A stretch of 64,000 bases of DNA from Desulfonatronospira thiodismutans ASO3-1 (GTDB lineage: Bacteria > Desulfobacterota > Desulfovibrionia > Desulfovibrionales > Desulfonatronovibrionaceae), in the NCBI RefSeq assembly GCF_000174435.1, contig NZ_ACJN02000001.1:981658-1045657 (forward strand), written 5' to 3'. Below, one piece after another: positions 1 through 64,000 of this stretch. A program made the position numbers and the translations under genes. A model generated the notes under the pieces. That model had not been told where the DNA came from. It saw only the letters and a list, made by a program, of their open reading frames with translations, and did not search any database. The number at the start of each line of letters is the position of its first letter. The first letter of the stretch is position 1.

Positions 1-71
1 CTATGCATACGATCAGAAAAAACGCATAGTCTTTCCCTTCATGATAATCTTTTTTCTTTTACGAGTTGATT

Positions 72-3000
72 ATGACCCGACCTTCCAAGAAACAAGATCA
101 TCCCGGCCCGGCCAGTTTCCAAAATTCCCACGACATCCTCATGAACGCCCCCATAGGAATTTACACTTCTACGCCGGAGGGCAGGTTACTCTCTGTCAAT
201 CCCGCCCTGGCCAGAATGTTCGGGTACGATTCACCGCAGGACATGATGGAGTCGGTTACGGACATTGCGTCACAATTATATGCCGATGCTGATGACCGAG
301 AAAAGTTCAAACGTCTTTTGAGCGAAAAGGAGGAACTGGTAAATTATAAATGTCGGATGCGCCGCAGAGACGGAACCATTTTCTGGACATCCAAGAATGC
401 CAAGGCGGTACGGGACAAGGATGGAAATGTCGGCAATTATCAGGTCTTTGTTACAGATATATCAGATCGCAAGCAGGCCGAGGAGGAGCTTAAGAAAAAA
501 GAAAGAAAGTATCGCCAGCTTTTTGAGGCCTCTCCCATATCTTTGTGGGAGCAGGATTTTTCTCAAGTCAAGAAGCGAATTGATTCCCTCAAGGCCCAGG
601 GCATACCTGATCTCCGGGCTTACTTGCGAGAAAACCCGGATCTGGTGAAGGAGCTGGCCAACCTGGTAAAAGTTGTGGATGTCAACCAGGTCACACTAAG
701 AAGGTATCACGCCAGCTCCAAAGAGGAGTTTTTCTCCGGAATCACCACGGTATTTTCAGAGGCGTCCATTGAAGGCTTTTTAGAAGCCCCGATAGCCATA
801 GCCGAGGGCAGACAAGAGCTGTTTGTGGAAAATAAGCACCTCACCCTGGATGGGAAGCCCCTGGAGGTACAAGTGCACTGGTCGGTAGCCCCGGGGCATG
901 AAGAGACCTATTCCAGTGTGTTGGTCTGTATCGTGGACACTACCGAACTTAAGGAGGCAGAGGCCACCCTGAAAGAGAGCGAAGAGAAGTATCGCCTGCT
1001 GGTTGAAAACCTTAATGAAGGCGTATGGCAGATTGACAAGGATGGCTACACCACATTTGTAAATAACAGCATGGCCGAGATGTTGGGATACAGCGTGCAA
1101 GAGATGCTGGACAGGCACCTGTTTGATTTCATGGACGAACAGGCCGTCAGCATCGCCCGGAAAAATCTGGAACGCTGTCGTCATGGGGTCAGGGAGCAGC
1201 TTGAATTTGAGTTTATACACAAGGACGGCAGGCGTATATATACTCTTTTAGCATCCTCGCCCATTTTTGATCAGGATGGAAATTTTACAGGGTATCTGGC
1301 TGGAGTGCAGGACATTACTAAACGGAAACAAGCCGAAAAAGAGCTGATGTTTCAAAACATCTTAATGAAGACTCAGTTAGAAGCTTCACCGGACGGGATT
1401 ATGGTTGTTGATGAGAATGATAAGATCATATCTTTCAACCAGCGCTTTGCTGAACTCTGGGAACTGCCTGACAGTATTATGTCCTCGCAATCAGCAGATA
1501 AAGCTTTAAAGCACGTCCTTTCCAAACTGGCCTATCCTGATGAATTTGTCAGGCGGATTCATGAACTTTGCAACAACAAAACGGAGGAGAGTTGTGAAGA
1601 AATTGTCCTGGCAGACGGAAAAATATTTGAGCGCTACTCCTCCCCCATATCCGGTCCAAGTGGTGATTATTACGGCAGAGTCTGGTATTACAGGGATATC
1701 ACAGACAGAAAAAAAGCTGAAAGCGCACTTCGGGAAAACCAGTACCTGCTGTCCACAATTTTTGACAATGCACCTATAGGTATCTGGGTGATGGATCATG
1801 ATCAGAAGCCCTTGCTGGTCAACAGTTATTTCAAGGAAAACACCGGGCTCGGCACTGATTCTGTAAGCCTGACATCTGATGAACTGGCTGCATGTAAAAA
1901 AAGCGATGATATGGTGCTAAATGGACACGATCCCTGTCATTTTGAAGAGGGAGTTACCTTTAAAGATGGCCGGAAGCATATGCTCCAGACTATAAAAACC
2001 GCACTTGCCGGTGGAGATGGCAGGATAAAAGGAGTGCTGGGAATAGGGGTGGACATAACCGAGCGTAAAAGGCTGGAGCAGGAACTGAAAGAGCAGGTTA
2101 ATATTTTGGAAGCCATTATCAACGGCATTCCGGATATACTGGCTATACAGTACCCGGATCACAGTATCGAGCGCTACAACAAGACTGGATACCAGGTCCT
2201 GAATAAGACGCCGGATGAGGTGCGAGGCAAAAAGTGTTTCGAGCTTATAGGCAAAGAAAGGGAATGCGAGGAGTGCGCCACCAGAACAGCCTTGCGCACT
2301 AAAGAACTTGCTCAGTTGGAGAAGTATATCCCGGAGCTGGATATCTACCTTAACTGTCGGAGTGTACCTATTGTGGACGAGCATGGGGAAGTGGTCAAGA
2401 TTGTGGAGCAGTTGCGGGATATTACCAGCCGGAAGCTGGCGGAGGAAGCCCTTAAAAAGAGCGAAGAGCGCTACCGCAGCCTGGTGGAATCCCAGCATGA
2501 TGCCATAGCGAGAATAGACAGGGAGGGCCTGTTTACCTATGTCAACGATACCTGTTGCCGTATCTTTGGCAAAAAAAGGGAAGAACTTCTGGGAAGTCCC
2601 TTTATTCCTTACGTGCACGAGGAGGATATGGAATATCTTCTGACAAATCTGGAGAAGGTTCACCAGCATCCACACAGAGTGCAGATAGCCCACAGACTGG
2701 TGACTCCCAGCGGATTTTACTGGATGCACTGGGAGAACAGTGCCATATTCAGCGACAGCGGGGACATAGTCGAGATCCAGAGTGTAGGCAGGGATATCAC
2801 GGAGATGAAGCTTCAACAGCAGAAGCTGGAGTTGATTCTGAAAGCTGCGCAGAATGTTTCATTTGTGCTTACTGAGCCTGCCAATGACCAGCAGGATCAC
2901 TTGATTCGGGATTTCAGCCCGGGCGCAGAAAATATATTGGGCTACAACAAGGAGGAGGTGCTGGGCAAATCGGTTTTCATGCTACATTCTGAGGAGAATT

Positions 3001-4871
3001 TTGAAAAGGTTCCAGAGATCCATGCTGCGGTAGCCCGGAACCAGCCCTGGCATGGCCGGGTATGGCTGGTGCGCAAAAGCGGGGAGAAGTATCCGGCCCT
3101 GTTCACTGTCTATCCTTTTAATTTGTACAGCAGGATGGGGATGCTCGGGGTGTCTATAGATATTTCAGAGCTGGAAAAGGCCCAACAGGAACTCATCCAG
3201 GCCAAGGAGCAGGCTGAAGCTGCCAACAGGGCCAAATCAACTTTTCTGGCCAATATGAGCCACGAGATCCGCACTCCGCTGACTGGAATCATGGGCTCCA
3301 TGGAGATGCTGGCATCAGAGATAAGCAGCGAAAACGGCAGGCGTATAATGGATATGACCCGGGAATCGGCCAGGTCCCTGCAGCGGATCATCGACGATAT
3401 CCTGGACCTGTCCAAGGTAGAGGCCGGCAGGATGGAGCTCAGCAGCCGGGAGTTCGTCTTGTCTGCTGTGCTGGACAGGGTGCAGGGTCTATACGCAGCT
3501 CAGGCAGAAAATAAAAACGTCAGGCTGTCCAAAAGCCTTGACCCGGGAGTTCAGGATAATCTTCTGGGGGATGCCAGTCGCCTGGAGCAGATACTGCGCA
3601 ACCTGGTGGGCAATGCTGTGAAATTCACCAGTCATGGCCAGGTGACATTGAGAGCGAGGCCTGCTGACAGCCAGGATGGTTCTTCTAAGCAGGTTGTCAG
3701 GTTCGAGGTGCAGGATACTGGTCCGGGCATCCCGGAGGATAAGCTGACAGATATCTTTGAGAGCTTTACCCAGGCGGACAGTTCTTTCAAGAAGAGCCAC
3801 CAGGGTACAGGCCTGGGGCTGACCATCTGCAGGCAACTAACCCGGCTGATGGGTGGAAACATAAATGTTGAAAGCGCTCCTGGAGAGGGCAGCACATTTG
3901 TTGCTGAAATTCCTTTTGAGGTTGTGGGCCAGAAGCATGCGGCAGGGCGTATTCAAAAAACAGAGCCAAAAGAGAGTAGGCCTGCTCCCCTGAATATACT
4001 GCTGGCCGAGGATGTGCAGCTCAACCATGATTATATCCGCTTTGTACTTGAAAAGGATGGTCACCGGCTGCATTCGGCTTACACTGGTCAGGAAGCGGTG
4101 CAGGCGTATCAAGAGGGCAGTTTCGATCTTATACTCATGGATATACAGATGCCGGGCATGGATGGAATGGAGGCCACGCAGCAGATAAGAAGCATGGAGC
4201 AAGGGGCGTGGAGCATGGAGCATGGAGCAAGGGGCATGGAGCAGAGGACAGAAGACAGGGGACAGAAAGTGGGAGAGCGAATCCCTCAATCCCTAAATCC
4301 CCCAATCCCTGAATCTCTGAATTCCCCAATCCCTCAATCCCAGAACAGAATTCCCATAATAGCTTTAACCGCTTACGCCATGCAGGAAGAAAGAGATAGT
4401 TTTCTTGAGGCAGGCATGGACGGTTATGTGTCCAAACCTGTAGATCCTGAAGGATTGAAGCAGGAAATACAAAGGCTGGCTTACTCATGGCAGGCAGGAC
4501 AGTCAAAAGATCAAAAAGAACAGACTGCTTTGGATGCAAAGTTGCACGATGTTGTGGATATGGATGAGGTTTACAGACGTTTTATGGGTGATACGCAAAT
4601 ATGGCGGGAGATGATGGGTGACTTTGTGCATAACGAAGCCCAGGTTTACATAAGCTGTCTTGAGAGAGCCTGGAAAGAAGGAGACGTTCAGGAGATAAAC
4701 CGGCTGTCCCACAAGCTGAAAGGAGCCACTGGCACCCTGTGTATCAACAGGATAACGCATCAGGCCACAGAAGTGCATGAAGAGTCTAAAAAGCAGGAAA
4801 GCCGGCACTTAGAGAATCTGCTGATAAACCTTGTGCAGTCCCTGAAGGGTCTACTTGACAGCAAAATATAA
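72..4871 (+). CDS. Multi-PAS hybrid sensor histidine kinase with receiver and HPt domains
   Basis: This is a soluble-looking phosphorelay sensor: I see no signal peptide or membrane segment. About eight PAS domains run in tandem from residue 20 to 1045, each ending in a D-I/T-T-ERK-type linker and heptad-like spacer. They are followed by a HisKA box SHEIRTPLTG with the phospho-acceptor His near 1064, an HATPase domain with DTGPGIPE and GTGLGL boxes, a receiver domain with LILMDIQMPGMDG (acceptor Asp near 1357), and an HPt domain with HKLKGATGTL (His near 1547). All catalytic residues are present, so a His-Asp-His relay is expected to an unlinked regulator. A low-complexity insert of about 55 residues splits the receiver domain. 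The ATG at 72 is preferred over an in-frame TTG at 66; the ribosome site is weak. No output gene lies beside it. Confidence 0.93.
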   Translation: MTRPSKKQDHPGPASFQNSHDILMNAPIGIYTSTPEGRLLSVNPALARMFGYDSPQDMMESVTDIASQLYADADDREKFKRLLSEKEELVNYKCRMRRRDGTIFWTSKNAKAVRDKDGNVGNYQVFVTDISDRKQAEEELKKKERKYRQLFEASPISLWEQDFSQVKKRIDSLKAQGIPDLRAYLRENPDLVKELANLVKVVDVNQVTLRRYHASSKEEFFSGITTVFSEASIEGFLEAPIAIAEGRQELFVENKHLTLDGKPLEVQVHWSVAPGHEETYSSVLVCIVDTTELKEAEATLKESEEKYRLLVENLNEGVWQIDKDGYTTFVNNSMAEMLGYSVQEMLDRHLFDFMDEQAVSIARKNLERCRHGVREQLEFEFIHKDGRRIYTLLASSPIFDQDGNFTGYLAGVQDITKRKQAEKELMFQNILMKTQLEASPDGIMVVDENDKIISFNQRFAELWELPDSIMSSQSADKALKHVLSKLAYPDEFVRRIHELCNNKTEESCEEIVLADGKIFERYSSPISGPSGDYYGRVWYYRDITDRKKAESALRENQYLLSTIFDNAPIGIWVMDHDQKPLLVNSYFKENTGLGTDSVSLTSDELAACKKSDDMVLNGHDPCHFEEGVTFKDGRKHMLQTIKTALAGGDGRIKGVLGIGVDITERKRLEQELKEQVNILEAIINGIPDILAIQYPDHSIERYNKTGYQVLNKTPDEVRGKKCFELIGKERECEECATRTALRTKELAQLEKYIPELDIYLNCRSVPIVDEHGEVVKIVEQLRDITSRKLAEEALKKSEERYRSLVESQHDAIARIDREGLFTYVNDTCCRIFGKKREELLGSPFIPYVHEEDMEYLLTNLEKVHQHPHRVQIAHRLVTPSGFYWMHWENSAIFSDSGDIVEIQSVGRDITEMKLQQQKLELILKAAQNVSFVLTEPANDQQDHLIRDFSPGAENILGYNKEEVLGKSVFMLHSEENFEKVPEIHAAVARNQPWHGRVWLVRKSGEKYPALFTVYPFNLYSRMGMLGVSIDISELEKAQQELIQAKEQAEAANRAKSTFLANMSHEIRTPLTGIMGSMEMLASEISSENGRRIMDMTRESARSLQRIIDDILDLSKVEAGRMELSSREFVLSAVLDRVQGLYAAQAENKNVRLSKSLDPGVQDNLLGDASRLEQILRNLVGNAVKFTSHGQVTLRARPADSQDGSSKQVVRFEVQDTGPGIPEDKLTDIFESFTQADSSFKKSHQGTGLGLTICRQLTRLMGGNINVESAPGEGSTFVAEIPFEVVGQKHAAGRIQKTEPKESRPAPLNILLAEDVQLNHDYIRFVLEKDGHRLHSAYTGQEAVQAYQEGSFDLILMDIQMPGMDGMEATQQIRSMEQGAWSMEHGARGMEQRTEDRGQKVGERIPQSLNPPIPESLNSPIPQSQNRIPIIALTAYAMQEERDSFLEAGMDGYVSKPVDPEGLKQEIQRLAYSWQAGQSKDQKEQTALDAKLHDVVDMDEVYRRFMGDTQIWREMMGDFVHNEAQVYISCLERAWKEGDVQEINRLSHKLKGATGTLCINRITHQATEVHEESKKQESRHLENLLINLVQSLKGLLDSKI
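4186..4352 (+). repeat. Low-complexity tandem repeat captured inside the receiver domain
   Basis: Two different degenerate repeats stand side by side: GCATGGAGCAAGGGGC-like units at about 4193-4245, then AATCCCTCAATCCC-like units at about 4278-4345. Both stay in frame and encode Ser-Met-Glu-Gln-Gly-rich and Ile-Pro-Gln-Ser-Leu-Asn-rich peptides. They sit between the receiver Asp loop and the strand IPIIALTAYA. Repeats of this style usually lie between genes in such genomes (general knowledge), so this looks like an insertion tolerated in a surface loop. Confidence 0.85.
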
Positions 4872-5190
4872 TCTGAATGTTTTGTTCTTGCTTTCTGTAA
4901 TTTTTTTAACACATCATACTCGTTTGGGGTTTGCAGCCATTACGGTTAAAAGACTTGGATAAGGCTATTTTCAAGTATGCAGGATACTGCAGCCTACGGC
5001 TATTGGGGCTGTGCAGTCGGGTCAGCTTTGAGAGGAATACCAATCCAAAGATTGAGTCGGTGGGGCAGGCAGTAAGGCCTGCTTCAAATTTAGTCAAACT
5101 GTATCGCACGGAATACAACGATAGCATCTTTGCTTGAATTATCGTGGGGCCGGTCTTAGATTTCATTGGCATAGAGGAATACAAAATACC
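4872..5190. repeat. Non-coding gap with one copy of a short dispersed repeat
   Basis: No convincing gene is seen here. At 5022-5050 lies a copy of the GAGAGGAATACCAATCC repeat that recurs at 38621-38660 and, more diverged, at 37227-37264. The 38.6-kb copy keeps some resemblance for about 75 bases downstream. The function is unknown. Confidence 0.5.
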
Positions 5191-5568
5191 ATGCAGAACT
5201 GTTATTTTATCGAGGAGGGAGCAGATCGCAGTTTGGCTTCACCTAATTGGCTGATGGCTGAACTGGGGTGGAGAGCCCAGAAAGGCTGGAAAGGCAGCGT
5301 AGGCGTACTAGGAAACTCCTCTAGTGATCAAGGGCTGCCAGGATATCATGGGGTTAGTGCTTTTTCTGGTTATTTCTGGCATGTAGAAAAGGTTCAAGCT
5401 AACACACGTTCCACCCACCAACATGCTGTTCATTCCACAGAAGAAACAGCTGAACTTTTATATGCTGGAGACCGTGTCAAAGTTATTCAAGGTCCGTTTA
5501 GCTCTCGCAATGAAGCTCATAACGCGCATGATGATTATTGGGACTTCATCATGGATTCGAATCCGTAG
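5191..5568 (+). CDS. Hypothetical protein, 125 aa
   Basis: The family is not recognised. The protein is small, soluble and rich in His, Trp and Gly, with no signal peptide or membrane segment, and ends in an acidic stretch DDYWDFIMDSNP. The ATG at 5191 has a purine-rich AGAGGA about 12 bases upstream; an earlier in-frame TTG at 5134 would add 19 residues but runs into repeat-like DNA. It stands alone on the plus strand between the kinase and a toxin-antitoxin module. It could be an accessory cargo gene. Confidence 0.5.
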   Translation: MQNCYFIEEGADRSLASPNWLMAELGWRAQKGWKGSVGVLGNSSSDQGLPGYHGVSAFSGYFWHVEKVQANTRSTHQHAVHSTEETAELLYAGDRVKVIQGPFSSRNEAHNAHDDYWDFIMDSNP

Positions 5569-5617
5569 AGTTCAGCAGGGCTTACAAGCATGGTGAGTCA
5601 TTTCTTGAACATTAGCA

Positions 5618-5785
5618 TTGAAAATTAGATCAGTCCTGTTCGAACACCTGCAAGAAGCGGAGATCGCCCCGACCGAAAGGCAAACAATCCGAATCGCAAG
5701 GACATTGCTGGCAGGCGAGCACTACGGCCATGGCCATGGCATAGTCCTGTTCAATTATTCTGAAGACTGCCGGAAGAAAGCTTGA
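5618..5785 (+). pseudogene. Remnant ORF shared with the 36.9-37.2 kb region
   Basis: A short reading frame from a TTG contains EAEIAPTERQTIRIARTLL and then AGEHYGHGHG. The same two peptide blocks occur at 36.9-37.2 kb, where a 203-bp segment separates them. I do not know the parent family. The ORF lacks a good start signal and is probably a leftover of a larger gene or a conserved repeat. Confidence 0.45.
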
Positions 5786-5829
5786 ACAGATCATATCATT
5801 TATCTTTACGCCGAAAGGCGCTGCATGTG

Positions 5830-5858
5830 TTGACACCCGATACGTTGCAGGGTACGTT
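5830..5858 (+). promoter_or_regulatory. Sigma-70-type promoter of higBA
   Basis: TTGACA at 5830-5835 and TACGTT at 5853-5858 are separated by exactly 17 bases. The expected transcription start falls at about the higB ATG (5865), so the transcript would be leaderless or nearly so. There is no Shine-Dalgarno sequence in front of higB, which agrees with this. HigA normally binds its own promoter, so an operator should overlap. Confidence 0.6.
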
Positions 5859-5864
5859 TAGGTC

Positions 5865-6143
5865 ATGATTCGAAGCTTCAAGCACAAAGGTTTGGCCAGG
5901 TTCTTCAAATCCGGTAGCACCGCAGGGATTCAGGCTGCTCATGCCAAGAGGCTTCGACTGATTCTCGGTCGGCTGAATGCAGCGTCAGATATTAAAGATA
6001 TGGACTTGCCAGGTCTTCAGTTGCACAAACTTTCCGGCAAGCGAGACGGAATTTGGTCAGTGACGGTCAGTGGTAACTGGCGAGTGACATTTCTGTTTGA
6101 GAACGGAGATGCCAAGATGGTGAATTACGAAGATTATCATTAA
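5865..6143 (+). CDS. higB: HigB-type toxin (RelE/ParE superfamily)
   Basis: This 92-residue protein has the full HigB length and layout: LARFFKSGS near the N-terminus, the [26 protein letters not shown] core and a C-terminal NYEDYH. HigB toxins are ribosome-dependent mRNA interferases that cut mRNA during translation. The antitoxin gene follows 10 bases downstream, toxin first, which is the typical hig order. A clear promoter lies immediately upstream. The module looks intact, unlike most other toxin-antitoxin loci in this window. Confidence 0.93.
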
Positions 6144-6153
6144 GGACTCACTT

Positions 6154-6441
6154 ATGTTGATGCACAACCCTCCCCACCCAGGTGAAATATTGCGCGAGCT
6201 TTGCTTAGAACCCCTTGGTCTTACGGTTACGGCGGCGGCAGAAGCACTGGGAGTAAGCCGCAAAACTCTAAGCGCTGTGCTGAACGGTAAGGCAGGTATT
6301 AGTCCAGAGATGGCTATACGGCTTTCTATTGCCTTTAATACCTCTGCACAGAGCTGGCTGAACCAGCAGTCCCAATATGAACTCTGGCATGCTGAACAGA
6401 ATCGTAAAAAGCTCAGGGTGAAGAGACTTGTCGCAGCCTGA
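6154..6441 (+). CDS. higA: HigA-type antitoxin (XRE family)
   Basis: This 95-residue DNA-binding antitoxin carries the HigA signature [17 protein letters not shown], followed by a helix-turn-helix ([20 protein letters not shown]) and the region [20 protein letters not shown]. HigA blocks HigB by complex formation and represses the higBA promoter. The start at 6154 has AAGGACT upstream; a second ATG two codons later is also possible. It is co-transcribed with higB. Confidence 0.94.
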
Positions 6442-6462
6442 AGCAGTATATAACCAAGCCAT

Positions 6463-7572
6463 ATGTCGGATACCTGCCATACTTTCTACTCTGTTACGTT
6501 TTTGCAGCTGGTGACAGCGTTATCAATGCTCCTGCTATCTGAAAAAAAGAAAGGTGAAAAGAGACAGGAGGAAATACTTAGTTTAGTGCAGTCCGCTCTG
6601 GACGGCCTCTCTGCCCGAATTGCCCCGGTGGATGAAAAGGGGACTATCGTTCTGGTCAATAAGCAATGGCGGAATTTCGCAAAAGAAAACCAGCTCACCC
6701 CGGATATGGTTTCTGAAGGAGTGAACTATTTTGATGTATGCAGACAGGCAGAGGGTGAGTGGTCTGAAGGAGCCATGGATTTTGCCCGGGGGCTTCAAAG
6801 GATCCTGAACAGGGAAGAAGAACTGTTCACCCTGGAATATCCCTGCCCCGCTCCGGACAAAGAATTCTGGTTCCGGGCAGGGGTTACTCCTTTGCCTGAT
6901 GAGAACCGCAACTGGGCGGTGGTTGCTCACCAGGACATAACTGAACAGTAAGCATTCAGGGGGTACTCAGTTTTAGTCCTTGGCACCAGGCCCGGGGACT
7001 GTCCCCCGCTAAGCACTAACTGAGCAGGTTCACACAACTTCGCGTTTGTCAGATTATTTTGTGCAGGAAAGGTGTCGCGGGGACTGTCCCCTGGCCGGTT
7101 TCGGCACCCCCTGAATGCTTACACTGAACAGAAGCTGGCCCAGAGAAAAAGTGAGCATCTAAGTTCAGTTTTGCAGGCCATAAGAAATGTCAACCAGCTC
7201 ATCACCCAGGAAAAGGACAGGGATGCCCTGCTGCAGAAATCCTGTGAAAGCCTGGTGCATGCCAGGGGTTACTATAACGCCTAGATTGCCCTCCTGGACG
7301 AGAAAGAAAATCTTGACAATTTTTATCACGCAGGCCTTGGAGACAACGCCGAATCTATCAAGGCACATATTGAAAGTGGGCACCCGCTTTACTGTTTGGA
7401 TGCCGTGGTTCAGGGCCAGTCTATGCTTGTGGGGGTTGTGCTCAAGGATGCACAGGACAGGTATATCCACTGGAACAAAAAAGCTTCGGAGGTATTCGGA
7501 ATAGGCATAGATGAGCTCAAAAGGATGACCTTGCTCACAATTTCCAGAGGAGTTCCAGCACGTGAGGTATAG
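6463..7572 (+). pseudogene. PAS-GAF-PAS sensor protein gene, interrupted and decayed
   Basis: The first part (6463-6947) encodes a PAS domain with ARIAPVDEKGTIVLVNKQWR and ends in VVAHQDITEQ. A miniature transposon sits at 6948-7122, and the same frame resumes at 7123 with TEQKLAQRKSEHL. It then enters a GAF domain, which hits an in-frame TAG at 7282-7284. After that stop the frame stays open into a second PAS start (IHWNKKASEVFGIG) and ends at 7570-7572. The GAF domain is also too short, so there is an internal deletion. The original product was probably a signalling protein with a C-terminal output that is now lost. Confidence 0.85.
6948..7122. mobile_element. GTAAGC-family miniature transposon, copy 1 (175 bp)
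   Basis: The left end GTAAGCATTCAGGGGGT and the right end are perfect 17-bp inverted repeats. The element is flanked by an exact 8-bp duplication ACTGAACA at 6940-6947 and 7123-7130. It has no coding capacity. Internal GGGGACTGTCCCC palindromes are shared with the copy at 9135-9320. GTAA termini with 8-bp duplications are typical of IS66 elements, which suggests mobilisation in trans by an IS66-type transposase not present in this window. Confidence 0.9.
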
Positions 7573-7811
7573 GTTGCAGCTTCGGATTGACGGCCACTTT
7601 TGGGTCTATCTGAGAAATGCTTGCCATCATCAAGATCGTTTGCCCTCAATCCATTAAGGTGCACACGCCTTAGCTCCATTAATCCGCACCTGCTTTTTGG
7701 CCTCACCATATCATTGCCCGCCTTAGATGCAGTGCAAGTCATTTCCCTTCTGGCCCGCTTTACTGTCACTACTTGAAATGATATGAACTGCTTGAAACTT
7801 GGAGGTGATTT
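7573..7811. other. Gap without a recognisable gene
   Basis: I see no supportable coding region or structured element between the decayed sensor and the DUF362 gene. The last bases hold a strong GGAGGTGA ribosome site at 7801-7808 for the next gene. Confidence 0.5.
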
Positions 7812-8819
7812 ATGTTCAAACAATCATGGAACAGGCTTACCCGGCGTGGATTCTTGTCCCGGGTGAGTATTATGGCTGCCGGCTGGAAACTGTTGCCCTT
7901 TATGTCCGGCAATTTTGTCCACGCTGAAAATAATTCTGAAGTAGGTCTGATCAAAACCGAAGACAGAAAGGAGGCCGTGCGCAGGGCCTTTAAGCTCGGC
8001 TCTCCACCAAGTATGCAAGGCAAAAAAGTGCTCATCAAGCCCAATTTCAATACGGCTGACCCGGCTCCCGGCTCCACACACAACGATACCCTGTCCACCA
8101 TGATAGACGAAGTCCGGCAGCGCGGAGCCCGGGAAATCATCATCGGCGAAAGGAGCGGTCCTCCAGACACCCGCGAAGTTATGGAAGAAAAAGGTATATT
8201 TGACCTGGCTGAAAAAGAGGGTGTGCAGGTGATCAACTTTGACCAGCTGGAGGATCACGAACTGGTTCACTTTGAAGATAAAGAGCTGCACTGGAAGGAC
8301 GGTTTCCACGTGCCCAGGATACTCTATGAGGTGGATCATATCCTGGCCTGCGGGTGTCTCAAAACACATCAATTCAACGGCGTATTTACCATGGCCCTGA
8401 AGCTCGCCGTGGGCATAATCCCCAGGGAGGGAACCGATTACATGAGTCAGTTGCATGGTTCTGAGGATATGCGAAAAATGATTGCTGAAATCAATCTGGC
8501 CTACCACCCGGATATGTACATAATCGACGGGATAGATGCCTTTGTAAGCGGGGGACCCGCCACCGGCGAGAAAGTCCGGGCCGGAATCACGCTTTGCGCC
8601 AGGGACCCCGTGGCCATTGACGCTGTGGGTGTGAGCATACTTAAAAAACTGGGCTCCACACCGGACATAATGGACAAACCGGTTTTTCAGCAGGAGCAGA
8701 TAGCCAGAGCAACTGAAATCGGCCTGGGCGTTTCCGGTCCGGAAATGATCCGCCTGCTTTCAGACGATCCAGCAGGAGAAGATTATATCCAAAGCCTTCA
8801 TGAATACCTGAGAACATAA
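7812..8819 (+). CDS. Tat-exported DUF362 domain protein
   Basis: The N-terminus has a twin-arginine motif LTRRGFLSRV followed by a hydrophobic stretch and a likely cleavage after FVHA (near residue 37), so the folded protein is expected in the periplasm. The rest matches the DUF362 layout: KVLIKPNFNTADPAPGSTHN, a block around IIIGERSG, CGCLKTHQFNGVFTMALK and the DGIDAFVSGGPATGE segment. The exact reaction is unknown; relatives often occur with Fe-S redox proteins. No ferredoxin domain is fused here. The ATG at 7812 follows an excellent GGAGGTGA. It appears monocistronic. Confidence 0.88.
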   Translation: MFKQSWNRLTRRGFLSRVSIMAAGWKLLPFMSGNFVHAENNSEVGLIKTEDRKEAVRRAFKLGSPPSMQGKKVLIKPNFNTADPAPGSTHNDTLSTMIDEVRQRGAREIIIGERSGPPDTREVMEEKGIFDLAEKEGVQVINFDQLEDHELVHFEDKELHWKDGFHVPRILYEVDHILACGCLKTHQFNGVFTMALKLAVGIIPREGTDYMSQLHGSEDMRKMIAEINLAYHPDMYIIDGIDAFVSGGPATGEKVRAGITLCARDPVAIDAVGVSILKKLGSTPDIMDKPVFQQEQIARATEIGLGVSGPEMIRLLSDDPAGEDYIQSLHEYLRT

Positions 8820-8927
8820 AATCAGCTCTTCCGGATACCCCCTGACCGGCTTTCCCGTTATAGAAGTGAAATCCTTATACGGCAAAAACCACGAAATAAG
8901 ACAGGGGCTTGCCTTAGAGAAACAAAA

Positions 8928-9101
8928 ATGGTTGACCAACTCAAACACTGGAACAAGACATTTACGCTGCCTGCCCATGAGTATTATACATATATTACTC
9001 CAGCAGGCGAGGAGCGTTCTTATATTTATGCGCTTTCCAAAAGAACTCTGGGCAATAAAGAGTTTCCATCCGGAAGTTCTTTATTTCCGGATGGAAACTA
9101 A
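8928..9101 (+). CDS. Small hypothetical ORF, 57 aa
   Basis: This reading frame encodes a Tyr-rich peptide starting MVDQLKHWNKTFTLPAHEYY. Its last 14 codons overlap a 14-bp perfect hairpin (GTTTCCATCCGGAA ... TTCCGGATGGAAAC, about 9063-9098). The family is not recognised, and the ribosome site AGAGAAA is weak. It may be the truncated N-terminus of a longer gene or a fortuitous frame. Confidence 0.3.
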   Translation: MVDQLKHWNKTFTLPAHEYYTYITPAGEERSYIYALSKRTLGNKEFPSGSSLFPDGN

Positions 9102-9134
9102 CTACAGCTAAACGGTTACGCATTCTTCTGTATC

Positions 9135-9320
9135 GTAACCATTCAGGGGGTACTCAGTTGTAGTCTCTGGCACCAGGCCTGGGGACTGTCCCCCGCTAAG
9201 TACTAACTCTGCAGGTTTACACAACTTAGCGTTTGTCATGTTCATTGTGCAGGATAGTTGCGCGGGGACTGTCCCCTGGTCACGCCAGAGGCGTGATTTC
9301 GGCACCCCCTGAATGCTTAC
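9135..9320. mobile_element. GTAACC-family miniature transposon, copy 2 (186 bp)
   Basis: The element begins GTAACCATTCAGGGGGT and ends in CCCCTGAATGCTTAC. It shares the internal GGGGACTGTCCCC blocks with copy 1 through most of its length. The flanks TCTGTATC (9127-9134) and GCTGTATC (9321-9328) match in 7 of 8 bases, consistent with a target duplication that has drifted. It lies just upstream of the DnaJ-like gene and may separate it from its original promoter. Confidence 0.85.
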
Positions 9321-9367
9321 GCTGTATCTTGGCCAGAATCCGCAAAAAAAAAAGAATAGTAAGGAAT

Positions 9368-10258
9368 ATGAACAGCACACCTTTCAAGGACTACTACCAG
9401 GTTCTCGGAGTGAGCCCGGAGGCCTCCCAGGATGAGATCAAGAAAGCCTATCGCAAGCTGGCCTTTGAATACCACCCGGATCGGAATACCGAGCAAAGGG
9501 AGCAGGCGGAAAACAAGTTTAAAGAGATCACGGAAGCCTACGGCATTCTCGTTGATCCCCAGAAAAGAAAGGAACACGACAAGCTACGCCGTTACGGCGG
9601 GGATTATAATTTCCAGCAACGGGAACAGGCCGGGCAGGATTTTACTGCTGATCCCTTTGAGCAAATTTTTCGGGACCTTTTCAACAATCCTGAAACCAGC
9701 AGAATATTTCGGGAAATGGAAAGAGAATTCGCAAGGCACGGAGTGCGTTTCGATCGCGAATTCATGAACAATATGTTTTTTCCCGGAGGCGGAAGTGGGC
9801 GTTTTACTGGGGGTGTGTTCATCTTTACCTCTGGAGGCGCCAGGAGACACCAGACATTTGGGGGGAACGGCCCCAGGCTGGGAGACGAAGGGCGTTACCT
9901 GGATCTAGACCGGGCGAAGCCCCCAAAATCCAAGGAAGGCTTTTTCAAAAAACTCAGTCGCAAGGTACGGGATATCTTCCTGGAATCCGGGAAGAAGGCT
10001 CCAGAACAAAACAGTCTCGAACAAAAACAGGAAAAAGATCTGTGCTACAACGTAACCATTGCACCGGAAGAAGCCCGGTTGGGAACGGAGCTGAACCTGG
10101 CCTATACCAGGGGAGACAGGCGCGTGAAGCTGGAAGTCAAGGTTCCGCCGAGCACCAGGGAGGGCACGGTCCTGCGGGTTAGAGGGAAGGGCCTGGAAGG
10201 GAGCCCGGGGGAGCAACCGGGCGATCTTTATTTGCGAGTGCATATCAGCAAGGTTTGA
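9368..10258 (+). CDS. DnaJ-like co-chaperone (CbpA type, no zinc finger)
   Basis: A J-domain at residues 7-75 has the HPD tripeptide (EYHPDR) that stimulates DnaK ATPase. A Phe-, Gly- and charge-rich linker follows, then one substrate-binding beta domain near the C-terminus ([19 protein letters not shown] ... [12 protein letters not shown]). The CxxCxGxG zinc repeats of true DnaJ are absent. At 296 residues it is close to CbpA but has only a single clear C-terminal domain. The ATG at 9368 matches the J-domain start; the frame is open further upstream into a miniature transposon, which is not expected to be translated. Confidence 0.85.
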
Positions 10259-10363
10259 AATCCTCTCAGGGCTAATCCCAGAGTAATTATTCTCCCAAAA
10301 ATCCAGTGAATAGTTGTAGAACCCTGTCTCTTCAATCACCTTCCTCTGGTTCTGAACCGACCT

Positions 10364-10578
10364 CAGACAATCCAGCGCTTTTGGACATTGCGCAGACTGA
10401 AGATAAACAGCACTGCGCAAAAAACCAGCAAAATGCCAAAGTTCAGGGCGACGGGCAGCATAGTGCTCTGGCCCAGAAAGCTCCAGTGCAGGATGTCCAC
10501 GCCATAGGTGGGAGGCAGGGCAAAGGACACCGGCTGCAGAAAATATGGCAGGCTGCTTACCGGAATAAACAGTCCGGG
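10364..10578 (-). pseudogene. C-terminal remnant of an ABC-2 type permease
   Basis: On the minus strand a frame reads GLFIPVSSLPYFLQPVSFA and then LPPTYGVDILHWS, followed by a last hydrophobic helix and RNVQKRWIV before a stop. This is the typical ending of ABC-2 membrane components (FFPVSxLPxWL ... LPLTYGVD). A stop codon precedes the fragment, and no start or ATPase partner is nearby. About 70 codons of a gene that normally has 250 or more remain. Confidence 0.7.
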
Positions 10579-10631
10579 TCAGGCCGGGCAAGACCGGTCA
10601 GCATGTTAATGGTTGCTGTATTTTTCAGGAC

Positions 10632-10670
10632 AATAAATAAGGCCGGGCCATGTAGGTTGACCCGGCCTTA
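10632..10670 (-). terminator. Rho-independent terminator of the arsR operon
   Basis: A perfect 10-bp stem TAAGGCCGGG / CCCGGCCTTA with a 13-base loop is followed on the minus strand by TTTATTG. It lies just beyond the last gene of the arsR pair, in the right orientation. Confidence 0.75.
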
Positions 10671-10680
10671 AGTCTGCTGT

Positions 10681-10818
10681 TCAACTATCCTGGTTTTTGC
10701 TTTCTGTCTCTTGTTCTCTGGACTCTCCGTGACACTCCCTGATCTGCTCAGGGGTGCAGTCTTCCGGCCTGTCTTTAAGTTTTTGCGGAAACTCGCATTT
10801 CTGGCAATCACATCCCAT
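10681..10818 (-). CDS. Small Cys-rich protein downstream of arsR, 45 aa
   Basis: The peptide starts MGCDCQKCEFPQKLKDRPED and has five cysteines, three of them in a CxCxxC pattern that could bind a metal or an Fe-S cluster; it ends in a polar tail. The start overlaps the arsR stop codon, and an AAGGAGG site lies inside arsR, so translation is coupled. A hairpin terminator follows. Gene context suggests a role in the same metal or thiol response that the ArsR protein senses. I cannot assign a family name. Confidence 0.7.
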   Translation of the reverse strand: MGCDCQKCEFPQKLKDRPEDCTPEQIRECHGESREQETESKNQDS

Positions 10819-11155
10819 GGTTGACCTCCTTATTTTTCTGGTTTGAAGTTTTACTCTTCAGCTCAGGCATTCTATCCAGTGGGGCGGTTAAAAACAGTTG
10901 TGCCGAAGTTTTCCACCTGTGCAGGTTTTCCAGGTCTACCTCATAGTGCACATAATAACCGTGTTTTCTGCCCCGTACCAGCCCGCTGTCCCGCAGGACC
11001 CGCAAGTGCTGTGATACACTGGCGGGAGTGATTTTTAGCTCCCTGGCCAGCGCGTTCACGCAAAGACAGTCATTTTTAAGTATCTGCAAAATACGTACTC
11101 TGGCAGGCGTTGCCAGCACTTTGAACATATCTGCAAGTTCCTGGGGATTGGCCAT
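10808..11155 (-). CDS. ArsR/SmtB family transcriptional repressor
   Basis: This 115-residue winged-helix regulator has the ArsR core: LADMFKVLATPARVRILQIL, then NDCLCVNALARELKITPASV and SQHLRVLRDSGLV. The CLC pair in helix alpha-3 matches the metalloid-binding position of ArsR (ELCVCDL in E. coli). It probably represses its own operon and releases DNA when a thiophilic metal or other thiol-reactive ligand binds. The ATG at 11155 has AAGGA eight bases upstream; the in-frame TTG at 11173 is less likely. No efflux pump follows, only the 45-residue Cys-rich protein. Confidence 0.9.
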   Translation of the reverse strand: MANPQELADMFKVLATPARVRILQILKNDCLCVNALARELKITPASVSQHLRVLRDSGLVRGRKHGYYVHYEVDLENLHRWKTSAQLFLTAPLDRMPELKSKTSNQKNKEVNHGM

Positions 11156-11232
11156 AACTGATCCTTTATTCAATCAATTTAGTATTTGCGTATATAACTA
11201 ATTAAATGCTGGTTGTCAAGGAGGCCTTTTGT

Positions 11233-11340
11233 ATGTCCCAACAGTTTATGAAGCGCAGGTCCATGGGCTTACAATATCGAATTTGTTTTATATGGGAGGA
11301 AGGCGATGCATATGAAATCGAAATCACAGATTACCACTGA
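11233..11340 (+). pseudogene. higB: HigB toxin remnant (C-terminal 23 residues)
   Basis: The frame ends in LQYRICFIWEEGDAYEIEI-TDYH, the unmistakable C-terminus of HigB/RelE toxins (compare YRICFxWxxGDA ... VxxxDYH). The preceding dozen residues do not look like HigB, so about three quarters of the toxin gene has been lost. The tail overlaps the start of the higA gene, as in intact modules. Confidence 0.8.
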
Positions 11341-11668
11341 TGCCGGGAGGCGGTTGCCTAGGAATCGTCCGCCGACACATCCAGGGGAGATGCTTTTTGA
11401 GGAATTCGTTAAGCCACTTAGGCTTACTCAAGTAGAACTGGCTCGCTGTCTTGGCGTTTCTTATCCTCGGCTCAACGAAATTATTAAGGGTAAGCGTTCA
11501 GTAACGCCGGATACGGCTTTGCGGCTTTCCCGGGTGCTGGGCATGTCCCCGGACTTTTGGCTTGGCCTGCAACAGAATTGGGACCTCTGGCATGTCATGA
11601 ACAGCCCTGAAGCAGAAAACATTAATCGTCTGAAACCAATCCCCAGGAACCAACATTTTTTTGCATAA
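11306..11668 (+). CDS. higA: HigA-type antitoxin, orphan
   Basis: The protein has the HigA core RPPTHPGEMLFEEFVKPL, a helix-turn-helix LTQVELARCLGVSYPRL and the MSPDFWLGLQQNWDLW segment, giving full antitoxin length. Its toxin gene is reduced to a 23-residue tail. Two starts are possible: ATG 11306, which overlaps the toxin remnant by 35 bases, or a TTG near 11356 behind GGGAGG that would match the usual HigA N-terminus. An intact antitoxin without toxin can still act as a repressor or neutralise a related HigB such as the one at 5.9 kb. Confidence 0.9.
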   Translation: MHMKSKSQITTDAGRRLPRNRPPTHPGEMLFEEFVKPLRLTQVELARCLGVSYPRLNEIIKGKRSVTPDTALRLSRVLGMSPDFWLGLQQNWDLWHVMNSPEAENINRLKPIPRNQHFFA

Positions 11669-12093
11669 CCTTTTTCAGCAGTTGCTATATGTTCAGATAT
11701 CACTTGATGGCTGTAAGTAAGAATAATGTTAGCTCAGCCTACGGCATGAGTATTCCTTCCTTGGTAATCTGCCTGCTACCAGAGGTAAACCTCAAGTTCA
11801 CCTCAGCTAAGTCTGAAGCATGATCCAGGCTGTAAGTGCCCTGCTCCCGGCCCGCCATGCGGCACACCCTGTTGCAGCCCTGCGCGAATACCGTGTTGTC
11901 CTTACCTTTTTGGTCATTGGCGGAGCAAGTGCTTCATAGCTTATCCGAGCTTGAAATTCATTGCTTTGTGCTTACATATCTGTCGAATCTCACCTCTAAT
12001 TTTTTATCCAGCTCCCGTCTGGGTAGCAGATGGAGATGTTTGACTTTTTCCTTAGGATACGGGAGATTAACCCTATAAAGTTATTGCAGAACT
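11669..12093. other. Gap without a recognisable gene
   Basis: I see no gene, terminator or clear repeat here. The DNA is of mixed composition and could be degraded coding sequence related to the DUF932 remnant that follows. Confidence 0.4.
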
Positions 12094-12366
12094 GCAGATT
12101 ACTGGATATGCCGAGCGGATGGCTTTACCTTTTACCTTCCCGACAAGTACAGCTACGATGCTGGAGATGGTGACAAGATTGCTCATAGGCTTGAGTGCAT
12201 CAACTCGGTGGAAGGAAAGAACCCGTTTTCGCGCCCTGATGGGTAGGTTTCGTTTTTGTTTGCAGAAGATGGTCTGATTATCGGTATTGCCCCCATTGAC
12301 TTACGACAAAGCCATGCTGGTGATCTCCAGCTAAGGGTTGCAAGTAACAACGCCCTTTTGGGCTAA
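12094..12366 (+). pseudogene. DUF932-like (phage/plasmid protein) remnant
   Basis: The frame reads LPDKYSYDAGDGDKIAHRLE then CINSVEGK, and later AEDGLIIGIAPIDLRQSHAG-DLQL. Between them an alternative frame supplies TRFRALMGRFRF. DUF932 proteins have the order RLxCxNSVDG - RFRALxGWFRxVCSNG - xIG...R-H-GDL, so two small indels explain the break. An in-frame TAG near 12245 confirms decay. DUF932 genes are usually carried by phages and plasmids, so this marks an old insertion. Confidence 0.55.
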
Positions 12367-12415
12367 GCAAGCCATCGGCTATGCCGGTGGTTGATACTGA
12401 CTATAGGAAGCTTGA

Positions 12416-12883
12416 ATGGACTGGATGTTATGGCTTTTTACAGCCCTGATCCTGGTACTCGTAGACGTCATTCTTTTCGGCGGGGCCAGCGGGATACTGC
12501 TTGCTCTGGGCATCATGGCACTCATAGGGATGGTCTGTGCTCTGGCAGGTATTTCCTGGGAATGGCAGATTCTTTCAGCTGCCCTGTCTGGCTTTATTAT
12601 AGTGCCTGTGGCGCTTAAAATACTTCGCAGAACTACTCCGGGACAGCTTTTACATGGAGTCGAAGACCCAAGGATCAGAGGCAGATCATTTCAGATCCAT
12701 ATTGACAGCACAGGCAAGCCCAGAATCAACGTTCTGGGCGACAGTTATCCTGTACGCATGGAGGATGGTAATGGAGGCCTCGAGAGCGGAAGTGCTGTCA
12801 ACATCGTCCGCTTTGAGGGTGTGACTGCTGTTGTACGTCCGGCTGCAAGGACCGGCACTTACGACAGTAAAAATACTGACTGA
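12416..12883 (+). CDS. NfeD-like membrane protein
   Basis: Three hydrophobic segments fill the first 75 residues (LFTALILVLVDVILFGGASG, then LALGIMALIGMVCALAGI, then a third near 55-72). They precede a C-terminal OB-fold of the NfeD type ending in GSAVNIVRFEGVTAVVRPA. NfeD proteins partner SPFH proteins in membrane microdomains. The SPFH gene follows 23 bases downstream, supporting a two-gene operon. The ATG at 12416 has AGGA upstream. This is the short NfeD form without the ClpP-like protease domain. Confidence 0.88.
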   Translation: MDWMLWLFTALILVLVDVILFGGASGILLALGIMALIGMVCALAGISWEWQILSAALSGFIIVPVALKILRRTTPGQLLHGVEDPRIRGRSFQIHIDSTGKPRINVLGDSYPVRMEDGNGGLESGSAVNIVRFEGVTAVVRPAARTGTYDSKNTD

Positions 12884-12906
12884 CATATAACCTGGGAGAA
12901 TAAATC

Positions 12907-13860
12907 ATGGGAGAAGCCGCCAGCTTGTTGATCCTGCTCATAGCAATAACTTTTGTTGTACTTATTGTTAAAGGGCTGGTCATTGTACCTCAGAAGCACG
13001 CAATGGTCATAGAAAGACTCGGCCGCTACCACCGCACAATCGAGGCCGGCCTGAATCTGATCATTCCTGTTGTGGACCGGCATAGGCCCATCACAATAGT
13101 TCGTTATGAAAATGAGCAAAAGCTCATACGGACAGAAAAAAGGATTGATCTGCGGGAGGTGGTACTGGATTTTCCTAAACAGCAGGTCATCACCAAGGAC
13201 AACGTGGGTGTTCAAATAGATGGAGTGTTGTACTATCAGATTATGGACGCGCAATCAGCCATATACGGTGCTGAAAACCTTGTGCTTGCAATACAGACCC
13301 TTGCCCAGACCTCTCTTCGCTCTGAGATAGGACGCATGGAGCTGGACCAGATCTTTGAGTCCAGACAACAGATCAATGACCGCTTGCAGGCCACTATGGA
13401 CGAGGCAGGCAACAAGTGGGGAGTAAAGGTCAACCGTGTTGAAATAAGAGACATTGACGTTCCCGATGACATACGCAGCGCCATGAACAAACAGATGGCC
13501 GCTGAACGTGCCAGGCGTGCCCATGTAAGAGAGGCCGAAGGGTACAAGCAGGCAGAGATACTCAAGGCCGAGGGGGATAAAGAGGCTGAAATCCAGAGAG
13601 CAGAAGGTGAAAAACAGGCCATAAGCCTGCGGGCGGAAGGCGAGAAAAAGGCCATAAACCTGGTTTTGCAGGCAGCAGAACAAACTGGAGCTTCTATAGA
13701 CCCAAAGGATGTAATGCGCTACCTCATCGCACAAGGCTATATTGAGGCTCTGCCTAACGTGGCCAAACAGGGTGACAGGGTATTCCTGCCTCTGGAATCA
13801 ACAAGCTTAATGGGCTCCATAGCAACTATAAGGGAGTTGTTCAGCACTTCAAAGGCATAA
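12907..13860 (+). CDS. SPFH/band-7 paraslipin (QmcA-like)
   Basis: The protein has one N-terminal membrane helix (residues 5-27) and a band-7 domain starting VPQKHAMVIERLGRYHRTIE. A long charged coiled coil follows with the repeated motif AEGxKxAEI/AxxLxAEGEK at residues 205-255. The C-terminal tail resembles HflC/paraslipin. Such proteins form large membrane-anchored cages or scaffolds and are commonly paired with NfeD, as here. A role in membrane quality control is likely; a specific client cannot be read from the sequence. Confidence 0.92.
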   Translation: MGEAASLLILLIAITFVVLIVKGLVIVPQKHAMVIERLGRYHRTIEAGLNLIIPVVDRHRPITIVRYENEQKLIRTEKRIDLREVVLDFPKQQVITKDNVGVQIDGVLYYQIMDAQSAIYGAENLVLAIQTLAQTSLRSEIGRMELDQIFESRQQINDRLQATMDEAGNKWGVKVNRVEIRDIDVPDDIRSAMNKQMAAERARRAHVREAEGYKQAEILKAEGDKEAEIQRAEGEKQAISLRAEGEKKAINLVLQAAEQTGASIDPKDVMRYLIAQGYIEALPNVAKQGDRVFLPLESTSLMGSIATIRELFSTSKA

Positions 13861-13895
13861 AGTGGTTCTTGAGTTCCAGATAGGAGGCTGAATAT

Positions 13896-14033
13896 ATGCT
13901 GACTTATGGCGAGTTGCTGGAGATTTTGCAGTCGTTTGACGAGAAGCAGTTAAGACAGCCGGCAATGATACATATCAAGGATTCTGAATATATGCAGCAG
14001 GCGCAGCAGGTGGTTGTACCTGGCCTGGTTTGA
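13896..14033 (+). pseudogene. Truncated copy of the 62-residue MLTYGELLEIL family
   Basis: The frame starts MLTYGELLEILQSFDEKQLR behind a good AGGAGG and matches the intact copies at 15613 and 38740 through QQAQQVVV. It then diverges into PGLV and stops after 45 codons, so the acidic C-terminus is missing. Confidence 0.75.
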
Positions 14034-14056
14034 TTATACCGGCATATACAAATATC

Positions 14057-14088
14057 TTGACCCCCAAGCCCACAACGCATTATATAAT
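14057..14088 (+). promoter_or_regulatory. Probable promoter of the Rpn-type nuclease gene
   Basis: TTGACC at 14057-14062 and TATATA/TATAAT at 14081-14088 are spaced by 18 bases or slightly more. The elements lie about 80 bases upstream of the nuclease ATG. Confidence 0.45.
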
Positions 14089-14166
14089 AAGCACAACCCG
14101 AGAGACTTCAGCGAACTAAACAATCGTCGCTTAAGCCGACGTAGCTAAAAATTTGAGGCAGAGCCT

Positions 14167-15171
14167 ATGAGCGATGAATACGACAGCCCCTGGAAAATAG
14201 CACTGGAAAGATATTTCCCGGAATTTATGGAGTTTTATTTCCCTGGAATTTTTGCTGACATAGACTGGAGTTCAGGGTATGATTTTCTGGACAAAGAATT
14301 ACAGCAGGTGACTAAGGATGCTGAACTTGGACGCAGGTATGTGGACAAGCTGGTGCGGGTACGCAGGTTGAGCGGAGATGAAGGCTGGGTATGCGTACAT
14401 ATTGAGGTGCAGGGAGAAGCCGAGGATGTTTTTGCCAGGCGGATGTTCACCTACCATTACCGGCTTTTTGATCAGTACGACAAACCCCTGGCCAGTCTTG
14501 CGGTGCTGGCTGATACCAGTCCGGGCTGGCATCCGGACAGCTTTGGCTACGAACTCTACGGCTGCCGGCTGAGGTTTGATTTCCCAGCTGTCAAGCTTCT
14601 GGACTGGGAATCGGAAATAGATCAGCTGCTTGAATCGGATAATGCTTTTGCTCTGGTTACAGCAGCGCACCTGTTGACCAAAAAGACCCAGGGCAAACCA
14701 GAGGAGCGATACGCAGCCAAGATTCGGCTGATCCGCATTCTCTTTGCAAGGGGCTGGGATCGTCAGAGAATCCTGGATCTGTTTAAAGTGCTGGACTGGC
14801 TGATGTCCCTTCCGGAAGACCTGGAATCCAAAATTTTCAATGATATTCGTCAAATTGAGGAGGAGTATCAAATGCCATACGTAACAAGCATAGAAAGAAT
14901 CGCCCTTAAAAAGGGCATGCAGGAAGGCATAGAGAAAGGCATGCAGCAGGGCATGCAACAGGGCATGCAGCAGGGCATGCAACAGGGCATGCAGCAGGGC
15001 ATGCAAAAAGGCGAAGCCCAGCTGCTTCTGCGCCAGCTGGCCCTTAAGTTCGGTTCTGTCCCTGAAGACAAGCAAAGGTTGATTGAGTCCGCCGATTCTC
15101 AAAAACTGAGGCAGTGGTCAGAACGTATCCTTACAGCCCAGAGCATGGACGAAGTTTTGAACGATAGCTAA
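14167..15171 (+). CDS. Rpn-family PD-(D/E)XK nuclease / transposase-like protein
   Basis: This 334-residue protein resembles the Rpn (PDDEXK transposase-like) family. The N-terminal domain has YDFLDKELQQV, DKLVRVRRL and VCVHIEVQGE, giving the Asp and Glu-x-Gln/Lys-type active site. The C-terminus ends in an acidic helical DUF4351-like tail. Between residues about 254 and 280 sits a GMQQ tetrapeptide array. E. coli RpnA-E are DNA endonucleases that promote recombination and affect phage growth; in this branch the role is unproven. The gene has its own promoter-like sequence and stands alone. Confidence 0.85.
   Translation: MSDEYDSPWKIALERYFPEFMEFYFPGIFADIDWSSGYDFLDKELQQVTKDAELGRRYVDKLVRVRRLSGDEGWVCVHIEVQGEAEDVFARRMFTYHYRLFDQYDKPLASLAVLADTSPGWHPDSFGYELYGCRLRFDFPAVKLLDWESEIDQLLESDNAFALVTAAHLLTKKTQGKPEERYAAKIRLIRILFARGWDRQRILDLFKVLDWLMSLPEDLESKIFNDIRQIEEEYQMPYVTSIERIALKKGMQEGIEKGMQQGMQQGMQQGMQQGMQQGMQKGEAQLLLRQLALKFGSVPEDKQRLIESADSQKLRQWSERILTAQSMDEVLNDS
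14929..15012 (+). repeat. In-frame 12-bp tandem repeat encoding GMQQ units
   Basis: The unit GGCATGCAGCAG and close variants repeat about seven times, encoding five perfect Gly-Met-Gln-Gln units flanked by GMQE, EKGM and GMQK variants. Each unit is 12 bp, so copy-number changes keep the frame. The segment likely forms a helical linker between the nuclease domain and the C-terminal tail. Confidence 0.92.
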
Positions 15172-15173
15172 TC

Positions 15174-15584
15174 TAAGGCGGGCTTTGCCCGCAACCCAAT
15201 AAAGAAAAGAGTTATTTGACAGGATTAACAGGATTAAGAGATGGATAAAGAAAAAATCATTTTGCCCTGGCCGGAAGCCAGGCCAAAAGGTTATCACTCC
15301 AGCACTCACTTTTTTCCGGCACTCATGAAAAAGAAAGTGAGTGCTGGATGGTTAATGCAATCTGCGGCTTCCGGCTTGCCCTGTGAAATTCCGAAGGACA
15401 GCGCAGCTGATTTCACCGGGGCCGCTGATTGCTTATCCTGCTTGCCCCGTTGAATCTCTTCCATTCAACTGGGGTCAATCCTGTTAATCCTGTCTAAGGC
15501 CTGCCACGCTTCTTAGCGTGGTTCTTTTTTTTATGACAGGGTTTCAGGAGTAAGTCTAAGGCGGGCTATGCCCGCAACCCAATA
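15174..15584. repeat. Palindromic repeat region between genes
   Basis: GACAGGATTAACAGGATTA at 15218-15236 is matched in inverse by TAATCCTGTTAATCCTGTC near 15476-15494, enclosing about 240 bases. Inside, CCAGCACTCACTTTTTT and AAAGTGAGTGCTGG form a hairpin (15298-15347) that also occurs inside the long miniature transposons at 42.7 and 46.4 kb. GGCGGGC(T/A)TTGCCCGCAACCC appears on both sides (15177 and 15559) and, inverted, near 16500. The 70-codon frame starting at 15241 lies wholly in this repeat DNA and is not counted as a gene. Confidence 0.7.
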
Positions 15585-15612
15585 TTGTATAATGACTAAG
15601 AAGGCTGAATAT

Positions 15613-15801
15613 ATGCTGACTTATGGCGAGTTATTGGAGATTTTGCAGTCGTTTGACGAGGAGCAGTTAAGGCAGCCGGCAATGATACATATCAAGGATT
15701 CTGAATATATGCAGCAGGCGCAGCAGGTGTTCGTTTCTGATGACGACAGCGCTCCGGTTATTATTGCTGATATCTGTATCCAGTTTGAAGATGAAGAGTG
15801 A
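15613..15801 (+). CDS. Small conserved protein of the MLTYGELLEIL family, 62 aa
   Basis: This acidic protein starts MLTYGELLEILQSFDEEQLR and ends in VIIADICIQFEDEE. A paralogue at 38740 is nearly identical and a third copy at 13896 is truncated. There are no Cys residues beyond one near the C-terminus and no membrane segment. The start is set by alignment of the three copies; upstream in-frame starts lie in repeat DNA. The lipoprotein gene begins 3 bases after the stop, so the two are probably co-translated. Function unknown. Confidence 0.75.
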   Translation: MLTYGELLEILQSFDEEQLRQPAMIHIKDSEYMQQAQQVFVSDDDSAPVIIADICIQFEDEE

Positions 15802-15804
15802 TTT

Positions 15805-16257
15805 ATGAAATACATCCTGGCCTGTCTCATCCTTTTGCTTTTTGCCTGCCAGTCCCCGGAAAATATCGCTTTCGACCAGGGCATGCAGGCCTCCAGGAGT
15901 GGTGAATACGAAACCGCCCTTGAGAAATGGCATCCTCTGGCCCAGCAAGGACACGCTGAAGCCCAGTTCAACATGGGCGTTTTGTACGAAAATGGACTGG
16001 GAGTACAAAAAGACCATGCCCAGGCGGCGGATTGGTACAAAAAAGCTGCAGAGCAGGGGCTGAAAGAAGCTCAAAACAATCTTGGAAAGAACTACGCTCA
16101 AGGTACAGGTGTAGAGCAGGATTACATACGTGCATACAAGTGGCTGAGCCTGGCCGCCGAACAGGGGCTCAAGGAAGCTGCCGGCAATCTGGACCGCATC
16201 AGCCGGCATATGAGCCCCGAGCAGGTAGACCAGGCCCGCCGGCTTATCAGTCATTAG
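15805..16257 (+). CDS. Sel1-repeat lipoprotein
   Basis: A signal peptide ends in the lipobox LLLFAC, so the mature protein should be lipid-anchored at Cys15. Sel1-like repeats follow: EALEKWHPLAQQGHAEAQFN-type helices, then GLGVQKDHAQAADWYKKAAE, then GTGVEQDYIRAYKWLSLAAE. Sel1 proteins are alpha-solenoid scaffolds for protein contacts at the envelope. The gene follows the 62-residue protein almost without gap. Confidence 0.9.
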   Translation: MKYILACLILLLFACQSPENIAFDQGMQASRSGEYETALEKWHPLAQQGHAEAQFNMGVLYENGLGVQKDHAQAADWYKKAAEQGLKEAQNNLGKNYAQGTGVEQDYIRAYKWLSLAAEQGLKEAAGNLDRISRHMSPEQVDQARRLISH

Positions 16258-16544
16258 ACATACTGGAGAAATCCTGCCATAAAAAACAAGAAAAATTGAA
16301 CCGCAAAGACGCTAAGTACGCAAAGTTCAAGACGCGAAGCAGGTGTAATGTCCAAAACCGGGACACGGTTTTGGACAAGGCTGCCTTTTCATTTGCCGTA
16401 CACCCGGCAAATGAAAAAAATCTTCCTGCCTTCCTTTGCGACCTTTACGTCTTTAGTGAGTCTTCGAACGGGCGGTTAAGGTTTCTTTGTTACTTGGGTT
16501 GCGGGCATGGCCCGCGTTAGCAGATAAATAGGTAGCATTCCGGC
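16258..16544. repeat. Gap with two strong hairpins and a repeat palindrome
   Basis: Two perfect hairpins lie in tandem: GTCCAAAACCG (16350-16360) with CGGTTTTGGAC (16366-16376), and TTTTCATTTGCCG (16386-16398) with CGGCAAATGAAAA (16405-16417). The second is followed by further A residues and could terminate transcription in either direction. Outer AAAGACGCTAAG-type sequences and a GCGGGCATGGCCCGC palindrome near 16500 recur as general intergenic repeats. Confidence 0.65.
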
Positions 16545-17798
16545 ATGGGCTTCTTGAACATCGGAAGAAAGGACGAATACGGCAAACAGCGCCGGATCGA
16601 GCACCGGGGCAAATATCTGCGGGCCAGCCGCACTGGAGGAGTTGCCCTGCGTGCCCAGGCAAAGGCCATGGGTGCTAACCTCACAGCTAATACCAACCGA
16701 GGCTTCAGGGTGAGCACCACTCCCCTGAAGAACACGCAGGTAGCCCTGCAGAACGGACGATTTGTGCTCCGTGGCCGTTACAGCCACGGTCCTTTCCAGT
16801 TCAACCTGTCCAAAACCGGAGTTACCGCCTCTACTCGCAACAGGCTGGGGACATTTAACTGGATAAAACCCCAGCGCTCCTCGGCAAAACTGTTTGGTGT
16901 GCAGTTTCGCGGCCGCAAGGCTGTAAATCTGCAAGTGCTGTACATGCTTTTTGCTGCAGTTGCCGCCGTATGCACATTACTTTTCAGACTCTTCGTCCGG
17001 CTATTGGAAGTTCTCGTATTGCTGCCTGGGATAATTTACCGGGCAACTTTGGCCTCTCCATACGCCTCAAGCATGCTCATGCGCAGATACCGCAACTGGC
17101 GGCTCTCCAGAACGATTGCCCGCCTTGAAAGGTATACGGGCAGGGAAATGGACTCCTGGCAAGTTGAAGAGCTTGCAGCCGGGGCGGTTTTGATTCTGGC
17201 CGCCTGGGGCCGTGGGAACAAAACGACAGAGATGGCTTCGGTTCTTGAGCAGGCCATTGCTGAACACACACAGGAAGGACCCTTGCAGCGCAGCCTACAA
17301 TACCTGCCTGACACTTCCCTGCGCCTGGAAAAATACACAGAAGAATTTAAAGGCGATCCAGTACATCACCTGGCTCTTATGGCCATGCTGGCTTCACGCC
17401 TTGCGCGCAAGATTTCAGAAGATGAACTGCCGGAGGTGCTTTTGGAAGCAGACGAAATCACCTTGAATGACGGTCCCCGCACCATGCTGCAGGAAAGGAT
17501 GCTGGAGGTGTTCGGGGACTTTGCCGGCCTGCAGCTCTTTGAAGAAGACAGTGTCGCTCTGGCAGAAGAATCTTATCCTGCACAGGCCCCTGACAGGGAA
17601 TTTGGTCACGTGGAAAGCAAACTGGACCTGAACAGTGCCTCACTGGAGGAACTGCAGGCACTTCCCCATATAGGCGAGGAAAGGGCCAAAGCAATTGCGG
17701 CCCGGCGGCCATTTTTCGACATGGAGGAGCTAAAGGAAATTGACGGAATCGGACCGCAGCGCCTTGAAAGCATCCGCGCATACGCAACAGTCAGGTGA
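16545..17798 (+). CDS. Membrane protein with C-terminal helix-hairpin-helix domain
   Basis: The first 125 residues are basic and beta-like, and contain a DUF4236-like stretch FQFNLSKTGVTASTRN. One strong hydrophobic segment follows (VLYMLFAAVAAVCTLLF, about residues 127-160). The middle is helical and soluble. The last 60 residues are a ComEA-type helix-hairpin-helix: LNSASLEELQALPHIGEERA then DGIGPQRLESI. Such tandem HhH units bind duplex DNA without sequence specificity. A DNA-handling role at the membrane is plausible, but no competence genes are nearby. Confidence 0.7.
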   Translation: MGFLNIGRKDEYGKQRRIEHRGKYLRASRTGGVALRAQAKAMGANLTANTNRGFRVSTTPLKNTQVALQNGRFVLRGRYSHGPFQFNLSKTGVTASTRNRLGTFNWIKPQRSSAKLFGVQFRGRKAVNLQVLYMLFAAVAAVCTLLFRLFVRLLEVLVLLPGIIYRATLASPYASSMLMRRYRNWRLSRTIARLERYTGREMDSWQVEELAAGAVLILAAWGRGNKTTEMASVLEQAIAEHTQEGPLQRSLQYLPDTSLRLEKYTEEFKGDPVHHLALMAMLASRLARKISEDELPEVLLEADEITLNDGPRTMLQERMLEVFGDFAGLQLFEEDSVALAEESYPAQAPDREFGHVESKLDLNSASLEELQALPHIGEERAKAIAARRPFFDMEELKEIDGIGPQRLESIRAYATVR

Positions 17799-17875
17799 TC
17801 CGGGAGACTTGGCTTCGCCTGGAATGGCCACACTCCCTGGAGTCCGCTAACTGGCCTTGAATATTTTTGGTAGTA

Positions 17876-18877
17876 TCAGTATTCATCGTAGCGGGCCAGA
17901 ACAGCTCTTGTCTCCTCCCTGATTTCATTGCGCATTTCTTCCGGCTTCAGCACCACTGCGCTTGAACCAAAACCCATGATCCATTTTTTTACGTCAAACC
18001 AGCCTGAGGTCTTCATTTTCAAGGTGATACTCCCGTCCGGATGTTCCTGTGAAGTCTGCAAGCAGGAGAATCGTCTTTCCTTGATATATTTGGCCTGATC
18101 CGCTGAAAACCATACTTCCAGGTCTACGGGGTCATCGTATACGATATCAAACGCCTGGCCCAGCTTTTCCTCAGGATCAAAATCCTGTGGGTATTCAAAT
18201 TCCTGTTCCAGTTCCTCAAGGTGTTCGATTCGTTCCACAGCAAGGACACGAATATCTCCGAACCTGGTCACCCGGACGAAAAGATACAGCCCGCCGTTGT
18301 TCTCAAAGAAATACAGGGGATCTATACGGAACTTCTTGGTTGTATCGTCCATAAAGGAAAAGTAGCTCACCACGCAGGTCCTCTTTCTGAGCATAGCTCT
18401 GGTCAAAGAGTCTATCAGACTCTCCTTGCCGCTGTAATCCTTGGTCAGCTTTCCAGTGGTTACAAACAGGGTCTTAAGCTTGCTCAGCTGGTCATCCAGT
18501 CCGCCGGGTACAAACCTGTTAAGCTTGGCATAGGCGCTTTCCAGCCTGTTTTCAATTTCAGTTCCCCGGTATACCCGGGACTCGGCCCTCAAGAAATAAA
18601 GGGCCATGATCTCGGGCAGGGTGAAACGAATGTCCGGCAGATTGATGTTTGGCAGCTTGAGTACATAGTCGGCATCAAGCTTCCAGGATTTTTCCCGCCC
18701 GGGCTGGTCGTTTTCATCGTAAATGGGAAAACCCAGTTCCTGGATAATGTCCAGCAGACGATACACGCTTCTGCGGTCCACCTCCAGTGCTTCTGACATC
18801 TGATTGATAGTGATCCCGCCAGGCCTGCCAAGAAGATCCACAGCCCTGAGCAGCTGAATGATATTCCTCCCCCGCAA
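17876..18877 (-). CDS. WYL-domain transcriptional regulator
   Basis: An N-terminal winged helix (ITINQMSEALEVDRRSVYRL) is followed by a WYL domain in the middle third with FRIDPLYFFENNGGLYLFVR and a C-terminal WCX-like region. The TTG start at 18877 is set by a perfect GGAGGTGA 3 bases upstream of a short spacer. WYL proteins such as BrxR and CapW control defence genes and sense nucleic acid or nucleotide ligands. The gene diverges from the tandem AAA+ gene, with only 123 bases between them, so it most likely regulates that gene. Confidence 0.88.
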   Translation of the reverse strand: MRGRNIIQLLRAVDLLGRPGGITINQMSEALEVDRRSVYRLLDIIQELGFPIYDENDQPGREKSWKLDADYVLKLPNINLPDIRFTLPEIMALYFLRAESRVYRGTEIENRLESAYAKLNRFVPGGLDDQLSKLKTLFVTTGKLTKDYSGKESLIDSLTRAMLRKRTCVVSYFSFMDDTTKKFRIDPLYFFENNGGLYLFVRVTRFGDIRVLAVERIEHLEELEQEFEYPQDFDPEEKLGQAFDIVYDDPVDLEVWFSADQAKYIKERRFSCLQTSQEHPDGSITLKMKTSGWFDVKKWIMGFGSSAVVLKPEEMRNEIREETRAVLARYDEY

Positions 18878-19000
18878 AAATCACCTCCAATGTTTTTCTG
18901 ATATGGCCAGAAACGTCACGTCTGCATGTAAATACTGCTCTTCAAACATCCATTGCCAGCTTCAGCATGGATAATCAACCCCGGAAAGCAGGAGGGGATC

Positions 19001-21214
19001 ATGCCCAAGCCAAGAGGAAAAAGCAGGCCGAAAATAAAGGAAAACTCTCCAGAGCATGTTTTCAGGATGGATGCGGACGATCTCTTTATCAGGCAAAAAT
19101 CAGCCGTCTTCATGCGAAGGGTGCTTGAGTTGATGAAAAGAATTGATGAGCCGGCCATTGAATTTATCCGGTGGATAATAGCTGACAGCCGGCAACTTGA
19201 AGATTTGCTTTTATCGAAGCTTAGAAAACATGACCGGGAGCGGATTCTAGAACAGTTCTCTCCACGTTCTCATGATATGGAAGCATGGAAAGCAGTTGAT
19301 TTCCTGGTCTCAGCTTTAGAAGCAACTCCTCCGGATCATCATGGGTATGTCCTCCATGGAGTTAAAAACATTCTGGATGATTTTTTGTCTTCTCATCAAA
19401 GCAGTGCTTGCTCCATCCAGGAAAATCTAAACTGCCTCCGGGAAACTTTCAGACTTTCAGAACATGAGTCCGAGATGATACTGTTTATTTTCCTGCTGGG
19501 AGTTCAAAGACCTTTTTCTGATTATTTTGACGAGCACCTGGACTGTCAGGCTTATACAGGCAGAAAATACCTGGCCACAGCCCTGGGAATCGATTCCAAT
19601 CAGCTCAGAGAAGTATTGTCCGGCCACCTTTTTGAGCTTGGCCTGTTACGTCGAAAATTCAATTTTTTAGAGCTGGATGAAGATATTACCAGGACCCTGG
19701 CTCAGGGAAATGCCCACCGGCTCAACTCCAAGTATTTCATAGAGGTAAGCAGGGATTACATACCACTCAAGAACCACCTGCTGTCCGAAGGAACCGTTGA
19801 GCATATTCTGTCTTTGCTGAAGGAAAAAAGAGAATCCCCCACCCATATACTTCTATACGGCCCACCAGGCACGGGCAAAACCACCTTTGCCAGAGCCATA
19901 GCCGATAAGATCAACTGCCCGGCTTATGAAACAGTCCATCCCGAAGACAACAGCGCCCATGGCCTGCGCAAGGCTGTCCAGGCCTGTATCAATATCACCA
20001 ATGAAGGCAGCGGTTCTTTGATGATTGTGGATGAAGCCGACTCCCTGCTGCAAGCCGGGGCTTCCTATTTTCACTGGGGCGAGGTCAAGGACAAGGGGTG
20101 GCTGAACAAATTTATGGAGAAGCCAGGGGTCAGGGCCTTATGGATAACCAATCGTGTAGACGGCATTCAGGAATCAACAAAACGCAGATTTGCCTTCAGC
20201 CTTGGTTTTAAAAAATTCAATCGCTCTAAACGAATTTATCTGTGGAACTCGGTCTTGAATAATAACCTGGCTGGACAGCTGGTGACAGAAAAAGAGGTAC
20301 AAACCTTGGCAAGGGACTATGATGTAAGCCCCGGAGCTATGAATATGGCTGCGCTCAAGTCTTTGGAGATAGCCGGTAATCAAGAAGGGTTCTATGCATC
20401 AGTGCGCCGCTCCCTGGATGCCTCAAAGACACTGTTGCATGACGGAAACATATGTGAACCCAATGAAAGCCTTCAGAATGATTACTCCCTGGAAGGCCTG
20501 AACATCAAGGCAGATATTGAAGACTTTGCAGGCCGGATGGAGATGTTCAGCCAGGCTCTGTCACGATCGGGCAAGAGTGCCGGGATAAGCACTCTTTTTT
20601 TCGGGCCGCCTGGCACTGGGAAAAGCGAGCTTGTCAGATATCTGGGCCGAAAGCTGGACCGTGAACTGCTGATTAAATACCCAAGCGACATCCTGGACTC
20701 CTACGTTGGAATGAATGAGCAAAACATTGCAGGCGCTTTTCGGGAAGCAGACCAGGAAGAGTGTATTCTGGTATTTGAAGAGGTTGACTCGTTTCTGTCC
20801 GCCAGAAGCATGGCCCAGCGCAGTTGGGAAGTGAACATGGTCAATGAGTTTCTGGCGCGCATGGAAAGATTTCGAGGTCTTTTGATCTGTACCACCAACA
20901 ACTATTCCTGGGTGGACAGAGCTGCGCTTCGCCGGTTTATGTTCAAGGTAGAGTTTGACTATCTGCTCCCCGAAGGCAGGCAGATATTTTACCGGAAAGT
21001 TTTGTCCCCCTTGCTTGAACAAGAACCTACCAAGGAACAGATGGAGCAGGTCAAAACCATTTCAGATCTGGCTCCCGGGGATTTCCGGGTGGTCAGAGAC
21101 AGATTCAGCCTGCTTCCTGCACCTGAAGTTTCTCATTCAGAGTTGATCCAGTCCCTGGAGCTTGAGGTAAAAATGAAAGACAAGCACCGATATGGCTACA
21201 GGCTGGGATTTTAG
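19001..21214 (+). CDS. Tandem AAA+ ATPase (two ATPase domains)
   Basis: This 737-residue protein has a helical N-terminal region (about 1-255) and two AAA+ modules. Module one has Walker A GPPGTGKT near 287-294 and Walker B LMIVDEAD near 341. Module two has GPPGTGKS near 535-542, ILVFEEVD near 588 and an arginine-rich ALRRFMFKVEF segment. In module two the usual Walker B Asp is Glu, but the catalytic Glu is kept. There is no zinc protease domain, so it is not FtsH. The ATG at 19001 follows AGGAGGGG; an upstream in-frame start is poorer. It is divergent from the WYL gene and followed by a small protein gene. Confidence 0.85.
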   Translation: MPKPRGKSRPKIKENSPEHVFRMDADDLFIRQKSAVFMRRVLELMKRIDEPAIEFIRWIIADSRQLEDLLLSKLRKHDRERILEQFSPRSHDMEAWKAVDFLVSALEATPPDHHGYVLHGVKNILDDFLSSHQSSACSIQENLNCLRETFRLSEHESEMILFIFLLGVQRPFSDYFDEHLDCQAYTGRKYLATALGIDSNQLREVLSGHLFELGLLRRKFNFLELDEDITRTLAQGNAHRLNSKYFIEVSRDYIPLKNHLLSEGTVEHILSLLKEKRESPTHILLYGPPGTGKTTFARAIADKINCPAYETVHPEDNSAHGLRKAVQACINITNEGSGSLMIVDEADSLLQAGASYFHWGEVKDKGWLNKFMEKPGVRALWITNRVDGIQESTKRRFAFSLGFKKFNRSKRIYLWNSVLNNNLAGQLVTEKEVQTLARDYDVSPGAMNMAALKSLEIAGNQEGFYASVRRSLDASKTLLHDGNICEPNESLQNDYSLEGLNIKADIEDFAGRMEMFSQALSRSGKSAGISTLFFGPPGTGKSELVRYLGRKLDRELLIKYPSDILDSYVGMNEQNIAGAFREADQEECILVFEEVDSFLSARSMAQRSWEVNMVNEFLARMERFRGLLICTTNNYSWVDRAALRRFMFKVEFDYLLPEGRQIFYRKVLSPLLEQEPTKEQMEQVKTISDLAPGDFRVVRDRFSLLPAPEVSHSELIQSLELEVKMKDKHRYGYRLGF

Positions 21215-21252
21215 CAGGAAAACAAGTGCACTGAAAAAATTGGGAGGGGAAT

Positions 21253-21672
21253 ATGAGCGAGGAGGCAAAGGCCACAGGTAAGTTCTGGACTCTGGTCTGG
21301 TCCAACAGGCAGAAGGGCAGCTATCTTCTGTCGAATTACGAAACAACGCATATTAAAAGCCTACCGAACGGCTGGCTTTTAAGGCACAGGTTCATGGGAG
21401 GGAAATATTTTACCCGGTCCAGCATAATTTTCGTCCCTGATCCTGCACATACCTGGGAAGCTGATCATATCGAGGTGCAATGGGAACGGATCTACAGCAG
21501 AAAGACACCAAATCATGTTGAATATACCAACAGGCTAAAAACCCCGCAGGGTTGGGTCATTAAAGAGTTTTTCAGCACCAAGCGGTCTGCTTCAAAGGAA
21601 GGCACTACATGCCTTAGTCTGACTTATTTTGAGGACAAAGATCACCAATGGGTAGGGGTGCGGCTCTTTTGA
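21253..21672 (+). CDS. Hypothetical 139-aa protein, 3' end altered by IS insertion
   Basis: This small beta-rich protein has several Trp residues (FWTLVWSNRQKGSYLLSNYE; MGGKYFTRSSIIFVP); I do not recognise the family. It starts behind GGGAGGGG, 38 bases after the AAA+ gene, so the two form an operon. The ISKra4-type element inserted at 21656. Joining the two flanks gives ... DHQWVV followed by a stop, so the native protein was probably 135 residues and now ends in WVGVRLF encoded by the IS end. Function may well be preserved. Confidence 0.75.
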   Translation: MSEEAKATGKFWTLVWSNRQKGSYLLSNYETTHIKSLPNGWLLRHRFMGGKYFTRSSIIFVPDPAHTWEADHIEVQWERIYSRKTPNHVEYTNRLKTPQGWVIKEFFSTKRSASKEGTTCLSLTYFEDKDHQWVGVRLF

Positions 21673-21857
21673 AACTCACAAAAGATAAGTAATTTTAGCA
21701 GGTTAGCAAGGTAAACATCGAGATTTTTCTTGATTTTGTCTACATATGCATTTCGTGTGCTGATATGTGACCAATTTTGCTCATCAGTTTCCAGCTTTTT
21801 CAGCAAGAAGATTTTTTTCTCGTTTTCATTAAAAAAATGCTGGACATCCTCATGCTT

Positions 21858-21884
21858 CCTTGTTATCTTAAAATAGCAAGGAGG
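21858..21884 (+). promoter_or_regulatory. Hairpin masking the ribosome site of the IS operon
   Basis: CCTTGTTAT (21858-21866) pairs with ATAGCAAGG (21873-21881), a 9-bp stem with a six-base loop. Its 3' arm contains the start of AAGGAGG, the ribosome site of the DruA gene. Insertion sequences often hide the start in this way to prevent expression by read-through from outside promoters. Confidence 0.55.
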
Positions 21885-21889
21885 CAGTC

Positions 21890-22789
21890 ATGGTCCAAGA
21901 AATTTCTCAAAAGTTTTGTGGCAGGGAATTTACATCCGAAGAAGTAAGGCTTGTTCAGGAGGTTGTAAGGAACTGTGCGGGACTCAGTCGTACTGAATTG
22001 TCCCATACGGTCAGTGAGTTGCTGGAATGGAAGCGGCCTGGGGGCGGGCTTAAGGCCAGAGAGTGCATGGATTTTCTGGAGCAGTTGGCGGTTCATGAAA
22101 TTATCGATCTTCCAGGTAAAAAGTCATCAGGGAAAGCTAAACCCAGGAAAAGCATCGCTGCTGTCCAGGACAGCCGTCCTTATAGTCATCTGTGCGGTAG
22201 TGTAGAGGAATTTACTCCGCTGGATGTTGAGCTGGTTGAAAACCGGGAACAACGGTTGTTGTTTCAGGACCTGCTCAGCAGGTACCATTATCTTGGTTAT
22301 GCCATGCCTTACGGCGCACGCTTGCAATATTTGATACATACAGGCCGACCCCGCAGGGAAGTGGTTGCCTGCGTGCAGTTTTCCAGTCCGGCCTGGCGAA
22401 TAAAGGCCCGAGATCAGTGGATCGGTTGGGATGACGGCACACGTTCGAAGCGCTTGCAGCATGTGGTCAACAACAGCCGGTTGTTGATCCTGGCCAGGAT
22501 AAAAAATCTGGCGAGCATGGCGTTGTCCAGGGCGTTGCAGCATCTTGGTGTGGACTGGCTTGAACGTTATGGGGTTGAGCCATTGCTGGTGGAGACTCTT
22601 GTAGACAGGCAGCGTTTTCATGGGGGCTGCTATCTGGCTTCCAACTGGAAATTGCTTGGTGATACCAGTGGCCGGGGGCGTACGGATCGAGCTCACAAGC
22701 GTCATGGCTCAGAAGTTAAAAAGGTGCTGGTCCTTCCCCTGGTCAAGAACGCTGTAACCAGACTGTCAGGGAAAGGAGGCCGGCCATGA
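21890..22789 (+). CDS. DruA-family protein (DUF4338) carried by the IS
   Basis: The 299-residue protein matches the DUF4338/DruA layout: HYLGYAMPYGARLQYLI, VVACVQFSSPAWRIKARDQW-IGW, RLQHVVNNSRLLIL and ETLVDRQRFHGGCYLASNWK. DruA names the signature protein of the Druantia phage-defence systems, but here it lies inside an insertion sequence and overlaps the transposase start (ATGA). No DruE helicase or other Druantia gene is nearby, so it is better seen as a transposition accessory or passenger. Its molecular activity is not known. Confidence 0.88.
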   Translation: MVQEISQKFCGREFTSEEVRLVQEVVRNCAGLSRTELSHTVSELLEWKRPGGGLKARECMDFLEQLAVHEIIDLPGKKSSGKAKPRKSIAAVQDSRPYSHLCGSVEEFTPLDVELVENREQRLLFQDLLSRYHYLGYAMPYGARLQYLIHTGRPRREVVACVQFSSPAWRIKARDQWIGWDDGTRSKRLQHVVNNSRLLILARIKNLASMALSRALQHLGVDWLERYGVEPLLVETLVDRQRFHGGCYLASNWKLLGDTSGRGRTDRAHKRHGSEVKKVLVLPLVKNAVTRLSGKGGRP

Positions 22790-24362
22790 TGCAGGCAGCC
22801 GAGGCATTGCCTGCCCTTCATGCCGGGCAGGGGGCATATGGAGAGTCCAGGCAATGTTTTGAAAACCATCTTGTGAGCTTTATTGACTCATCCGAGGCAC
22901 ATACTATGACCCATAGTGAACTGGAGCGGGAACTGGAGAAAAGGGGCCGTGAGTTGATGCGCCAACTTCTGCAGGATCATCTGGACACGCGTCGTCCCGG
23001 CGAGACTGCTGGTCCGGTAGTGGACAGTGATTCAGAGCAACGCAACAATATCCGGAACCATGATCGTAGCATTAAGACTGTCTTTGGAACGCTCACGATA
23101 GAGAGGGCTGGATACGGCCAGGAAGGCAAGAACAGCCTGCACCCACTGGATGCGGAGCTCAATATTCCAAAAGAGCTGTATTCTTTGGAGCTTCGCAAAC
23201 GCGTGGCCCGGGAGGCTGCAAAGAGTTCTTTCGATGACACCCTGGAGCATATTCTGGAGGTTACAGGGGTAAATATCCCCAAACGTCAGGCGGAAGAACT
23301 GGCAGCGCGGGCTGCAAGGGACTTTGATGCCTTTTACGATACCAGACGCATTGATGGTTCCCGTGAAGAGACACCAGGCTCTTTGTTGGTACTCACTGTA
23401 GACGGCAAGGGTGTGGTCATGCTTGAGAGGGATTTACGGGAAACTACCCGCAAGGCTGCCCAGCAATCCAGGCATAAGAAGAAATCCAGGCTGTCTCAGG
23501 GAGAGAAAAAGAACTCCAAACGCATGGCCACTGTTGCCTCTGTATATACTATTGAGCCGCATATAAGGACCCCCGAAGACATTGCCCTGGGAACAAAAGA
23601 GCATGCCCGCGATGGCCCTAAACCTCCCAGGCCGGAAAACAAGCGCATCTGGGCCAGTCTGAAGAAAGAACCGGAAGAGGTCATTGAGGAGTTATTCCAG
23701 GAAGCCTTTTCCCGTGACCCGGATCAGAAAAAAACATGGGTGGCCTTAGTCGACGGCAACAAGACCCAGATCAAGCAGTTACGCAAGCAGGCCAAAAAAA
23801 GAACTACAACCTGCATATCATCCTGGATATTTACCATGTCAGTGAGTATTTGTGGAAAGCTGGCAAGGCCTTTCATCCTGAATCAGGTTCAAAACAGGAG
23901 GCTTGGGTTGGGCAACGTCTTTTGGAAGTCCTTCGCGGTAAGGCCGGATACGTTGCAGGGGGGATTCGCCGTAGCGCTACCTTGCAGAAACTGAGTTCAA
24001 AGTCCCGTATCCCAATAGATAAATGCGCAGATTACCTGCTCAATAACAAAGCCTACCTCCGATACGACCGGTATCTTTGCCTCGGTCTGCCTGCTGCAAC
24101 CGGAGTCATCGAAGGGGCCTGTAAGCATCTGGTCAAGAAAAGGATGGAAGACACCGGTGCACGCTGGAGTCTGGAAGGCGCAGAAGCAGTTCTGAAGCTT
24201 CGCGCCCTGCGTTGCAGCCATGACTTTGACGAATACTGGGAGTTTCATGAAAAATGCGAGTATAAGCGCAACCATGAAAGTCTGTACAAAAACGGCATCG
24301 TGCCAAAGACCATCTCAACCCGGCATCCTCGCAAGAATGGTCGCCTGAATAAAATCAAATAA
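22786..24362 (+). CDS. ISKra4-family transposase, two frames joined by a -1 shift
   Basis: The first frame (22786-23994) contains RSIKTVFGTLTIERAGYGQ, then a DDE-type catalytic region with VLTVDGKGVVM. Near 23794-23800 a run of seven A followed by G occurs. The -1 frame there continues KNYNLHIILDIYHVSEYLWK with the second Asp, and later GVIEGACKHLVKKRMEDTGA with the catalytic Glu, ending at 24362. The product is thus about 525 residues only if ribosomes or polymerase slip on the A run. A -1 shift is known in part of this family; a simple mutation is the alternative. Confidence 0.88.
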
Positions 24363-24494
24363 CCAACAAGCCGGATTTTAAAATCCGTAAAAATCAGTCA
24401 CGGGGAAGTTTAAACTTGGCTGTCGAAAAAGAGCCGCACCCAATGGGTAGTCTGATATTTTTCTCGGAAAGCACCTTGCCTGCATCTTAAACAA

Positions 24495-25952
24495 TCAACG
24501 GCCCAGCTTTTCTACTATTTTGACCAGAGCCAAGGTGTCCATCTCACAATAGGCAGCCAGTCCTTTTCGAATCTCCTCTATACGTTCCGGTGTGGTATCA
24601 GGGTGAATGGCTTCGGCATAGGCCTCCTGGGCCTGGCCCCCATCCTGGATTCCTGGCAAAACGGTGTAATCCAGTTCAGGGGCGATACATGGCAGAACAG
24701 CTTTTAAAGACCAACTCCCACGCATTTCCGGGTGATAGTAACACTGTCTGATAATTGGGAGCAGGTCCACGATCCGATCCGACAAAGCCTGAAGAGAATG
24801 GGCCAGATCAGGCATATGCTGGATCAATCCATGTAGGACTGTTTTTTCAAAACTTCCGTATACAAATATTGGCCCAAGCTCCTGACAAGAAGACACTAAG
24901 GACTCTGCAAAGTCGCGCATGGGCGGTTCACCGGAAAGATCGAGAAATTCCATGTGCCGCAGATTGTCAGGTCTGTCCTGAACATGACACGACCATTGGA
25001 ATGGCAACTGCTGATATGGCCTTGTCCCTTTCCAGACAGGGACAGCAAATTGAGCGGTCTCGAAGTCAAGAAAATATCTTGGATAAGAAAATTTTTCATG
25101 ACTGCAGTCCGCTTCCAGCAAAAGCTCTTCCTCGCCAGACTGAGTTACCCTGCGGACCCTTTCTTGAGTGGGATTCGCCAGCCTTCCATCGGGGATATCC
25201 CGGATGTCCTCGAAACCTTCCTGTTTGAGGTCTTGAAGCAACTGGCTCTTTATACGCGGCAGACATTCCAGGGGATATGCAGGTCTGTCGGCAGGCAGGC
25301 AAAACTCCATGAACGGGCATTCAAAAGGAGAACGGCAATGCTCTCCCATCTCTATGTCCGGGGTTGACCCCTGCAGAGTTTTTAAAAACTGTCGGACCCA
25401 GTCTTCAACCTGGGTCCGCATTTCAAAGGCTGTCTTTGTCACATTTTCAGTTTTGAGAAGCCCCTGGTAATCCCCTTTTCCTGGATAGACAAAAGAAGAG
25501 TCTATAACCGCCACCTCTATATTCTGTACAGGACGGCCTGCCCCCTGCATAACCCAGGCTTGAACAGCACAGTCCCAGATATGGTAATCCTTGACACTGG
25601 TGGACGACTTGACCTCGATTACCTTGAGCCCTGTTCCAGTCGGTACAACTATATCTGAACGAATCAGAACCTGGTCATGTACAAACGTGGCTTCATAAAT
25701 GGGCAGGTCAGAGAAATCAAGATGGTCTCGGGTAAGCTTCAATGCATGTCCAAAGCCGTTTTCCAGCCCCACATACACCCCGCCAGGAGCCAGATATTGG
25801 CAGGCGATTTCACCGACCTTATGGCCTGTTTGCATCCTGGCCAAGGTATTTGGATCGTATTCTATCAGATCCGGGCGGTGAATCTCAAGCCAGAGCCGTT
25901 TTGGGCACTGAATTCCTGAGAGGATTTTGGATTTTGAAAGCCTGTGAGTCAT
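24495..25952 (-). CDS. DUF2779 nuclease (Cas4/AddB-like plus DEDD exonuclease)
   Basis: Two nuclease-like parts are visible in 485 residues. The N-terminal half looks like a Cas4/AddB-type Fe-S nuclease: a lone Cys at 16 (IQCPKRLWLE), an acidic VLIRSDIVV, VIEVKSST and then three Cys in HCRSPFECPFMEFC. The C-terminal half has YFLDFETAQF, a FVYGSFEKTVL block and AYCEMDTLALV, the acidic pattern of DnaQ-type exonucleases (DUF2779). It may process DNA in repair or defence. The first 33 residues are duplicated as a stub at 63472. The ISKra4 element lies just past its 3' end. Confidence 0.85.
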   Translation of the reverse strand: MTHRLSKSKILSGIQCPKRLWLEIHRPDLIEYDPNTLARMQTGHKVGEIACQYLAPGGVYVGLENGFGHALKLTRDHLDFSDLPIYEATFVHDQVLIRSDIVVPTGTGLKVIEVKSSTSVKDYHIWDCAVQAWVMQGAGRPVQNIEVAVIDSSFVYPGKGDYQGLLKTENVTKTAFEMRTQVEDWVRQFLKTLQGSTPDIEMGEHCRSPFECPFMEFCLPADRPAYPLECLPRIKSQLLQDLKQEGFEDIRDIPDGRLANPTQERVRRVTQSGEEELLLEADCSHEKFSYPRYFLDFETAQFAVPVWKGTRPYQQLPFQWSCHVQDRPDNLRHMEFLDLSGEPPMRDFAESLVSSCQELGPIFVYGSFEKTVLHGLIQHMPDLAHSLQALSDRIVDLLPIIRQCYYHPEMRGSWSLKAVLPCIAPELDYTVLPGIQDGGQAQEAYAEAIHPDTTPERIEEIRKGLAAYCEMDTLALVKIVEKLGR

Positions 25953-26029
25953 TACGTAAATTTAGTGTATTTAGAAATTTTGAGACAGATTCAGCAGGTC
26001 CAAGTGAGCAGCATATATTCCACCATTTT

Positions 26030-26491
26030 TTAGTATCTTGGCAACGAGATTAAGGAGACACTTTTTTCTGTGATCAAGTAAACTTCTAAAAGAGCTTTTT
26101 GTCTGATTTGGCTTAAATTTGCCTGCCATTCATTATATGCGTATGCATCCCAGCTATCTGTTAAAAATATAGCATGTCTGGTGCTTCCTTGACACGAACC
26201 TTGCATATGCTGAACGATTTTCTCCATGGCCTGCCCGCAGTTTAAATGGCCACGACCTTTATAAAAACCCGGCGAAGTAAGTGAAACAAAAAAGGCTAAA
26301 TCCTTACATCCATGGCCTGGTATTCCTGGGTAACAATTGAATGCATTTCTAGCGTCTCCTTCAATTACTCTATTTTCTTCTAAAGTAGAACCAATAATCT
26401 CTGGTATTTTCTGTGAAGTCACGCCTCCTGTGTCAGCTAACTCGTTAAGAAGGGCTACTATACTCTTCACAACTTCTTGAAATTCACCCAT
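26030..26491 (-). CDS. Hypothetical protein, 153 aa
   Basis: I do not recognise the family. The N-terminus is helical (VVKSIVALLNELADTGGVTS), followed by a Gly-, Cys- and His-containing middle (CYPGIPGHGCKDLAFFVSLT) and a conserved-looking HAIFLTDSWDAYAYNEWQ. The pattern of a phosphate-like loop is absent. The ATG at 26489-26491 has an ideal AAGGAGGAG upstream, so expression is likely. It lies 77 bases beyond the DUF2779 start but is read the same way, possibly one unit. Confidence 0.65.
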   Translation of the reverse strand: MGEFQEVVKSIVALLNELADTGGVTSQKIPEIIGSTLEENRVIEGDARNAFNCYPGIPGHGCKDLAFFVSLTSPGFYKGRGHLNCGQAMEKIVQHMQGSCQGSTRHAIFLTDSWDAYAYNEWQANLSQIRQKALLEVYLITEKSVSLISLPRY

Positions 26492-27055
26492 AATCTCCTC
26501 CTTAAATTTATATTACGTGGATTACGACAAAAAAACTGCCTGGTATGCTCTCCATCTCTTAAAGACCCCAGGTAGCCTGCGGCCTGATGGCAGGGGCTTA
26601 ACACTTATATCCTTGGCGATCAATGAAGATTAATCTGCTGGTGTGCGCATCTGGCCACACCAAGCTACAGAAAACAAATCAATTGAAAAAAGTCAGCCAT
26701 ATTTAAACGGTTCAAAAAGATCATTGCTGGTAAAACCCCCTTTTTAGAGGTCAAAAAGTTCAGAGGTGTTGCCACGATGTTTATCTTAAATTTCTGGTCA
26801 TTTCCGGAATGCGCACACTCGAATTACCAATGCGGATGCTAAAAATCAGTTGATTTCAAAGGGCTGTGGCGGGTTCGTGCACAGATTTTTGCTTGGATGG
26901 TTGTCAAAAAAAGAAAGTTTGTAGAAAACATCAAGATTATGAAACAATATGGCCAGTTTCGTCATGCCCTGAAAGCATGATCGGCTCACTTCCAAAATTA
27001 TATAGCCATGGCCAACACGAGAATTCAAAGTTAATAAATTATTAGGGGTTATGTT
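26492..27055. other. Gap of about 560 bases without a recognisable gene
   Basis: No reading frame, hairpin or known repeat here convinces me. The divergent genes on both sides imply that promoters for both lie here, but I see no strong -35/-10 pair. Confidence 0.5.
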
Positions 27056-27793
27056 ATGGAACCAGGTAGAAGAGATTTCAAGGCGGCTGTAGTGGTTTTT
27101 GGCGAAAGAAGCCAGGCTCTCGCCCAGTATATTGAAGAAAAGACACAAGGACTGCTTAAACGGTTTTCTCATCTGAATCCAGATTCAGAGTGGCTGCAAG
27201 GGGAAGGAACACCAGTAATTGCAGTCTTGGGAGGAGACTCTAACCGCATAGGCTTGAATTCTCTTTTTGGATACGAATGCGTGTTCCTTGCAGGAGCGCT
27301 TGATGCGGAATATGTAGAAAAATGCAGAGATTATTTACAGCGGCAGGATTTCGAAAAAGGCCCGTTTGTTTTCCTGCTGCCTGTAAGTGAGCCTGATCCG
27401 GACAATATCTATAAAAAGGAAACTCTTATCAAAAAAGAAAATGGCGACTGTCTGGATTTACAGCTGGCTGCTGATTTTGTGCATGACTTCTGCGCCTTTC
27501 TGATGTTTCCAAATGAAATTTCAGCTGATGCCCGGGAGTATTATGGTCTCATGGAAGGCAAGAGCATAAAGCTTTCATATTCACGCATTTATCCTGAAGA
27601 TCCGGGAGCCAAACTTCGCCTGCAGCCGGGGGTCAAAGACCTTTTCTTTGTCTTATATGTTGATTCGCAGCAGCAGGTACTTGCAACTGCCTCTGAAATT
27701 CTCCAAACCTTTGAAAGTAAAGGCATTGAAAATATCTGGTTCAGTGATGTCTGCATGTCTAGTGTAAACAAGATAATGTGTCTGTATTGTTAA
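27056..27793 (+). CDS. Hypothetical protein, 245 aa
   Basis: This is a soluble protein of unknown family. The first part reads AAVVVFGERSQALAQYIEEK, then a VIAVLGGDSNRIGLNSLFGY block with a Gly-rich turn that might bind a nucleotide, then FVFLLPVSEPDPDN and a region LAADFVHDFCAFLMFPNEIS. The C-terminus is Cys-rich (VCMSSVNKIMCLYC). No known catalytic signature is visible. It is the only plus-strand gene in a long minus-strand block and has no close neighbour in its direction. Confidence 0.65.
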   Translation: MEPGRRDFKAAVVVFGERSQALAQYIEEKTQGLLKRFSHLNPDSEWLQGEGTPVIAVLGGDSNRIGLNSLFGYECVFLAGALDAEYVEKCRDYLQRQDFEKGPFVFLLPVSEPDPDNIYKKETLIKKENGDCLDLQLAADFVHDFCAFLMFPNEISADAREYYGLMEGKSIKLSYSRIYPEDPGAKLRLQPGVKDLFFVLYVDSQQQVLATASEILQTFESKGIENIWFSDVCMSSVNKIMCLYC

Positions 27794-27934
27794 AGGATCA
27801 TTATATTCTCTAGTTGTCGAGCTAAATTCCATTAAAGTTTAGGGAATCAAGCTACATAAAAACATCACTTAGACTCATTTTTAATCTTTCTGGATGTCAC
27901 CTGGAATATTCATGGTCCACTCAGGTCCATTATT

Positions 27935-29119
27935 TTAGAAAACATGTTTTTCATCAAGAATTTCTTTGAACTTATCTCCAGGTATCCAGTGAGAACTTAC
28001 TTTCTCTGTTCCAACTTGCCACTCCTTATTTTTGATGTCACTAGAACTCATTGAGTTTAAAGCATTTTCTCCGCCTTGGATCCCAATAAACACCGTTGAT
28101 CTGTAGTCTTTGGAAATTTTGTAAAGAATGTCAGCAGGAAATTTTCCTTGCCACTTGATATCGGGCGTTGATGCACCTAATTTCCAAGATGCCAATTTTT
28201 TAAAAACATCTATAGGCATCCAGTTTTTTTTGTTTTCCATGTTATGAGAAGTATATTGATATTTATAGCTTTTGATATCGTTACCATCCATTCTCAATAA
28301 ACCTCTAATTCCGTTACCTACGCCGACAAATCCGCTACTCATTTGCTTCAGCTTATCATACTCAAGTTTATATTCAGTTAACGGATTAAGGCCAGAATGA
28401 GACTGTTTTTCTTCATAAGCGTAACCATTAAAATCGTTGGAAATAAATGACAATAGAGCTTTCAGGGTGTGGCGGGTATATTCCGGAATTGGATCGATTG
28501 TTCCAGAAAATTCATCTCTTAAAACTGTATGTATAACCTCTGAAATTGAACCGACATTAACAATTTGATTTTTTTGCCATGTAATCAACCTTTTAAAATC
28601 CTGTCCATCTACTGATAATCCATCAAACTCTTTTGCAAAATTTTCTTCATTAGTTTCAGAATCTTCACCAACAGGAACCAGATATATCAAGACAATTTTT
28701 TTGTTTTTAAATTTTTCTTGAGTTTTGAGTCCCTTGTATTCCTTTTCCAACTGACCTTTACTGAAAGAGCTACTGTATATTTTATTTTCTATTGCAAAAA
28801 CCCAGTTTTCAAAAACAATGATTATGTCAATGACTGATGTATTGACATCAAATTCAAGATCTAACCACAAATTATTTTTATTTTCCAACTCTCCCCTAAA
28901 CTTATGGTTTAATTTTTCAGCAAGATCATTTAGTTCCGAATTGTCAGAAGATTTAATTTCATTATTATCATAAGATTTAATTTCATTGAAAAATCTTGAA
29001 AGAAATGTATACCCTAAACCATGCTCCATCTCTGGGTGTAAAAGCCATGCTAAGATTGCAGATGCGTTTGTTTCTTGAAAAGAACCATGCCCTGACGCTA
29101 TTACTTTAAAAATATTCAT
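27935..29119 (-). CDS. PD-(D/E)XK nuclease family protein (PDDEXK_4-like)
   Basis: The N-terminal 200 residues match the PDDEXK_4 layout: NASAILAWLLHPEMEHGLG, then FDVNTSVIDIIIVFENWVFA with IENKI (the D...ExK site) and a GQLEKEY glutamine motif. A linker carries a near-duplicate NEIKSYDN / NEIKSSDN. The C-terminal part (about 230-394) is of unknown role. The DNA is AT-rich compared with the housekeeping genes, a sign of recent transfer. Such proteins are common in defence islands; substrate unknown. Confidence 0.8.
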   Translation of the reverse strand: MNIFKVIASGHGSFQETNASAILAWLLHPEMEHGLGYTFLSRFFNEIKSYDNNEIKSSDNSELNDLAEKLNHKFRGELENKNNLWLDLEFDVNTSVIDIIIVFENWVFAIENKIYSSSFSKGQLEKEYKGLKTQEKFKNKKIVLIYLVPVGEDSETNEENFAKEFDGLSVDGQDFKRLITWQKNQIVNVGSISEVIHTVLRDEFSGTIDPIPEYTRHTLKALLSFISNDFNGYAYEEKQSHSGLNPLTEYKLEYDKLKQMSSGFVGVGNGIRGLLRMDGNDIKSYKYQYTSHNMENKKNWMPIDVFKKLASWKLGASTPDIKWQGKFPADILYKISKDYRSTVFIGIQGGENALNSMSSSDIKNKEWQVGTEKVSSHWIPGDKFKEILDEKHVF

Positions 29120-29212
29120 TTTTTACACCTCTTGTGTTTTTAGTTATAGATTGATACAAAAAAAATGAGAAAAAGCAAACAACACCTAAATTGTATGGTG
29201 TAAAAAACATCT

Positions 29213-30460
29213 TCACACATTCCACCATTCACCATCACCATGCATTTCCACATTACCAAACAGCTCAGTATACTTTTCAGGCATGTAGCTGTGAATTGGT
29301 ACAACTTTGCCCGGATTAAGAGCCTGGACAAGTGCTTTAAGGTCTGAAGGAGCAGCGTGGCCTGAGGTATGGATGCTCTGCTTACTGATGCCATGGATGT
29401 TCAGCCAGTCCTTAACATAGTCATAATCACCTCGCTCCCAATAGCCTTCCCATTGAGAATAGATGTATGAAGCACCCTTCAGGCATTCTCCCTTGTTCAG
29501 ATCCTTCGTAAACAGGGGCCTGAACAGCAGAGTGTATTTGTCCGGGTTTTGTTTTACTTTTTCCATGAAAACCCGATTTGAAGAATGGCGCTTGAGTTTG
29601 TCAAACCAGGAGTTGTTAAGTATTTGCACTCGCTGAGCTTGGGGAACAAGCAGGGCCATTTCTGGCCAGTGAGACTGGGGAATGTTTTTGTTCTGAGTTG
29701 CTTCAAGGATTACGGCAGTATAAAGATCAATGAGCAATATGCGATTGGTTCTTTTGGATGCACGCATAATGGATACAACACGGTCGACATTTTGCCCTGA
29801 TGCATGAACCATGGCCAATCCCTGGGTATTTGAAAAAGCTTCAACCAGTTCATTTTCAATATCAGTCTCTGATGGAAATCTGAGTTCCTGATCTATCCTC
29901 CCAAGTGTTGAGCCTTCCATAAGCAAAACATCAATGTTCCTGGGAGGACTTTTTAGGACGTTTTGGAATAGCTTGGCCTTGCGTCCATGCCCACGAAAAT
30001 CGCCAGAGTAGAAGAGCCTTTTCCCTCCTGCCTCAATGAGCAGTGCATAAGCATCATAGGCAGAATGATCCACCAGATAAGGTGTGATTTTAAATGGACC
30101 TACCTGAAATGACTTCCAGGGATCATACTCCCAGCCATCGGGAATTGGCGGAAATTTGTCAGGAAGAAAAGGCAAGGCTGCATCCATTATCCTGCGGGCT
30201 GCCGGACCTGAACCCACTTTGATTTCAGAAGATATATGCTTAAGCAGCCCAGTATGGTCAAGATGCGTATGAGACAGGAACACTCCTAAAAGGCTTGGGT
30301 CGCTGCCGTCAAGCCCTTTTACCAATGGAAGAAGGGCCTTGTCATTGGATTCTGAATCCAAGGGAAGACCAATGTCCAGAATAATGCGCTGACCATCCTG
30401 CTCAATTTCAACGCAGCTGCCGCCGATTTGATTGCTACCTCTATGTATACATACTTTCAT
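29213..30460 (-). CDS. RNase J-like metallo-beta-lactamase (beta-CASP) hydrolase
   Basis: The protein starts KVCIHRGSNQIGGSCVEIE and has the zinc motif LSHTHLDHTG, a later DHSAYDAYALLI, a YSGDFRGHG block and the C-terminal HTSGHAAPSDLKALVQAL with VVPIHSY. These are the beta-CASP/RNase J signatures, so RNA (or DNA) 5'-end nuclease activity is expected. It is 415 residues, shorter than RNase J (about 550), and lacks the C-terminal dimerisation domain. ATG 30460 follows AGGAACG. It sits among unrelated nucleases rather than with housekeeping RNA genes. Confidence 0.85.
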   Translation of the reverse strand: MKVCIHRGSNQIGGSCVEIEQDGQRIILDIGLPLDSESNDKALLPLVKGLDGSDPSLLGVFLSHTHLDHTGLLKHISSEIKVGSGPAARRIMDAALPFLPDKFPPIPDGWEYDPWKSFQVGPFKITPYLVDHSAYDAYALLIEAGGKRLFYSGDFRGHGRKAKLFQNVLKSPPRNIDVLLMEGSTLGRIDQELRFPSETDIENELVEAFSNTQGLAMVHASGQNVDRVVSIMRASKRTNRILLIDLYTAVILEATQNKNIPQSHWPEMALLVPQAQRVQILNNSWFDKLKRHSSNRVFMEKVKQNPDKYTLLFRPLFTKDLNKGECLKGASYIYSQWEGYWERGDYDYVKDWLNIHGISKQSIHTSGHAAPSDLKALVQALNPGKVVPIHSYMPEKYTELFGNVEMHGDGEWWNV

Positions 30461-30581
30461 TGTCACGTTCCTGAAATTGGATCTACTGATATATGCAAAT
30501 AAAGTCTAAAGTATATCCCTTTAACATCATTTGTGTTAAAATGGATTGCATAATTAGCTGGATCTTAAAATATCGTATCAT

Positions 30582-31253
30582 CTATCCTTCTTCTATGAAT
30601 TCCTTCATCTCTTTGACCATGTTAAATATTATTGTGTTATATTCTTGCAATGTATTCTCATATTTATTAATTTGCCTTTGAGCAGATTTGGCCAGGAATC
30701 CATAAATAACGTATTTATTCTCGAAATCAATATATCCAGCACCTAGCTCTTTTACCTGGTCAAAAACACCAACTATTAAATTAGGATAATTTACACAAAT
30801 AAAAATATCATTTTCACGGGCAGGTCTTTGGCAATCGCTAGTAATTATCACGCCAGCGCCTCCCCATTCAACATTCTCTCCATCATACCATGAAAATTCA
30901 TTGTTTTTTATTTTTTCCATAAGGTTATCAAGACCATTCAACAACCTCTCCTTTGCCTTCAAATATTCTCTTACTTCTTTTTCATATTCAGGTTGCAGTG
31001 TCGACTCTACATAGTCATCTATATATTTTCGCATTTGATTATATAGATCAATTTCAAATTGAGATTGTTCTTCATCTTTTCCAATGTCTGTGCTAGGTAA
31101 TGGAGTACTCTCAATTATCTTATCTTTATTTATCTTTAAGTATTCTAATATTTCATCTCGAAACATCTTATGCTTGGTGCGCAGCTTTTTTCCAGAATGG
31201 AATGTTTGAAAATTACGGTTGTAAATCTTGTTCTTTTGTTTTTCTGATAGCAT
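30582..31253 (-). CDS. Hypothetical protein, 223 aa
   Basis: I do not recognise the family. The first half is charged and helical (YNRNFQTFHSGKKLRTKHKM, then an acidic EKEVREYLKAKERLLNGLDN coiled stretch). The second half has WYDGENVEWGGAGVIITSDC and a beta-rich end. The DNA is AT-rich. ATG 31253 is chosen for the GGGAGGGG just upstream; other ATGs 7 and 8 codons earlier lack a site. It follows the WG-repeat gene by 50 bases and is probably co-transcribed with it. Confidence 0.65.
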   Translation of the reverse strand: MLSEKQKNKIYNRNFQTFHSGKKLRTKHKMFRDEILEYLKINKDKIIESTPLPSTDIGKDEEQSQFEIDLYNQMRKYIDDYVESTLQPEYEKEVREYLKAKERLLNGLDNLMEKIKNNEFSWYDGENVEWGGAGVIITSDCQRPARENDIFICVNYPNLIVGVFDQVKELGAGYIDFENKYVIYGFLAKSAQRQINKYENTLQEYNTIIFNMVKEMKEFIEEG

Positions 31254-31303
31254 ATCTACCCCTCCCCTGATCATCATTTATAATTAAAAATAATTAAAAT
31301 TAT

Positions 31304-32275
31304 TTATGATATGATCTTTTTCACAAAGTTTTCATTCTGATCAATATATCCTCTACAACCATCTGTTATCCCTACATAAGCAAGACCTTGGTAAAAAGGG
31401 TTGGCTATATCATATTTAGGCTCAACCACTATCCTTCCGGAAAGATCTATGTATCCCTTCTTAAGCGTCCTTTGAAGAAGACTTCCCATGCCAATGACTG
31501 CGAAGCCTTCAGAAAAATCAGAAGCAAAGTCAAAATGTGCTTGAATTACGGTTTTGCCTGAATGATCGATATACCCCCATTTATCTTTCTCTCTAAATTT
31601 TGCTAACCCACCAGAAAACTCACCGATAAACTCATAGCGTGGATCAATTTGCCACTGCCCCGATTTGTCAATACATCCGCAATAATCCCCCCACATAAGA
31701 GACGCTAGGCCTTCTGAAAAACTCCTCATACCTGAAATTTCAGGTGCATCTGAGAGATCAATTTTTAGATTGCCTTCAGAGTCAATGTACCCCTTTACAG
31801 TTCCATCTCTACTCTCTTTCTCAACCTGAGCAAGACCTTCCTGAAAATCAAACGCAAAGTCAAAGGTCGGCATTATTCTAAAATCCCCGCTGTAATCGAT
31901 GTATCCATACTGATTAAGGGCATCATCATAGTCTATTATATCAACCAAAGCTAAAAAATCTGAAAAATATGAAGCCACAGAAAATTTTGGCTTTACTACA
32001 AAGTTCATGTCTGTGTCTATATACCCCCAATGCTTATCTATACGTACTGCACACCTGTCGCAACTAAATCCATAGGCTTCATCAAAGCCTCTCTGGTTGA
32101 GTATTGTGCCTGATTCATCAATAACAAAATTGTTGTTATTATATCGTACAATAGCTAAGCCTTGGCTAAACGGCAAAGCATGGTCGTATTTAGGATTTAT
32201 GACCCATTCACCTTTGTCATTGATATACCCCCATTTATTTTCAAGTAGTGGGAACAAATTAACTTGATATCTCAT
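31304..32275 (-). CDS. WG (KWG) repeat protein
   Basis: Seven or eight beta-repeats of the WG type fill the 323 residues, each of the form GYIDxSGxxVIxPKFDxAxxF-SEGLAxV, for example WGYINDKGEWVINPKYDHAL and GYIDLSGRIVVEPKYDIA. WG repeats are thought to form beta-propeller or solenoid surfaces for protein contacts; no enzymatic site is known. There is no signal peptide, so it is cytoplasmic. ATG 32275 has GAGGAG upstream. The AT-rich composition matches its downstream neighbour. Confidence 0.9.
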   Translation of the reverse strand: MRYQVNLFPLLENKWGYINDKGEWVINPKYDHALPFSQGLAIVRYNNNNFVIDESGTILNQRGFDEAYGFSCDRCAVRIDKHWGYIDTDMNFVVKPKFSVASYFSDFLALVDIIDYDDALNQYGYIDYSGDFRIMPTFDFAFDFQEGLAQVEKESRDGTVKGYIDSEGNLKIDLSDAPEISGMRSFSEGLASLMWGDYCGCIDKSGQWQIDPRYEFIGEFSGGLAKFREKDKWGYIDHSGKTVIQAHFDFASDFSEGFAVIGMGSLLQRTLKKGYIDLSGRIVVEPKYDIANPFYQGLAYVGITDGCRGYIDQNENFVKKIIS

Positions 32276-32666
32276 GGTCACTCCTCATTAAGAAGATTCT
32301 CTAACTTCAGCTGTAACAATAATTTGCCTCAATTACATTGAATCAATAGGCCCGTGCAAACCCTGCTGTATTATTCCCGGCAGATACTCATTTCTTTCTG
32401 TAAAATCCTCTTTGAATTTTCCGGAATTCAGGTAATATTCTGGTTCCTTTGACCAGAATGCTGCCAGTTTAATTATCAGCTTTATCATACAACGCTGACT
32501 ATTCCCGCTCCATTCCGGGTATTTTTCCCGTAGAAGTCAGGATAAGAGCATGGCTGAAGTATTTGCAAAAAATCTGGACATGAAAGAAGTTATTAATAAA
32601 TTAAACCCACAACTGTAACTGTTTGTTTTTGCTGACAACTCACTGCTGACGCATTGTGCTGGGTTT
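32276..32666. pseudogene. Gap with a remnant of the 33.8-kb gene's C-terminus
   Basis: On the minus strand at 32499-32555 the frame ends HALILTSTGKIPGMERE. This matches the tail HALILTCPGKIPGMDRD of the 138-residue protein encoded at 33824-34240. Nothing else of that gene is present. A 22-codon plus-strand frame at 32551 (starting MAEVFAKNLD) is probably chance. Confidence 0.55.
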
Positions 32667-33734
32667 TTACATTACTTGTGGAACCCAATCTGCAGACATA
32701 AAAAGAAATGCTTCTTTGGCTCCCTTACATTTCAGCAAAGGATATGCATTTCGCATTCGTGTTAAATTAAGATATGCATGAGGTTCATTTGGGAATTTTC
32801 CATCTTGCCTGAAGTACACTCCATAACGCAGCCCATCTGTGACTATCAAACGATTGCAATCAGTTCGACCCTCCTGTTCTGCATATGTCTTGGCTTGTGA
32901 TTGGGCGTTAAGGCAAGCATAACCTTTTTGTTTAGCTTCAACCACAACCGTTAAATTGTTGTCAACTCTTGGCAACGTGCTAAACAAAGCGATGTCTACC
33001 CCGCCCCATTCAATGGCCATTTTTTGTGGTGTCCACCCTAATGAGCGTAACAAAGGAATAGCAAGGTATGCAACTGTCTCTGCTTCAGATGGGCCACCCG
33101 TCCTTTGATACCATTTTGAAATGCGGACAAGCTCATCGATTTCATTTGTTATTTTTCCAATCGCATTGCTGGCTACTCCATGGTCGAAAAGATATTCAGC
33201 GATATCTTCCCAACCGACATCTTTAGATGGATCTGGAAGTCTTGTTAATGGTCTTTTAGTGGATAAAATTTCGGCAGAAAAACTATGAACCCAATCCATA
33301 ACCGGCTGAGAGTCTATCGATTGCACAGTATCGCCAAATTTCAAAGTATAAGTATCGAATCTTTTTGGAGTGCCGTCATATTTCCAGAGCCACTTCACAC
33401 GTCTGACATGTTGAAGATCCCAACCATCAACATCTCCAAACTCTTCGTTCCATAGATATTCTCCAACAACGACTCCAACACCGAGAACATCAGTCGTTCC
33501 CATTCTCAAAACAACAAGATCCCCATCAGTCATTTCCTCTGCGAAACGCCTTAAGTCTGAGATCTTACGTGATGACAGTTCCCATTCCTGTCTTAGTTTG
33601 TTTTCACATTCTGGCCATCGGCCTTCTGAGCCCGGCCCATTCACAATTACGTCCCAGTATAGACAGAGATCTGTATAGTTTCTGTCAGTATCCCCGGCAG
33701 CTACCTGCCATATCTTTTTTCCTGCAATATCCAT
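32667..33734 (-). CDS. PUA/EVE-like sensor fused to a PD-(D/E)XK nuclease
   Basis: The N-terminal 130 residues resemble a PUA-like (EVE/YTH-type) fold: KIWQVAAGDTDRNYTDLCLY, then GDLVVLRMGTTDVLGVGVVV and WLWKYDG. The C-terminal half has a nuclease of the type I restriction (HSDR_N-like) kind: WTPQKMAIEWGGVDIALF with the Asp, then NLTVVVEAKQKG with Glu-x-Lys, then QAKTYAEQ. PUA-like domains can read modified bases, so a single-protein modification-dependent restriction enzyme is a fair inference. ATG 33734 has AGAGGAAA upstream. It sits between a short DnaE and WG-repeat genes. Confidence 0.72.
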   Translation of the reverse strand: MDIAGKKIWQVAAGDTDRNYTDLCLYWDVIVNGPGSEGRWPECENKLRQEWELSSRKISDLRRFAEEMTDGDLVVLRMGTTDVLGVGVVVGEYLWNEEFGDVDGWDLQHVRRVKWLWKYDGTPKRFDTYTLKFGDTVQSIDSQPVMDWVHSFSAEILSTKRPLTRLPDPSKDVGWEDIAEYLFDHGVASNAIGKITNEIDELVRISKWYQRTGGPSEAETVAYLAIPLLRSLGWTPQKMAIEWGGVDIALFSTLPRVDNNLTVVVEAKQKGYACLNAQSQAKTYAEQEGRTDCNRLIVTDGLRYGVYFRQDGKFPNEPHAYLNLTRMRNAYPLLKCKGAKEAFLFMSADWVPQVM

Positions 33735-33823
33735 AAAATTTCCTCTGAGCTTGAGCAGCAGCCTGGGTCATTCAACCAGACTGTTGCCGGGCTTGATTGC
33801 CAGTTCCATCATTTCAAGACTTA

Positions 33824-34240
33824 TTAATCCCGGTCCATTCCGGGTATTTTCCCTGGGCAAGTCAAGATAAGAGCATGGTTGTATTCCCAAAAGGCCCCTT
33901 TCCGGGCAAGAACCGACTCATCAAATTCTACTTTATCAGGCCTGTCCTGGTGTTTTTTACTTATCACCCTCTCCCTGGAAAGCTTTGCCTCGTGCTCTGC
34001 TCTGATTACCATTATCTGCTGGTGGATTGCTTCACTGAACTGAGGCAGTCTTGAGACAATCCATCTTTTGACCATGGGCAAGGGGATCACAGCCTGCCCA
34101 GTATCCAGACTGCGGACTTCCTTCCCTTCAGCCTTGAGAAACGATGATAGAACACTTTTCAGGTAATACTCGTCTTTGCACTCCTGGATTTTAAAACTGA
34201 TTTTCCTCAGCCTGTAAAGCCCCCGGATATAATCAACCAT
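33824..34240 (-). CDS. Hypothetical protein, 138 aa
   Basis: This basic, helical protein is of unknown family. The N-terminus reads MVDYIRGLYRLRKISFKIQE, then VIPLPMVKRWIVSRLPQF and a charged helix before the tail HALILTCPGKIPGMDRD. That tail is duplicated at 32.5 kb. It lies 47 bases downstream of the short DnaE gene on the same strand and has its own GAGGA site, so the two could be one transcript. No catalytic motif is apparent. Confidence 0.6.
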   Translation of the reverse strand: MVDYIRGLYRLRKISFKIQECKDEYYLKSVLSSFLKAEGKEVRSLDTGQAVIPLPMVKRWIVSRLPQFSEAIHQQIMVIRAEHEAKLSRERVISKKHQDRPDKVEFDESVLARKGAFWEYNHALILTCPGKIPGMDRD

Positions 34241-34287
34241 AAAAACAGTCCTCTGCCGTAATTCCGATATATGTCATAACGCTTCAA

Positions 34288-36615
34288 TTACTGATTATTA
34301 AAAACCATGCTCAGAGCCCTTTGAAACTCTTCCGGATAATGGGCCTTGAGGTAGGCCGTCTGGTATGCGATCATTGAGTAAGCAACGCTGTGGGATTTGC
34401 TAAAGGTATAACTTGCGAATCTTTCCATTAATTCAAAAACATGCTTGGCTGTTAACTGATCCAACCCTTTATCACGGGCTTTTTGTATAAATTTTTCTCT
34501 TTGTTCAGCCATTGTTGTCGCCTCTTTTTTGCCCAACACCCGGCGCAGAGTATCGCCTTCTTCCAGGGAATAACCAGCCAGGGTCTGGGCGATTTCCATC
34601 AGTTGCTCCTGATAAATTATCAGTCCATGCGTTTCATTAAGAATCGGCTCAAGATCAGGATGCGGGTATTCAACCGAAACCAGGCCATGTTTGCGCTTGA
34701 TGAAGTCCTTGTCTATGCCGTTTTGCAGGAACGCTGGACGGTAAATGGCATGAAGGGCAATGATGTCTTCAAAGCAGGTGGGTGTTAAGTCCATTAGGGT
34801 ATTGCGCATTCCTGAGCTTTCCAGTTGAAAAACCCCCTCGGTAAGGCCACCGTCCAGCAGATCAAAGGTCAGTGTGTCATCCAGGGGCAGATTTTCCATA
34901 TCCGGGACCTGTTTTTTATTGACTTTAATCAGAGCCAGAGTGCGGCTAATCAAGCTAAGGTATTTAAGGCCGAGAAAATCAAACTTGATAAATCCCAGTC
35001 GTCTGAGGTCGTCCCAATCATATTGAGAGACAATAGCCTTGTTTTGGTCACTGTATAACGGCAGATAGCTCTGTAGCTTCTCGTTGGATATAACGATTCC
35101 TGCCGCATGGATAGAAACATGGCGTACCAGTCTGTCAAGCCTCTTGCAGATATCAAGATATCTCTGCATCTCTTCGTTGTCATTCATCAAATTACGCAAA
35201 GCTGGTTCCATTTCGAGGGCTTTGCTTACGGTTATACCAATTTTCTCTGGAATGAGACTGGTTATTTGTTCCACCTGATCCAAGCTAAAGCCCATAACCT
35301 GTCCCACATCTCTTAGTACTACCCTGGCTTTTGAGGCTACAAAAACAGAAGGGTAGACAGCATTTGCCTGCCCGTATTTTTCACGTAAATATTCAAAAAC
35401 TTCTTCCCGGCGCTCATGGCAAAAATCAACATCAATATCTTTCAAACCCGTTTTGGTGTTAAAGAACTTTTCAAAATACAGGCGGTGCCGGATCGGATCA
35501 ACCCCGGTTATTCCAAGGGCGTAAGCTGTCATGCTTCCAGGAGCAAAACCCCGGCCAGGCCCAACCACGATACCTCTGCTCTTTGCCCATGAAACATAAT
35601 CATGCACTACAAGAAAATACCATGACTCGCCTTGTTCACAGATGACCTTCAACTCTTTATCAAGCCGGGTGAAATACTCATCCCTGTCAACCTCATAAGG
35701 AAGATTTGCCAACTTTTCTTCAAGACCTTTTTCCGACAGAGCCACAAGTTCCTTATCAAGGGTATCTTCAGCAGAAGGCGTATACTTTGGCAGATGTCTT
35801 TTGGGATATTCCAGGTCAAGACCGCACTGCTCAATGATTTTTTGGACATTTTCCAGGGCGGTGGGACAATGGGAGAACTCCTTTTCCATCTCCTCAGGCG
35901 ACTTGAAATACAGCTCTCTTGAGTTCAGATTATGATGGTCAAGTCTTTCGTTTTTTTGAATACACCTTAATGCCGCATAGGCTTCAGCATCCTGGGGGGC
36001 CAGATACCTGCAATCATTGGTAGCCACCATGGGCAAGCCTGTCTTTTCGGACATTTCCATAAGCCTGCCATTAACCTCTGCCTGGTCTTTGAGTCCGCTT
36101 GCTTCAAGCTCAAGGTAGAATCTATCCGGAAAAATGCTGGCGTATTGCCTTGCTGCTTCAAGAGCATGATCAAAACCTTTTGTGCGCAACAGATACTGGA
36201 CCTCACCTTCCATACAGGCTGAAAGAGCAATCAGGCCGTTTGAGTAAGTTTGAAGCATATCCTTATCCACCCGGGGTTTGTAGTAAAAGCCTTGCATCCA
36301 GCCGGCACTTACCAGTCTGACCAGATTGTGGTATCCATGCAGGTCCATGGCCAGCAGCACTAGGTGATAATTAAAACTGTCCCTGTCAGTAATTTTTTCG
36401 GGCGACAGGTTGACCTCACATCCTATGATGGGCTTGATGCCATATTCCCGGGCTTTTAAGTATAATTTCATGGCCCCAAAAAGATTGCCGCTATCGGTTA
36501 TGCTTACAGCAGGCATTTTATATTCAACAGCCCTGGAGCAAAGATCCTCTATCCTGATACACCCTTCAAAAAGACTGTATTCGGTATGGCAGTGTAAATG
36601 GCAAAAATCAGACAT
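34288..36615 (-). CDS. DNA polymerase III alpha-type polymerase, short form
   Basis: The 775-residue protein has the PHP domain (FCHLHCHTEYSLFEG; VATNDCRYL) and the family C polymerase core with the catalytic pair in GLKDIDVDF (about residues 388-393) and the third Asp in IKFDFLGL (about 546). The ending AYSMIAYQTAYLKAHYPEEF is where full DnaE proteins (about 1160 residues) continue into the HhH, OB and tau-binding domains; here it stops eight codons later. It therefore cannot bind the clamp loader in the usual way. ATG 36615 follows GGGAGGGA. This may be a natural accessory polymerase or a truncated copy. Confidence 0.88.
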   Translation of the reverse strand: MSDFCHLHCHTEYSLFEGCIRIEDLCSRAVEYKMPAVSITDSGNLFGAMKLYLKAREYGIKPIIGCEVNLSPEKITDRDSFNYHLVLLAMDLHGYHNLVRLVSAGWMQGFYYKPRVDKDMLQTYSNGLIALSACMEGEVQYLLRTKGFDHALEAARQYASIFPDRFYLELEASGLKDQAEVNGRLMEMSEKTGLPMVATNDCRYLAPQDAEAYAALRCIQKNERLDHHNLNSRELYFKSPEEMEKEFSHCPTALENVQKIIEQCGLDLEYPKRHLPKYTPSAEDTLDKELVALSEKGLEEKLANLPYEVDRDEYFTRLDKELKVICEQGESWYFLVVHDYVSWAKSRGIVVGPGRGFAPGSMTAYALGITGVDPIRHRLYFEKFFNTKTGLKDIDVDFCHERREEVFEYLREKYGQANAVYPSVFVASKARVVLRDVGQVMGFSLDQVEQITSLIPEKIGITVSKALEMEPALRNLMNDNEEMQRYLDICKRLDRLVRHVSIHAAGIVISNEKLQSYLPLYSDQNKAIVSQYDWDDLRRLGFIKFDFLGLKYLSLISRTLALIKVNKKQVPDMENLPLDDTLTFDLLDGGLTEGVFQLESSGMRNTLMDLTPTCFEDIIALHAIYRPAFLQNGIDKDFIKRKHGLVSVEYPHPDLEPILNETHGLIIYQEQLMEIAQTLAGYSLEEGDTLRRVLGKKEATTMAEQREKFIQKARDKGLDQLTAKHVFELMERFASYTFSKSHSVAYSMIAYQTAYLKAHYPEEFQRALSMVFNNQ

Positions 36616-36645
36616 GGTTGTCCCTCCCTTACGTTCAGGAAGCAT

Positions 36646-37379
36646 TTTGAGCTTGGCGGACTTTTAAGATTTTGAAAGTCAGATATATTTCAGATCCATG
36701 GCGGCATCTTATTGGCAGCATAAATACTCACTAAAGAAAAGTCGATGATTTTCTTAGCCAGAACCAAAAATATTATGCAGGTATGACAAAAGCGGTCATA
36801 TTACAGAAAAAATTATGGAATTTTGTAGCTAACCATTAACCACCTCCCTGATATCTGGGGGTTGGCATATTTGCGATCCTTCGTTACTATTTGGTTTGTT
36901 AGGCAAAATTGGACAAGCCCGCCCATTTGATAAAAGCTGAGATCGCCCCGACCGAATGGAAGGCAATCCGACTTGAAAGGACATTGCTATTAACGGCAGG
37001 GCCTGAAGGAAGCGATAGGAAGTGGGATGGCCGGAGCGTAAGCGAGCCTGATACGTCAGAGCAGACTGGGAGTTATCAAAATGTGACGAAGCCCGATATT
37101 CGGTCAGGCCTGCCAGGCATAAATTACTGACCGGCCAAGCCGGTGCACTTGAAAGACCTGGAAAAGGTTTTTTCAATGTTTGCAGAATAAAGCAGGCGAG
37201 CACTACGGCTATGGGATGGGAGTAGTCCGGTATCAGATTTGAAAGGAATACCATTCGAAAGCATCATTTGATGGGAGACTGGGACTACCTATGTCTCTGG
37301 TACGCAAGCTTTAATCATGTATATCATATTGATTGGAATGATATAGAAATTTTGTAATAATTTGCAGTCAGGAATTTCG
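36646..37379. repeat. Repeat-rich gap with a split copy of the 5.6-kb remnant
   Basis: At 36939-36988 the DNA matches the 5.66-kb remnant and encodes EIAPTEWKAIRLERTLL. The following part of the remnant (GCAGGCGAGCACTACGG) resumes at 37192, encoding AGEHYGYGMG. The 203 bases between (36989-37191) are absent at 5.7 kb. They contain CCGGAGCGTAAGCGAGCC and GCCCGATATTCGGTCAGG blocks with potential to fold. A TCCGGTATCAGATTTGA repeat follows at 37227-37264. No gene is supported. Confidence 0.55.
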
Positions 37380-37958
37380 ATGACATATGAAATCAAAGAG
37401 CACAAACACCGATATGCTGCTTGGGCAGCTAGTCGTGCTAGTAGCGTAAAGGGATGCAGATTCAGCGTGCTTCAAGGAAAGATGATTATTGAAAATTCAG
37501 GATTAAGTACTTTTGTGGATTCACCTCAGAATCTCCCAGAAACAAATAGTTTCGATAAAGTACATTCAGACTGGAGAGAATCTGTAATCTTACAAGCAGA
37601 GAAGCTGGGGTTGAATTTTACACATGGCGTTGCGGCCAAATTGATAAATGTCTACATGAAGACCATATTCGTCTGTGGTGGTTATGCCGAGAACGAGAGG
37701 GTTGCACCGATTCACCCGCCAATTGATGGGTTGTTGCTTAAGTCCTTACGCGATAATGACGTTGGCGGTCTCAAAAAAGAATGGCGAAAAGCGGTGACGA
37801 AACGCTGGTCGAAATTTGATTCAGATGAATATCAAAGTGTTATAGGTAATATAAGAAAGGCGTTAAATGGAAGCCCAATGTGGAAAATAGAAAAATATTG
37901 GCAGGGCTACCAAGGTTCTACCGCTATGAAGTCAATGCAGCCGACCGCTAACGCATAG
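37380..37958 (+). CDS. Hypothetical protein, 192 aa
   Basis: The family is not recognised. The protein starts MTYEIKEHKHRYAAWAASRA and continues GCRFSVLQGKMIIENSGL, a pattern of short helix plus strand. A longer helical C-terminal half contains GVAAKLINVYMKTIFVCGGY and HPPIDGLLLKSL. No membrane segment. The ATG at 37380 has GGA eight bases upstream; six codons earlier a TTG is less likely. The GGCT-like gene follows after 38 bases on the same strand. Confidence 0.65.
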   Translation: MTYEIKEHKHRYAAWAASRASSVKGCRFSVLQGKMIIENSGLSTFVDSPQNLPETNSFDKVHSDWRESVILQAEKLGLNFTHGVAAKLINVYMKTIFVCGGYAENERVAPIHPPIDGLLLKSLRDNDVGGLKKEWRKAVTKRWSKFDSDEYQSVIGNIRKALNGSPMWKIEKYWQGYQGSTAMKSMQPTANA

Positions 37959-37996
37959 GCTGTATTGAAAAGTTATACGCCAGGAGATCGAATCGT

Positions 37997-38533
37997 ATGC
38001 TCGTCTTCCAGTACGGCTCGAACATGAGCAGCAAGAGACTGAACTCACCGGAACGCCTGGCTGGCGATGCCCAGCGCTTTGGGATCGCCCATACGCTCCA
38101 TCCTTACAGGTTGTGTTTTCCAGTCTGGAGCAAGACAAATAGTTGTGCTGCAGCAAGCATTTGTCTTGCATCGGACGGTCGTCCAATCTTTGGCGTTCTC
38201 TATGAGATCCCTGAGTCGCTGGTGTATCGCCAAAAAGCAAGTGTCCTCAATCGAAAATCGCTGGACGCCATTGAGGGAGAGGGAGTGAATTACGACCGGA
38301 CAGAGATTTATGTTGTCCAGTCAGATGGAGCTGTGATCTCGGCTACCACCTACATTGCCAGAAAACCGGGACCTGAGCGGAAAACCAGCGCCGGTTACGC
38401 CAGCTACATCCTGACAGGCTTGGCAGAAAATGACATGCCACCCGCCTATCGTGAGTACGTCGCCGCCTGTATCGTTCAGAGCAATCCAGAACTAGCTGGA
38501 ATGGTCGAAGAATGGCATGTAACTGGAACTTAA
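37997..38533 (+). CDS. Gamma-glutamylcyclotransferase-like (AIG2/GGCT) protein
   Basis: The N-terminus has the GGCT signature VFQYGSNMSS, and the fold continues with PIFGVLYEIPESLVYRQKAS and LDAIEGEGVNYDRTEIYV, where the Glu in AIEGEG fits the catalytic position. Known family members convert gamma-glutamyl peptides to 5-oxoproline or cleave related amine adducts; the substrate here is open. Length of 178 residues is normal. A good AGGAG site precedes the ATG. The upstream neighbour is unknown. Confidence 0.82.
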   Translation: MLVFQYGSNMSSKRLNSPERLAGDAQRFGIAHTLHPYRLCFPVWSKTNSCAAASICLASDGRPIFGVLYEIPESLVYRQKASVLNRKSLDAIEGEGVNYDRTEIYVVQSDGAVISATTYIARKPGPERKTSAGYASYILTGLAENDMPPAYREYVAACIVQSNPELAGMVEEWHVTGT

Positions 38534-38739
38534 CAAATAGCTGTTGGTGGACGTCCCCTATACTCCGGCCCGCCGCAAGCCAGGCGGTATTTGAGATTAC
38601 GGTGAATTGAGGCTGTTTGTTCCGGTATCAGATTTGAGAGGAATACCAATCCAAAGCTTGAATCCCGGGGTAGATATTAAAGCCTACCTCATATAAATTT
38701 TAGCGGTTATAACGTAAATCTGAATGGGAGGCTGAGAGC

Positions 38740-38925
38740 ATGCTGACTTATGGCGAGTTGTTGGATATTTTGCAGTCTTTTGACGAGAAGCAGTTAAGGC
38801 AACCGGCGATGATACACATCAAGGACTCCGAATATGTTCAGCAGGCGCAGCAGGTAGTCGTTTCAGATGACGATAATGCTCCGGTTATCATTGCGGATAT
38901 TTGCATCCAGTTTGATGAAGAGTGA
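38740..38925 (+). CDS. Small conserved protein of the MLTYGELLEIL family, 61 aa
   Basis: It starts MLTYGELLDILQSFDEKQLR and ends DNAPVIIADICIQFDEE. It differs from the 15613 copy at only a handful of positions. The GGGAGG ribosome site and following 'ctgag' leader are also similar, so the duplication includes the start region. A dispersed repeat lies 80 bases upstream. It precedes recD2 by 87 bases but is probably not functionally linked to it. Confidence 0.75.
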   Translation: MLTYGELLDILQSFDEKQLRQPAMIHIKDSEYVQQAQQVVVSDDDNAPVIIADICIQFDEE

Positions 38926-39012
38926 TCCTGCCCCTTGCCCCTTTTTTTCTTGGATTCCTTACCCCCAAAGGCCTTTTGCTTTGTATAGTGTTTTTCTGTA
39001 TTCGATTATTGT

Positions 39013-41211
39013 ATGAACACATCTAACACTACCAGCCTGGAATACCTCCAGGGCCAGATAGAAAGGATCACCTACACCAATGAAGAAAACGGCTACACTG
39101 TGGCCAAGGTGAAAGTCCGAGGCCGCAGAGATCTGGTAACTGTGGTTGGAAGTATTGCCTCTCCGCTGGCCGGCCAGGTCCTCAAGATGAAGGGAGAATG
39201 GTCCAACCACCCCAAATTCGGAGAACAGTTCAAGGCGGTTTTCTGTGAATGCGCTGTACCGGCCACTTCCGCCGGGATTCAAAGATACCTCGGTTCCGGG
39301 CTGATTAAAGGTATCGGCCCGGTGATGGCCAAGAAAATCGTATCTCTCTTCGGAGATAAGACCCTGGATATTATCGAGCATGAAACAGACAGGCTGACTG
39401 AAGTGGATGGTATCGGCCAGAAACGCATAGAGAAAATAAAAAAGGCCTGGGAGGAGCAAAAAGAGATACGGGAGGTGATGCTTTTTCTGCAAGGCCACGG
39501 CGTATCATCTACGTACGCCAGCAAAATCTTCAAGACCTACGGCAAAGATTCCATCAAGGTTGTCCAGGACAATCCCTACCGCTTGGCAACGGATATATTC
39601 GGCATAGGTTTTATCACCGCAGACAACATCGCTCAAAAACTTGGTTTTTCCCTGGAGTCCGAGTTCAGAATACAGGCCGGCATACTCTACGTCCTGCACC
39701 AGCTTTCAGATGAAGGCCATGTTTACTACCCCAGACAAGACCTTGCCCGGAAAGCAGCCGAAATACTCAAAGTCGATGCAGAACTGGTAGACCAGCAGAT
39801 TGATTCCCTTGAGACCCTGCAGTATATCGTAATGGAAAGTTTGCCTCAGCAGGAACAAAAAGCTGTCTATCTGGCCAAGTATTTCTATTCCGAAACCAGT
39901 ATTGCCGCAAAACTAAAAAAACTCATCAAGGCTCCCAAATCAATAAGACAGGTGGATACTGATAAGGCCCTGGACTGGGTGCAAAAAACATATGGCCTGA
40001 ACCTGGCTGAAAAACAGGCGGAAGCGGTACGAAAGGCCCTGCTAGACAAAATACTGGTCATTACAGGAGGCCCGGGCACGGGCAAAAGTTTTCTGTTAAA
40101 TGCCATCCTGAAAATCGTCTCCCGGCTCAAAGTAAAAATCCTTCTGGCTGCACCCACTGGAAGAGCTGCCAAGAGAATGCAGGAGTCCACCGGATATGAG
40201 GCCAAAACCATCCACAGGCTTCTGGAGTTTGATTTCCAGAAGGGAGGCTTCAAAAAAAACGATGAGCATCCCCTGAACTGCGACCTCCTGATAGTTGACG
40301 AAATGAGTATGGTGGACACTGTGCTTATGCACCACCTGCTCAAAGCCGTCAGGATGGACACCACGCTCATTATGGTGGGAGATGTCAATCAATTGCCCTC
40401 TGTGGGACCAGGCAATGTTCTCAAGGATATTATAAATTCAGGCTCAGTGCCCGTAGTGGAACTAAACGAGATTTTCAGGCAGGCCCGGGAGAGTTCCATC
40501 ATAGTCAATGCGCACATGATCAATCAGGGCCGGCTTCCCGTATTACAGCCAAGACAGGACAAACTGGATGATTTCTTCTTCATGCAGGAGGAAGATCCGC
40601 ACAAGGTGCTGGAGAAAATAAAGTATATCGTAATGGAGCGTATCCCCCAGCGCTTCAAGCTTAATCCCATTGACCATGTTCAGGTTATATCTCCCATGAA
40701 CAGGGGGGTGGTCGGGGTGAGTAATCTGAACACCGAACTGCAGGCATGTCTGAACCCCCAGGGCCAGGAGATCATTCGTGGCGGCAAGACCTTCAGGCAG
40801 GGTGACAAAGTGATGCAGATCAGAAACAATTATGACAAGGAAGTCTTTAACGGGGATATCGGAGTGATTACCGGTCTGGACCTTGAGGAGCAGGAAATCA
40901 AAGTCCGCTTCTATGACCGCCAGGTGGTCTATGAATATTCAGACCTGGATGAACTCGTGCTGGCCTACGCCGTCAGCATTCACAAATCCCAGGGGTCCGA
41001 TTACCCTGCTGTGGTCATCCCCCTGCTGACCCAGCACTATATTATGCTGCAGAAGAATCTGGTTTACACCGGCATCACCCGGGGGAAGAACCTGGTGGTG
41101 GTCATAGGAACCAAAAAGGCCCTGGCCATCGCAGTAAAAAATGCCGGAACAAACGAAAGGTATACCCATCTGGCCGGCAGGCTGAACCACAAAATACAGG
41201 AGATCACATGA
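39013..41211 (+). CDS. recD2: RecD2-type ATP-dependent DNA helicase
   Basis: This 732-residue SF1B helicase has the RecD2/YrrC layout. The N-terminal OB-like domain and tandem helix-hairpin-helix motifs (YLGSGLIKGIGPVMAKKIV; LTEVDGIGQKRIEKI) precede the ATPase core. Walker A GGPGTGKS lies near 352-359, motif II is LLIVDEMSMV and motif VI is NLVYTGITRGKNLVVV. RecD2 unwinds DNA 5' to 3' without RecBC. The GerMN lipoprotein gene overlaps its stop by four bases, so they are co-translated. The Shine-Dalgarno at the ATG is weak. Confidence 0.95.
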   Translation: MNTSNTTSLEYLQGQIERITYTNEENGYTVAKVKVRGRRDLVTVVGSIASPLAGQVLKMKGEWSNHPKFGEQFKAVFCECAVPATSAGIQRYLGSGLIKGIGPVMAKKIVSLFGDKTLDIIEHETDRLTEVDGIGQKRIEKIKKAWEEQKEIREVMLFLQGHGVSSTYASKIFKTYGKDSIKVVQDNPYRLATDIFGIGFITADNIAQKLGFSLESEFRIQAGILYVLHQLSDEGHVYYPRQDLARKAAEILKVDAELVDQQIDSLETLQYIVMESLPQQEQKAVYLAKYFYSETSIAAKLKKLIKAPKSIRQVDTDKALDWVQKTYGLNLAEKQAEAVRKALLDKILVITGGPGTGKSFLLNAILKIVSRLKVKILLAAPTGRAAKRMQESTGYEAKTIHRLLEFDFQKGGFKKNDEHPLNCDLLIVDEMSMVDTVLMHHLLKAVRMDTTLIMVGDVNQLPSVGPGNVLKDIINSGSVPVVELNEIFRQARESSIIVNAHMINQGRLPVLQPRQDKLDDFFFMQEEDPHKVLEKIKYIVMERIPQRFKLNPIDHVQVISPMNRGVVGVSNLNTELQACLNPQGQEIIRGGKTFRQGDKVMQIRNNYDKEVFNGDIGVITGLDLEEQEIKVRFYDRQVVYEYSDLDELVLAYAVSIHKSQGSDYPAVVIPLLTQHYIMLQKNLVYTGITRGKNLVVVIGTKKALAIAVKNAGTNERYTHLAGRLNHKIQEIT

Positions 41212-41702
41212 GATACCTTTTTATCCTGATTTTCGTGGCAGTCGTTCTGGCCGGATGCTCAGAGGACAAGGTGGTCACTTCTGTGGATCTCTACTTCATG
41301 GAGATCACAGAAACCCGGTTCAAGCTTGCCTCTGAAACCAGGGATTTTGATGGACCGCAACCTGGCATTAAGTCGGTGATGGAAGCGTGGGTGGAAGGGC
41401 CCCGGAGCTCTGAGCTGAGCAGGGTTGTCCCTGAGGATGTCAGGCTTCTGGATGGGTTTGTTCGGGACAGCGTGGCCTACGTGGATTTTTCTACAGAAAT
41501 AACCAAAGCACCCATGGGCGGGGAACTGGAGGCAGTCCTTGTTCAGTCCATTGTAATGACCGCTGCTCAGGTACAAGGGGTGAATGCAGTGCAGATCATG
41601 GTGGAAGGAGAAATCATTGAGTCTCTTGCCGGGCATATGCTGATAAACAGGCCAATTCAAATAACACCTTCAAAAAATGATAACCGGCCTGTTTCATCGT
41701 AA
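41208..41702 (+). CDS. GerMN-domain lipoprotein
   Basis: A signal peptide ends in the lipobox VVLAGC (Cys17), so the protein is lipid-anchored in the envelope. The remainder is a GerMN domain: VDLYFMEITETRFKLASETR, then SVMEAWVEGPRSSELSRVVP and VAYVDFSTEI with the usual small strand-helix pattern. GerMN domains occur in spore and envelope proteins and probably bind other envelope components. It overlaps recD2 by ATGA with GGAGATC upstream. Confidence 0.88.
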   Translation: MRYLFILIFVAVVLAGCSEDKVVTSVDLYFMEITETRFKLASETRDFDGPQPGIKSVMEAWVEGPRSSELSRVVPEDVRLLDGFVRDSVAYVDFSTEITKAPMGGELEAVLVQSIVMTAAQVQGVNAVQIMVEGEIIESLAGHMLINRPIQITPSKNDNRPVSS

Positions 41703-41790
41703 ACAGTTCTTGATTACCTGGCTGAATGCCCGTTACTACGCCCTGAAGCAATTTTCTTACTTGACCCGTTTGGCACACTCATTCTCAATT

Positions 41791-42083
41791 TTATTCAGCG
41801 GCTTTCTTGATGATACTGGCTTTATGTCTTGGGGAAAGATGAAACCCCAATCTCTGCAGCTGATTCAAATAAGGACCCACCTCACTGATGAGCCCTCTGT
41901 CTTTTGCCACGATCAATACGCCAGCTGTGCCGGTAACTGCAAGCTTAAGTTCAATAGCTACTTTTCTCGCTAAAAGATCATCAAGGACTACAACTGAATC
42001 TGGGTTCTCCAGGCCATGTAATATAACAGACGTTTCACCAGTTGATGCAAATACTGAATTGGAGAAGTATTAAACAGTGTCAT
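41791..42083 (-). pseudogene. DUF3368 (PIN-like) toxin gene with internal deletion
   Basis: The gene starts MTLFNTSPIQYLHQL, the DUF3368 N-terminus with the first catalytic Asp position already changed (normally DxSPLIxLxx or NTSPL). A deletion then removes about 50 codons and shifts the frame. After it the sequence reads SVVVLDDLLARKVAIELKLA, then TGTAGVLIVAKDRGLI and GFHLSPRHKASIIKKAAE, the normal C-terminus. The start overlaps the antitoxin stop, as in intact modules. The toxin is almost certainly inactive. Confidence 0.8.
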
Positions 42084-42333
42084 GCCGGGCATTAACAACA
42101 TCCTGTTCCAGAGTCTGCTCGTCTATGGGGATGGCGGATATTCCATACCGCCCCATTTCCTGCAAGAAACGAGGCTTGGATATTCCCAGCCATTCAGCGG
42201 CCCTGCCTGTTGATATTCGCCCGGATTCTACAAGCCTCGCCGCCAAAATAAACTTGATCTCCCGCTCTGGCTCTTGAGTCCCAAAGGATATCTCCTTTAA
42301 GAGGCTGTCTGGAATATCAATGGTTATTTGCAT
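42070..42333 (-). CDS. UPF0175 family antitoxin
   Basis: The 87-residue protein reads MQITIDIPDSLLKEISFGTQ, then EREIKFILAARLVESGRIST, then GRAAEWLGISKPRFLQEMGR, the UPF0175 pattern of a short strand plus helix-turn-helix. UPF0175 genes are regularly paired with DUF3368 PIN-like toxins. Here the pair is in the right order and overlaps, but the toxin is broken while the antitoxin is intact. Confidence 0.85.
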   Translation of the reverse strand: MQITIDIPDSLLKEISFGTQEPEREIKFILAARLVESGRISTGRAAEWLGISKPRFLQEMGRYGISAIPIDEQTLEQDVVNARHDTV

Positions 42334-42664
42334 ATATAAGCCCCTATATTTTTGAGTGTTAAGTTAAAAACTTCAAATGCTGATGTGCAAACTAATAAAG
42401 TCACAAACCGCCAGAAAAAGAGCAAGTCATTATAACTGACAGCTTTCACTTTGCAAATATCACTTTAACCTATCCGGGGACTGTGAGCAATGGTTGTGAC
42501 AACCGAAAAATGACCACCCTCAAGTCAGAGCATAAAAACTTAGGGATATTCAAAATACCAATATACCGTGTACTGTAAGTAACTTAACCGTTGAAAGCCT
42601 GCCTGCCCAGTTTAACAACGCTGATAGCGTTCCTGCTTTGCTGGTTTTAACTGGGGGTTACAAA

Positions 42665-43061
42665 GTAACCATTCAAGGGGTGCCAGCAATCGCCACCGGG
42701 AATAGGCCTGAGGCGTACTCCCCAACCGTGAGCGGCAGAGCCGCCCGCCTGTCCCGTGAAACACCCAGCACTCACTTTAATAATTTCGGTTTCATCACAA
42801 GCAAACAAATGGAAAAGTGAGTGCTGGGTCAGCGTAGCTGGTTTCACTGGGATGTGCAACGAAGTTGCCCGTGCCAAAAAACTTCTTAGGCACGGGAAGC
42901 CTTCAGGCTTCGCACCCGACTAAAATACGCTTTGCTGTCCTGCGGAATTTTAGCGGGCAGGCAGGTGCTCCGCACACACGGTTTTGAAGAACATAGATCC
43001 CCACAGGGCATTGCTCGCCTGGCAGACAGGCAAATTGGCATATCTCCCCCTGAAGGGTTAC
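42665..43061. mobile_element. GTAACC-family miniature transposon, long form (397 bp)
   Basis: The left end is GTAACCATTCAAGGGGTG and the right end is CCCCCTGAAGGGTTAC. The flanks GTTACAAA (42657-42664) and ATTACAAA (43062-43069) match in 7 of 8 bases. There is no gene inside, but several hairpins: GAGCGGCAGAGCCGC, CCCAGCACTCACTTT with AAGTGAGTGCTGGG, and CCGTGCC ... GGCACGG. The interior returns inverted at 46277-46618 and shortened at 47377-47728. Confidence 0.9.
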
Positions 43062-43139
43062 ATTACAAAAAACTCTTTTCTTTATTGTTGAGGGCAAAGC
43101 ATTACTATGGCGGTATATCAGTATCTTTCTAATCCCTTA

Positions 43140-43246
43140 GAACTACTTTTTTTATATCAAAATGGCGGTTCCAAGACTCAAAATCAAGCAAAAAACGAGC
43201 TCTTCTCATATATTTTCGACATATTGGTTGGTTCCGACACGAACAA
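43140..43246. repeat. AGAACTAC dispersed repeat, copy A
   Basis: About 105 bases starting AGAACTACTTTTTTTATATC, through AATGGCGGTTCCAAGACTC to GTTCCGACACGAAC. It is strongly conserved with 44485-44591 and 53581-53690. No clear inverted ends or target duplication can be seen, and no gene is convincing. Confidence 0.75.
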
Positions 43247-43311
43247 AGACTATTGTAGGAATTGGTTGGTAAACTATAAACTGGACCGCTGTCAGAGCGC
43301 ATGGAGGCTTA

Positions 43312-43728
43312 TTACAGGTTGGGTTGAATATCAAAGCTGTTTACGTGCTGTGGACGTACAATCCGAAAATCACGATGGTCAGTGGTAAGAATGGTCTGTA
43401 TATTCAATCTTTCAGCCATAGCTACAACAGTGGAGTCTACAAAATCAATCCTGGTATCAGCATATTGCTCAAGCAATATTGCAGAACGGGAGATATCAGC
43501 TGAATCAAGAGCCATTAACCGATATTTGGTTCTGGAAAAATTTTTTAAAAATTTTGACATGACCAGGTTACCACCTGCACGTGTAATCAGGTAGGCTACC
43601 TCAGCCAGAACCGTCTGAGGAAGAACAACTGCTGACTGTTTAAGATAAAGGTTTAGGCATTCATTATGCCATTTGTCGGTTGAAATAGCCACTCCTACCA
43701 CGAATCCAGTGTCAGCTATCGTGATCAT
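43312..43728 (-). CDS. PIN-domain toxin (VapC-like)
   Basis: The 138-residue protein has the PIN acidic set: IADTGFVVGV near the start, LAEVAYLI in the middle, and DFVDSTVVAMAERL with TTDHRDF at the end. PIN toxins cut specific RNAs such as initiator tRNA or rRNA loops. The ATG at 43728 is chosen because it starts the PIN fold and overlaps the antitoxin gene by 17 bases; longer versions would run into the antitoxin coding region. All four acidic positions are kept, so the toxin may be active. Confidence 0.85.
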   Translation of the reverse strand: MITIADTGFVVGVAISTDKWHNECLNLYLKQSAVVLPQTVLAEVAYLITRAGGNLVMSKFLKNFSRTKYRLMALDSADISRSAILLEQYADTRIDFVDSTVVAMAERLNIQTILTTDHRDFRIVRPQHVNSFDIQPNL

Positions 43729-44020
43729 TCTTCGGTTCCTTGACAGTCCATCCACTGTGCTCTCGAAGTCCACCAGAAAGAATCTCCTCAGCTCTGACTG
43801 AATAATCATCCGGACCTGAAATCAGGGCTATAGCCGGATCATCATTTTCATGGTAAACACTGTGCTCGAAGAGTGCTGAGTCTTGCCGTATCTGTTCTTC
43901 TTGTCCCGTATCATCCTTTAGCAATATAATTACCCTGGCCTTATGGCCAAAAGCTTCCCGAAATTCTGCAGGCAGTTTTCCGTCTTCATGTATAAATGTT
44001 TCCATTTCAATGGCTTTCAT
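43712..44020 (-). CDS. Antitoxin partner of the PIN toxin
   Basis: This acidic 102-residue protein starts MKAIEMETFIHEDGKLPAEF with a swapped-hairpin-like pattern (DGKLPAEFREAFGHKARVII) and an acidic C-terminal half. It precedes and overlaps the PIN gene, the usual antitoxin position. I infer the role from this layout and not from a named family. Confidence 0.7.
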   Translation of the reverse strand: MKAIEMETFIHEDGKLPAEFREAFGHKARVIILLKDDTGQEEQIRQDSALFEHSVYHENDDPAIALISGPDDYSVRAEEILSGGLREHSGWTVKEPKNDHDS

Positions 44021-44484
44021 GTCTTACCCTCCAGGGTCTTGCTTCAGGCCCTTGCTTTCAGTGGCAATCCGTAAATCTGTCACCACCTCTAATCTCTGGG
44101 TTAAGAAGTAATGCTCATTATCATGATGTATACTTCTCGCCCATTACTGTCAACTGCTCTTCCGGAAGGAACCCATGGATTTTGATGCTGGTCATGAAAA
44201 ATGCAGACCGGTCAACTTTCCCCAGCAGGACTTCTTGTTCCCAAGCCCTGGCGTATAAAGCTGTCAATCCGGCGGCGGGAGAGGACCCGGGTGCAGTTGC
44301 GCCAGTCGTCCTCCCGGGCGTTAAACCCGCCTTTTTCAGTCAGGCTCTCTGCCAGGCACAGGGCCATGGAGGTATCATCAGTCCACTGACCCGGATACAG
44401 ATTGAATGGTCCTCCCCCGACCATATGTAACGTTTTCCTGCATCAGGGCCGACAGCTGTACGGCACTAAGGATGGAATCGCGTT
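44021..44484 (-). pseudogene. Gap with an ADP-ribosylglycohydrolase fragment
   Basis: On the minus strand at 44318-44424 the frame reads [20 protein letters not shown] and [18 protein letters not shown], closely matching the gene at 46.7-47.4 kb. It is a piece of about 35 codons containing the metal-binding WTDDT motif, cut on both sides. Beyond 44318 the match fails abruptly. The remainder of the gap has no supported gene. Confidence 0.8.
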
Positions 44485-44591
44485 TAGAACTACTTTTTTT
44501 ATATCAAAATGGCGGTTCTAAGACTCAAAACCAAGCAAAAAGCGAGCTCTTCTAAAATATTTTCAATATACTGGCTAGGTCCGACCCGAAA
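44485..44591. repeat. AGAACTAC dispersed repeat, copy B
   Basis: The copy runs from AGAACTACTTTTTTTATATC to GGTCCGACCCGAA and matches copies A and C. Just beyond it, TCTCAGAGACCTGGCCCC (about 44597-44614) returns in inverse orientation near 45625-45643, hinting at a rearranged border. Confidence 0.75.
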
Positions 44592-44803
44592 AAAGATGTC
44601 TCAGAGACCTGGCCCCACACAATTTCTTCGCCAAAGGCAGGCGTGATATAGCGGGATACTGGCAACATAACTAAACCCAGTTGAACAGACCGAAGGTCTA
44701 CGGCACAGCCGTGTTCAACCGGGTAAACTCGCAACATAATGTCCCCTTCTTCCTATATGCTATCAAGTCCAGGCGGCAATGGACCTTGGGGTGCCTTGAT
44801 TCA
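44592..44803. other. Gap with a hairpin repeat, no gene
   Basis: CAGTTGAACAGACCGAAGGTC followed by GCCGTGTTCAACCGG forms an imperfect hairpin; similar GTTTAACTGGG / GGTTAAAC sequences recur at 46640-46755. No gene is supported. Confidence 0.4.
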
Positions 44804-45031
44804 TTACAAAGCGATCTCTTTAGATGAGGATGAAGTCAAAGAAAATTCAAACTGTACTCGATGCTGGAGCACTTCAGAAGCATCAAGCACTTCAATGCCC
44901 AGAAGCTTGCCTTCCTTATCAAAATCCGCATGAAGCCCAGGCTTTATGGTCTTGGTTTCAGCGGATTTTGTGCCAGGAGTTCCGAACCACATATATAGAA
45001 GATCTCTGACTGGATCATATTCCATCTTCAT
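44804..45031 (-). CDS. DUF2283 protein (probable antitoxin-like partner)
   Basis: This 75-residue protein reads MKMEYDPVRDLLYMWFGTPG and continues with IKPGLHADFDKEGKLLGIEV and LDASEVL, the DUF2283 pattern. DUF2283 genes are very often next to DUF4258 genes, as here, and the two are thought to form a toxin-antitoxin-like pair. It starts 6 bases after the DUF4258 stop with a GGGGTAAG site. The partner gene is interrupted. Confidence 0.85.
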   Translation of the reverse strand: MKMEYDPVRDLLYMWFGTPGTKSAETKTIKPGLHADFDKEGKLLGIEVLDASEVLQHRVQFEFSLTSSSSKEIAL

Positions 45032-45037
45032 ATCTGC

Positions 45038-45493
45038 TTACCCCCTGAAAAAATTTTGTCCGTATCTGGCAATAACAGTCAACAAAATCAGATTGTTGCC
45101 TTCTTGCTGTTTATAATATACTGTAACTTCTTTTTGCTGATAATATAAGTCTTCCCAGTATGATTCATATTCAAGTATCTGTTTAGCGCTTTTAAGGAAA
45201 GCAGGGGACAGGCACTCCGGGACCCACTTGAGCATCATTTTGTGCTAAAAACATCTCATTTTTTGGGACAAGTGGGTCCCGGAAGAGCCAGTCCCCATGC
45301 CACATGCAAAGCGCTAAACAGATACATATTCAAAAACCATAATCTTTCCATAGGTTCCAGGATTGGATTCAGCTGCTTCCCAACCTTCTGCCATGACCTG
45401 TTTTATTTCCTCGAATGTCACCCCGCGTTGTTGCATTCTCGATTCAATATGCGGGTGTAAATGATTCCTGTCTATATCAATTTTCGTGCTCAT
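45038..45493 (-). pseudogene. DUF4258 gene split by a miniature transposon
   Basis: The N-terminal half (45334-45493) reads MSTKIDIDRNHLHPHIESRM, then QQRGVTFEEIKQVMAEGWEA up to KIMVFEY. The C-terminal half reads ESYWEDLYYQQKEVTVYY up to ILLTVIARYGQNFFRG. A 151-bp element plus one 8-bp duplication lies between. Removing them gives an unbroken 98-residue DUF4258 protein with VFEYESYWED at the joint. Two stumps remain: one ends in FEYVSV, the other could restart inside the element at 45238. Confidence 0.88.
45175..45325. mobile_element. 151-bp palindromic miniature transposon (GTATCTG ends)
   Basis: The element begins GTATCTGTTTAGCGCTTT and ends with the exact inverse. It is bordered by an exact 8-bp duplication ATATTCAA (45167-45174 and 45326-45333). 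The arms keep pairing inward (GGGACCCACTTG with CAAGTGGGTCCC), so a transcript would fold into one long hairpin with a loop of about 38 bases. It differs from the GTAACC family. I see no other copy in the window. Confidence 0.88.
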
Positions 45494-45715
45494 TCAGCAA
45501 GCCAATAAGTCCTCTTAGAAAGTCCTAACTCAACCCCAACATGCCAGAATCCAGCATTCTTCACCCTGAAATACCTCAAAAGGCTCTTTGTCAAGGACAA
45601 GGGTGTTACTGGAGCGCTATTGGGGCCAGGTCTCTGAGACCAGCAAGTTAGAAATTCTTAAATCCTGTTATTTTTTTAAATTACTGAAGTCTTGGATGTT
45701 CTCTATTTCAAGAAT
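45494..45715. other. Gap without a recognisable gene
   Basis: Apart from the GGGGCCAGGTCTCTGAGAC block at about 45625-45643, inverse to 44.6 kb, nothing is recognised. Confidence 0.4.
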
Positions 45716-45808
45716 CTATTTAAAAGCAATATCCATAATTCCATTCTTAATATGGTCTGACAGTTTGTTGACATCCTTCAAAAATTTTTTCTTGTAGGCA
45801 ATTTTCAC
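45716..45808 (-). pseudogene. RelE-type toxin remnant, 30 aa
   Basis: From a GTG that overlaps the antitoxin stop the frame reads MKIAYKKKFLKDVNKLSDHI, the typical RelE N-terminus (KKKFLKDxxKL). It stops after 30 codons. The catalytic C-terminal part is missing. Confidence 0.72.
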
Positions 45809-46007
45809 TTACTATACTCAGTAAGCTTAATGGCTTCTTCAAGATCAACCTCTTCGTCGTCCTGTACTTCTTCCATAGCTTTTCCCAAACCATAATCAAT
45901 TATAATATCTTCAATTTTTTTAAGGTCTGGTAGTCAAGAACAACGCTTTTTATATTCCCGCTCTGGTCAGTAATGTAGTCAGCTTGACTAAGCAAATTTT
46001 CTTGCAT
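45805..46007 (-). pseudogene. Type II antitoxin gene with a single frameshift
   Basis: Behind a good AAGGAG the frame reads MQENLLSQADYITDQSGNIK and SVVLDYQTLKK. At a run of A residues near 45920 the frame shifts by one base, and continues as IEDIIIDYGLGKAMEEVQDD then LEEAIKLTEYSK with a stop at 45805. One base in the A run is the only defect seen. The order antitoxin then toxin, overlapping, is that of Phd/RelB-like modules. Confidence 0.78.
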
Positions 46008-46185
46008 GGCTACAACTCCTTGTCCGGTTCTCATGCTTGGAAATAATTATTACATCCCAATCCACTTGGCAAGCACAAACAAAAACGCCCACAACTAAGC
46101 CAATATTAAGTTTGTCCAAGCCGCTTCATGGAATACAAACCCTCCACACCGCCGACAGGAGTTCACCCGGTTAAACCCTGCTACG

Positions 46186-46618
46186 GTAACCATTCAGGGG
46201 GTCCTCGGTGGTGACTAATGGCACAAGGCCAGGGGACTGTCCCCCTGGGCCGGTACCTGCCCCCCTGAATGGTTACGTGGGGATCTATGTTCTTCAAAAC
46301 CGTGTGTGCGGAGCACCTGCCTGCCCGCTAAAATTCCGCAGGACAGCAAAGCGTATTTTAGTCGGGTGTGAAGCCTGAAGGCTTCCCGTGCCTAAGAAGT
46401 TTTTTTGGCACGGGCAACTTCGTTGCACATCCCAGTGAAACCAGCTACGCTGACCCAGCACTCACTTTTCCATTTGTTTGCTTGTGATGAAACCGAAATT
46501 ATTAAAGTGAGTGCTGGGTGTTTCACGGGACAGGCGGGCGGCTCTGCCGCTCACGGCTGGCGAGTAACGCCTCACGTCAATTCTCGGTGACGATTGATGG
46601 CACCTCCTGAATGGTTAC
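46186..46618. mobile_element. Chimeric GTAACC-family miniature transposon (433 bp)
   Basis: The outer ends are GTAACCATTCAGGGGGTCC at 46186 and CTCCTGAATGGTTAC ending at 46618, flanked by an exact 8-bp duplication CTGCTACG (46178-46185 and 46619-46626). The first 91 bp (46186-46276) form a complete short element with both ends. The remainder is an inverted copy of 42665-43002, joined at GATCCCCAC where the long element's own right end should follow. The whole moved as one unit, as the duplication shows. Confidence 0.9.
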
Positions 46619-46744
46619 CTGCTACGCAGGAGGCCTTACGGCCTGTTTAACTGGGTAAATTTGCGCCTGCCCGGTTAAACATTTATCCGGTTAAATCTTC
46701 TTCCATTTAACTGGACGGCGAAGCCGTAGACCGGAGGTCTGTTT
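46619..46744. repeat. Repeat DNA abutting the truncated glycohydrolase gene
   Basis: GTTTAACTGGG, CCGGTTAAAC and CATTTAACTGG alternate in both orientations, with GGCCTTACGGCC and ACCGGAGGT palindromes. The coding similarity of the neighbouring gene ends at this block. Confidence 0.5.
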
Positions 46745-47752
46745 AACTGGGTGAATCCTTGGAGACAAGCAGGTGCTTGACCTGGTCAAATATTTACCCC
46801 CTCCCGAAACAGAGTCCCTGTCCGCCATAAGTATTTCTTCTTTGCTCCGCCCTGATAAAGCCCTGACCGTCATCCTGGCCAAGAGCCTGCACGCATCTAT
46901 GCATTCCTGTGCCCCGTGGGTTGTCCTGGAGCTTTCCCCGGCCATGCTCTCAGCCAGGTCCATGTCAGGAAAGTACTTCATGGGTACTGGTGCCAGGCGC
47001 ATGATGGTGCCGTTGCCTGCCGACCTGGGATGGGTTGAACCGGAGTAAGGCTCACCGGTTTTGCGGTATCTTTGTAAAGCCGCAGCCACTGTACTGCCGA
47101 TATCAAAGCAGGACCCGGTGCTGCTCAGGTATCCGGTTTCCATCCACCTGCAGTACCTTTCCATCTGGTCCCGGGCATCAAAGCCGCCCTTTTCAATCAG
47201 GCTCTCTGCCAGGCACAGGGCCATGGAGGTATCATCAGTCCACTGACCCGGACGCAGATTAAAAGGTCCTCCCCCGACCATATCTCTGAGTGGTTCAAAA
47301 CCGCCCCTGGTCATGAACTCCACGGTGGTGCCCACGGCATCACCGGCTGCCAGGCCAGCAAGGCATCCCCGGAATCGTAACCATTCAGGGGGTGCCAGCA
47401 ATCGCCACCCTGAATAGACTTGAGGCGTACTCCCCAACAGTGAGCGGCAAAGCCGCCCGTGTGCAACGAAGTTGCCCGTGCCAAAAAAATCTTCTCTGGC
47501 ACGGGAAGCCTTCAGTCTTCACACGGGTGCTCCGCACACACGGTTTTGAAGAATAAAAGCTCCCCAGAAGCATGCCCCGCCCATATCTTTAAACGCAGCC
47601 TTGAGGTATTTGTTAGAGTTTCTTCAAGCTTTGTGTGCGCAGGTAGCAAATAGTTTTAAGGATATGTGCGGGGGCATTACCCGCCTGGCAGACAGGCAAA
47701 TTGGCATATCTCCCCCCTGAAGGGTTACCCGGAATCTGTCTTGTGTGGTCAT
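46691..47752 (-). pseudogene. ADP-ribosylglycohydrolase gene, interrupted and truncated
   Basis: The start (47752-47729) encodes MTTQDRFR, the element at 47377-47728 follows, and then the frame continues FRGCLAGLAAGDAVGTTVEF. Further on come [17 protein letters not shown] with the metal-binding Asp pair, GSTHPRSAGNGTIMRLAPVP and SRTTHGAQECIDACRLLARM. The family (DraG-like) reverses mono-ADP-ribosylation on Arg or DNA bases. Beyond about residue 215 the match ends in repeat-encoded sequence, and the second metal-binding DxD segment is missing. The gene is thus dead for two reasons. A 35-codon fragment of a relative lies at 44.3 kb. Confidence 0.88.
47377..47728. mobile_element. GTAACC-family miniature transposon, medium form (352 bp)
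   Basis: The ends are GTAACCATTCAGGGGGTG and CCCCCTGAAGGGTTAC, with an exact 8-bp duplication CCGGAATC at 47369-47376 and 47729-47736. It matches the 397-bp element at both ends but lacks the central CCAGCACTCAC hairpin and has a different middle near 47545-47660. It interrupts codon 8 of the glycohydrolase gene. Confidence 0.92.
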
Positions 47753-47779
47753 AATTAATCAGTTTGCAAAAAATGACGT

Positions 47780-49921
47780 TTAAACAAAAACTTCTTTAAA
47801 ATACGGGCTCAGGTTCATAAACAGTTGCTCAACTTCTTCCTGGCTTACTCCATTTTCAAAAAGATATTCAATAAGTTCCTCCTGCCTGGTCTGTCCCAGA
47901 CTCAGGCGGTACAAAGAAAGAATTTTGATCAACCTTTCATATCTGGCACTGTCCCTGCTCAAAGGATATAGCGGAACGATACGCTCTATATTGCATGCCG
48001 GATTGTAGGTATCCTGGCCGGTAAGCCGCCAGAACGGCACCAGGTCACTGGTTTTGCTGCTTTTTTCCTGAAGCAGGGCATGGTCGAACATTTCCTGCCA
48101 GACATCCCTGTAAAACCGGTTTTTACCGTATTTAAAAGCAATATTTTGCCGTATTGCATGACATTTATAACGGTTTATACGCCCTTCCCTCTGCTCTAAG
48201 TCTATAGGATTGCCTGGCAGGTTCCAGTGAAATATCTTGCGGCAGTAACAATGAAAATCCAGCCCTTCTTGACCAATAGAGGTAGTGGTCAGTACAAATG
48301 GCCTGAAAGGAGAGTTTAAGCTCAACCGAATATTTTCTTTACGCTGCCCGCTTTTGCCTTCATCTTTCATGTCATAAAAGCCCACCGCATAGCTGGAGCG
48401 CATTCGAATCTGCTTCTTTTTTAAATCTATGCGGTCATAGTTTTTCACCCTGTGGCGGAATGCAGGATAAGTATCAACATTATAGCTTGCTGTATGAGTT
48501 TTGAGAGTCCTGATCATGTCCCGGATCAGGGTCTGATTTCTCTTTTCCACTTCTTCCGGTGAACAATGCTGCTTATCATGGCCATCAAGAAGCATATGCG
48601 CATATTCATCCAGCACAGCCTGAAGATTGCCATCAAGGCAGTAGCGCAGAATATTTTTCCAGTGTACCCCCTCCCCTGCCTTGCCATAAGATAAATCGAC
48701 CATGGCAATGGCCTCCTGGGTATTGAACCGCTCAACAATAGTTTTGGCCAGCTGCCATGAAAGCCCGACAGCTCCGGGAGTATCAGGGCCAAGCATTCTC
48801 AGGGCGCAGATTGCCGGCGAGGCTATAGCCATATTGGTCAGCACCCGGGCAAGATCTTCCGGCATTAAACCCAGTTCTACCTGCTCTGGATCCTGGTAAA
48901 GACTTTTCAGTCGCTCAAGATGAAGAGACAGGGCATGACTGTCCTCTTCCTGGACCACGACACCGTCATAATCTTCATCAACGCTTTGCAGGACAGGGTT
49001 TTTGAACCACTCCTGAATCCTTGGCTGGCTTCTGCCCATTAAAAGCGGGGCCATGTAATACCAGCGTTCATCCTGGCGCTGGCCCTCTCTTCTGACATAA
49101 TGCCTGAAACCGTCCAGATGTCCTTCTATCTTCCCCTGCACTTCTCTGAGGATGTCTTTAATGGACATGTCTCTGTTCATGGCCTGTATGGGATCATACA
49201 TCGATGCAAGGGTAACAGATGGATGCAACAGGCAAAGAGCATTCATGTTGGCCGGCTCTTTGTCCTTCACTGAAAAAGTTACTCTTGGAGGAGGAAACCT
49301 TTTGTTTTTGGAATCAGGAAAGTAGCTGCGCCTCTCTGATTGCTGACCAGGTGTTTTTTTAATGAGTGTTCCCACTGTCAAGCGTTCGGCTTCATAGGAA
49401 ATCAGGGTTGAGACAGCCCTGGGAACCATCTCCCAGGCAGAAAAAACCAGTGTCTTGGAAAAGTTTTCCTGGTTGCGGAATGGACCTCCCAGCTCATAAT
49501 ATGGCAGGGATGGGGGGACCCACAAAAGCCTGGCTGCTTCTCCGGAAAGTACTGTTTCTTTGAGCTTTTCAAACCGGGCATGATGTATGTTCAAAGGCTT
49601 GTACCCGGCCACTTTGTTTTTGTTGATCCAGAGACGTGGACTGTTTAAAAGGGGAAGCTTTTCAGGCTTGGCCTTCATTTCTTCCTGTATATCATGCTTG
49701 ACCTTATAGTTCTGCATGAAGGACATAATCAGGGGGGCTGACTTGATGTACTCCACCGGCATTGTTCCCCTGAGTTCCAGTTCTTCAAGCACTCTATCCA
49801 TGTCTGCATAAGCCAGGATGTCGTCTTCATGAACCTGCAAGTGGTTATTGTCTTTTGAATCCACAAGATCTATAGCACCCGGAACCTTTAACCGTTCAGT
49901 CCGGCAAATCCCGTTATACAA
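47780..49921 (-). CDS. SF2 helicase C-terminal part, N-terminal motor half missing
   Basis: The 713-residue frame contains late helicase motifs: SKTLVFSAWEMVPRAVSTLI (motif IV region), LTTTSIGQEGLDFHCYCRKI (motif V) and LPGNPIDLEQREGRINRY (motif VI). It has no Walker A and no DEAD/DEAH box, so the first RecA domain is absent. The frame begins from a TTG that overlaps the phospholipase D gene by eight bases, and upstream in frame a stop occurs about 15 codons earlier. I infer that a deletion joined the two genes. The product is unlikely to work as a helicase. Confidence 0.8.
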   Translation of the reverse strand: MYNGICRTERLKVPGAIDLVDSKDNNHLQVHEDDILAYADMDRVLEELELRGTMPVEYIKSAPLIMSFMQNYKVKHDIQEEMKAKPEKLPLLNSPRLWINKNKVAGYKPLNIHHARFEKLKETVLSGEAARLLWVPPSLPYYELGGPFRNQENFSKTLVFSAWEMVPRAVSTLISYEAERLTVGTLIKKTPGQQSERRSYFPDSKNKRFPPPRVTFSVKDKEPANMNALCLLHPSVTLASMYDPIQAMNRDMSIKDILREVQGKIEGHLDGFRHYVRREGQRQDERWYYMAPLLMGRSQPRIQEWFKNPVLQSVDEDYDGVVVQEEDSHALSLHLERLKSLYQDPEQVELGLMPEDLARVLTNMAIASPAICALRMLGPDTPGAVGLSWQLAKTIVERFNTQEAIAMVDLSYGKAGEGVHWKNILRYCLDGNLQAVLDEYAHMLLDGHDKQHCSPEEVEKRNQTLIRDMIRTLKTHTASYNVDTYPAFRHRVKNYDRIDLKKKQIRMRSSYAVGFYDMKDEGKSGQRKENIRLSLNSPFRPFVLTTTSIGQEGLDFHCYCRKIFHWNLPGNPIDLEQREGRINRYKCHAIRQNIAFKYGKNRFYRDVWQEMFDHALLQEKSSKTSDLVPFWRLTGQDTYNPACNIERIVPLYPLSRDSARYERLIKILSLYRLSLGQTRQEELIEYLFENGVSQEEVEQLFMNLSPYFKEVFV

Positions 49922-51179
49922 GACTTCCTCTGCCTGCTGTTTCTGTCTGGTGCTCCCCGGAAATTACGTGAGCCCGCATTTTTCCACGGCAAAGCTCTTT
50001 GATTGCCCTCTGCAGATCATCAGCAGGGTCATCATCTGAGAAATCACCTTGGGGAATGGATTCAATTTTTTCAAAAGGATTATCCTTGTCATCCTTGCCA
50101 AAGATATCCTCAAGAATGTCAGCCAGTTTGAAACCCCATTTGCGGTAGTCAAGCTTTAACAGAAATTCTACATTGGCATCAAAGGCCCTTTGCGTGCAAT
50201 TTGCTGAGCCAAAGTACAGGGCATGATTACTCCCTTTGGAGCGGGCGTAAAATTTGGCGTGGATATCCTGATTCTGGGGGACCTCAGCCTGGAGCTCATC
50301 TTCGCTAAGCCCCTCCTCCCCTTCGGCCACCAGCTCTTTCATGACGTATACCTGAAATGATTCGAAGTGCTCCGGTAAAAGCTTGGGCAGCTCTGCTCTC
50401 CGGGTAATCAAGGTCCTGGAAGAATTGCTCAGGGCCAGACTGTCAAACTCTTTAACAGGAGTTTTACTGAGAAAGGGCGAGATGATCACCAGGTCTTTGT
50501 AGGACTGAAAAAGAGAGCTGGACTTTTTATCATGTCCGTCAATACCCAGTGGACAAAATTGAAAATCAGCCACTTGCTGAATTTGCGGGTCAAAATAAAC
50601 CTGTCCGATTTCTTCCTGAATGTTTTTGATCCTTCGTCGTTTTTTTCTGGAATTTATGTGCTGGATTAAAAAGCCTATAAAATCCTGTAAGGGACTGTTT
50701 TTCTCTGTTGGCTCATCACCTTTTTTGCCATCCAGGCAGACAGCCATGTCCCAGCTTCTATCGAAGGTAAGATTGCGGCTGAGCACAATTATACGGTAAA
50801 TGGGATCTTTCTGAGGACCAGCATACCTGATCACCCACACCTTGGGATGAAAAGATCTGCCCCTGGGCAGATGAACCTGAAAAACAGAGCTCTCCACCAG
50901 AGAATAAACCGTGTTGTTCTTGTGAGGAATTTTTATTTGTCCAGGTTCACAGAAAATGGCGAGGTTGTCGGTACTACGGCGCAAGCCCTCCAGCACTGCA
51001 ACAGGATTCTGGGTTGCACTGCTGCCAAGTTCCTCGGACATGAACAGGGCCATGGGAATCCCGAGCATGGCTTCCAGATCCAGACTGTAAGTGGTACCCA
51101 GAGCAAAGTCTGTATAATAATCCGGAGGTGGAGCCAGAAGGTGGCTGTAACTCAGTCTATCACTACCCGGCCTGAGCAT
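49914..51179 (-). CDS. Phospholipase D-like protein, C-terminus probably lost
   Basis: Two HKD-type motifs are visible: FHPKVWVIRY with IVLSRNLTFDRSWDMA, and IHAKFYARSKGSNHALYFGS with ANCTQRAF. Such proteins are often nucleases in defence operons (as DISARM DrmC). The last 15 residues, GEHQTETAGRGSLV, are encoded by DNA whose other frame is helicase-like, so the native C-terminus has probably been deleted. It overlaps the DUF6361 gene by 17 bases, showing tight coupling. Confidence 0.8.
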   Translation of the reverse strand: MLRPGSDRLSYSHLLAPPPDYYTDFALGTTYSLDLEAMLGIPMALFMSEELGSSATQNPVAVLEGLRRSTDNLAIFCEPGQIKIPHKNNTVYSLVESSVFQVHLPRGRSFHPKVWVIRYAGPQKDPIYRIIVLSRNLTFDRSWDMAVCLDGKKGDEPTEKNSPLQDFIGFLIQHINSRKKRRRIKNIQEEIGQVYFDPQIQQVADFQFCPLGIDGHDKKSSSLFQSYKDLVIISPFLSKTPVKEFDSLALSNSSRTLITRRAELPKLLPEHFESFQVYVMKELVAEGEEGLSEDELQAEVPQNQDIHAKFYARSKGSNHALYFGSANCTQRAFDANVEFLLKLDYRKWGFKLADILEDIFGKDDKDNPFEKIESIPQGDFSDDDPADDLQRAIKELCRGKMRAHVISGEHQTETAGRGSLV

Positions 51180-52401
51180 GACTGCCCTCCAGTGCTTTAA
51201 AAATATCAGTCAAAATATCCCTGGCATAGGAATAGCGAAAGTCCAGCTTTCCTCCACGCAGACCATCTCCTACTTTGTAGCTGTAAAGGGCTGAATTGCG
51301 CAGCTTGGCTCTTTGTCTTCCCTTGAGATCAATTTCTCGTTGGACAATAAGGCTATCCATGTCCTCTTCATTGCCAGCCAGAACGTATTTCTTCCACTGG
51401 GTTAAAAAGCGGCGCAGGGCGGGATTACTTATTTGCAGGTAATCCATGGGTGCAACAGGCTCGTAATGCTCAAACCTCTGGGTGACAAAATAGGAACTGA
51501 GCCATTCTGTCCATAATTGCCGGGCTTTTTCATTTCTGCCCTCAGACAGAATCAAATTATAGCGCAGGCTGGCCCCGAAAATGAACCTTGAAAAATCCCT
51601 GGCCATTTCAAAATCCTGCCTTATGCTTTCAGGAAGTTCCAGCGCTTCACCTATGGCACCAAAGTCCTCCAGAGCCGTGAAAACTTCAGGTTCAACCTGC
51701 AAAAGAAACGCCAGGAGTGAGTCTTTGGAAAAACTGGACCTTATTATGCACTGCTTGAGATGCAAGGCTTCTTCATATGTTAAATGGATGCTGATATGCT
51801 CCCGCCAGTTTTCAGGTGGAGGCGGACACCTCCAGAACCCGCCGGTCAGAGAAGTGCCGGCTGCATCTGAATCATCTCCCTGGCTGGAGACATCTTCTGA
51901 AACACCCATGGATCTAATATCCAGATTTTCTTTTCTTACTGCACACACAGCCCTGGCGTAATCTTCAAGGGACAGATGCGGATACCGAAGAATCCCGAAT
52001 GTCTTCAATCCGCTCCAGTAAACGCTGGATGGCTTGCGTTTCAGGTTTTTTCCGGCTGTTTCTCCAATCACGCCCTTCTCGCCACTTTTCAAAAGCGGTT
52101 CAATAAGTTCGAGCTCCATATCATTGAGCTTTTGTATTAGAGCGTTTGGGGTGATGTTTTTCTGTTTCTCCAGTTCCATCAGAATATAAGGAACTAAAAA
52201 GAAATACTTGGCTCTGGTCTGAATGGTAGAAGTACCAGGGAACAGCTTGTGTGAAAATCCGTCCCTTATCTGCCCGATTCCAATTTCGTCAACAGCCCCT
52301 GGTGCAGCAAGGGACTGAAGGACTGTCATGACTTTACGGCGATGTTCCGGGGAATAATCGATCCAGCCTATCTGAAGCGGGTTCACTGAAGTGTTGAACA
52401 T
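51163..52401 (-). CDS. DUF6361 family protein, first gene of the PLD/helicase operon
   Basis: The 412-residue protein starts MFNTSVNPLQIGWIDYSPEH and continues RRKVMTVLQSLAAPGAVDEI and PGTSTIQTRAKYFFLVPYIL, the DUF6361 pattern. No enzymatic motif is apparent; the family accompanies phospholipase D and helicase genes. ATG 52401 is set by GGAGGG seven bases upstream. The gene itself looks complete even though the two downstream genes are damaged. Confidence 0.82.
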   Translation of the reverse strand: MFNTSVNPLQIGWIDYSPEHRRKVMTVLQSLAAPGAVDEIGIGQIRDGFSHKLFPGTSTIQTRAKYFFLVPYILMELEKQKNITPNALIQKLNDMELELIEPLLKSGEKGVIGETAGKNLKRKPSSVYWSGLKTFGILRYPHLSLEDYARAVCAVRKENLDIRSMGVSEDVSSQGDDSDAAGTSLTGGFWRCPPPPENWREHISIHLTYEEALHLKQCIIRSSFSKDSLLAFLLQVEPEVFTALEDFGAIGEALELPESIRQDFEMARDFSRFIFGASLRYNLILSEGRNEKARQLWTEWLSSYFVTQRFEHYEPVAPMDYLQISNPALRRFLTQWKKYVLAGNEEDMDSLIVQREIDLKGRQRAKLRNSALYSYKVGDGLRGGKLDFRYSYARDILTDIFKALEGSHAQAG

Positions 52402-52720
52402 GATCACCCTCCAAGCCTGATGCTTTAAGTATATTCAAGGTATGCCGGAACCTGCCTGGGACAGTTCCTTCAACTCATTTCCTGCACAAATTGCAGAAGG
52501 GCACTAAGCACTTTGACCTGTAAGCATTCAGGGGGGTCCTCAATGGTAGTTCCTGGCACAAGGCCTGGGGGCTGTCCCCGCTATATAAGGATTGTGCAGA
52601 TTCAACAAATTTCGCGCCTGTATTTTTTGTAGTAGATGATACTGAATGTGTCAGTAGTCCTGGACTGAAATCCAAAAGCAGCTCTTGACAACATGCAACC
52701 ATTGCACATATAGTTCATAA
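52402..52720. mobile_element. Gap with a one-ended GTAAGC-family element (from 52520)
   Basis: GTAAGCATTCAGGGGGG at 52520 opens a sequence that follows copies 1 and 2 (GGCACAAGGCCTGGGGGCTG, then ACAAATTTCGCG) to about 52620. The right inverted end cannot be found, and no target duplication is visible, so this copy is decayed. Nothing else is recognised in the gap. Confidence 0.75.
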
Positions 52721-52951
52721 ATGCCTCTCATTAAACGCTTTGCTAACTGTCAGGTACGGATCAATCTAAAAGATCATGCTCCACCTCACTTCCATGTGCT
52801 CATGCGTGACGGCAAAGAGGCTTTAATTGAACTTTCCGGCCTGGAAATCCTTCAGGGAAATGTGCCTCGCCGGGAACTTTCAGAAGTGTTGCAATGGGCT
52901 GCAAGCAATCGCAATATGCTTATGAACAAATTTGAGGAGTTGCAAAAATGA
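52721..52951 (+). CDS. DUF4160 protein (toxin-antitoxin-like)
   Basis: The 76-residue protein has the DUF4160 core: VRINLKDHAPPHFHVLMRDG with the HxPPHFHV motif, then EALIELSGLEILQGNVPRRE. DUF4160 and DUF2442 genes are regular neighbours and are considered a toxin-antitoxin pair. The next gene overlaps its stop by four bases. No strong Shine-Dalgarno sequence is seen. Confidence 0.9.
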   Translation: MPLIKRFANCQVRINLKDHAPPHFHVLMRDGKEALIELSGLEILQGNVPRRELSEVLQWAASNRNMLMNKFEELQK

Positions 52952-53451
52952 ATAAGAAACACTTTCGTATCAATTCGGTTGAGCCGTTACCTGACTATAA
53001 GCTGCGGATATCCTTTGCCGATGAAACAACCTTTGAGCTCAGTCTGGCTGAGTGGATTAAAACCTCCCGGGCACTCAGCCCCCTCAAGGATCCTGAACTT
53101 TTTGCAAAAGCCCGGGTCGGCTTTGCTGGTGCATCTGTGGAATGGGTCCAGGACGAGTTGGATCTCGCGGCTGACAACCTGCGCAATCTGGCTGTTGAAC
53201 AGGCAGGCGGCATAGGGCATGAACGTATCCGGAACTGGCTGCATGAAACCGGATTGACTCTGAATCAGGCTGCAGACGCTTTAGGCATATCGCGGCGGAT
53301 GCTGATCTATTACCGCGATGGCGAAAAACCTGTCCCAAGGCATATATGGCTGGCCTGTCTCGGTTGGGAGGCAACCCGGCCAAAAGATCCGAAGCTGCTG
53401 CCTGAGCGTATTCCCTCTGTTCAAGAGTACGCGGCAATACACCAATCGTAA
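52948..53451 (+). CDS. DUF2442 protein with C-terminal HTH domain
   Basis: Residues 1-90 match DUF2442: HFRINSVEPLPDYKLRISFA, then LSLAEWIKTSRALSPLKDPE and SVEWVQDELDLAAD. The C-terminal 70 residues form a helix-turn-helix, GLTLNQAADALGISRRMLIY with YRDGEKPVPRHIWLACLGWE. The fusion fits an autoregulating antitoxin-like partner of the DUF4160 protein. The pair appears intact. Confidence 0.88.
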   Translation: MNKKHFRINSVEPLPDYKLRISFADETTFELSLAEWIKTSRALSPLKDPELFAKARVGFAGASVEWVQDELDLAADNLRNLAVEQAGGIGHERIRNWLHETGLTLNQAADALGISRRMLIYYRDGEKPVPRHIWLACLGWEATRPKDPKLLPERIPSVQEYAAIHQS

Positions 53452-54177
53452 CAGCTGCGAGGCCTCTTTAAGACCCGTCCGCCAATCCCCGCCAATTTCC
53501 ACGAATCATACCCCGCGCAGCAGCGTGAGCCTTACTCGCCCCATGTGTCAGGATAGATGCCGCCTTGGAGAATAGAAGTCTAGAACTACGTTTTCCATAT
53601 CAAAATGGCGGTTCTAAGACTCAAAATCAAGCAAAAAACGAGCTCTTCTCAAATATTTTCAATATATTGGCTGGGTCCGACCCGAACAACAGAACAACTG
53701 TTGGCTCTGGGCATATTTGCTTACAACTGGTTTTTGAGCATCGAAATGGGCGTTCTAAGGCCAATTTTAGACTATATAGAGGATATTTATACAATCAACT
53801 CAATAACTTGATTAGGTCCGACCCCAAATCTTCCATTGCACTTCTCTCTGGGCATGCACGTAGTCTTGAAAATGAGAACCTTGGGATTATGACATGGTAA
53901 ACTTTTCAGCTAAAACCTATACCTACAACCCCAGTTTGTTCCTGTTAGTCCTGCCCTGTCATCCATGTGCCGATCAAACCCTGTATAAACTCTATCCAGG
54001 TCGCAATCACGCCAAAAATAATCAGGTGTGGTCATAAGCGCATACTCACCGGCTATTATTATTCCTGTCATTTATTGTTGATCAATGGGTCATTACTGGC
54101 TACGGCTAGACATCAATCATCTCCAGATTGCGGCTTGGTAACGGATTGGAATCAAAACTGTTTGAAAGGACTATTGT
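53452..54177. repeat. Gap with AGAACTAC repeat copy C and a related block
   Basis: Copy C lies at 53581-53690 (AGAACTACGTTTTCCATATC to GGGTCCGACCCGAAC). A weaker relative follows at about 53735-53832, from ATGGGCGTTCTAAGGCC to TTAGGTCCGACCCC. No gene is supported; short frames here are encoded by the repeats. Confidence 0.65.
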
Positions 54178-54729
54178 ATGTGCGGAATATGTCTTGAATT
54201 ACATCTCATGGACCTGCTGGAGCGTGAATACCGGACCAAGGCCCCGGTCTCTCAGGAAGACCTGGAAGAAGTTCTCCTGGAACCCTACGCTCAGGAGAGC
54301 AATTTTTTGATGCACTGCCTGAAATATGCCAGGGCCTTTGACATGGAAGACAACGTACTTTCTGTTGTTCATTGCCGCGCCCTGGAAGAAATCGCTCTCA
54401 GGCCGGAAACAGCCATGCAGGACAGCCTGGCCATGATAGCCCTGATCAAGCATTACCACGCCTTTAAGCGCTTTATCGCCTCAAGGACCATATCAGATAA
54501 AGTTCTAAAGTGGCTCCCGGCCCCTTCATGGCATAACCTGTATTCACCTGGGTTTATTTTCGCAAAAGACAAATGGGGGCAATTTCTTGGAGATAAAGAC
54601 CTGCTCGTCCAGTGCAACGGACTTCTGGAGAGATATCATTCCTGGTGGCTTTTGGGAAAGGGGCAGCAAAAGAATGACCTTTCCCGGAAATTGCGGGAAA
54701 CTGTTAGCGCCGGCTTGAAGATGCCATAA
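54178..54729 (+). CDS. Hypothetical protein, 183 aa
   Basis: This is an unrecognised, mainly helical, soluble protein. The N-terminus has two cysteines (MCGICLELHLMDLLEREYRT); the middle reads DNVLSVVHCRALEEIALRPE and the end has YHSWWLLGKGQQKNDLSRKL. GAAAGGA precedes the ATG. Its stop codon lies at the left end of the IS21-type element, so the last residues may be IS-encoded and the native protein may have been longer. Confidence 0.6.
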   Translation: MCGICLELHLMDLLEREYRTKAPVSQEDLEEVLLEPYAQESNFLMHCLKYARAFDMEDNVLSVVHCRALEEIALRPETAMQDSLAMIALIKHYHAFKRFIASRTISDKVLKWLPAPSWHNLYSPGFIFAKDKWGQFLGDKDLLVQCNGLLERYHSWWLLGKGQQKNDLSRKLRETVSAGLKMP

Positions 54730-55227
54730 AACGCCGGTTTAAAAATGTTGTTTTGGAGCAACCGCCAGCTCCAGACATAAAGGTTGATGCCGGCGGTTGC
54801 CTATGCGGAGCTATTGTTCCTGAACCTGGTCTTTCATCCGATAGCTTTTGCCTTCAATGAGGACGGTTTCGGCATGGTGCAGAAGTCTGTCCAACATGGC
54901 TGAGGTCAGGGTGCTGTCGTTGTTGAACACCTCGGGCCATTTCTTGAAGGCTCTGTTGGTGGTCAGGATGGTTGATTTTTGTTCGTAGCGCTGGCTTATA
55001 ACCTGGAAGAGCAGGTCTGCACCTTGCTTGTCTATGGGCAGGTAGCCAAGCTCATCCAGAATGAGCAGTTCAGGACTTACATATTTCTTGAGCTCTGTTT
55101 TGAGCTTGTGTGCAGCCTGTGCGGCCGAGAGGGTGTTTATGACATCTATGGTGGTGGCAAACAGTACAGAATACTTTTCCAGGCATGCACTGTAACCCAG
55201 GGCTGTGGCTATGTGTGACTTGCCCAG

Positions 55228-57219
55228 CGTGAGTTTATTACGGTTAGTCCCAAAATTAATCGTAACACCTTGTAATATATGTAAATATTAAGGTTAAGAT
55301 TTGTATACACTGAACGGTATTTTTGATTTCATCGGCAACTCGGCAATTCCCATTGCATCTGCAAGCTCCTTGACATCTGGGTCCATCTCCTCAAGCTGAT
55401 ATGTGGCTCTGTAGCGCCCTTTTGATTTTTGGGTCGGGGCATCGATCAGAGTGGCCAGACGAATCTCGGATAGTTTTTCCAGCAAAGTATGCGGAGACCG
55501 AGAAAAGCCGGCATTCTCCCGGGCATGCTTGAAAGCCACCATAACCAGGAGAAAGGCCACCAAACATATGAAACCGTGCACCTCTATCTTTTGATCAGTC
55601 CAGTGATATTGAGGTCGCCATGCCATGTGAAACGGGTTCTTCATATTTTTAAACACGTACTCTATATTGGCCTGACCCCAATAAGCTTTGATGATTTCCT
55701 CAGTACTCCAGTGATGCCTGTTGGTGATAAGGATGCGGCGTCCAAACCGCCACTTTTTAAGTTCTTCCAAGTGGTCGTAGTCGATCCAATACTGTAGTTC
55801 GAATGCATCTTCCTGCAAAAAAGTGAGCTCCCACTCCACGATCCCTTTGGGCACACAGGAGGAAATAAGTGAATCAATCTTTTTCTGGATTCCGGCTTCA
55901 GTTCGCTTTTTTCCTTTTTGGGTCGGCATCTTGATGGCTTCTTTTAATTGATCAAGTTCGCTGCAAAGCTTGGAGAGGCCTTGCTCCAGGCCTCTAATTT
56001 GACCATCTCGCAGCTTTTCAGAGATGTAGACCACTGCTGTCAGGTCGCTTCCCCAGATTGTTGTGCGCTCCTTGTAGCAGGGAACACTTTTATTCCCTAT
56101 AAGTATTTCTTGCAGGTTCAGATTGGCTCTTTCAACCAAATGCCTGTGTTGGTGAACAGAAAGCGCTCCGACAAAATAAATGGTCTGGTCTACCTCTTTA
56201 AGCATTTTTTTTGAATTGTTCCCTTGATCCAGAACAACGGTAATGTCTTCAAGGGAGCCACTGAGCCTTTTGAGTCTGTCAGAAAACCTTGCGAAATGCT
56301 CTTTGAAAACAGTTTTGTCGTTTAAGTTCCCCTGGTATGTCCTGTGGTATATCGGGAGCTGATCCTGGCGTGAGACCAGGAGCAAAAGGCCAAACTGCCT
56401 AAGGTCAATTCGTCGCTGCTTGTTTTTTCCTCGCTTAGCCAGTGTGCACCGTTCATTGGTCGAAGCGATGTAAGTGAAGAAATTACTTGTATCATAGAGC
56501 AGGGTATCCATGGAAAGCAGGCCATGTTCATAGAGGGTGTCAACGATCTCTTCTTCAATTGCAGGAATGGTTTCTGATGGAAGGGCATCCATCTGATCCC
56601 AGAAGTGCTGGCTGTCGATCTTGGCCAAAGACATTCGTAAAAGATACGAGAGGCTGGTACGCTTGGCCCATCCCTTATACCAGTTTCTTTTACTGGTTGG
56701 CTGACAGATTCTACCCATGGACGCAAGGACAATAGAACCTCCAACAGTAAACCCATCTCTGATTTGTTTATTTGGCACATGGCGGTTGATAATTTGAACC
56801 AGGTCAAGGGATTCTATCAAATTGAGTAAGTAGGCTACCAGTCCATGCGAGTAACTTTTGACCTTGTGCGGCCCTGCCCCTTCTTGAAGCCGCTTCAGGA
56901 GGTTTTCAGCAGTGCCGAGATGCTCCAGGACAACAGGGCGTGGTTTTCCGTTGATCCGTCTGGATTCGACTATGGCCCAGTAGTCCCTGCCTCTTGAAGG
57001 TTTCTTTTGAATAGTTGCCATTTCAGTGTATACATACACATTGAAAGGCCCATATGTCAACCCCAAATTAAGCATAATTTGTTGAAAATTAAGAATTTTT
57101 TATCGAATAGAAAGAAGTCTGTTCGATACATATTTCAGTGTATACATTTTTAATTAAAGCAACATATTGAAAACATTGAAGATGTCCTCGAAAATTGCGC
57201 TAAGCGTAATAAACTCACG
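55228..57219 (-). mobile_element. IS1634-type insertion sequence inside istB (1992 bp)
   Basis: The ends CGTGAGTTTATTACG (55228) and its exact inverse (to 57219) are 15-bp terminal repeats with further partial pairing inward. The 4 bases CCAG are duplicated at 55224-55227 and 57220-57223; IS1634 elements usually make 5-6, so this is slightly short. One transposase gene fills the element. A TGTATACACTGAA motif appears near both ends and at the transposase start. Confidence 0.9.
55294..57021 (-). CDS. IS1634-family transposase (IS4-like DDE)
   Basis: The 575-residue protein starts MATIQKKPSRGRDYWAIVES and continues RRINGKPRPVVLEHLGTAEN, typical for IS1634. The first Asp lies in LLSMDTLLYDTSNFFTY, the second in DITVVLDQGNNSKKML and the Glu in the Y-(2)-R-like region STEEIIKAYWGQANIEYVFK. 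A C-terminal DUF-like tail closes the protein. Start 57021 is chosen by family alignment; the frame is open 18 codons further up. It appears intact. Confidence 0.9.
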   Translation of the reverse strand: MATIQKKPSRGRDYWAIVESRRINGKPRPVVLEHLGTAENLLKRLQEGAGPHKVKSYSHGLVAYLLNLIESLDLVQIINRHVPNKQIRDGFTVGGSIVLASMGRICQPTSKRNWYKGWAKRTSLSYLLRMSLAKIDSQHFWDQMDALPSETIPAIEEEIVDTLYEHGLLSMDTLLYDTSNFFTYIASTNERCTLAKRGKNKQRRIDLRQFGLLLLVSRQDQLPIYHRTYQGNLNDKTVFKEHFARFSDRLKRLSGSLEDITVVLDQGNNSKKMLKEVDQTIYFVGALSVHQHRHLVERANLNLQEILIGNKSVPCYKERTTIWGSDLTAVVYISEKLRDGQIRGLEQGLSKLCSELDQLKEAIKMPTQKGKKRTEAGIQKKIDSLISSCVPKGIVEWELTFLQEDAFELQYWIDYDHLEELKKWRFGRRILITNRHHWSTEEIIKAYWGQANIEYVFKNMKNPFHMAWRPQYHWTDQKIEVHGFICLVAFLLVMVAFKHARENAGFSRSPHTLLEKLSEIRLATLIDAPTQKSKGRYRATYQLEEMDPDVKELADAMGIAELPMKSKIPFSVYKS

Positions 57220-57564
57220 CCAGGCCTACTCCTCCGAGGATTATTATGTTGGCCTTGTCCTTCATAAATCCAAGGCGAAAGAGGTTTTGGATGGCCGGGC
57301 GGTTGATCTTGGTCGGCCATGTCCAGTCGAAGTTCTCCATGGTTTTTATGCCTGGGAAACGGGCCATCCTGATACGGCGTTGGATGGAGCGATCATGCCT
57401 GGCATCTGCTTCTGCCTGGACCAGCCTGGCCAGATAGCCCAGATGATCCCAGTTCTGCCTGGCAGCCTTGTCAGCCGCCGGCCTGTACTGCTCTTTTATA
57501 CAGGTCAGCTTGAGCAGCTGGAGATTTTCTTCCAGCCTGTGCACCTCGCTTTGGTGTTTGTTGG

Positions 57565-59040
57565 TCATGGGTTTTTCTCCTTGGGTTTGTCGTAAATACT
57601 TAGATCAGGGTCTTTGACTTCAATATCCAGCAGATCCTCTCGCCTGGTCAGATGCAGGGCTCCTGGTGCGGGCATGGTCCTGGCTCTTTGCTCCAGGATG
57701 TTGGCTACATACTCACAGGAGAAGGCACTGTAGGTGAATGCGTCGTCCATGGCCCTGGACACGGCTTCAGAGCCATAGATTTCGCTTAAGGCTACAATCT
57801 TCTGGACATGGTGTTTGATGTTCAAGTGCTTTTTCTCCAACTCAAAGTAATAATCCTTTGCTCTTGGGGACAAAGCCAGGAACCGGGAAAACAATTGCTG
57901 ATCCCTGGCTGCCCGGCGCTGGGCAATAAGCTCCTGGACATGATCGGGGTCTTCAATGTCCCTTTTTTTGTCAAAGCTGCGGATATGCCTGGCCACAAGA
58001 TTGTTGCCGTCATAGATGCATAAGCGATCAGGATAAGTCTTCAAGGTCAGGCGTTTGCCTGCGTACCTGGCTGGCACGGAATAGCGGTTGGACTCCAGGG
58101 TGATCCGGAACTGCGACGAGGCCCGGACCTGGGTTACGACTCCGATATCATAGGTGTTAACAGGCAGGGGCAAAAGGTGCTCTCTTTCTTCTTCAAGCAT
58201 GTCCACCGGCTTCTTGCCGGTCTGGGCATGGATACGTACATTGGCTGTTGCCCTGCACCAGTGGCGGGCATAATGGTTGATGGCCCGGTAATCCGGCAGT
58301 TCAAGTCCGGCCAGCAAGTTCTTTTTGACATAACCTATGGCATTCTCCACCCGGCCTTTTTCATGGGGCTTTCTGACTCCGCAGGCACTGATCTCAAAAC
58401 CCCAGTGCTTTGCAAAGTCAAGATATTTGGGATTTAGAACCGGTTTTTGGCCATAGGGGTGCTTGAGCACTGCACATTTCAGGTTGTCCACCATGATTTT
58501 TTTGGGAACAGCCCCGAATGCGTCAAAGGCGTTTTGATGACAGGACAGGAAGTGCTCCATGCTTTGGGAGACAGTGAACTCAAGATACATCATCCTGCTG
58601 TAGCAAAGGACCATGACAAAGAAGCTGAGATTGCGCCTGCTGTCTCCCACCTGGATGGAGCCGTGATTTCCCCAGTCAACCTGGGCGCACTCTCCTGGGG
58701 CAAAGGCCAGACTTAAAAAGGCCCTGGACCTTTTGGGCCTGACTTTGCTTATGTATTCCTTGAGAATGGAGGAGCCTCCTGTATAGCCCTGCTCCTTGAT
58801 GCTGCGCAAAACCTGGACGGCTGTGTAGGGGTGCTCCTCCAGCATCCTGACGATGGTATCCTTGAAGGGATCAAGCTTGCTTGGTCTTGTTACTGACTTT
58901 CTTTGATGAAACTGCTTTGCTTCGAGCCATTTGCCCACTGTACGCGGATCCAGCTGCAGTTCTTTTGCTATCTGGGCCGGGGTAAGTCCTTTTTGTTCAT
59001 GGTAGTGCTTTATTCTGGCATAAAGCTCATAATCAATCAT
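57565..59040 (-). CDS. istA: IS21-family transposase IstA
   Basis: The N-terminal helix-turn-helix (LTPAQIAKELQLDPRTVGKW) is followed by the DDE integrase core: ECAQVDWGNHGSIQVG, KIMVDNLKCAVL and HEKGRVENAIGYVKKNLL give Asp, Asp and Glu. The C-terminal domain has the beta-rich RITLESNRYSVPARYAGKRL segment. Its 491 residues are full length. The stop overlaps the istB start by ATGA, giving the usual translational coupling. The start overlaps the stop of the upstream accessory gene in the same way. Confidence 0.95.
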   Translation of the reverse strand: MIDYELYARIKHYHEQKGLTPAQIAKELQLDPRTVGKWLEAKQFHQRKSVTRPSKLDPFKDTIVRMLEEHPYTAVQVLRSIKEQGYTGGSSILKEYISKVRPKRSRAFLSLAFAPGECAQVDWGNHGSIQVGDSRRNLSFFVMVLCYSRMMYLEFTVSQSMEHFLSCHQNAFDAFGAVPKKIMVDNLKCAVLKHPYGQKPVLNPKYLDFAKHWGFEISACGVRKPHEKGRVENAIGYVKKNLLAGLELPDYRAINHYARHWCRATANVRIHAQTGKKPVDMLEEEREHLLPLPVNTYDIGVVTQVRASSQFRITLESNRYSVPARYAGKRLTLKTYPDRLCIYDGNNLVARHIRSFDKKRDIEDPDHVQELIAQRRAARDQQLFSRFLALSPRAKDYYFELEKKHLNIKHHVQKIVALSEIYGSEAVSRAMDDAFTYSAFSCEYVANILEQRARTMPAPGALHLTRREDLLDIEVKDPDLSIYDKPKEKNP

Positions 59041-59426
59041 GTGTTACCCCCGGCAAGTTTTTTGAGAACGTCTGAGAAGTGCACAGGCCCGGCCTGTGCT
59101 GTCCTGGCCTGATTTACGGGTGGGACCTGGATGGATAGAACCTGATAAAGCGGTTTCTTCCAGGCAATGAGATCAGCCTGGATCAGATTGAAGCGCGCCT
59201 GCTGCAAAGTGACTTCATCCATTCCCAGGCGCTGCATGACAATGGGGTCGGAGTAGTAGCTAAGCCCCTGCTGATCGCCCACGGTCACCAGGAACAGGTA
59301 CAAGGCTGCTGCAGCATGGCTTAACCTCTCAATATGACCGTCACGAACCAGCCTGTGGTCCACCCAGCTGAACTGTCTGGGAACCTTGCGCAGTCTCTGG
59401 GGATGAATCGGATACTTTTGGTACAT
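59037..59426 (-). CDS. IS21-associated accessory protein with winged-helix look
   Basis: The 129-residue protein starts MYQKYPIHPQRLRKVPRQFS and has RDGHIERLSHAAAALYLFLV, SYYSDPIVMQRLGMDEVTLQ and an ARFNLIQADLIAWKKPLYQV helix. The pattern resembles a helix-turn-helix replication- or transcription-type domain. ATG 59426 has an ideal AAAGGAGG site. It overlaps istA by four bases, so it belongs to the transposition operon. It probably binds DNA, perhaps at the IS ends or promoter. Confidence 0.75.
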   Translation of the reverse strand: MYQKYPIHPQRLRKVPRQFSWVDHRLVRDGHIERLSHAAAALYLFLVTVGDQQGLSYYSDPIVMQRLGMDEVTLQQARFNLIQADLIAWKKPLYQVLSIQVPPVNQARTAQAGPVHFSDVLKKLAGGNT

Positions 59427-59895
59427 GAAATCCTCCTTTGGGGTTGTTGATGACGTCACAGCCCAGGGTGTACATCTGTCGGGCGGCCCTGACGATGTCA
59501 TCTTGTAACGCACTCCCGCATAAGGAGGAGATTAGTCCTATAATAACAGATGGTTGCGTGATCCAGTGATCTTGTAACGTTTCCTCAACACGTTGATTTT
59601 CAACACTTTTTGGGAGGCAGTGATCTTGTAACGTTTGCTTGGGAGCAGTGGTCTTGCGCCTGGCATATCCGGGATTTTGCTTTCTCCAGTTCCGGACCCT
59701 GTCCACATGGGCCGGTCCCCGGAAATAATCCCTGTTTTCAGGCTTATCCAGCCAGGCCTTTTGACTGGCTTTCTTACTGGCTGCCCGACAAGGCACTTTG
59801 GAGCAGTATTTTTGCTTGCCCCTGTTTCGATAGTCAGGACAAAAGGCTTCGCCACAGTGCAGGCAGACAACTTGTTGGCTTTGTTTGCGACCCAA
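59341..59895 (-). CDS. IS21-associated zinc-ribbon-like accessory protein
   Basis: The 184-residue protein has VVCLHCGEAFCPDYRNRGKQ then KYCSKVPCRAASKKASQKAW and the conserved DKPENRDYFRGPAHVDRVRN-WRKQNPGY. Four or more Cys could bind zinc, and the basic helix could bind DNA. The TTG start at 59895 is set by AAGGAGGG upstream; extending further gives an unlikely hydrophobic leader. Its 3' end overlaps the next gene by 86 bases in another frame. It is first in the IS operon. Confidence 0.75.
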   Translation of the reverse strand: MGRKQSQQVVCLHCGEAFCPDYRNRGKQKYCSKVPCRAASKKASQKAWLDKPENRDYFRGPAHVDRVRNWRKQNPGYARRKTTAPKQTLQDHCLPKSVENQRVEETLQDHWITQPSVIIGLISSLCGSALQDDIVRAARQMYTLGCDVINNPKGGFHVPKVSDSSPETAQGSQTVQLGGPQAGS

Positions 59896-60103
59896 GAACT
59901 TACCCTCCTTTGCCTCAGACAGGCAAAGAAGGCAGTAACGGCAAGACAGAAGAAGAGGAAGAAAAAGAAGGACAGAAAAGAAGACAAAATAAAAAATATT
60001 TTTTCTTTTCTCTTTCAGAAGAAGATACAAGAATAAGATATAAACAATTTCAAACCGGCATAATTAAGACATATTCAGGTTGGCGCTCACAGAAACCGGA
60101 ATA

Positions 60104-60541
60104 ATGGACCCCATTGAAGATATAACCAGGGACGAGTGGCAGGAATTTTATGAAATTTTTCCAGCCATCTACTTTGCCCTGGCTTATGTGAGCAGATACG
60201 GGACTGATATGCACTGGATTGAAAAAATCGCTCTGACCGAACCAAATGGTGTCCCGGATTTCCCTGGCTACGACCTGTGGCTTAAGAGAAAAGCATTCAT
60301 CTTTTCAATAAAGCATAATGGGATTTCCTTCTTGTTGGATAACATTAACCCTTATACCCGGCCCCTTCCGGCATACTATTGTTTCTTAAGGCTGAAAGAG
60401 GCCCAGATAAATAAGCAAGAGATTATCCAGGCTTTAAAGTTTCAGATAAATCAATCGGTGACGCCAGGGGAATATGCTGACCATGCCAGGGAATATATTG
60501 AAAAGATGGATAACATGATTTTTTTTGATGGGTATCAATGA
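60104..60541 (+). CDS. Hypothetical protein, 145 aa
   Basis: This acidic, aromatic-rich protein is of unknown family: MDPIEDITRDEWQEFYEIFP, then FSIKHNGISFLLDNINPYTR and a helical C-terminal half with GEYADHAREYIEKMDN. It starts a few tens of bases past the right end of the IS21-type element, so its native promoter may be cut off. An in-frame TTG at 60080 is an alternative start. No motif suggests a function. Confidence 0.6.
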   Translation: MDPIEDITRDEWQEFYEIFPAIYFALAYVSRYGTDMHWIEKIALTEPNGVPDFPGYDLWLKRKAFIFSIKHNGISFLLDNINPYTRPLPAYYCFLRLKEAQINKQEIIQALKFQINQSVTPGEYADHAREYIEKMDNMIFFDGYQ

Positions 60542-60872
60542 GTACTGGATGCAACTTTACTCTATCTTTCGGGCTGGATACTCATCTGATAATCAACGTC
60601 GTTTAATTCTTCCTTCCTTGTGGTCACTGACGAGCCCTACCCGGCAAGCTGGCCACGAAGTCTCCAAAAGTATCATCTTTTCTTATCATATATGACCAGT
60701 AATGACATAGTAGTAGCGTAAACTCCCTCTTACAACAGGCCGACTATCTTAAAAGCCGTTGACCTGTAACGCTTCATTTATGTTCGATGGGTGGTTAATC
60801 AGAATCCACAATCAAGATCTAGAAACATTCGGCTTTTTTTTTATCAATGGAAACAACTGAAGGGGGAATCCT
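60542..60872. other. Gap without a recognisable gene
   Basis: Nothing recognisable is seen apart from the ribosome site GGGGGAA just upstream of the next gene. Confidence 0.5.
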
Positions 60873-61424
60873 ATGTTTGATGTCAGGGTTACTGTTAATG
60901 GCAAGTCTGTTCACCTGGGATATGATGCTGTGGAAGATATTATGTTCAGCATCCCGGACAAAAAAAGATTTAACAATATTATCAAAGAATTTGCCATGTC
61001 CCCCGTCCCTCAGGTGCGGATGGAGGTGGCCTCGCGCAGTGCGATCAACAAGGAAATCATAGATATTCTGCTTGAAGATATCCAGATTGATGTGCTTAGA
61101 AATCTGGTTTCAAACCATAGGGCACAAAGAATGATACCTGAAAGTACTTTGCTTCGACTGGTCAGGACCCATGATTTTGAGATTCTGGAAACTATTGCTG
61201 AAAATATTGACCAGTTTTCCATGTGTGACCCAGGTATAATAGCGGAAAATATATGCAGGTCAGAGAATCCAAAGGTCAGAGATTTGCTGGCAGAGAATGA
61301 GTTTGTGGGCAAAAAGGTCCTGGAAATCCTTATTCATGATGATGACAAGGAAATTGCGGTCAAAGCCCGGATAACTCTGAAAAGACTTGAAGAGGAAGAG
61401 GAGCTTGATCCTGAAGATGAATAG
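60873..61424 (+). CDS. HEAT-like helical repeat protein, 183 aa
   Basis: After a short beta start (MFDVRVTVNGKSVHLGYDAV) the protein consists of helix pairs with HEAT-like spacing: MSPVPQVRMEVASRSAINKE, DIQIDVLRNLVSNHRAQRMI and DDDKEIAVKARITLKRLEEE. HEAT-type repeats mediate protein or nucleic acid contacts. It ends in a very acidic tail. No neighbour on the same strand is close, so it is probably monocistronic. Confidence 0.65.
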   Translation: MFDVRVTVNGKSVHLGYDAVEDIMFSIPDKKRFNNIIKEFAMSPVPQVRMEVASRSAINKEIIDILLEDIQIDVLRNLVSNHRAQRMIPESTLLRLVRTHDFEILETIAENIDQFSMCDPGIIAENICRSENPKVRDLLAENEFVGKKVLEILIHDDDKEIAVKARITLKRLEEEEELDPEDE

Positions 61425-62023
61425 TAGTGATGTGAGATCAATGTTTAATTACATTATCTGTTAGCGGGGATTGTACCGCTTCAGCTGGCAGCTGATTTAT
61501 GTGATTGAACTTTCCTGCCTGCGTTGCATTCTAGCTGACCTGCCCCTGGGCCTGGGCCTGGTCTTTGATGGTTCAAGCTGGTCTTTGAAAAAAGCAAAAT
61601 GATGAAGCCATACCAATCAGTCAAGTCGCTGACTATCAGTGTATTGAAAAAAACACTGTTGAACAGCCGGTTTAAAAGTTCCAACAGTCAGTCCGGTATT
61701 CACAAAAGTGGGTATTATCCCGGCATAATTCTTTGTAGAAATCTCAAGTGCCGGACAGCTACGCAGCGATTGGGTAATTCTCAACACCTGATAAACTCAG
61801 ATTATCTGCGGAGTTTTAAAGAAGGCAGTTTGAGGAGTCTATAATAACTTGGAGTCTCGACATTGCTAAAGCCCTCCAGGAAACAGTTTTGAATAATATA
61901 TAAAAAATTGTTGATTTTTAAAGAAATAACTGCGACTTTTGAATTTAGAAGTTTCTCCTTACGCCCTAATGGCCTGCGTGACAGGTAAGTTTTCAGCCCA
62001 ACCACTAAAAAAGGGGATTGAAT
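61425..62023. other. Gap of about 600 bases without a recognisable gene
   Basis: I see no gene or clear repeat; a short CCTGGGCCTGGGCCTGG run is at about 61545-61561. AT-rich DNA before 62024 probably contains the promoter of the next gene pair. Confidence 0.5.
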
Positions 62024-62803
62024 ATGCTGCAAGCAATTAATCAGGGAAAGTCGAATTTCTACAAACGATACGTAGGACATAGAGAGAAAGGAGAAAGAGT
62101 CTCAGAAGAAGATGAACTCACCTCCTTGATTTTAGGACCGTTAGAGTTAATCCCTGGTCATTTATCCGCAATTTTTTGGGGAACTCTCTTGTCTGAATTC
62201 AAAATTCCATCCGTGCCCAGCAATTTTCCTGAAAAAGCTGAGATTGCTTTTTGGAAATCTCGGAAAAATTTTATGACAGGAAAACCCATTGAACCGGACA
62301 TTGTCGTGGATTTAAAGTGGCCAAGCGGAGAATCATTTTTGCTGTTAATTGAGATGAAATGGCATTCACCCCTGAGCGGGAAAGATCAATTACAAATTCA
62401 GTGGACAGAGTTTCTATCAGAGGAAGAACGTAGCAAAGCACTCCATTTATTTATTGCCCCTGAAACAAGTGAAGCATCGAAGGCCAGACGAGCCAGAGAT
62501 GTTTGGTCAGGCAGGTTGTTGGCTATAAGCTGGTTCGACATTCTTTGTATTCTCCAAGATAAAATCAGAAAGAGAGATCCAGTTTATGAGCCGCTCATGC
62601 CTTGGATGACACAAGTAGTAGCCTTGCTTGATAAGCTTGGTATCCGACCATTTCGTGGATTCAAAAATTTGAAATTGCCAGAATATAGTATTTCCAAAGA
62701 ATCAAAGCATTTATTTTGGAATGGTTTTATAGGATTCACTTATCTGGCTCAGCCAGCATTGATTACCACAAATGACCAAATATTTTTTAACAACAAGGAG
62801 TAA
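62024..62803 (+). CDS. Putative PD-(D/E)XK nuclease, first gene of a pair
   Basis: The 259-residue protein has a plausible nuclease core: TGKPIEPDIVVDLKWPSGES then FLLLIEMKWHSPLSGKDQLQ, which gives the Asp, Glu-x-Lys and a following Gln. Before it lies SAIFWGTLLSEFKIPSVPSN; after it a helix-rich C-terminal region. The family is not named with confidence. AAGGGG precedes the ATG at 62024. The partner gene starts 3 bases after the stop, which shows a true operon. Confidence 0.65.
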   Translation: MLQAINQGKSNFYKRYVGHREKGERVSEEDELTSLILGPLELIPGHLSAIFWGTLLSEFKIPSVPSNFPEKAEIAFWKSRKNFMTGKPIEPDIVVDLKWPSGESFLLLIEMKWHSPLSGKDQLQIQWTEFLSEEERSKALHLFIAPETSEASKARRARDVWSGRLLAISWFDILCILQDKIRKRDPVYEPLMPWMTQVVALLDKLGIRPFRGFKNLKLPEYSISKESKHLFWNGFIGFTYLAQPALITTNDQIFFNNKE

Positions 62804-62806
62804 ATC

Positions 62807-63466
62807 ATGTCTCAAGAGAACATCGGCATTTCTATCCATCAAAGCGTAAAAATGATTGAGCAGGCAGGACGTGAAATTGACAGCTTATCAGAGCTTATCC
62901 AGCGGGAAATTGAAAATTCAATATCATCAGATCTTCCCAATTTATGTAAAGTAGTAGAATCTTGGAGTGAAAACTTAAGCGAACGTAACGATGACTATGG
63001 ATGGGTTCTTACTGATTATGCATTTTCATTGGGTTTAGGGCAAATTAGGAAAGGAACACCAACTACTGCCAGATGGTTAGGGATTCAGATAAGCCTTGCA
63101 GGAGATGGCATGTGCTCTGAGGTTGTAAAAAATGAGCAGCCTCTTGTGCATATAAATTTATGGGACCATCCTGTCAGTTTTGATGAAGAGATATACATGG
63201 GGCCAGAACTGGAAAGTACAGATGTGCAATTAATTGACAATGTCCTTTTTGATTGGACTTCAGAAGAAAAGTTCTGGCAGGATAAGGTATGGACCTACAG
63301 CCTGTTTTTAACCAGCCTGAATACTATAGAAGACATCAGAAAGAAAATAGTTCAGCCAGTTACTGAACTTATGAAAGGTGCATCACCAGAACAAGCAGGT
63401 CTAACTGAAATTGAAGGTGTAGTCAGATATAACAAGATAGTTGAAAATCATTATGATGTTGCCTGA
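62807..63466 (+). CDS. Hypothetical partner of the putative nuclease, 219 aa
   Basis: The protein begins with a helical segment (ISIHQSVKMIEQAGREIDSL SELIQ) and continues with YGWVLTDYAFSLGLGQIRKG, WLGIQISLAGDGMC and the acidic YMGPELESTDVQLIDNVLFD. I do not recognise the family. AAGGAG lies 8 bases before the ATG. Tight coupling with the nuclease-like gene suggests a regulator, inhibitor or specificity subunit. Confidence 0.6.
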   Translation: MSQENIGISIHQSVKMIEQAGREIDSLSELIQREIENSISSDLPNLCKVVESWSENLSERNDDYGWVLTDYAFSLGLGQIRKGTPTTARWLGIQISLAGDGMCSEVVKNEQPLVHINLWDHPVSFDEEIYMGPELESTDVQLIDNVLFDWTSEEKFWQDKVWTYSLFLTSLNTIEDIRKKIVQPVTELMKGASPEQAGLTEIEGVVRYNKIVENHYDVA

Positions 63467-63471
63467 TTGCC

Positions 63472-63594
63472 ATGACTCACAGCCTCTCAAAATCTAAAAT
63501 CCTTTCCGGAATCCAGTGTCCGAAAAGACTCTGGCTGGAGGTTCATAAGCCTGATCTGCTGGAGTATGCTTATACCCTGTTACGTTACAGGTAA
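63472..63594 (+). pseudogene. Truncated 5' stub of a second DUF2779 gene
   Basis: The 40-codon frame reads MTHSLSKSKILSGIQCPKRL WLEVHKPDLLEY, nearly identical to the start of the DUF2779 gene at 25.9 kb, including the first cluster Cys. After LEY the sequence changes to AYTLLRYR and stops, so the rest of the gene has been removed. It begins 5 bases after the partner gene. Confidence 0.85.
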
Positions 63595-63617
63595 TCGTTA
63601 AACTTTTGGAGGGGGCC

Positions 63618-64000
63618 ATGAAAATTAGATATATCAAACTTGGCTTGAATGGAGAGTGGGAAGAAGAGTGTATCTTAAAAGATCAAACTCTTCGACTAGG
63701 ATACCAAAGCTCAAAGCATCAAGAATCCTTAAGAGGTGACTGGGAAGCTGTTAGAGATTATTGGCTTAAAGTCAGGGATGGAAACCAACGTAGTGCATCA
63801 AGAGATCTCAACCAAATTAGAGATTTTTATGAACTTAAGAAAACAGATATTTGGGTTACTTTCTATAGTCGCAAGCTTTACTGGTGTCATGCTGAGGAAG
63901 ATGTCCATGAGCTTAATGACGGTACTAGGATCAGAAGAGTAATTGGCTCCTGGAGCTGCAAGGATAAAAAAGGAAATCTGCTTACAATAGAGAATATCGA
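63618..64000 (+). CDS. Hypothetical protein, 5' part (runs off the window)
   Basis: Behind TTGGAGGGGG an open frame begins MKIRYIKLGLNGEWEEECIL and continues LRLGYQSSKHQESLRGDWEA, DIWVTFYSRKLYWCHAEEDV and VIGSWSCKDKKGNLLTIENI to the window edge. The 127 residues visible are beta-rich with many Trp and Tyr. I cannot assign the family from this part; the context of nuclease genes suggests an accessory or defence protein. The end is not in the window. Confidence 0.7.
   Translation, partial: MKIRYIKLGLNGEWEEECILKDQTLRLGYQSSKHQESLRGDWEAVRDYWLKVRDGNQRSASRDLNQIRDFYELKKTDIWVTFYSRKLYWCHAEEDVHELNDGTRIRRVIGSWSCKDKKGNLLTIENI

What the first reader, a model, noticed from the sequence alone, without database searches (positions are those of the whole stretch)
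21647..24450. DruA (DUF4338) carried as a passenger gene of an ISKra4-type element
Seen: exact 9-bp duplication AATGGGTAG and inverted GGGTGCGGCTCTTTT ends enclose both a DUF4338 gene and the transposase; the two genes overlap by ATGA. Known: DruA is the hallmark of Druantia anti-phage systems. Inference: a transposon-borne DruA may act in transposition, and Druantia may have taken it from such an element, or the IS may carry a defence gene.
Basis: partly seen in the sequence, partly recalled or inferred. Interest (0 to 1): 0.75.

Follow-up and report, generated by a model that had tools for sequence, protein, structure and literature searches.

The report
Jumping genes carrying a DNA-modifying enzyme
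A complete bacterial jumping gene carries, next to its transposase, a gene currently filed under an anti-virus system; its sequence and predicted shape instead match phage Mu's DNA-modifying enzyme Mom, and the same gene accompanies transposases of eight families, so it is probably a DNA-modifying helper of transposition rather than a stray defence gene.

Summary
An ISKra4-family element (21656-24441; exact 15-bp inverted ends, exact 9-bp duplication) encloses a DUF4338/DruA gene and a transposase overlapping by ATGA. The transposase carries a -1 frameshift; intact copies of the same two-gene element exist elsewhere.

The DruA gene belongs to the element, but "DruA passenger" undersells it. 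In a sample of three phyla, 31 of 39 DruA genes of this clade sit beside or are fused to transposases of eight IS annotations (IS66, ISAs1, IS701, IS4, IS1634, ISKra4, IS1182, an IS1380-like one), against 0 of 9 Druantia-type DruA. The two classes split with full support.

IS-linked DruA is a Mom-like GNAT protein. Phage Mu Mom is the best solved-structure match (Z 13.8). Profile comparison gives E 2e-11 (controls flat). Ten residues highly conserved in Mom, including the serine mutated in the inactive structure, map onto identical residues in almost every IS group tested. Druantia-type DruA lacks this signature.

Best explanation: a transposase-coupled enzyme that modifies DNA, probably adenine, to shield or license the moving element. 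Homology is well supported; activity and role are inferred. DruA-less relatives with near-identical ends have moved, so it is an accessory, not a requirement.

The parts
21647..21655 (.). left copy of the 9-bp target-site duplication AATGGGTAG
21656..21670 (+). left terminal inverted repeat GGGTGCGGCTCTTTT
   Evidence: the same 15-mer (0-2 mismatches) ends most related elements found
21671..21889 (+). non-coding leader between left end and DruA; one promoter-like match 21841-21869, no Rfam hit
21890..22789 (+). DruA (DUF4338) gene, 299 aa, intact
   Evidence: PF14236 E 5e-52; AlphaFold2 model mean pLDDT 83
21935..22096 (+). N-terminal three-helix, winged-helix-like domain (residues 16-69), conserved in 22 IS-linked or related DruA proteins
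   Evidence: alignment; model; fold match weak
22205..22765 (+). Mom-like GNAT domain (residues 106-292); Mom-equivalent residues H133, Y134, R197, N206, S209, D239, G245, Y248, A250, N252
22786..23994 (+). ISKra4 transposase, N-terminal frame; start overlaps the DruA stop (ATGA)
   Evidence: NF033572 184 bits
23794..23801 (+). A-rich run where the transposase frame is lost (-1); relatives have one open frame here
23736..24362 (+). ISKra4 transposase, C-terminal part in the -1 frame
   Evidence: NF033572 170 bits
24427..24441 (-). right terminal inverted repeat
24442..24450 (.). right copy of the target-site duplication
21253..21672 (+). host ORF interrupted near its 3' end by the insertion; its reading frame now runs into the left inverted repeat
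   Evidence: a 62% identical paralogue exists at G000:C1:1047908-1048309

Best explanation
The element is an ISKra4-family insertion sequence whose first gene encodes a Mom-type GNAT-fold protein (filed as DruA/DUF4338), probably co-translated with the transposase through the stop-start overlap. Proposed action: the N-terminal winged-helix-like domain and/or contact with the transposase places the Mom-like domain on the element's DNA, where it adds a small group to a base, most likely N6 of adenine as phage Mu Mom does. The mark shields the moving or newly inserted DNA from host nucleases, or licenses which ends or copies may transpose. Shown by computation: element boundaries, integral membership of DruA, recurrent coupling or fusion to transposases of several families, Mom homology with the conserved residues retained, purifying selection. 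Inferred: DNA as substrate, adenine as target, action in cis with the transposase, and the benefit (shielding or licensing).
For: Integral part: L133 and L137 carry the same IR-DruA-Tnp-IR structure with different 9-bp duplications in other genomes; L134, L135 and L143 carry DruA before the transposase. Recurrence: the host genome alone has DruA with ISKra4, with IS66 (6 copies, 5 read with their transposase), fused to an IS4/Tn5-type transposase (3) and fused to ISAs1 (4). In samples of three phyla 31 of 39 DruA of this clade are linked to transposases: IS66 15, ISAs1 5, IS701 3, IS4 3, IS1634 2, ISKra4 1, IS1182 1, IS1380-like 1 (my tally). Mom: best VIA match is phage Mu Mom 8bv8, Z 13.8 over 165 aa, 19% identity, next 12.3. 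hhalign of DruA-IS against 11 phage Mom: score 81.7, E 2e-11; 200 column shuffles at most 29.2, reversed 25.4; RimI control 12.2. Each IS group separately scores 52-82 and maps 9 or 10 of 10 Mom residues to identical ones. A Mom HMM finds IS-DruA directly, up to 37 bits. Pfam Mom matches an IS701-fused DruA at E 9e-5. Residue counts in 39 IS-linked proteins: H133 39, R197 39, S209 38, Y248 38, D239 33 (4 more E). The inactive Mom crystal mutant S124A is S114 in the 231-aa numbering, the residue aligned with DruA S209. Phage contigs encode DruA next to true Mom genes. Constraint: pN/pS of DruA 0.28-0.55, of the transposase 0.38-0.51. Spacing of 10 nt or less in most two-gene cases.
Against: No biochemistry: a GNAT fold can acylate proteins or small molecules. 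DruA-less elements with the same inverted repeats have moved (L136 with duplication TACGGAGAA; two copies in Adonisia, L138/L139), so DruA is not needed for transposition and the ends do not co-vary with it. 8 of 39 have no transposase in view. In L212-L214 and L239/L240 the IS66 transposase lies upstream of DruA, so gene order is not fixed. The N-terminal domain's DNA-binding fold is only weakly supported (best Z 5.9). The window protein has no hit to Pfam's Mom model at E 0.001.
Confidence: 0.5

Rival explanations
1. Protein-targeting regulator: DruA is a GNAT-fold enzyme or pseudo-enzyme that acylates or binds the transposase (or a host factor) and tunes transposition, with no DNA chemistry.
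For: GNAT fold; stop-start coupling and direct fusion to the transposase; accessory rather than essential.
Against: The specific residue signature is that of Mom, a DNA-modifying branch, while a protein-acetylating GNAT (RimI) gives no profile signal; phage DruA genes lie beside Mom genes.
Confidence: 0.22
2. Anti-restriction marker: DruA modifies element DNA only to protect incoming element DNA from host restriction (as Mom does for Mu) and plays no part in transposition itself.
For: Mom homology; phage DruA beside Mom; DruA-less relatives transpose.
Against: An IS rarely travels as naked DNA; N-terminal fusion to the transposase in IS4, ISAs1, IS701 and IS1634 types suggests action tied to the transposase.
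Confidence: 0.2
3. Passenger defence gene: DruA is an anti-phage gene carried for the host's benefit, as the name Druantia suggests.
For: Pfam calls the family DruA, Druantia protein.
Against: No Druantia partner; separate clade from PADLOC-type DruA; PADLOC 26 bits against 278-669; recurrent fusion to transposases.
Confidence: 0.05
4. Neutral hitchhiker captured once and copied along.
For: Some ISKra4 relatives lack it.
Against: Purifying selection like that of the transposase; association with eight IS annotations.
Confidence: 0.03

Closest known systems
ISKra4-family insertion sequences (p-MULT 4 / Mutator-like; Guerillot et al. 2014, PMC3942029)
   Same: Transposase family; terminal inverted repeats; accessory ORFs reported in four ISKra4 elements ('different genes of unknown function').
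   Different: Here the accessory gene is identified as a Mom-like DruA and shown to be shared with unrelated IS families; the transposase of this copy is frameshifted.
Phage Mu Mom and Mom family (PF25680; structure 8bv8)
   Same: GNAT fold; same conserved residues (H48, Y49, R101, N111, S114, D139, G146, Y149, A151, N153 in Mom).
   Different: Extra N-terminal winged-helix-like domain; DruA-specific R-D-x-x-I-G-W motif; encoded by IS elements with or fused to a transposase; below the Pfam Mom cut-off; no demonstrated activity.
Druantia DruA (PADLOC PDLC00001/00002)
   Same: Shared Pfam family PF14236; profile similarity (hhalign 84.9).
   Different: Druantia-type lacks the Mom residue signature, is longer, lacks the N-terminal domain, and sits with Druantia-like, NurA/HerA or other defence genes; separate clade.
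DUF4338 GNAT domain fused to DndF (PMC10853773)
   Same: That paper already assigns DUF4338 to the GNAT superfamily.
   Different: It does not mention DruA or Druantia, and its single DUF4338 passage does not concern insertion sequences.

Membership tests
ISKra4 insertion sequence | ISKra4 transposase (NF033572 above 205 bits) | tested here: inconclusive
   Two frames 184 and 170 bits, each under the cut-off because of the frameshift; intact relative L045/L073 364 bits, over the cut-off
ISKra4 insertion sequence | Terminal inverted repeats and short target duplication | tested here: met
   15-bp exact IR, 9-bp duplication; same in relatives
ISKra4 insertion sequence | Transposase active | not testable with these tools
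   Frameshift in this copy; activity needs experiment
Druantia anti-phage system | DruA model match at the level of known systems | tested here: not met
   26 bits, partial, against 278-669 for Druantia-type DruA
Druantia anti-phage system | DruE helicase and other partner genes alongside | tested here: not met
   Element holds only DruA and transposase; the large flanking genes are an AAA ATPase and a DUF2779 gene
DruA / DUF4338 (PF14236) | Pfam gathering score 27 bits | tested here: met
   177 bits
Mom family (PF25680) | Pfam gathering score 27.1 bits | tested here: not met
   No hit for the window protein at E 0.001; best IS-linked DruA 22.6 bits
Mom family (PF25680) | GNAT fold closest to Mom | tested here: met
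   Best VIA match 8bv8 Z 13.8, ahead of next 12.3
Mom family (PF25680) | Conserved residues of the family | tested here: met
   10 of 10 identical for the ISKra4 group
Mom family (PF25680) | DNA adenine modification | not testable with these tools
   Needs mass spectrometry

The most novel reading that the evidence does not exclude
Many unrelated DDE insertion sequences have recruited one Mom-like DNA-hypermodification module, coupled or fused to the transposase, forming a general class of self-modifying transposons; the defence protein DruA of Druantia would be a derived branch that lost the Mom active site.
Probability: 0.35. Interest if true: 0.9.

Novelty: new variant of a known kind. Interest (0 to 1): 0.74.

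Why it matters
If IS-linked DruA modifies DNA, base modification becomes a shared part of bacterial transposition across many IS families, comparable with Dam control of IS10/IS50 but carried by the element itself. It would give a chemical hypothesis for a domain of unknown function, explain genome annotations of 'DruA' next to transposases that are probably not defence systems, and link Mom, IS elements and Druantia in one protein family.

Tried and rejected
Sequence search of solved structures with DruA: no hit; with the profile only chance hits. Mom single sequence against the DruA profile: weak, E 0.02; family-to-family comparison was needed. Genome-contig scan with the diverse DruA alignment failed for lack of a conserved stretch, so the transposase alignment was used. 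N-terminal domain fold: Foldseek no significant match, VIA best Z 5.9, many winged-helix rows among the top but not decisive. The transposase tree could not resolve whether DruA was gained once or lost several times within the ISKra4 group. dS is mostly saturated, so only pN/pS is quoted. No true empty site was found: the same-genus relative holds only the first 57 residues of the interrupted ORF. Programmed frameshifting as in ISMich2 was considered; all intact relatives have a single frame, so mutation is likelier. Papers: DUF4338 occurs in three held papers; none of the searches found a link to insertion sequences or Mom; subscription papers, including key Mom papers, are not held. Phage records: no DruA match by tblastn, though IMG/VR contigs have a related class.

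Full report
OBSERVATION. The element is real. Exact 15-bp inverted repeats (21656-21670, 24427-24441) and an exact 9-bp duplication AATGGGTAG enclose two genes. The first, 21890-22789, is a 299-aa DUF4338/DruA protein (PF14236, 177 bits); the second starts inside its stop codon (ATGA) and is an ISKra4 transposase. The transposase is broken by a -1 shift at an A-rich run near 23794; the two reading frames together align end to end with an intact 518-aa relative (57% identity).

SAME ELEMENT ELSEWHERE. A scan of about 85,000 genomes with the transposase alignment returned 13 loci. DruA precedes the transposase in L133 (Desulfobacterales), L134 (Desulfobacteraceae), L135 (Acidobacteria, contig edge), L137 (Methylomirabilota) and L143 (Desulfobacterales, transposase internally deleted). 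L133 and L137 have complete ends with their own 9-bp duplications, AAAAGAATC and AATTCAGGA. In L133 (the same contig as L073) the element is inserted at the 5' side of an IS66-type element that has its own DruA. Relatives L136 (two copies), L138/L139 (identical pair, cyanobacterium Adonisia), L140 and L141 (Streptomyces) carry the same inverted repeat (0-2 mismatches) without DruA. The accessory gene is therefore characteristic of one part of the group, not required by it.

DRUA IS A RECURRENT TRANSPOSASE PARTNER. The host genome alone has 16 DruA matches: the window copy and a decayed relative; six copies of an IS66-linked type (five read with their transposase, most with stop-start overlap); three fused to an IS4/Tn5-type transposase; four fused to an ISAs1 transposase whose frame is split. 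Samples of 148 genomes of the same phylum and of 149, 146 and 198 genomes of three other phyla, with neighbourhoods read from the DNA, gave 39 DruA genes of the IS type outside the host genome, in three of the four phyla; 31 are next to or fused with a transposase. Annotations: IS66 15, ISAs1 5, IS701 3, IS4 3, IS1634 2, ISKra4 1, IS1182 1, IS1380-like 1. The tally is mine; small fragments and the genome chosen for its transposase were left out. Nine Druantia-type DruA in the same samples have no transposase partner. About ten of the 31 are single-polypeptide fusions with DruA at the N terminus. Order-level relatives show the same pattern.

TREE. On the GNAT core, 89 sequences split with SH-aLRT 100 into Druantia-type plus a 400-aa phage class, and IS-linked plus a 240-aa phage class (one phage row falls with the Druantia type). 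The window protein lies in a six-member clade of ISKra4-linked DruA (99). The tree is a quick one with long branches at the deep split. PADLOC DruA models give 278-669 bits for the best model on each Druantia-type protein tested and 26 for the window protein.

FOLD AND FAMILY. An AlphaFold2 model from 11 homologues (mean pLDDT 83) shows a three-helix N-terminal domain and a GNAT domain at residues 106-292. Foldseek finds GNAT enzymes; VIA-align ranks phage Mu Mom first, Z 13.8, 165 residues, 19% identity, ahead of 12.3. Mom was then tested as a family. Eleven phage Mom sequences against DruA-IS: hhalign score 81.7, E 2e-11 (the E-value is for one comparison). Two hundred column-shuffled Mom alignments reach at most 29.2, the reversed one 25.4. 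RimI, an ordinary protein acetyltransferase, scores 12.2 with DruA-IS and 16.7 with Mom; Druantia-type DruA scores 20.9 with Mom but 84.9 with DruA-IS. Split by IS family, every group separately scores 52-82 with Mom and carries identical residues at nine or ten of ten highly conserved Mom positions. A Mom HMM scores IS-DruA up to 37 bits and lists no Druantia-type protein.

RESIDUES. Mom H48, Y49, R101, N111, S114, D139, G146, Y149, A151, N153 (231-aa numbering) correspond to window H133, Y134, R197, N206, S209, D239, G245, Y248, A250, N252. In 39 IS-linked proteins H133 and R197 are invariant, S209 and Y248 38 of 39, D239 33 D and 4 E. The PDB title names S124A as an inactive Mom mutant; the 10-residue N-terminal extension makes this S114 here, the partner of S209. 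That the other positions are catalytic in Mom is recalled from the literature and was not checked, as those papers are not held.

SUPPORT FROM PHAGES. The 240-aa phage DruA class shares the Mom profile signal. In contigs L111, L112, L113/L115 and L118/L119 one or two true Mom genes lie beside it (PHROG 'Mom-like DNA modification protein', E 7e-45), often followed by a 400-aa DruA.

CONSTRAINT. DruA pairs of the ISKra4 clade have pN/pS 0.28-0.55, transposase pairs 0.38-0.51, IS66-linked DruA pairs 0.31-0.39: the gene is kept functional.

MECHANISM. Most likely a Mom-type base modifier tied to the transposase by coupling or fusion, marking the element's own DNA to shield or license transposition. 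Homology and linkage are shown; DNA substrate, adenine target and benefit are inferred. The near-identical ends of DruA-bearing and DruA-less relatives argue against a mark that the ends absolutely require.

NOVELTY. ISKra4 elements with extra genes are known (PMC3942029), and DUF4338 has been called a GNAT domain (PMC10853773). No paper found in the held library connects DUF4338/DruA with insertion sequences as a component, or with Mom. Pfam, ISfinder or papers not held may contain parts of this.

Noticed in passing
L073/L133 1-5493: A DruA-ISKra4 element is inserted at the 5' side of an IS66-type element that has its own DruA gene: two different IS-linked DruA nested in 5.5 kb.
   Followed up: partly
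L112:4950-8880, L118:5010-10543, L111:2579-10165 (IMG/VR contigs): Phage clusters of a short DruA, one or two true Mom genes and often a 400-aa DruA, suggesting multi-enzyme DNA modification.
   Followed up: partly
L071:4177-8282, L189:6726-10855, L209:6773-10816, L211:5735-10057: Druantia-type DruA sits with a NurA-like gene and a HerA-like ATPase rather than with Druantia genes: a recurrent DruA-NurA-HerA module, possibly a separate defence system.
   Followed up: partly
L072:7624-11888: Druantia-type DruA overlapping a 1043-aa gene with sacsin-like and NOV C-terminal domains that matches PADLOC TmtA models.
   Followed up: no
L009:4216-5644 (host genome contig C5): Decayed relative of the window element with internal deletions; the transposase C-terminal part is still 95% identical.
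   Followed up: partly
L212, L213, L214 (fourth phylum sample); L239, L240: IS66-type elements in which DruA follows the transposase instead of preceding it.
   Followed up: no
L138 and L139 (Adonisia turfae): Two identical DruA-less ISKra4 copies; the sequence ATCTCCATA lies left of one and right of the other, suggesting recombination between copies.
   Followed up: no
window 21253-21672 and 24495-25952: The interrupted ORF has a 62% paralogue about 45 kb away in the host genome; the gene right of the element is a DUF2779 protein.
   Followed up: no
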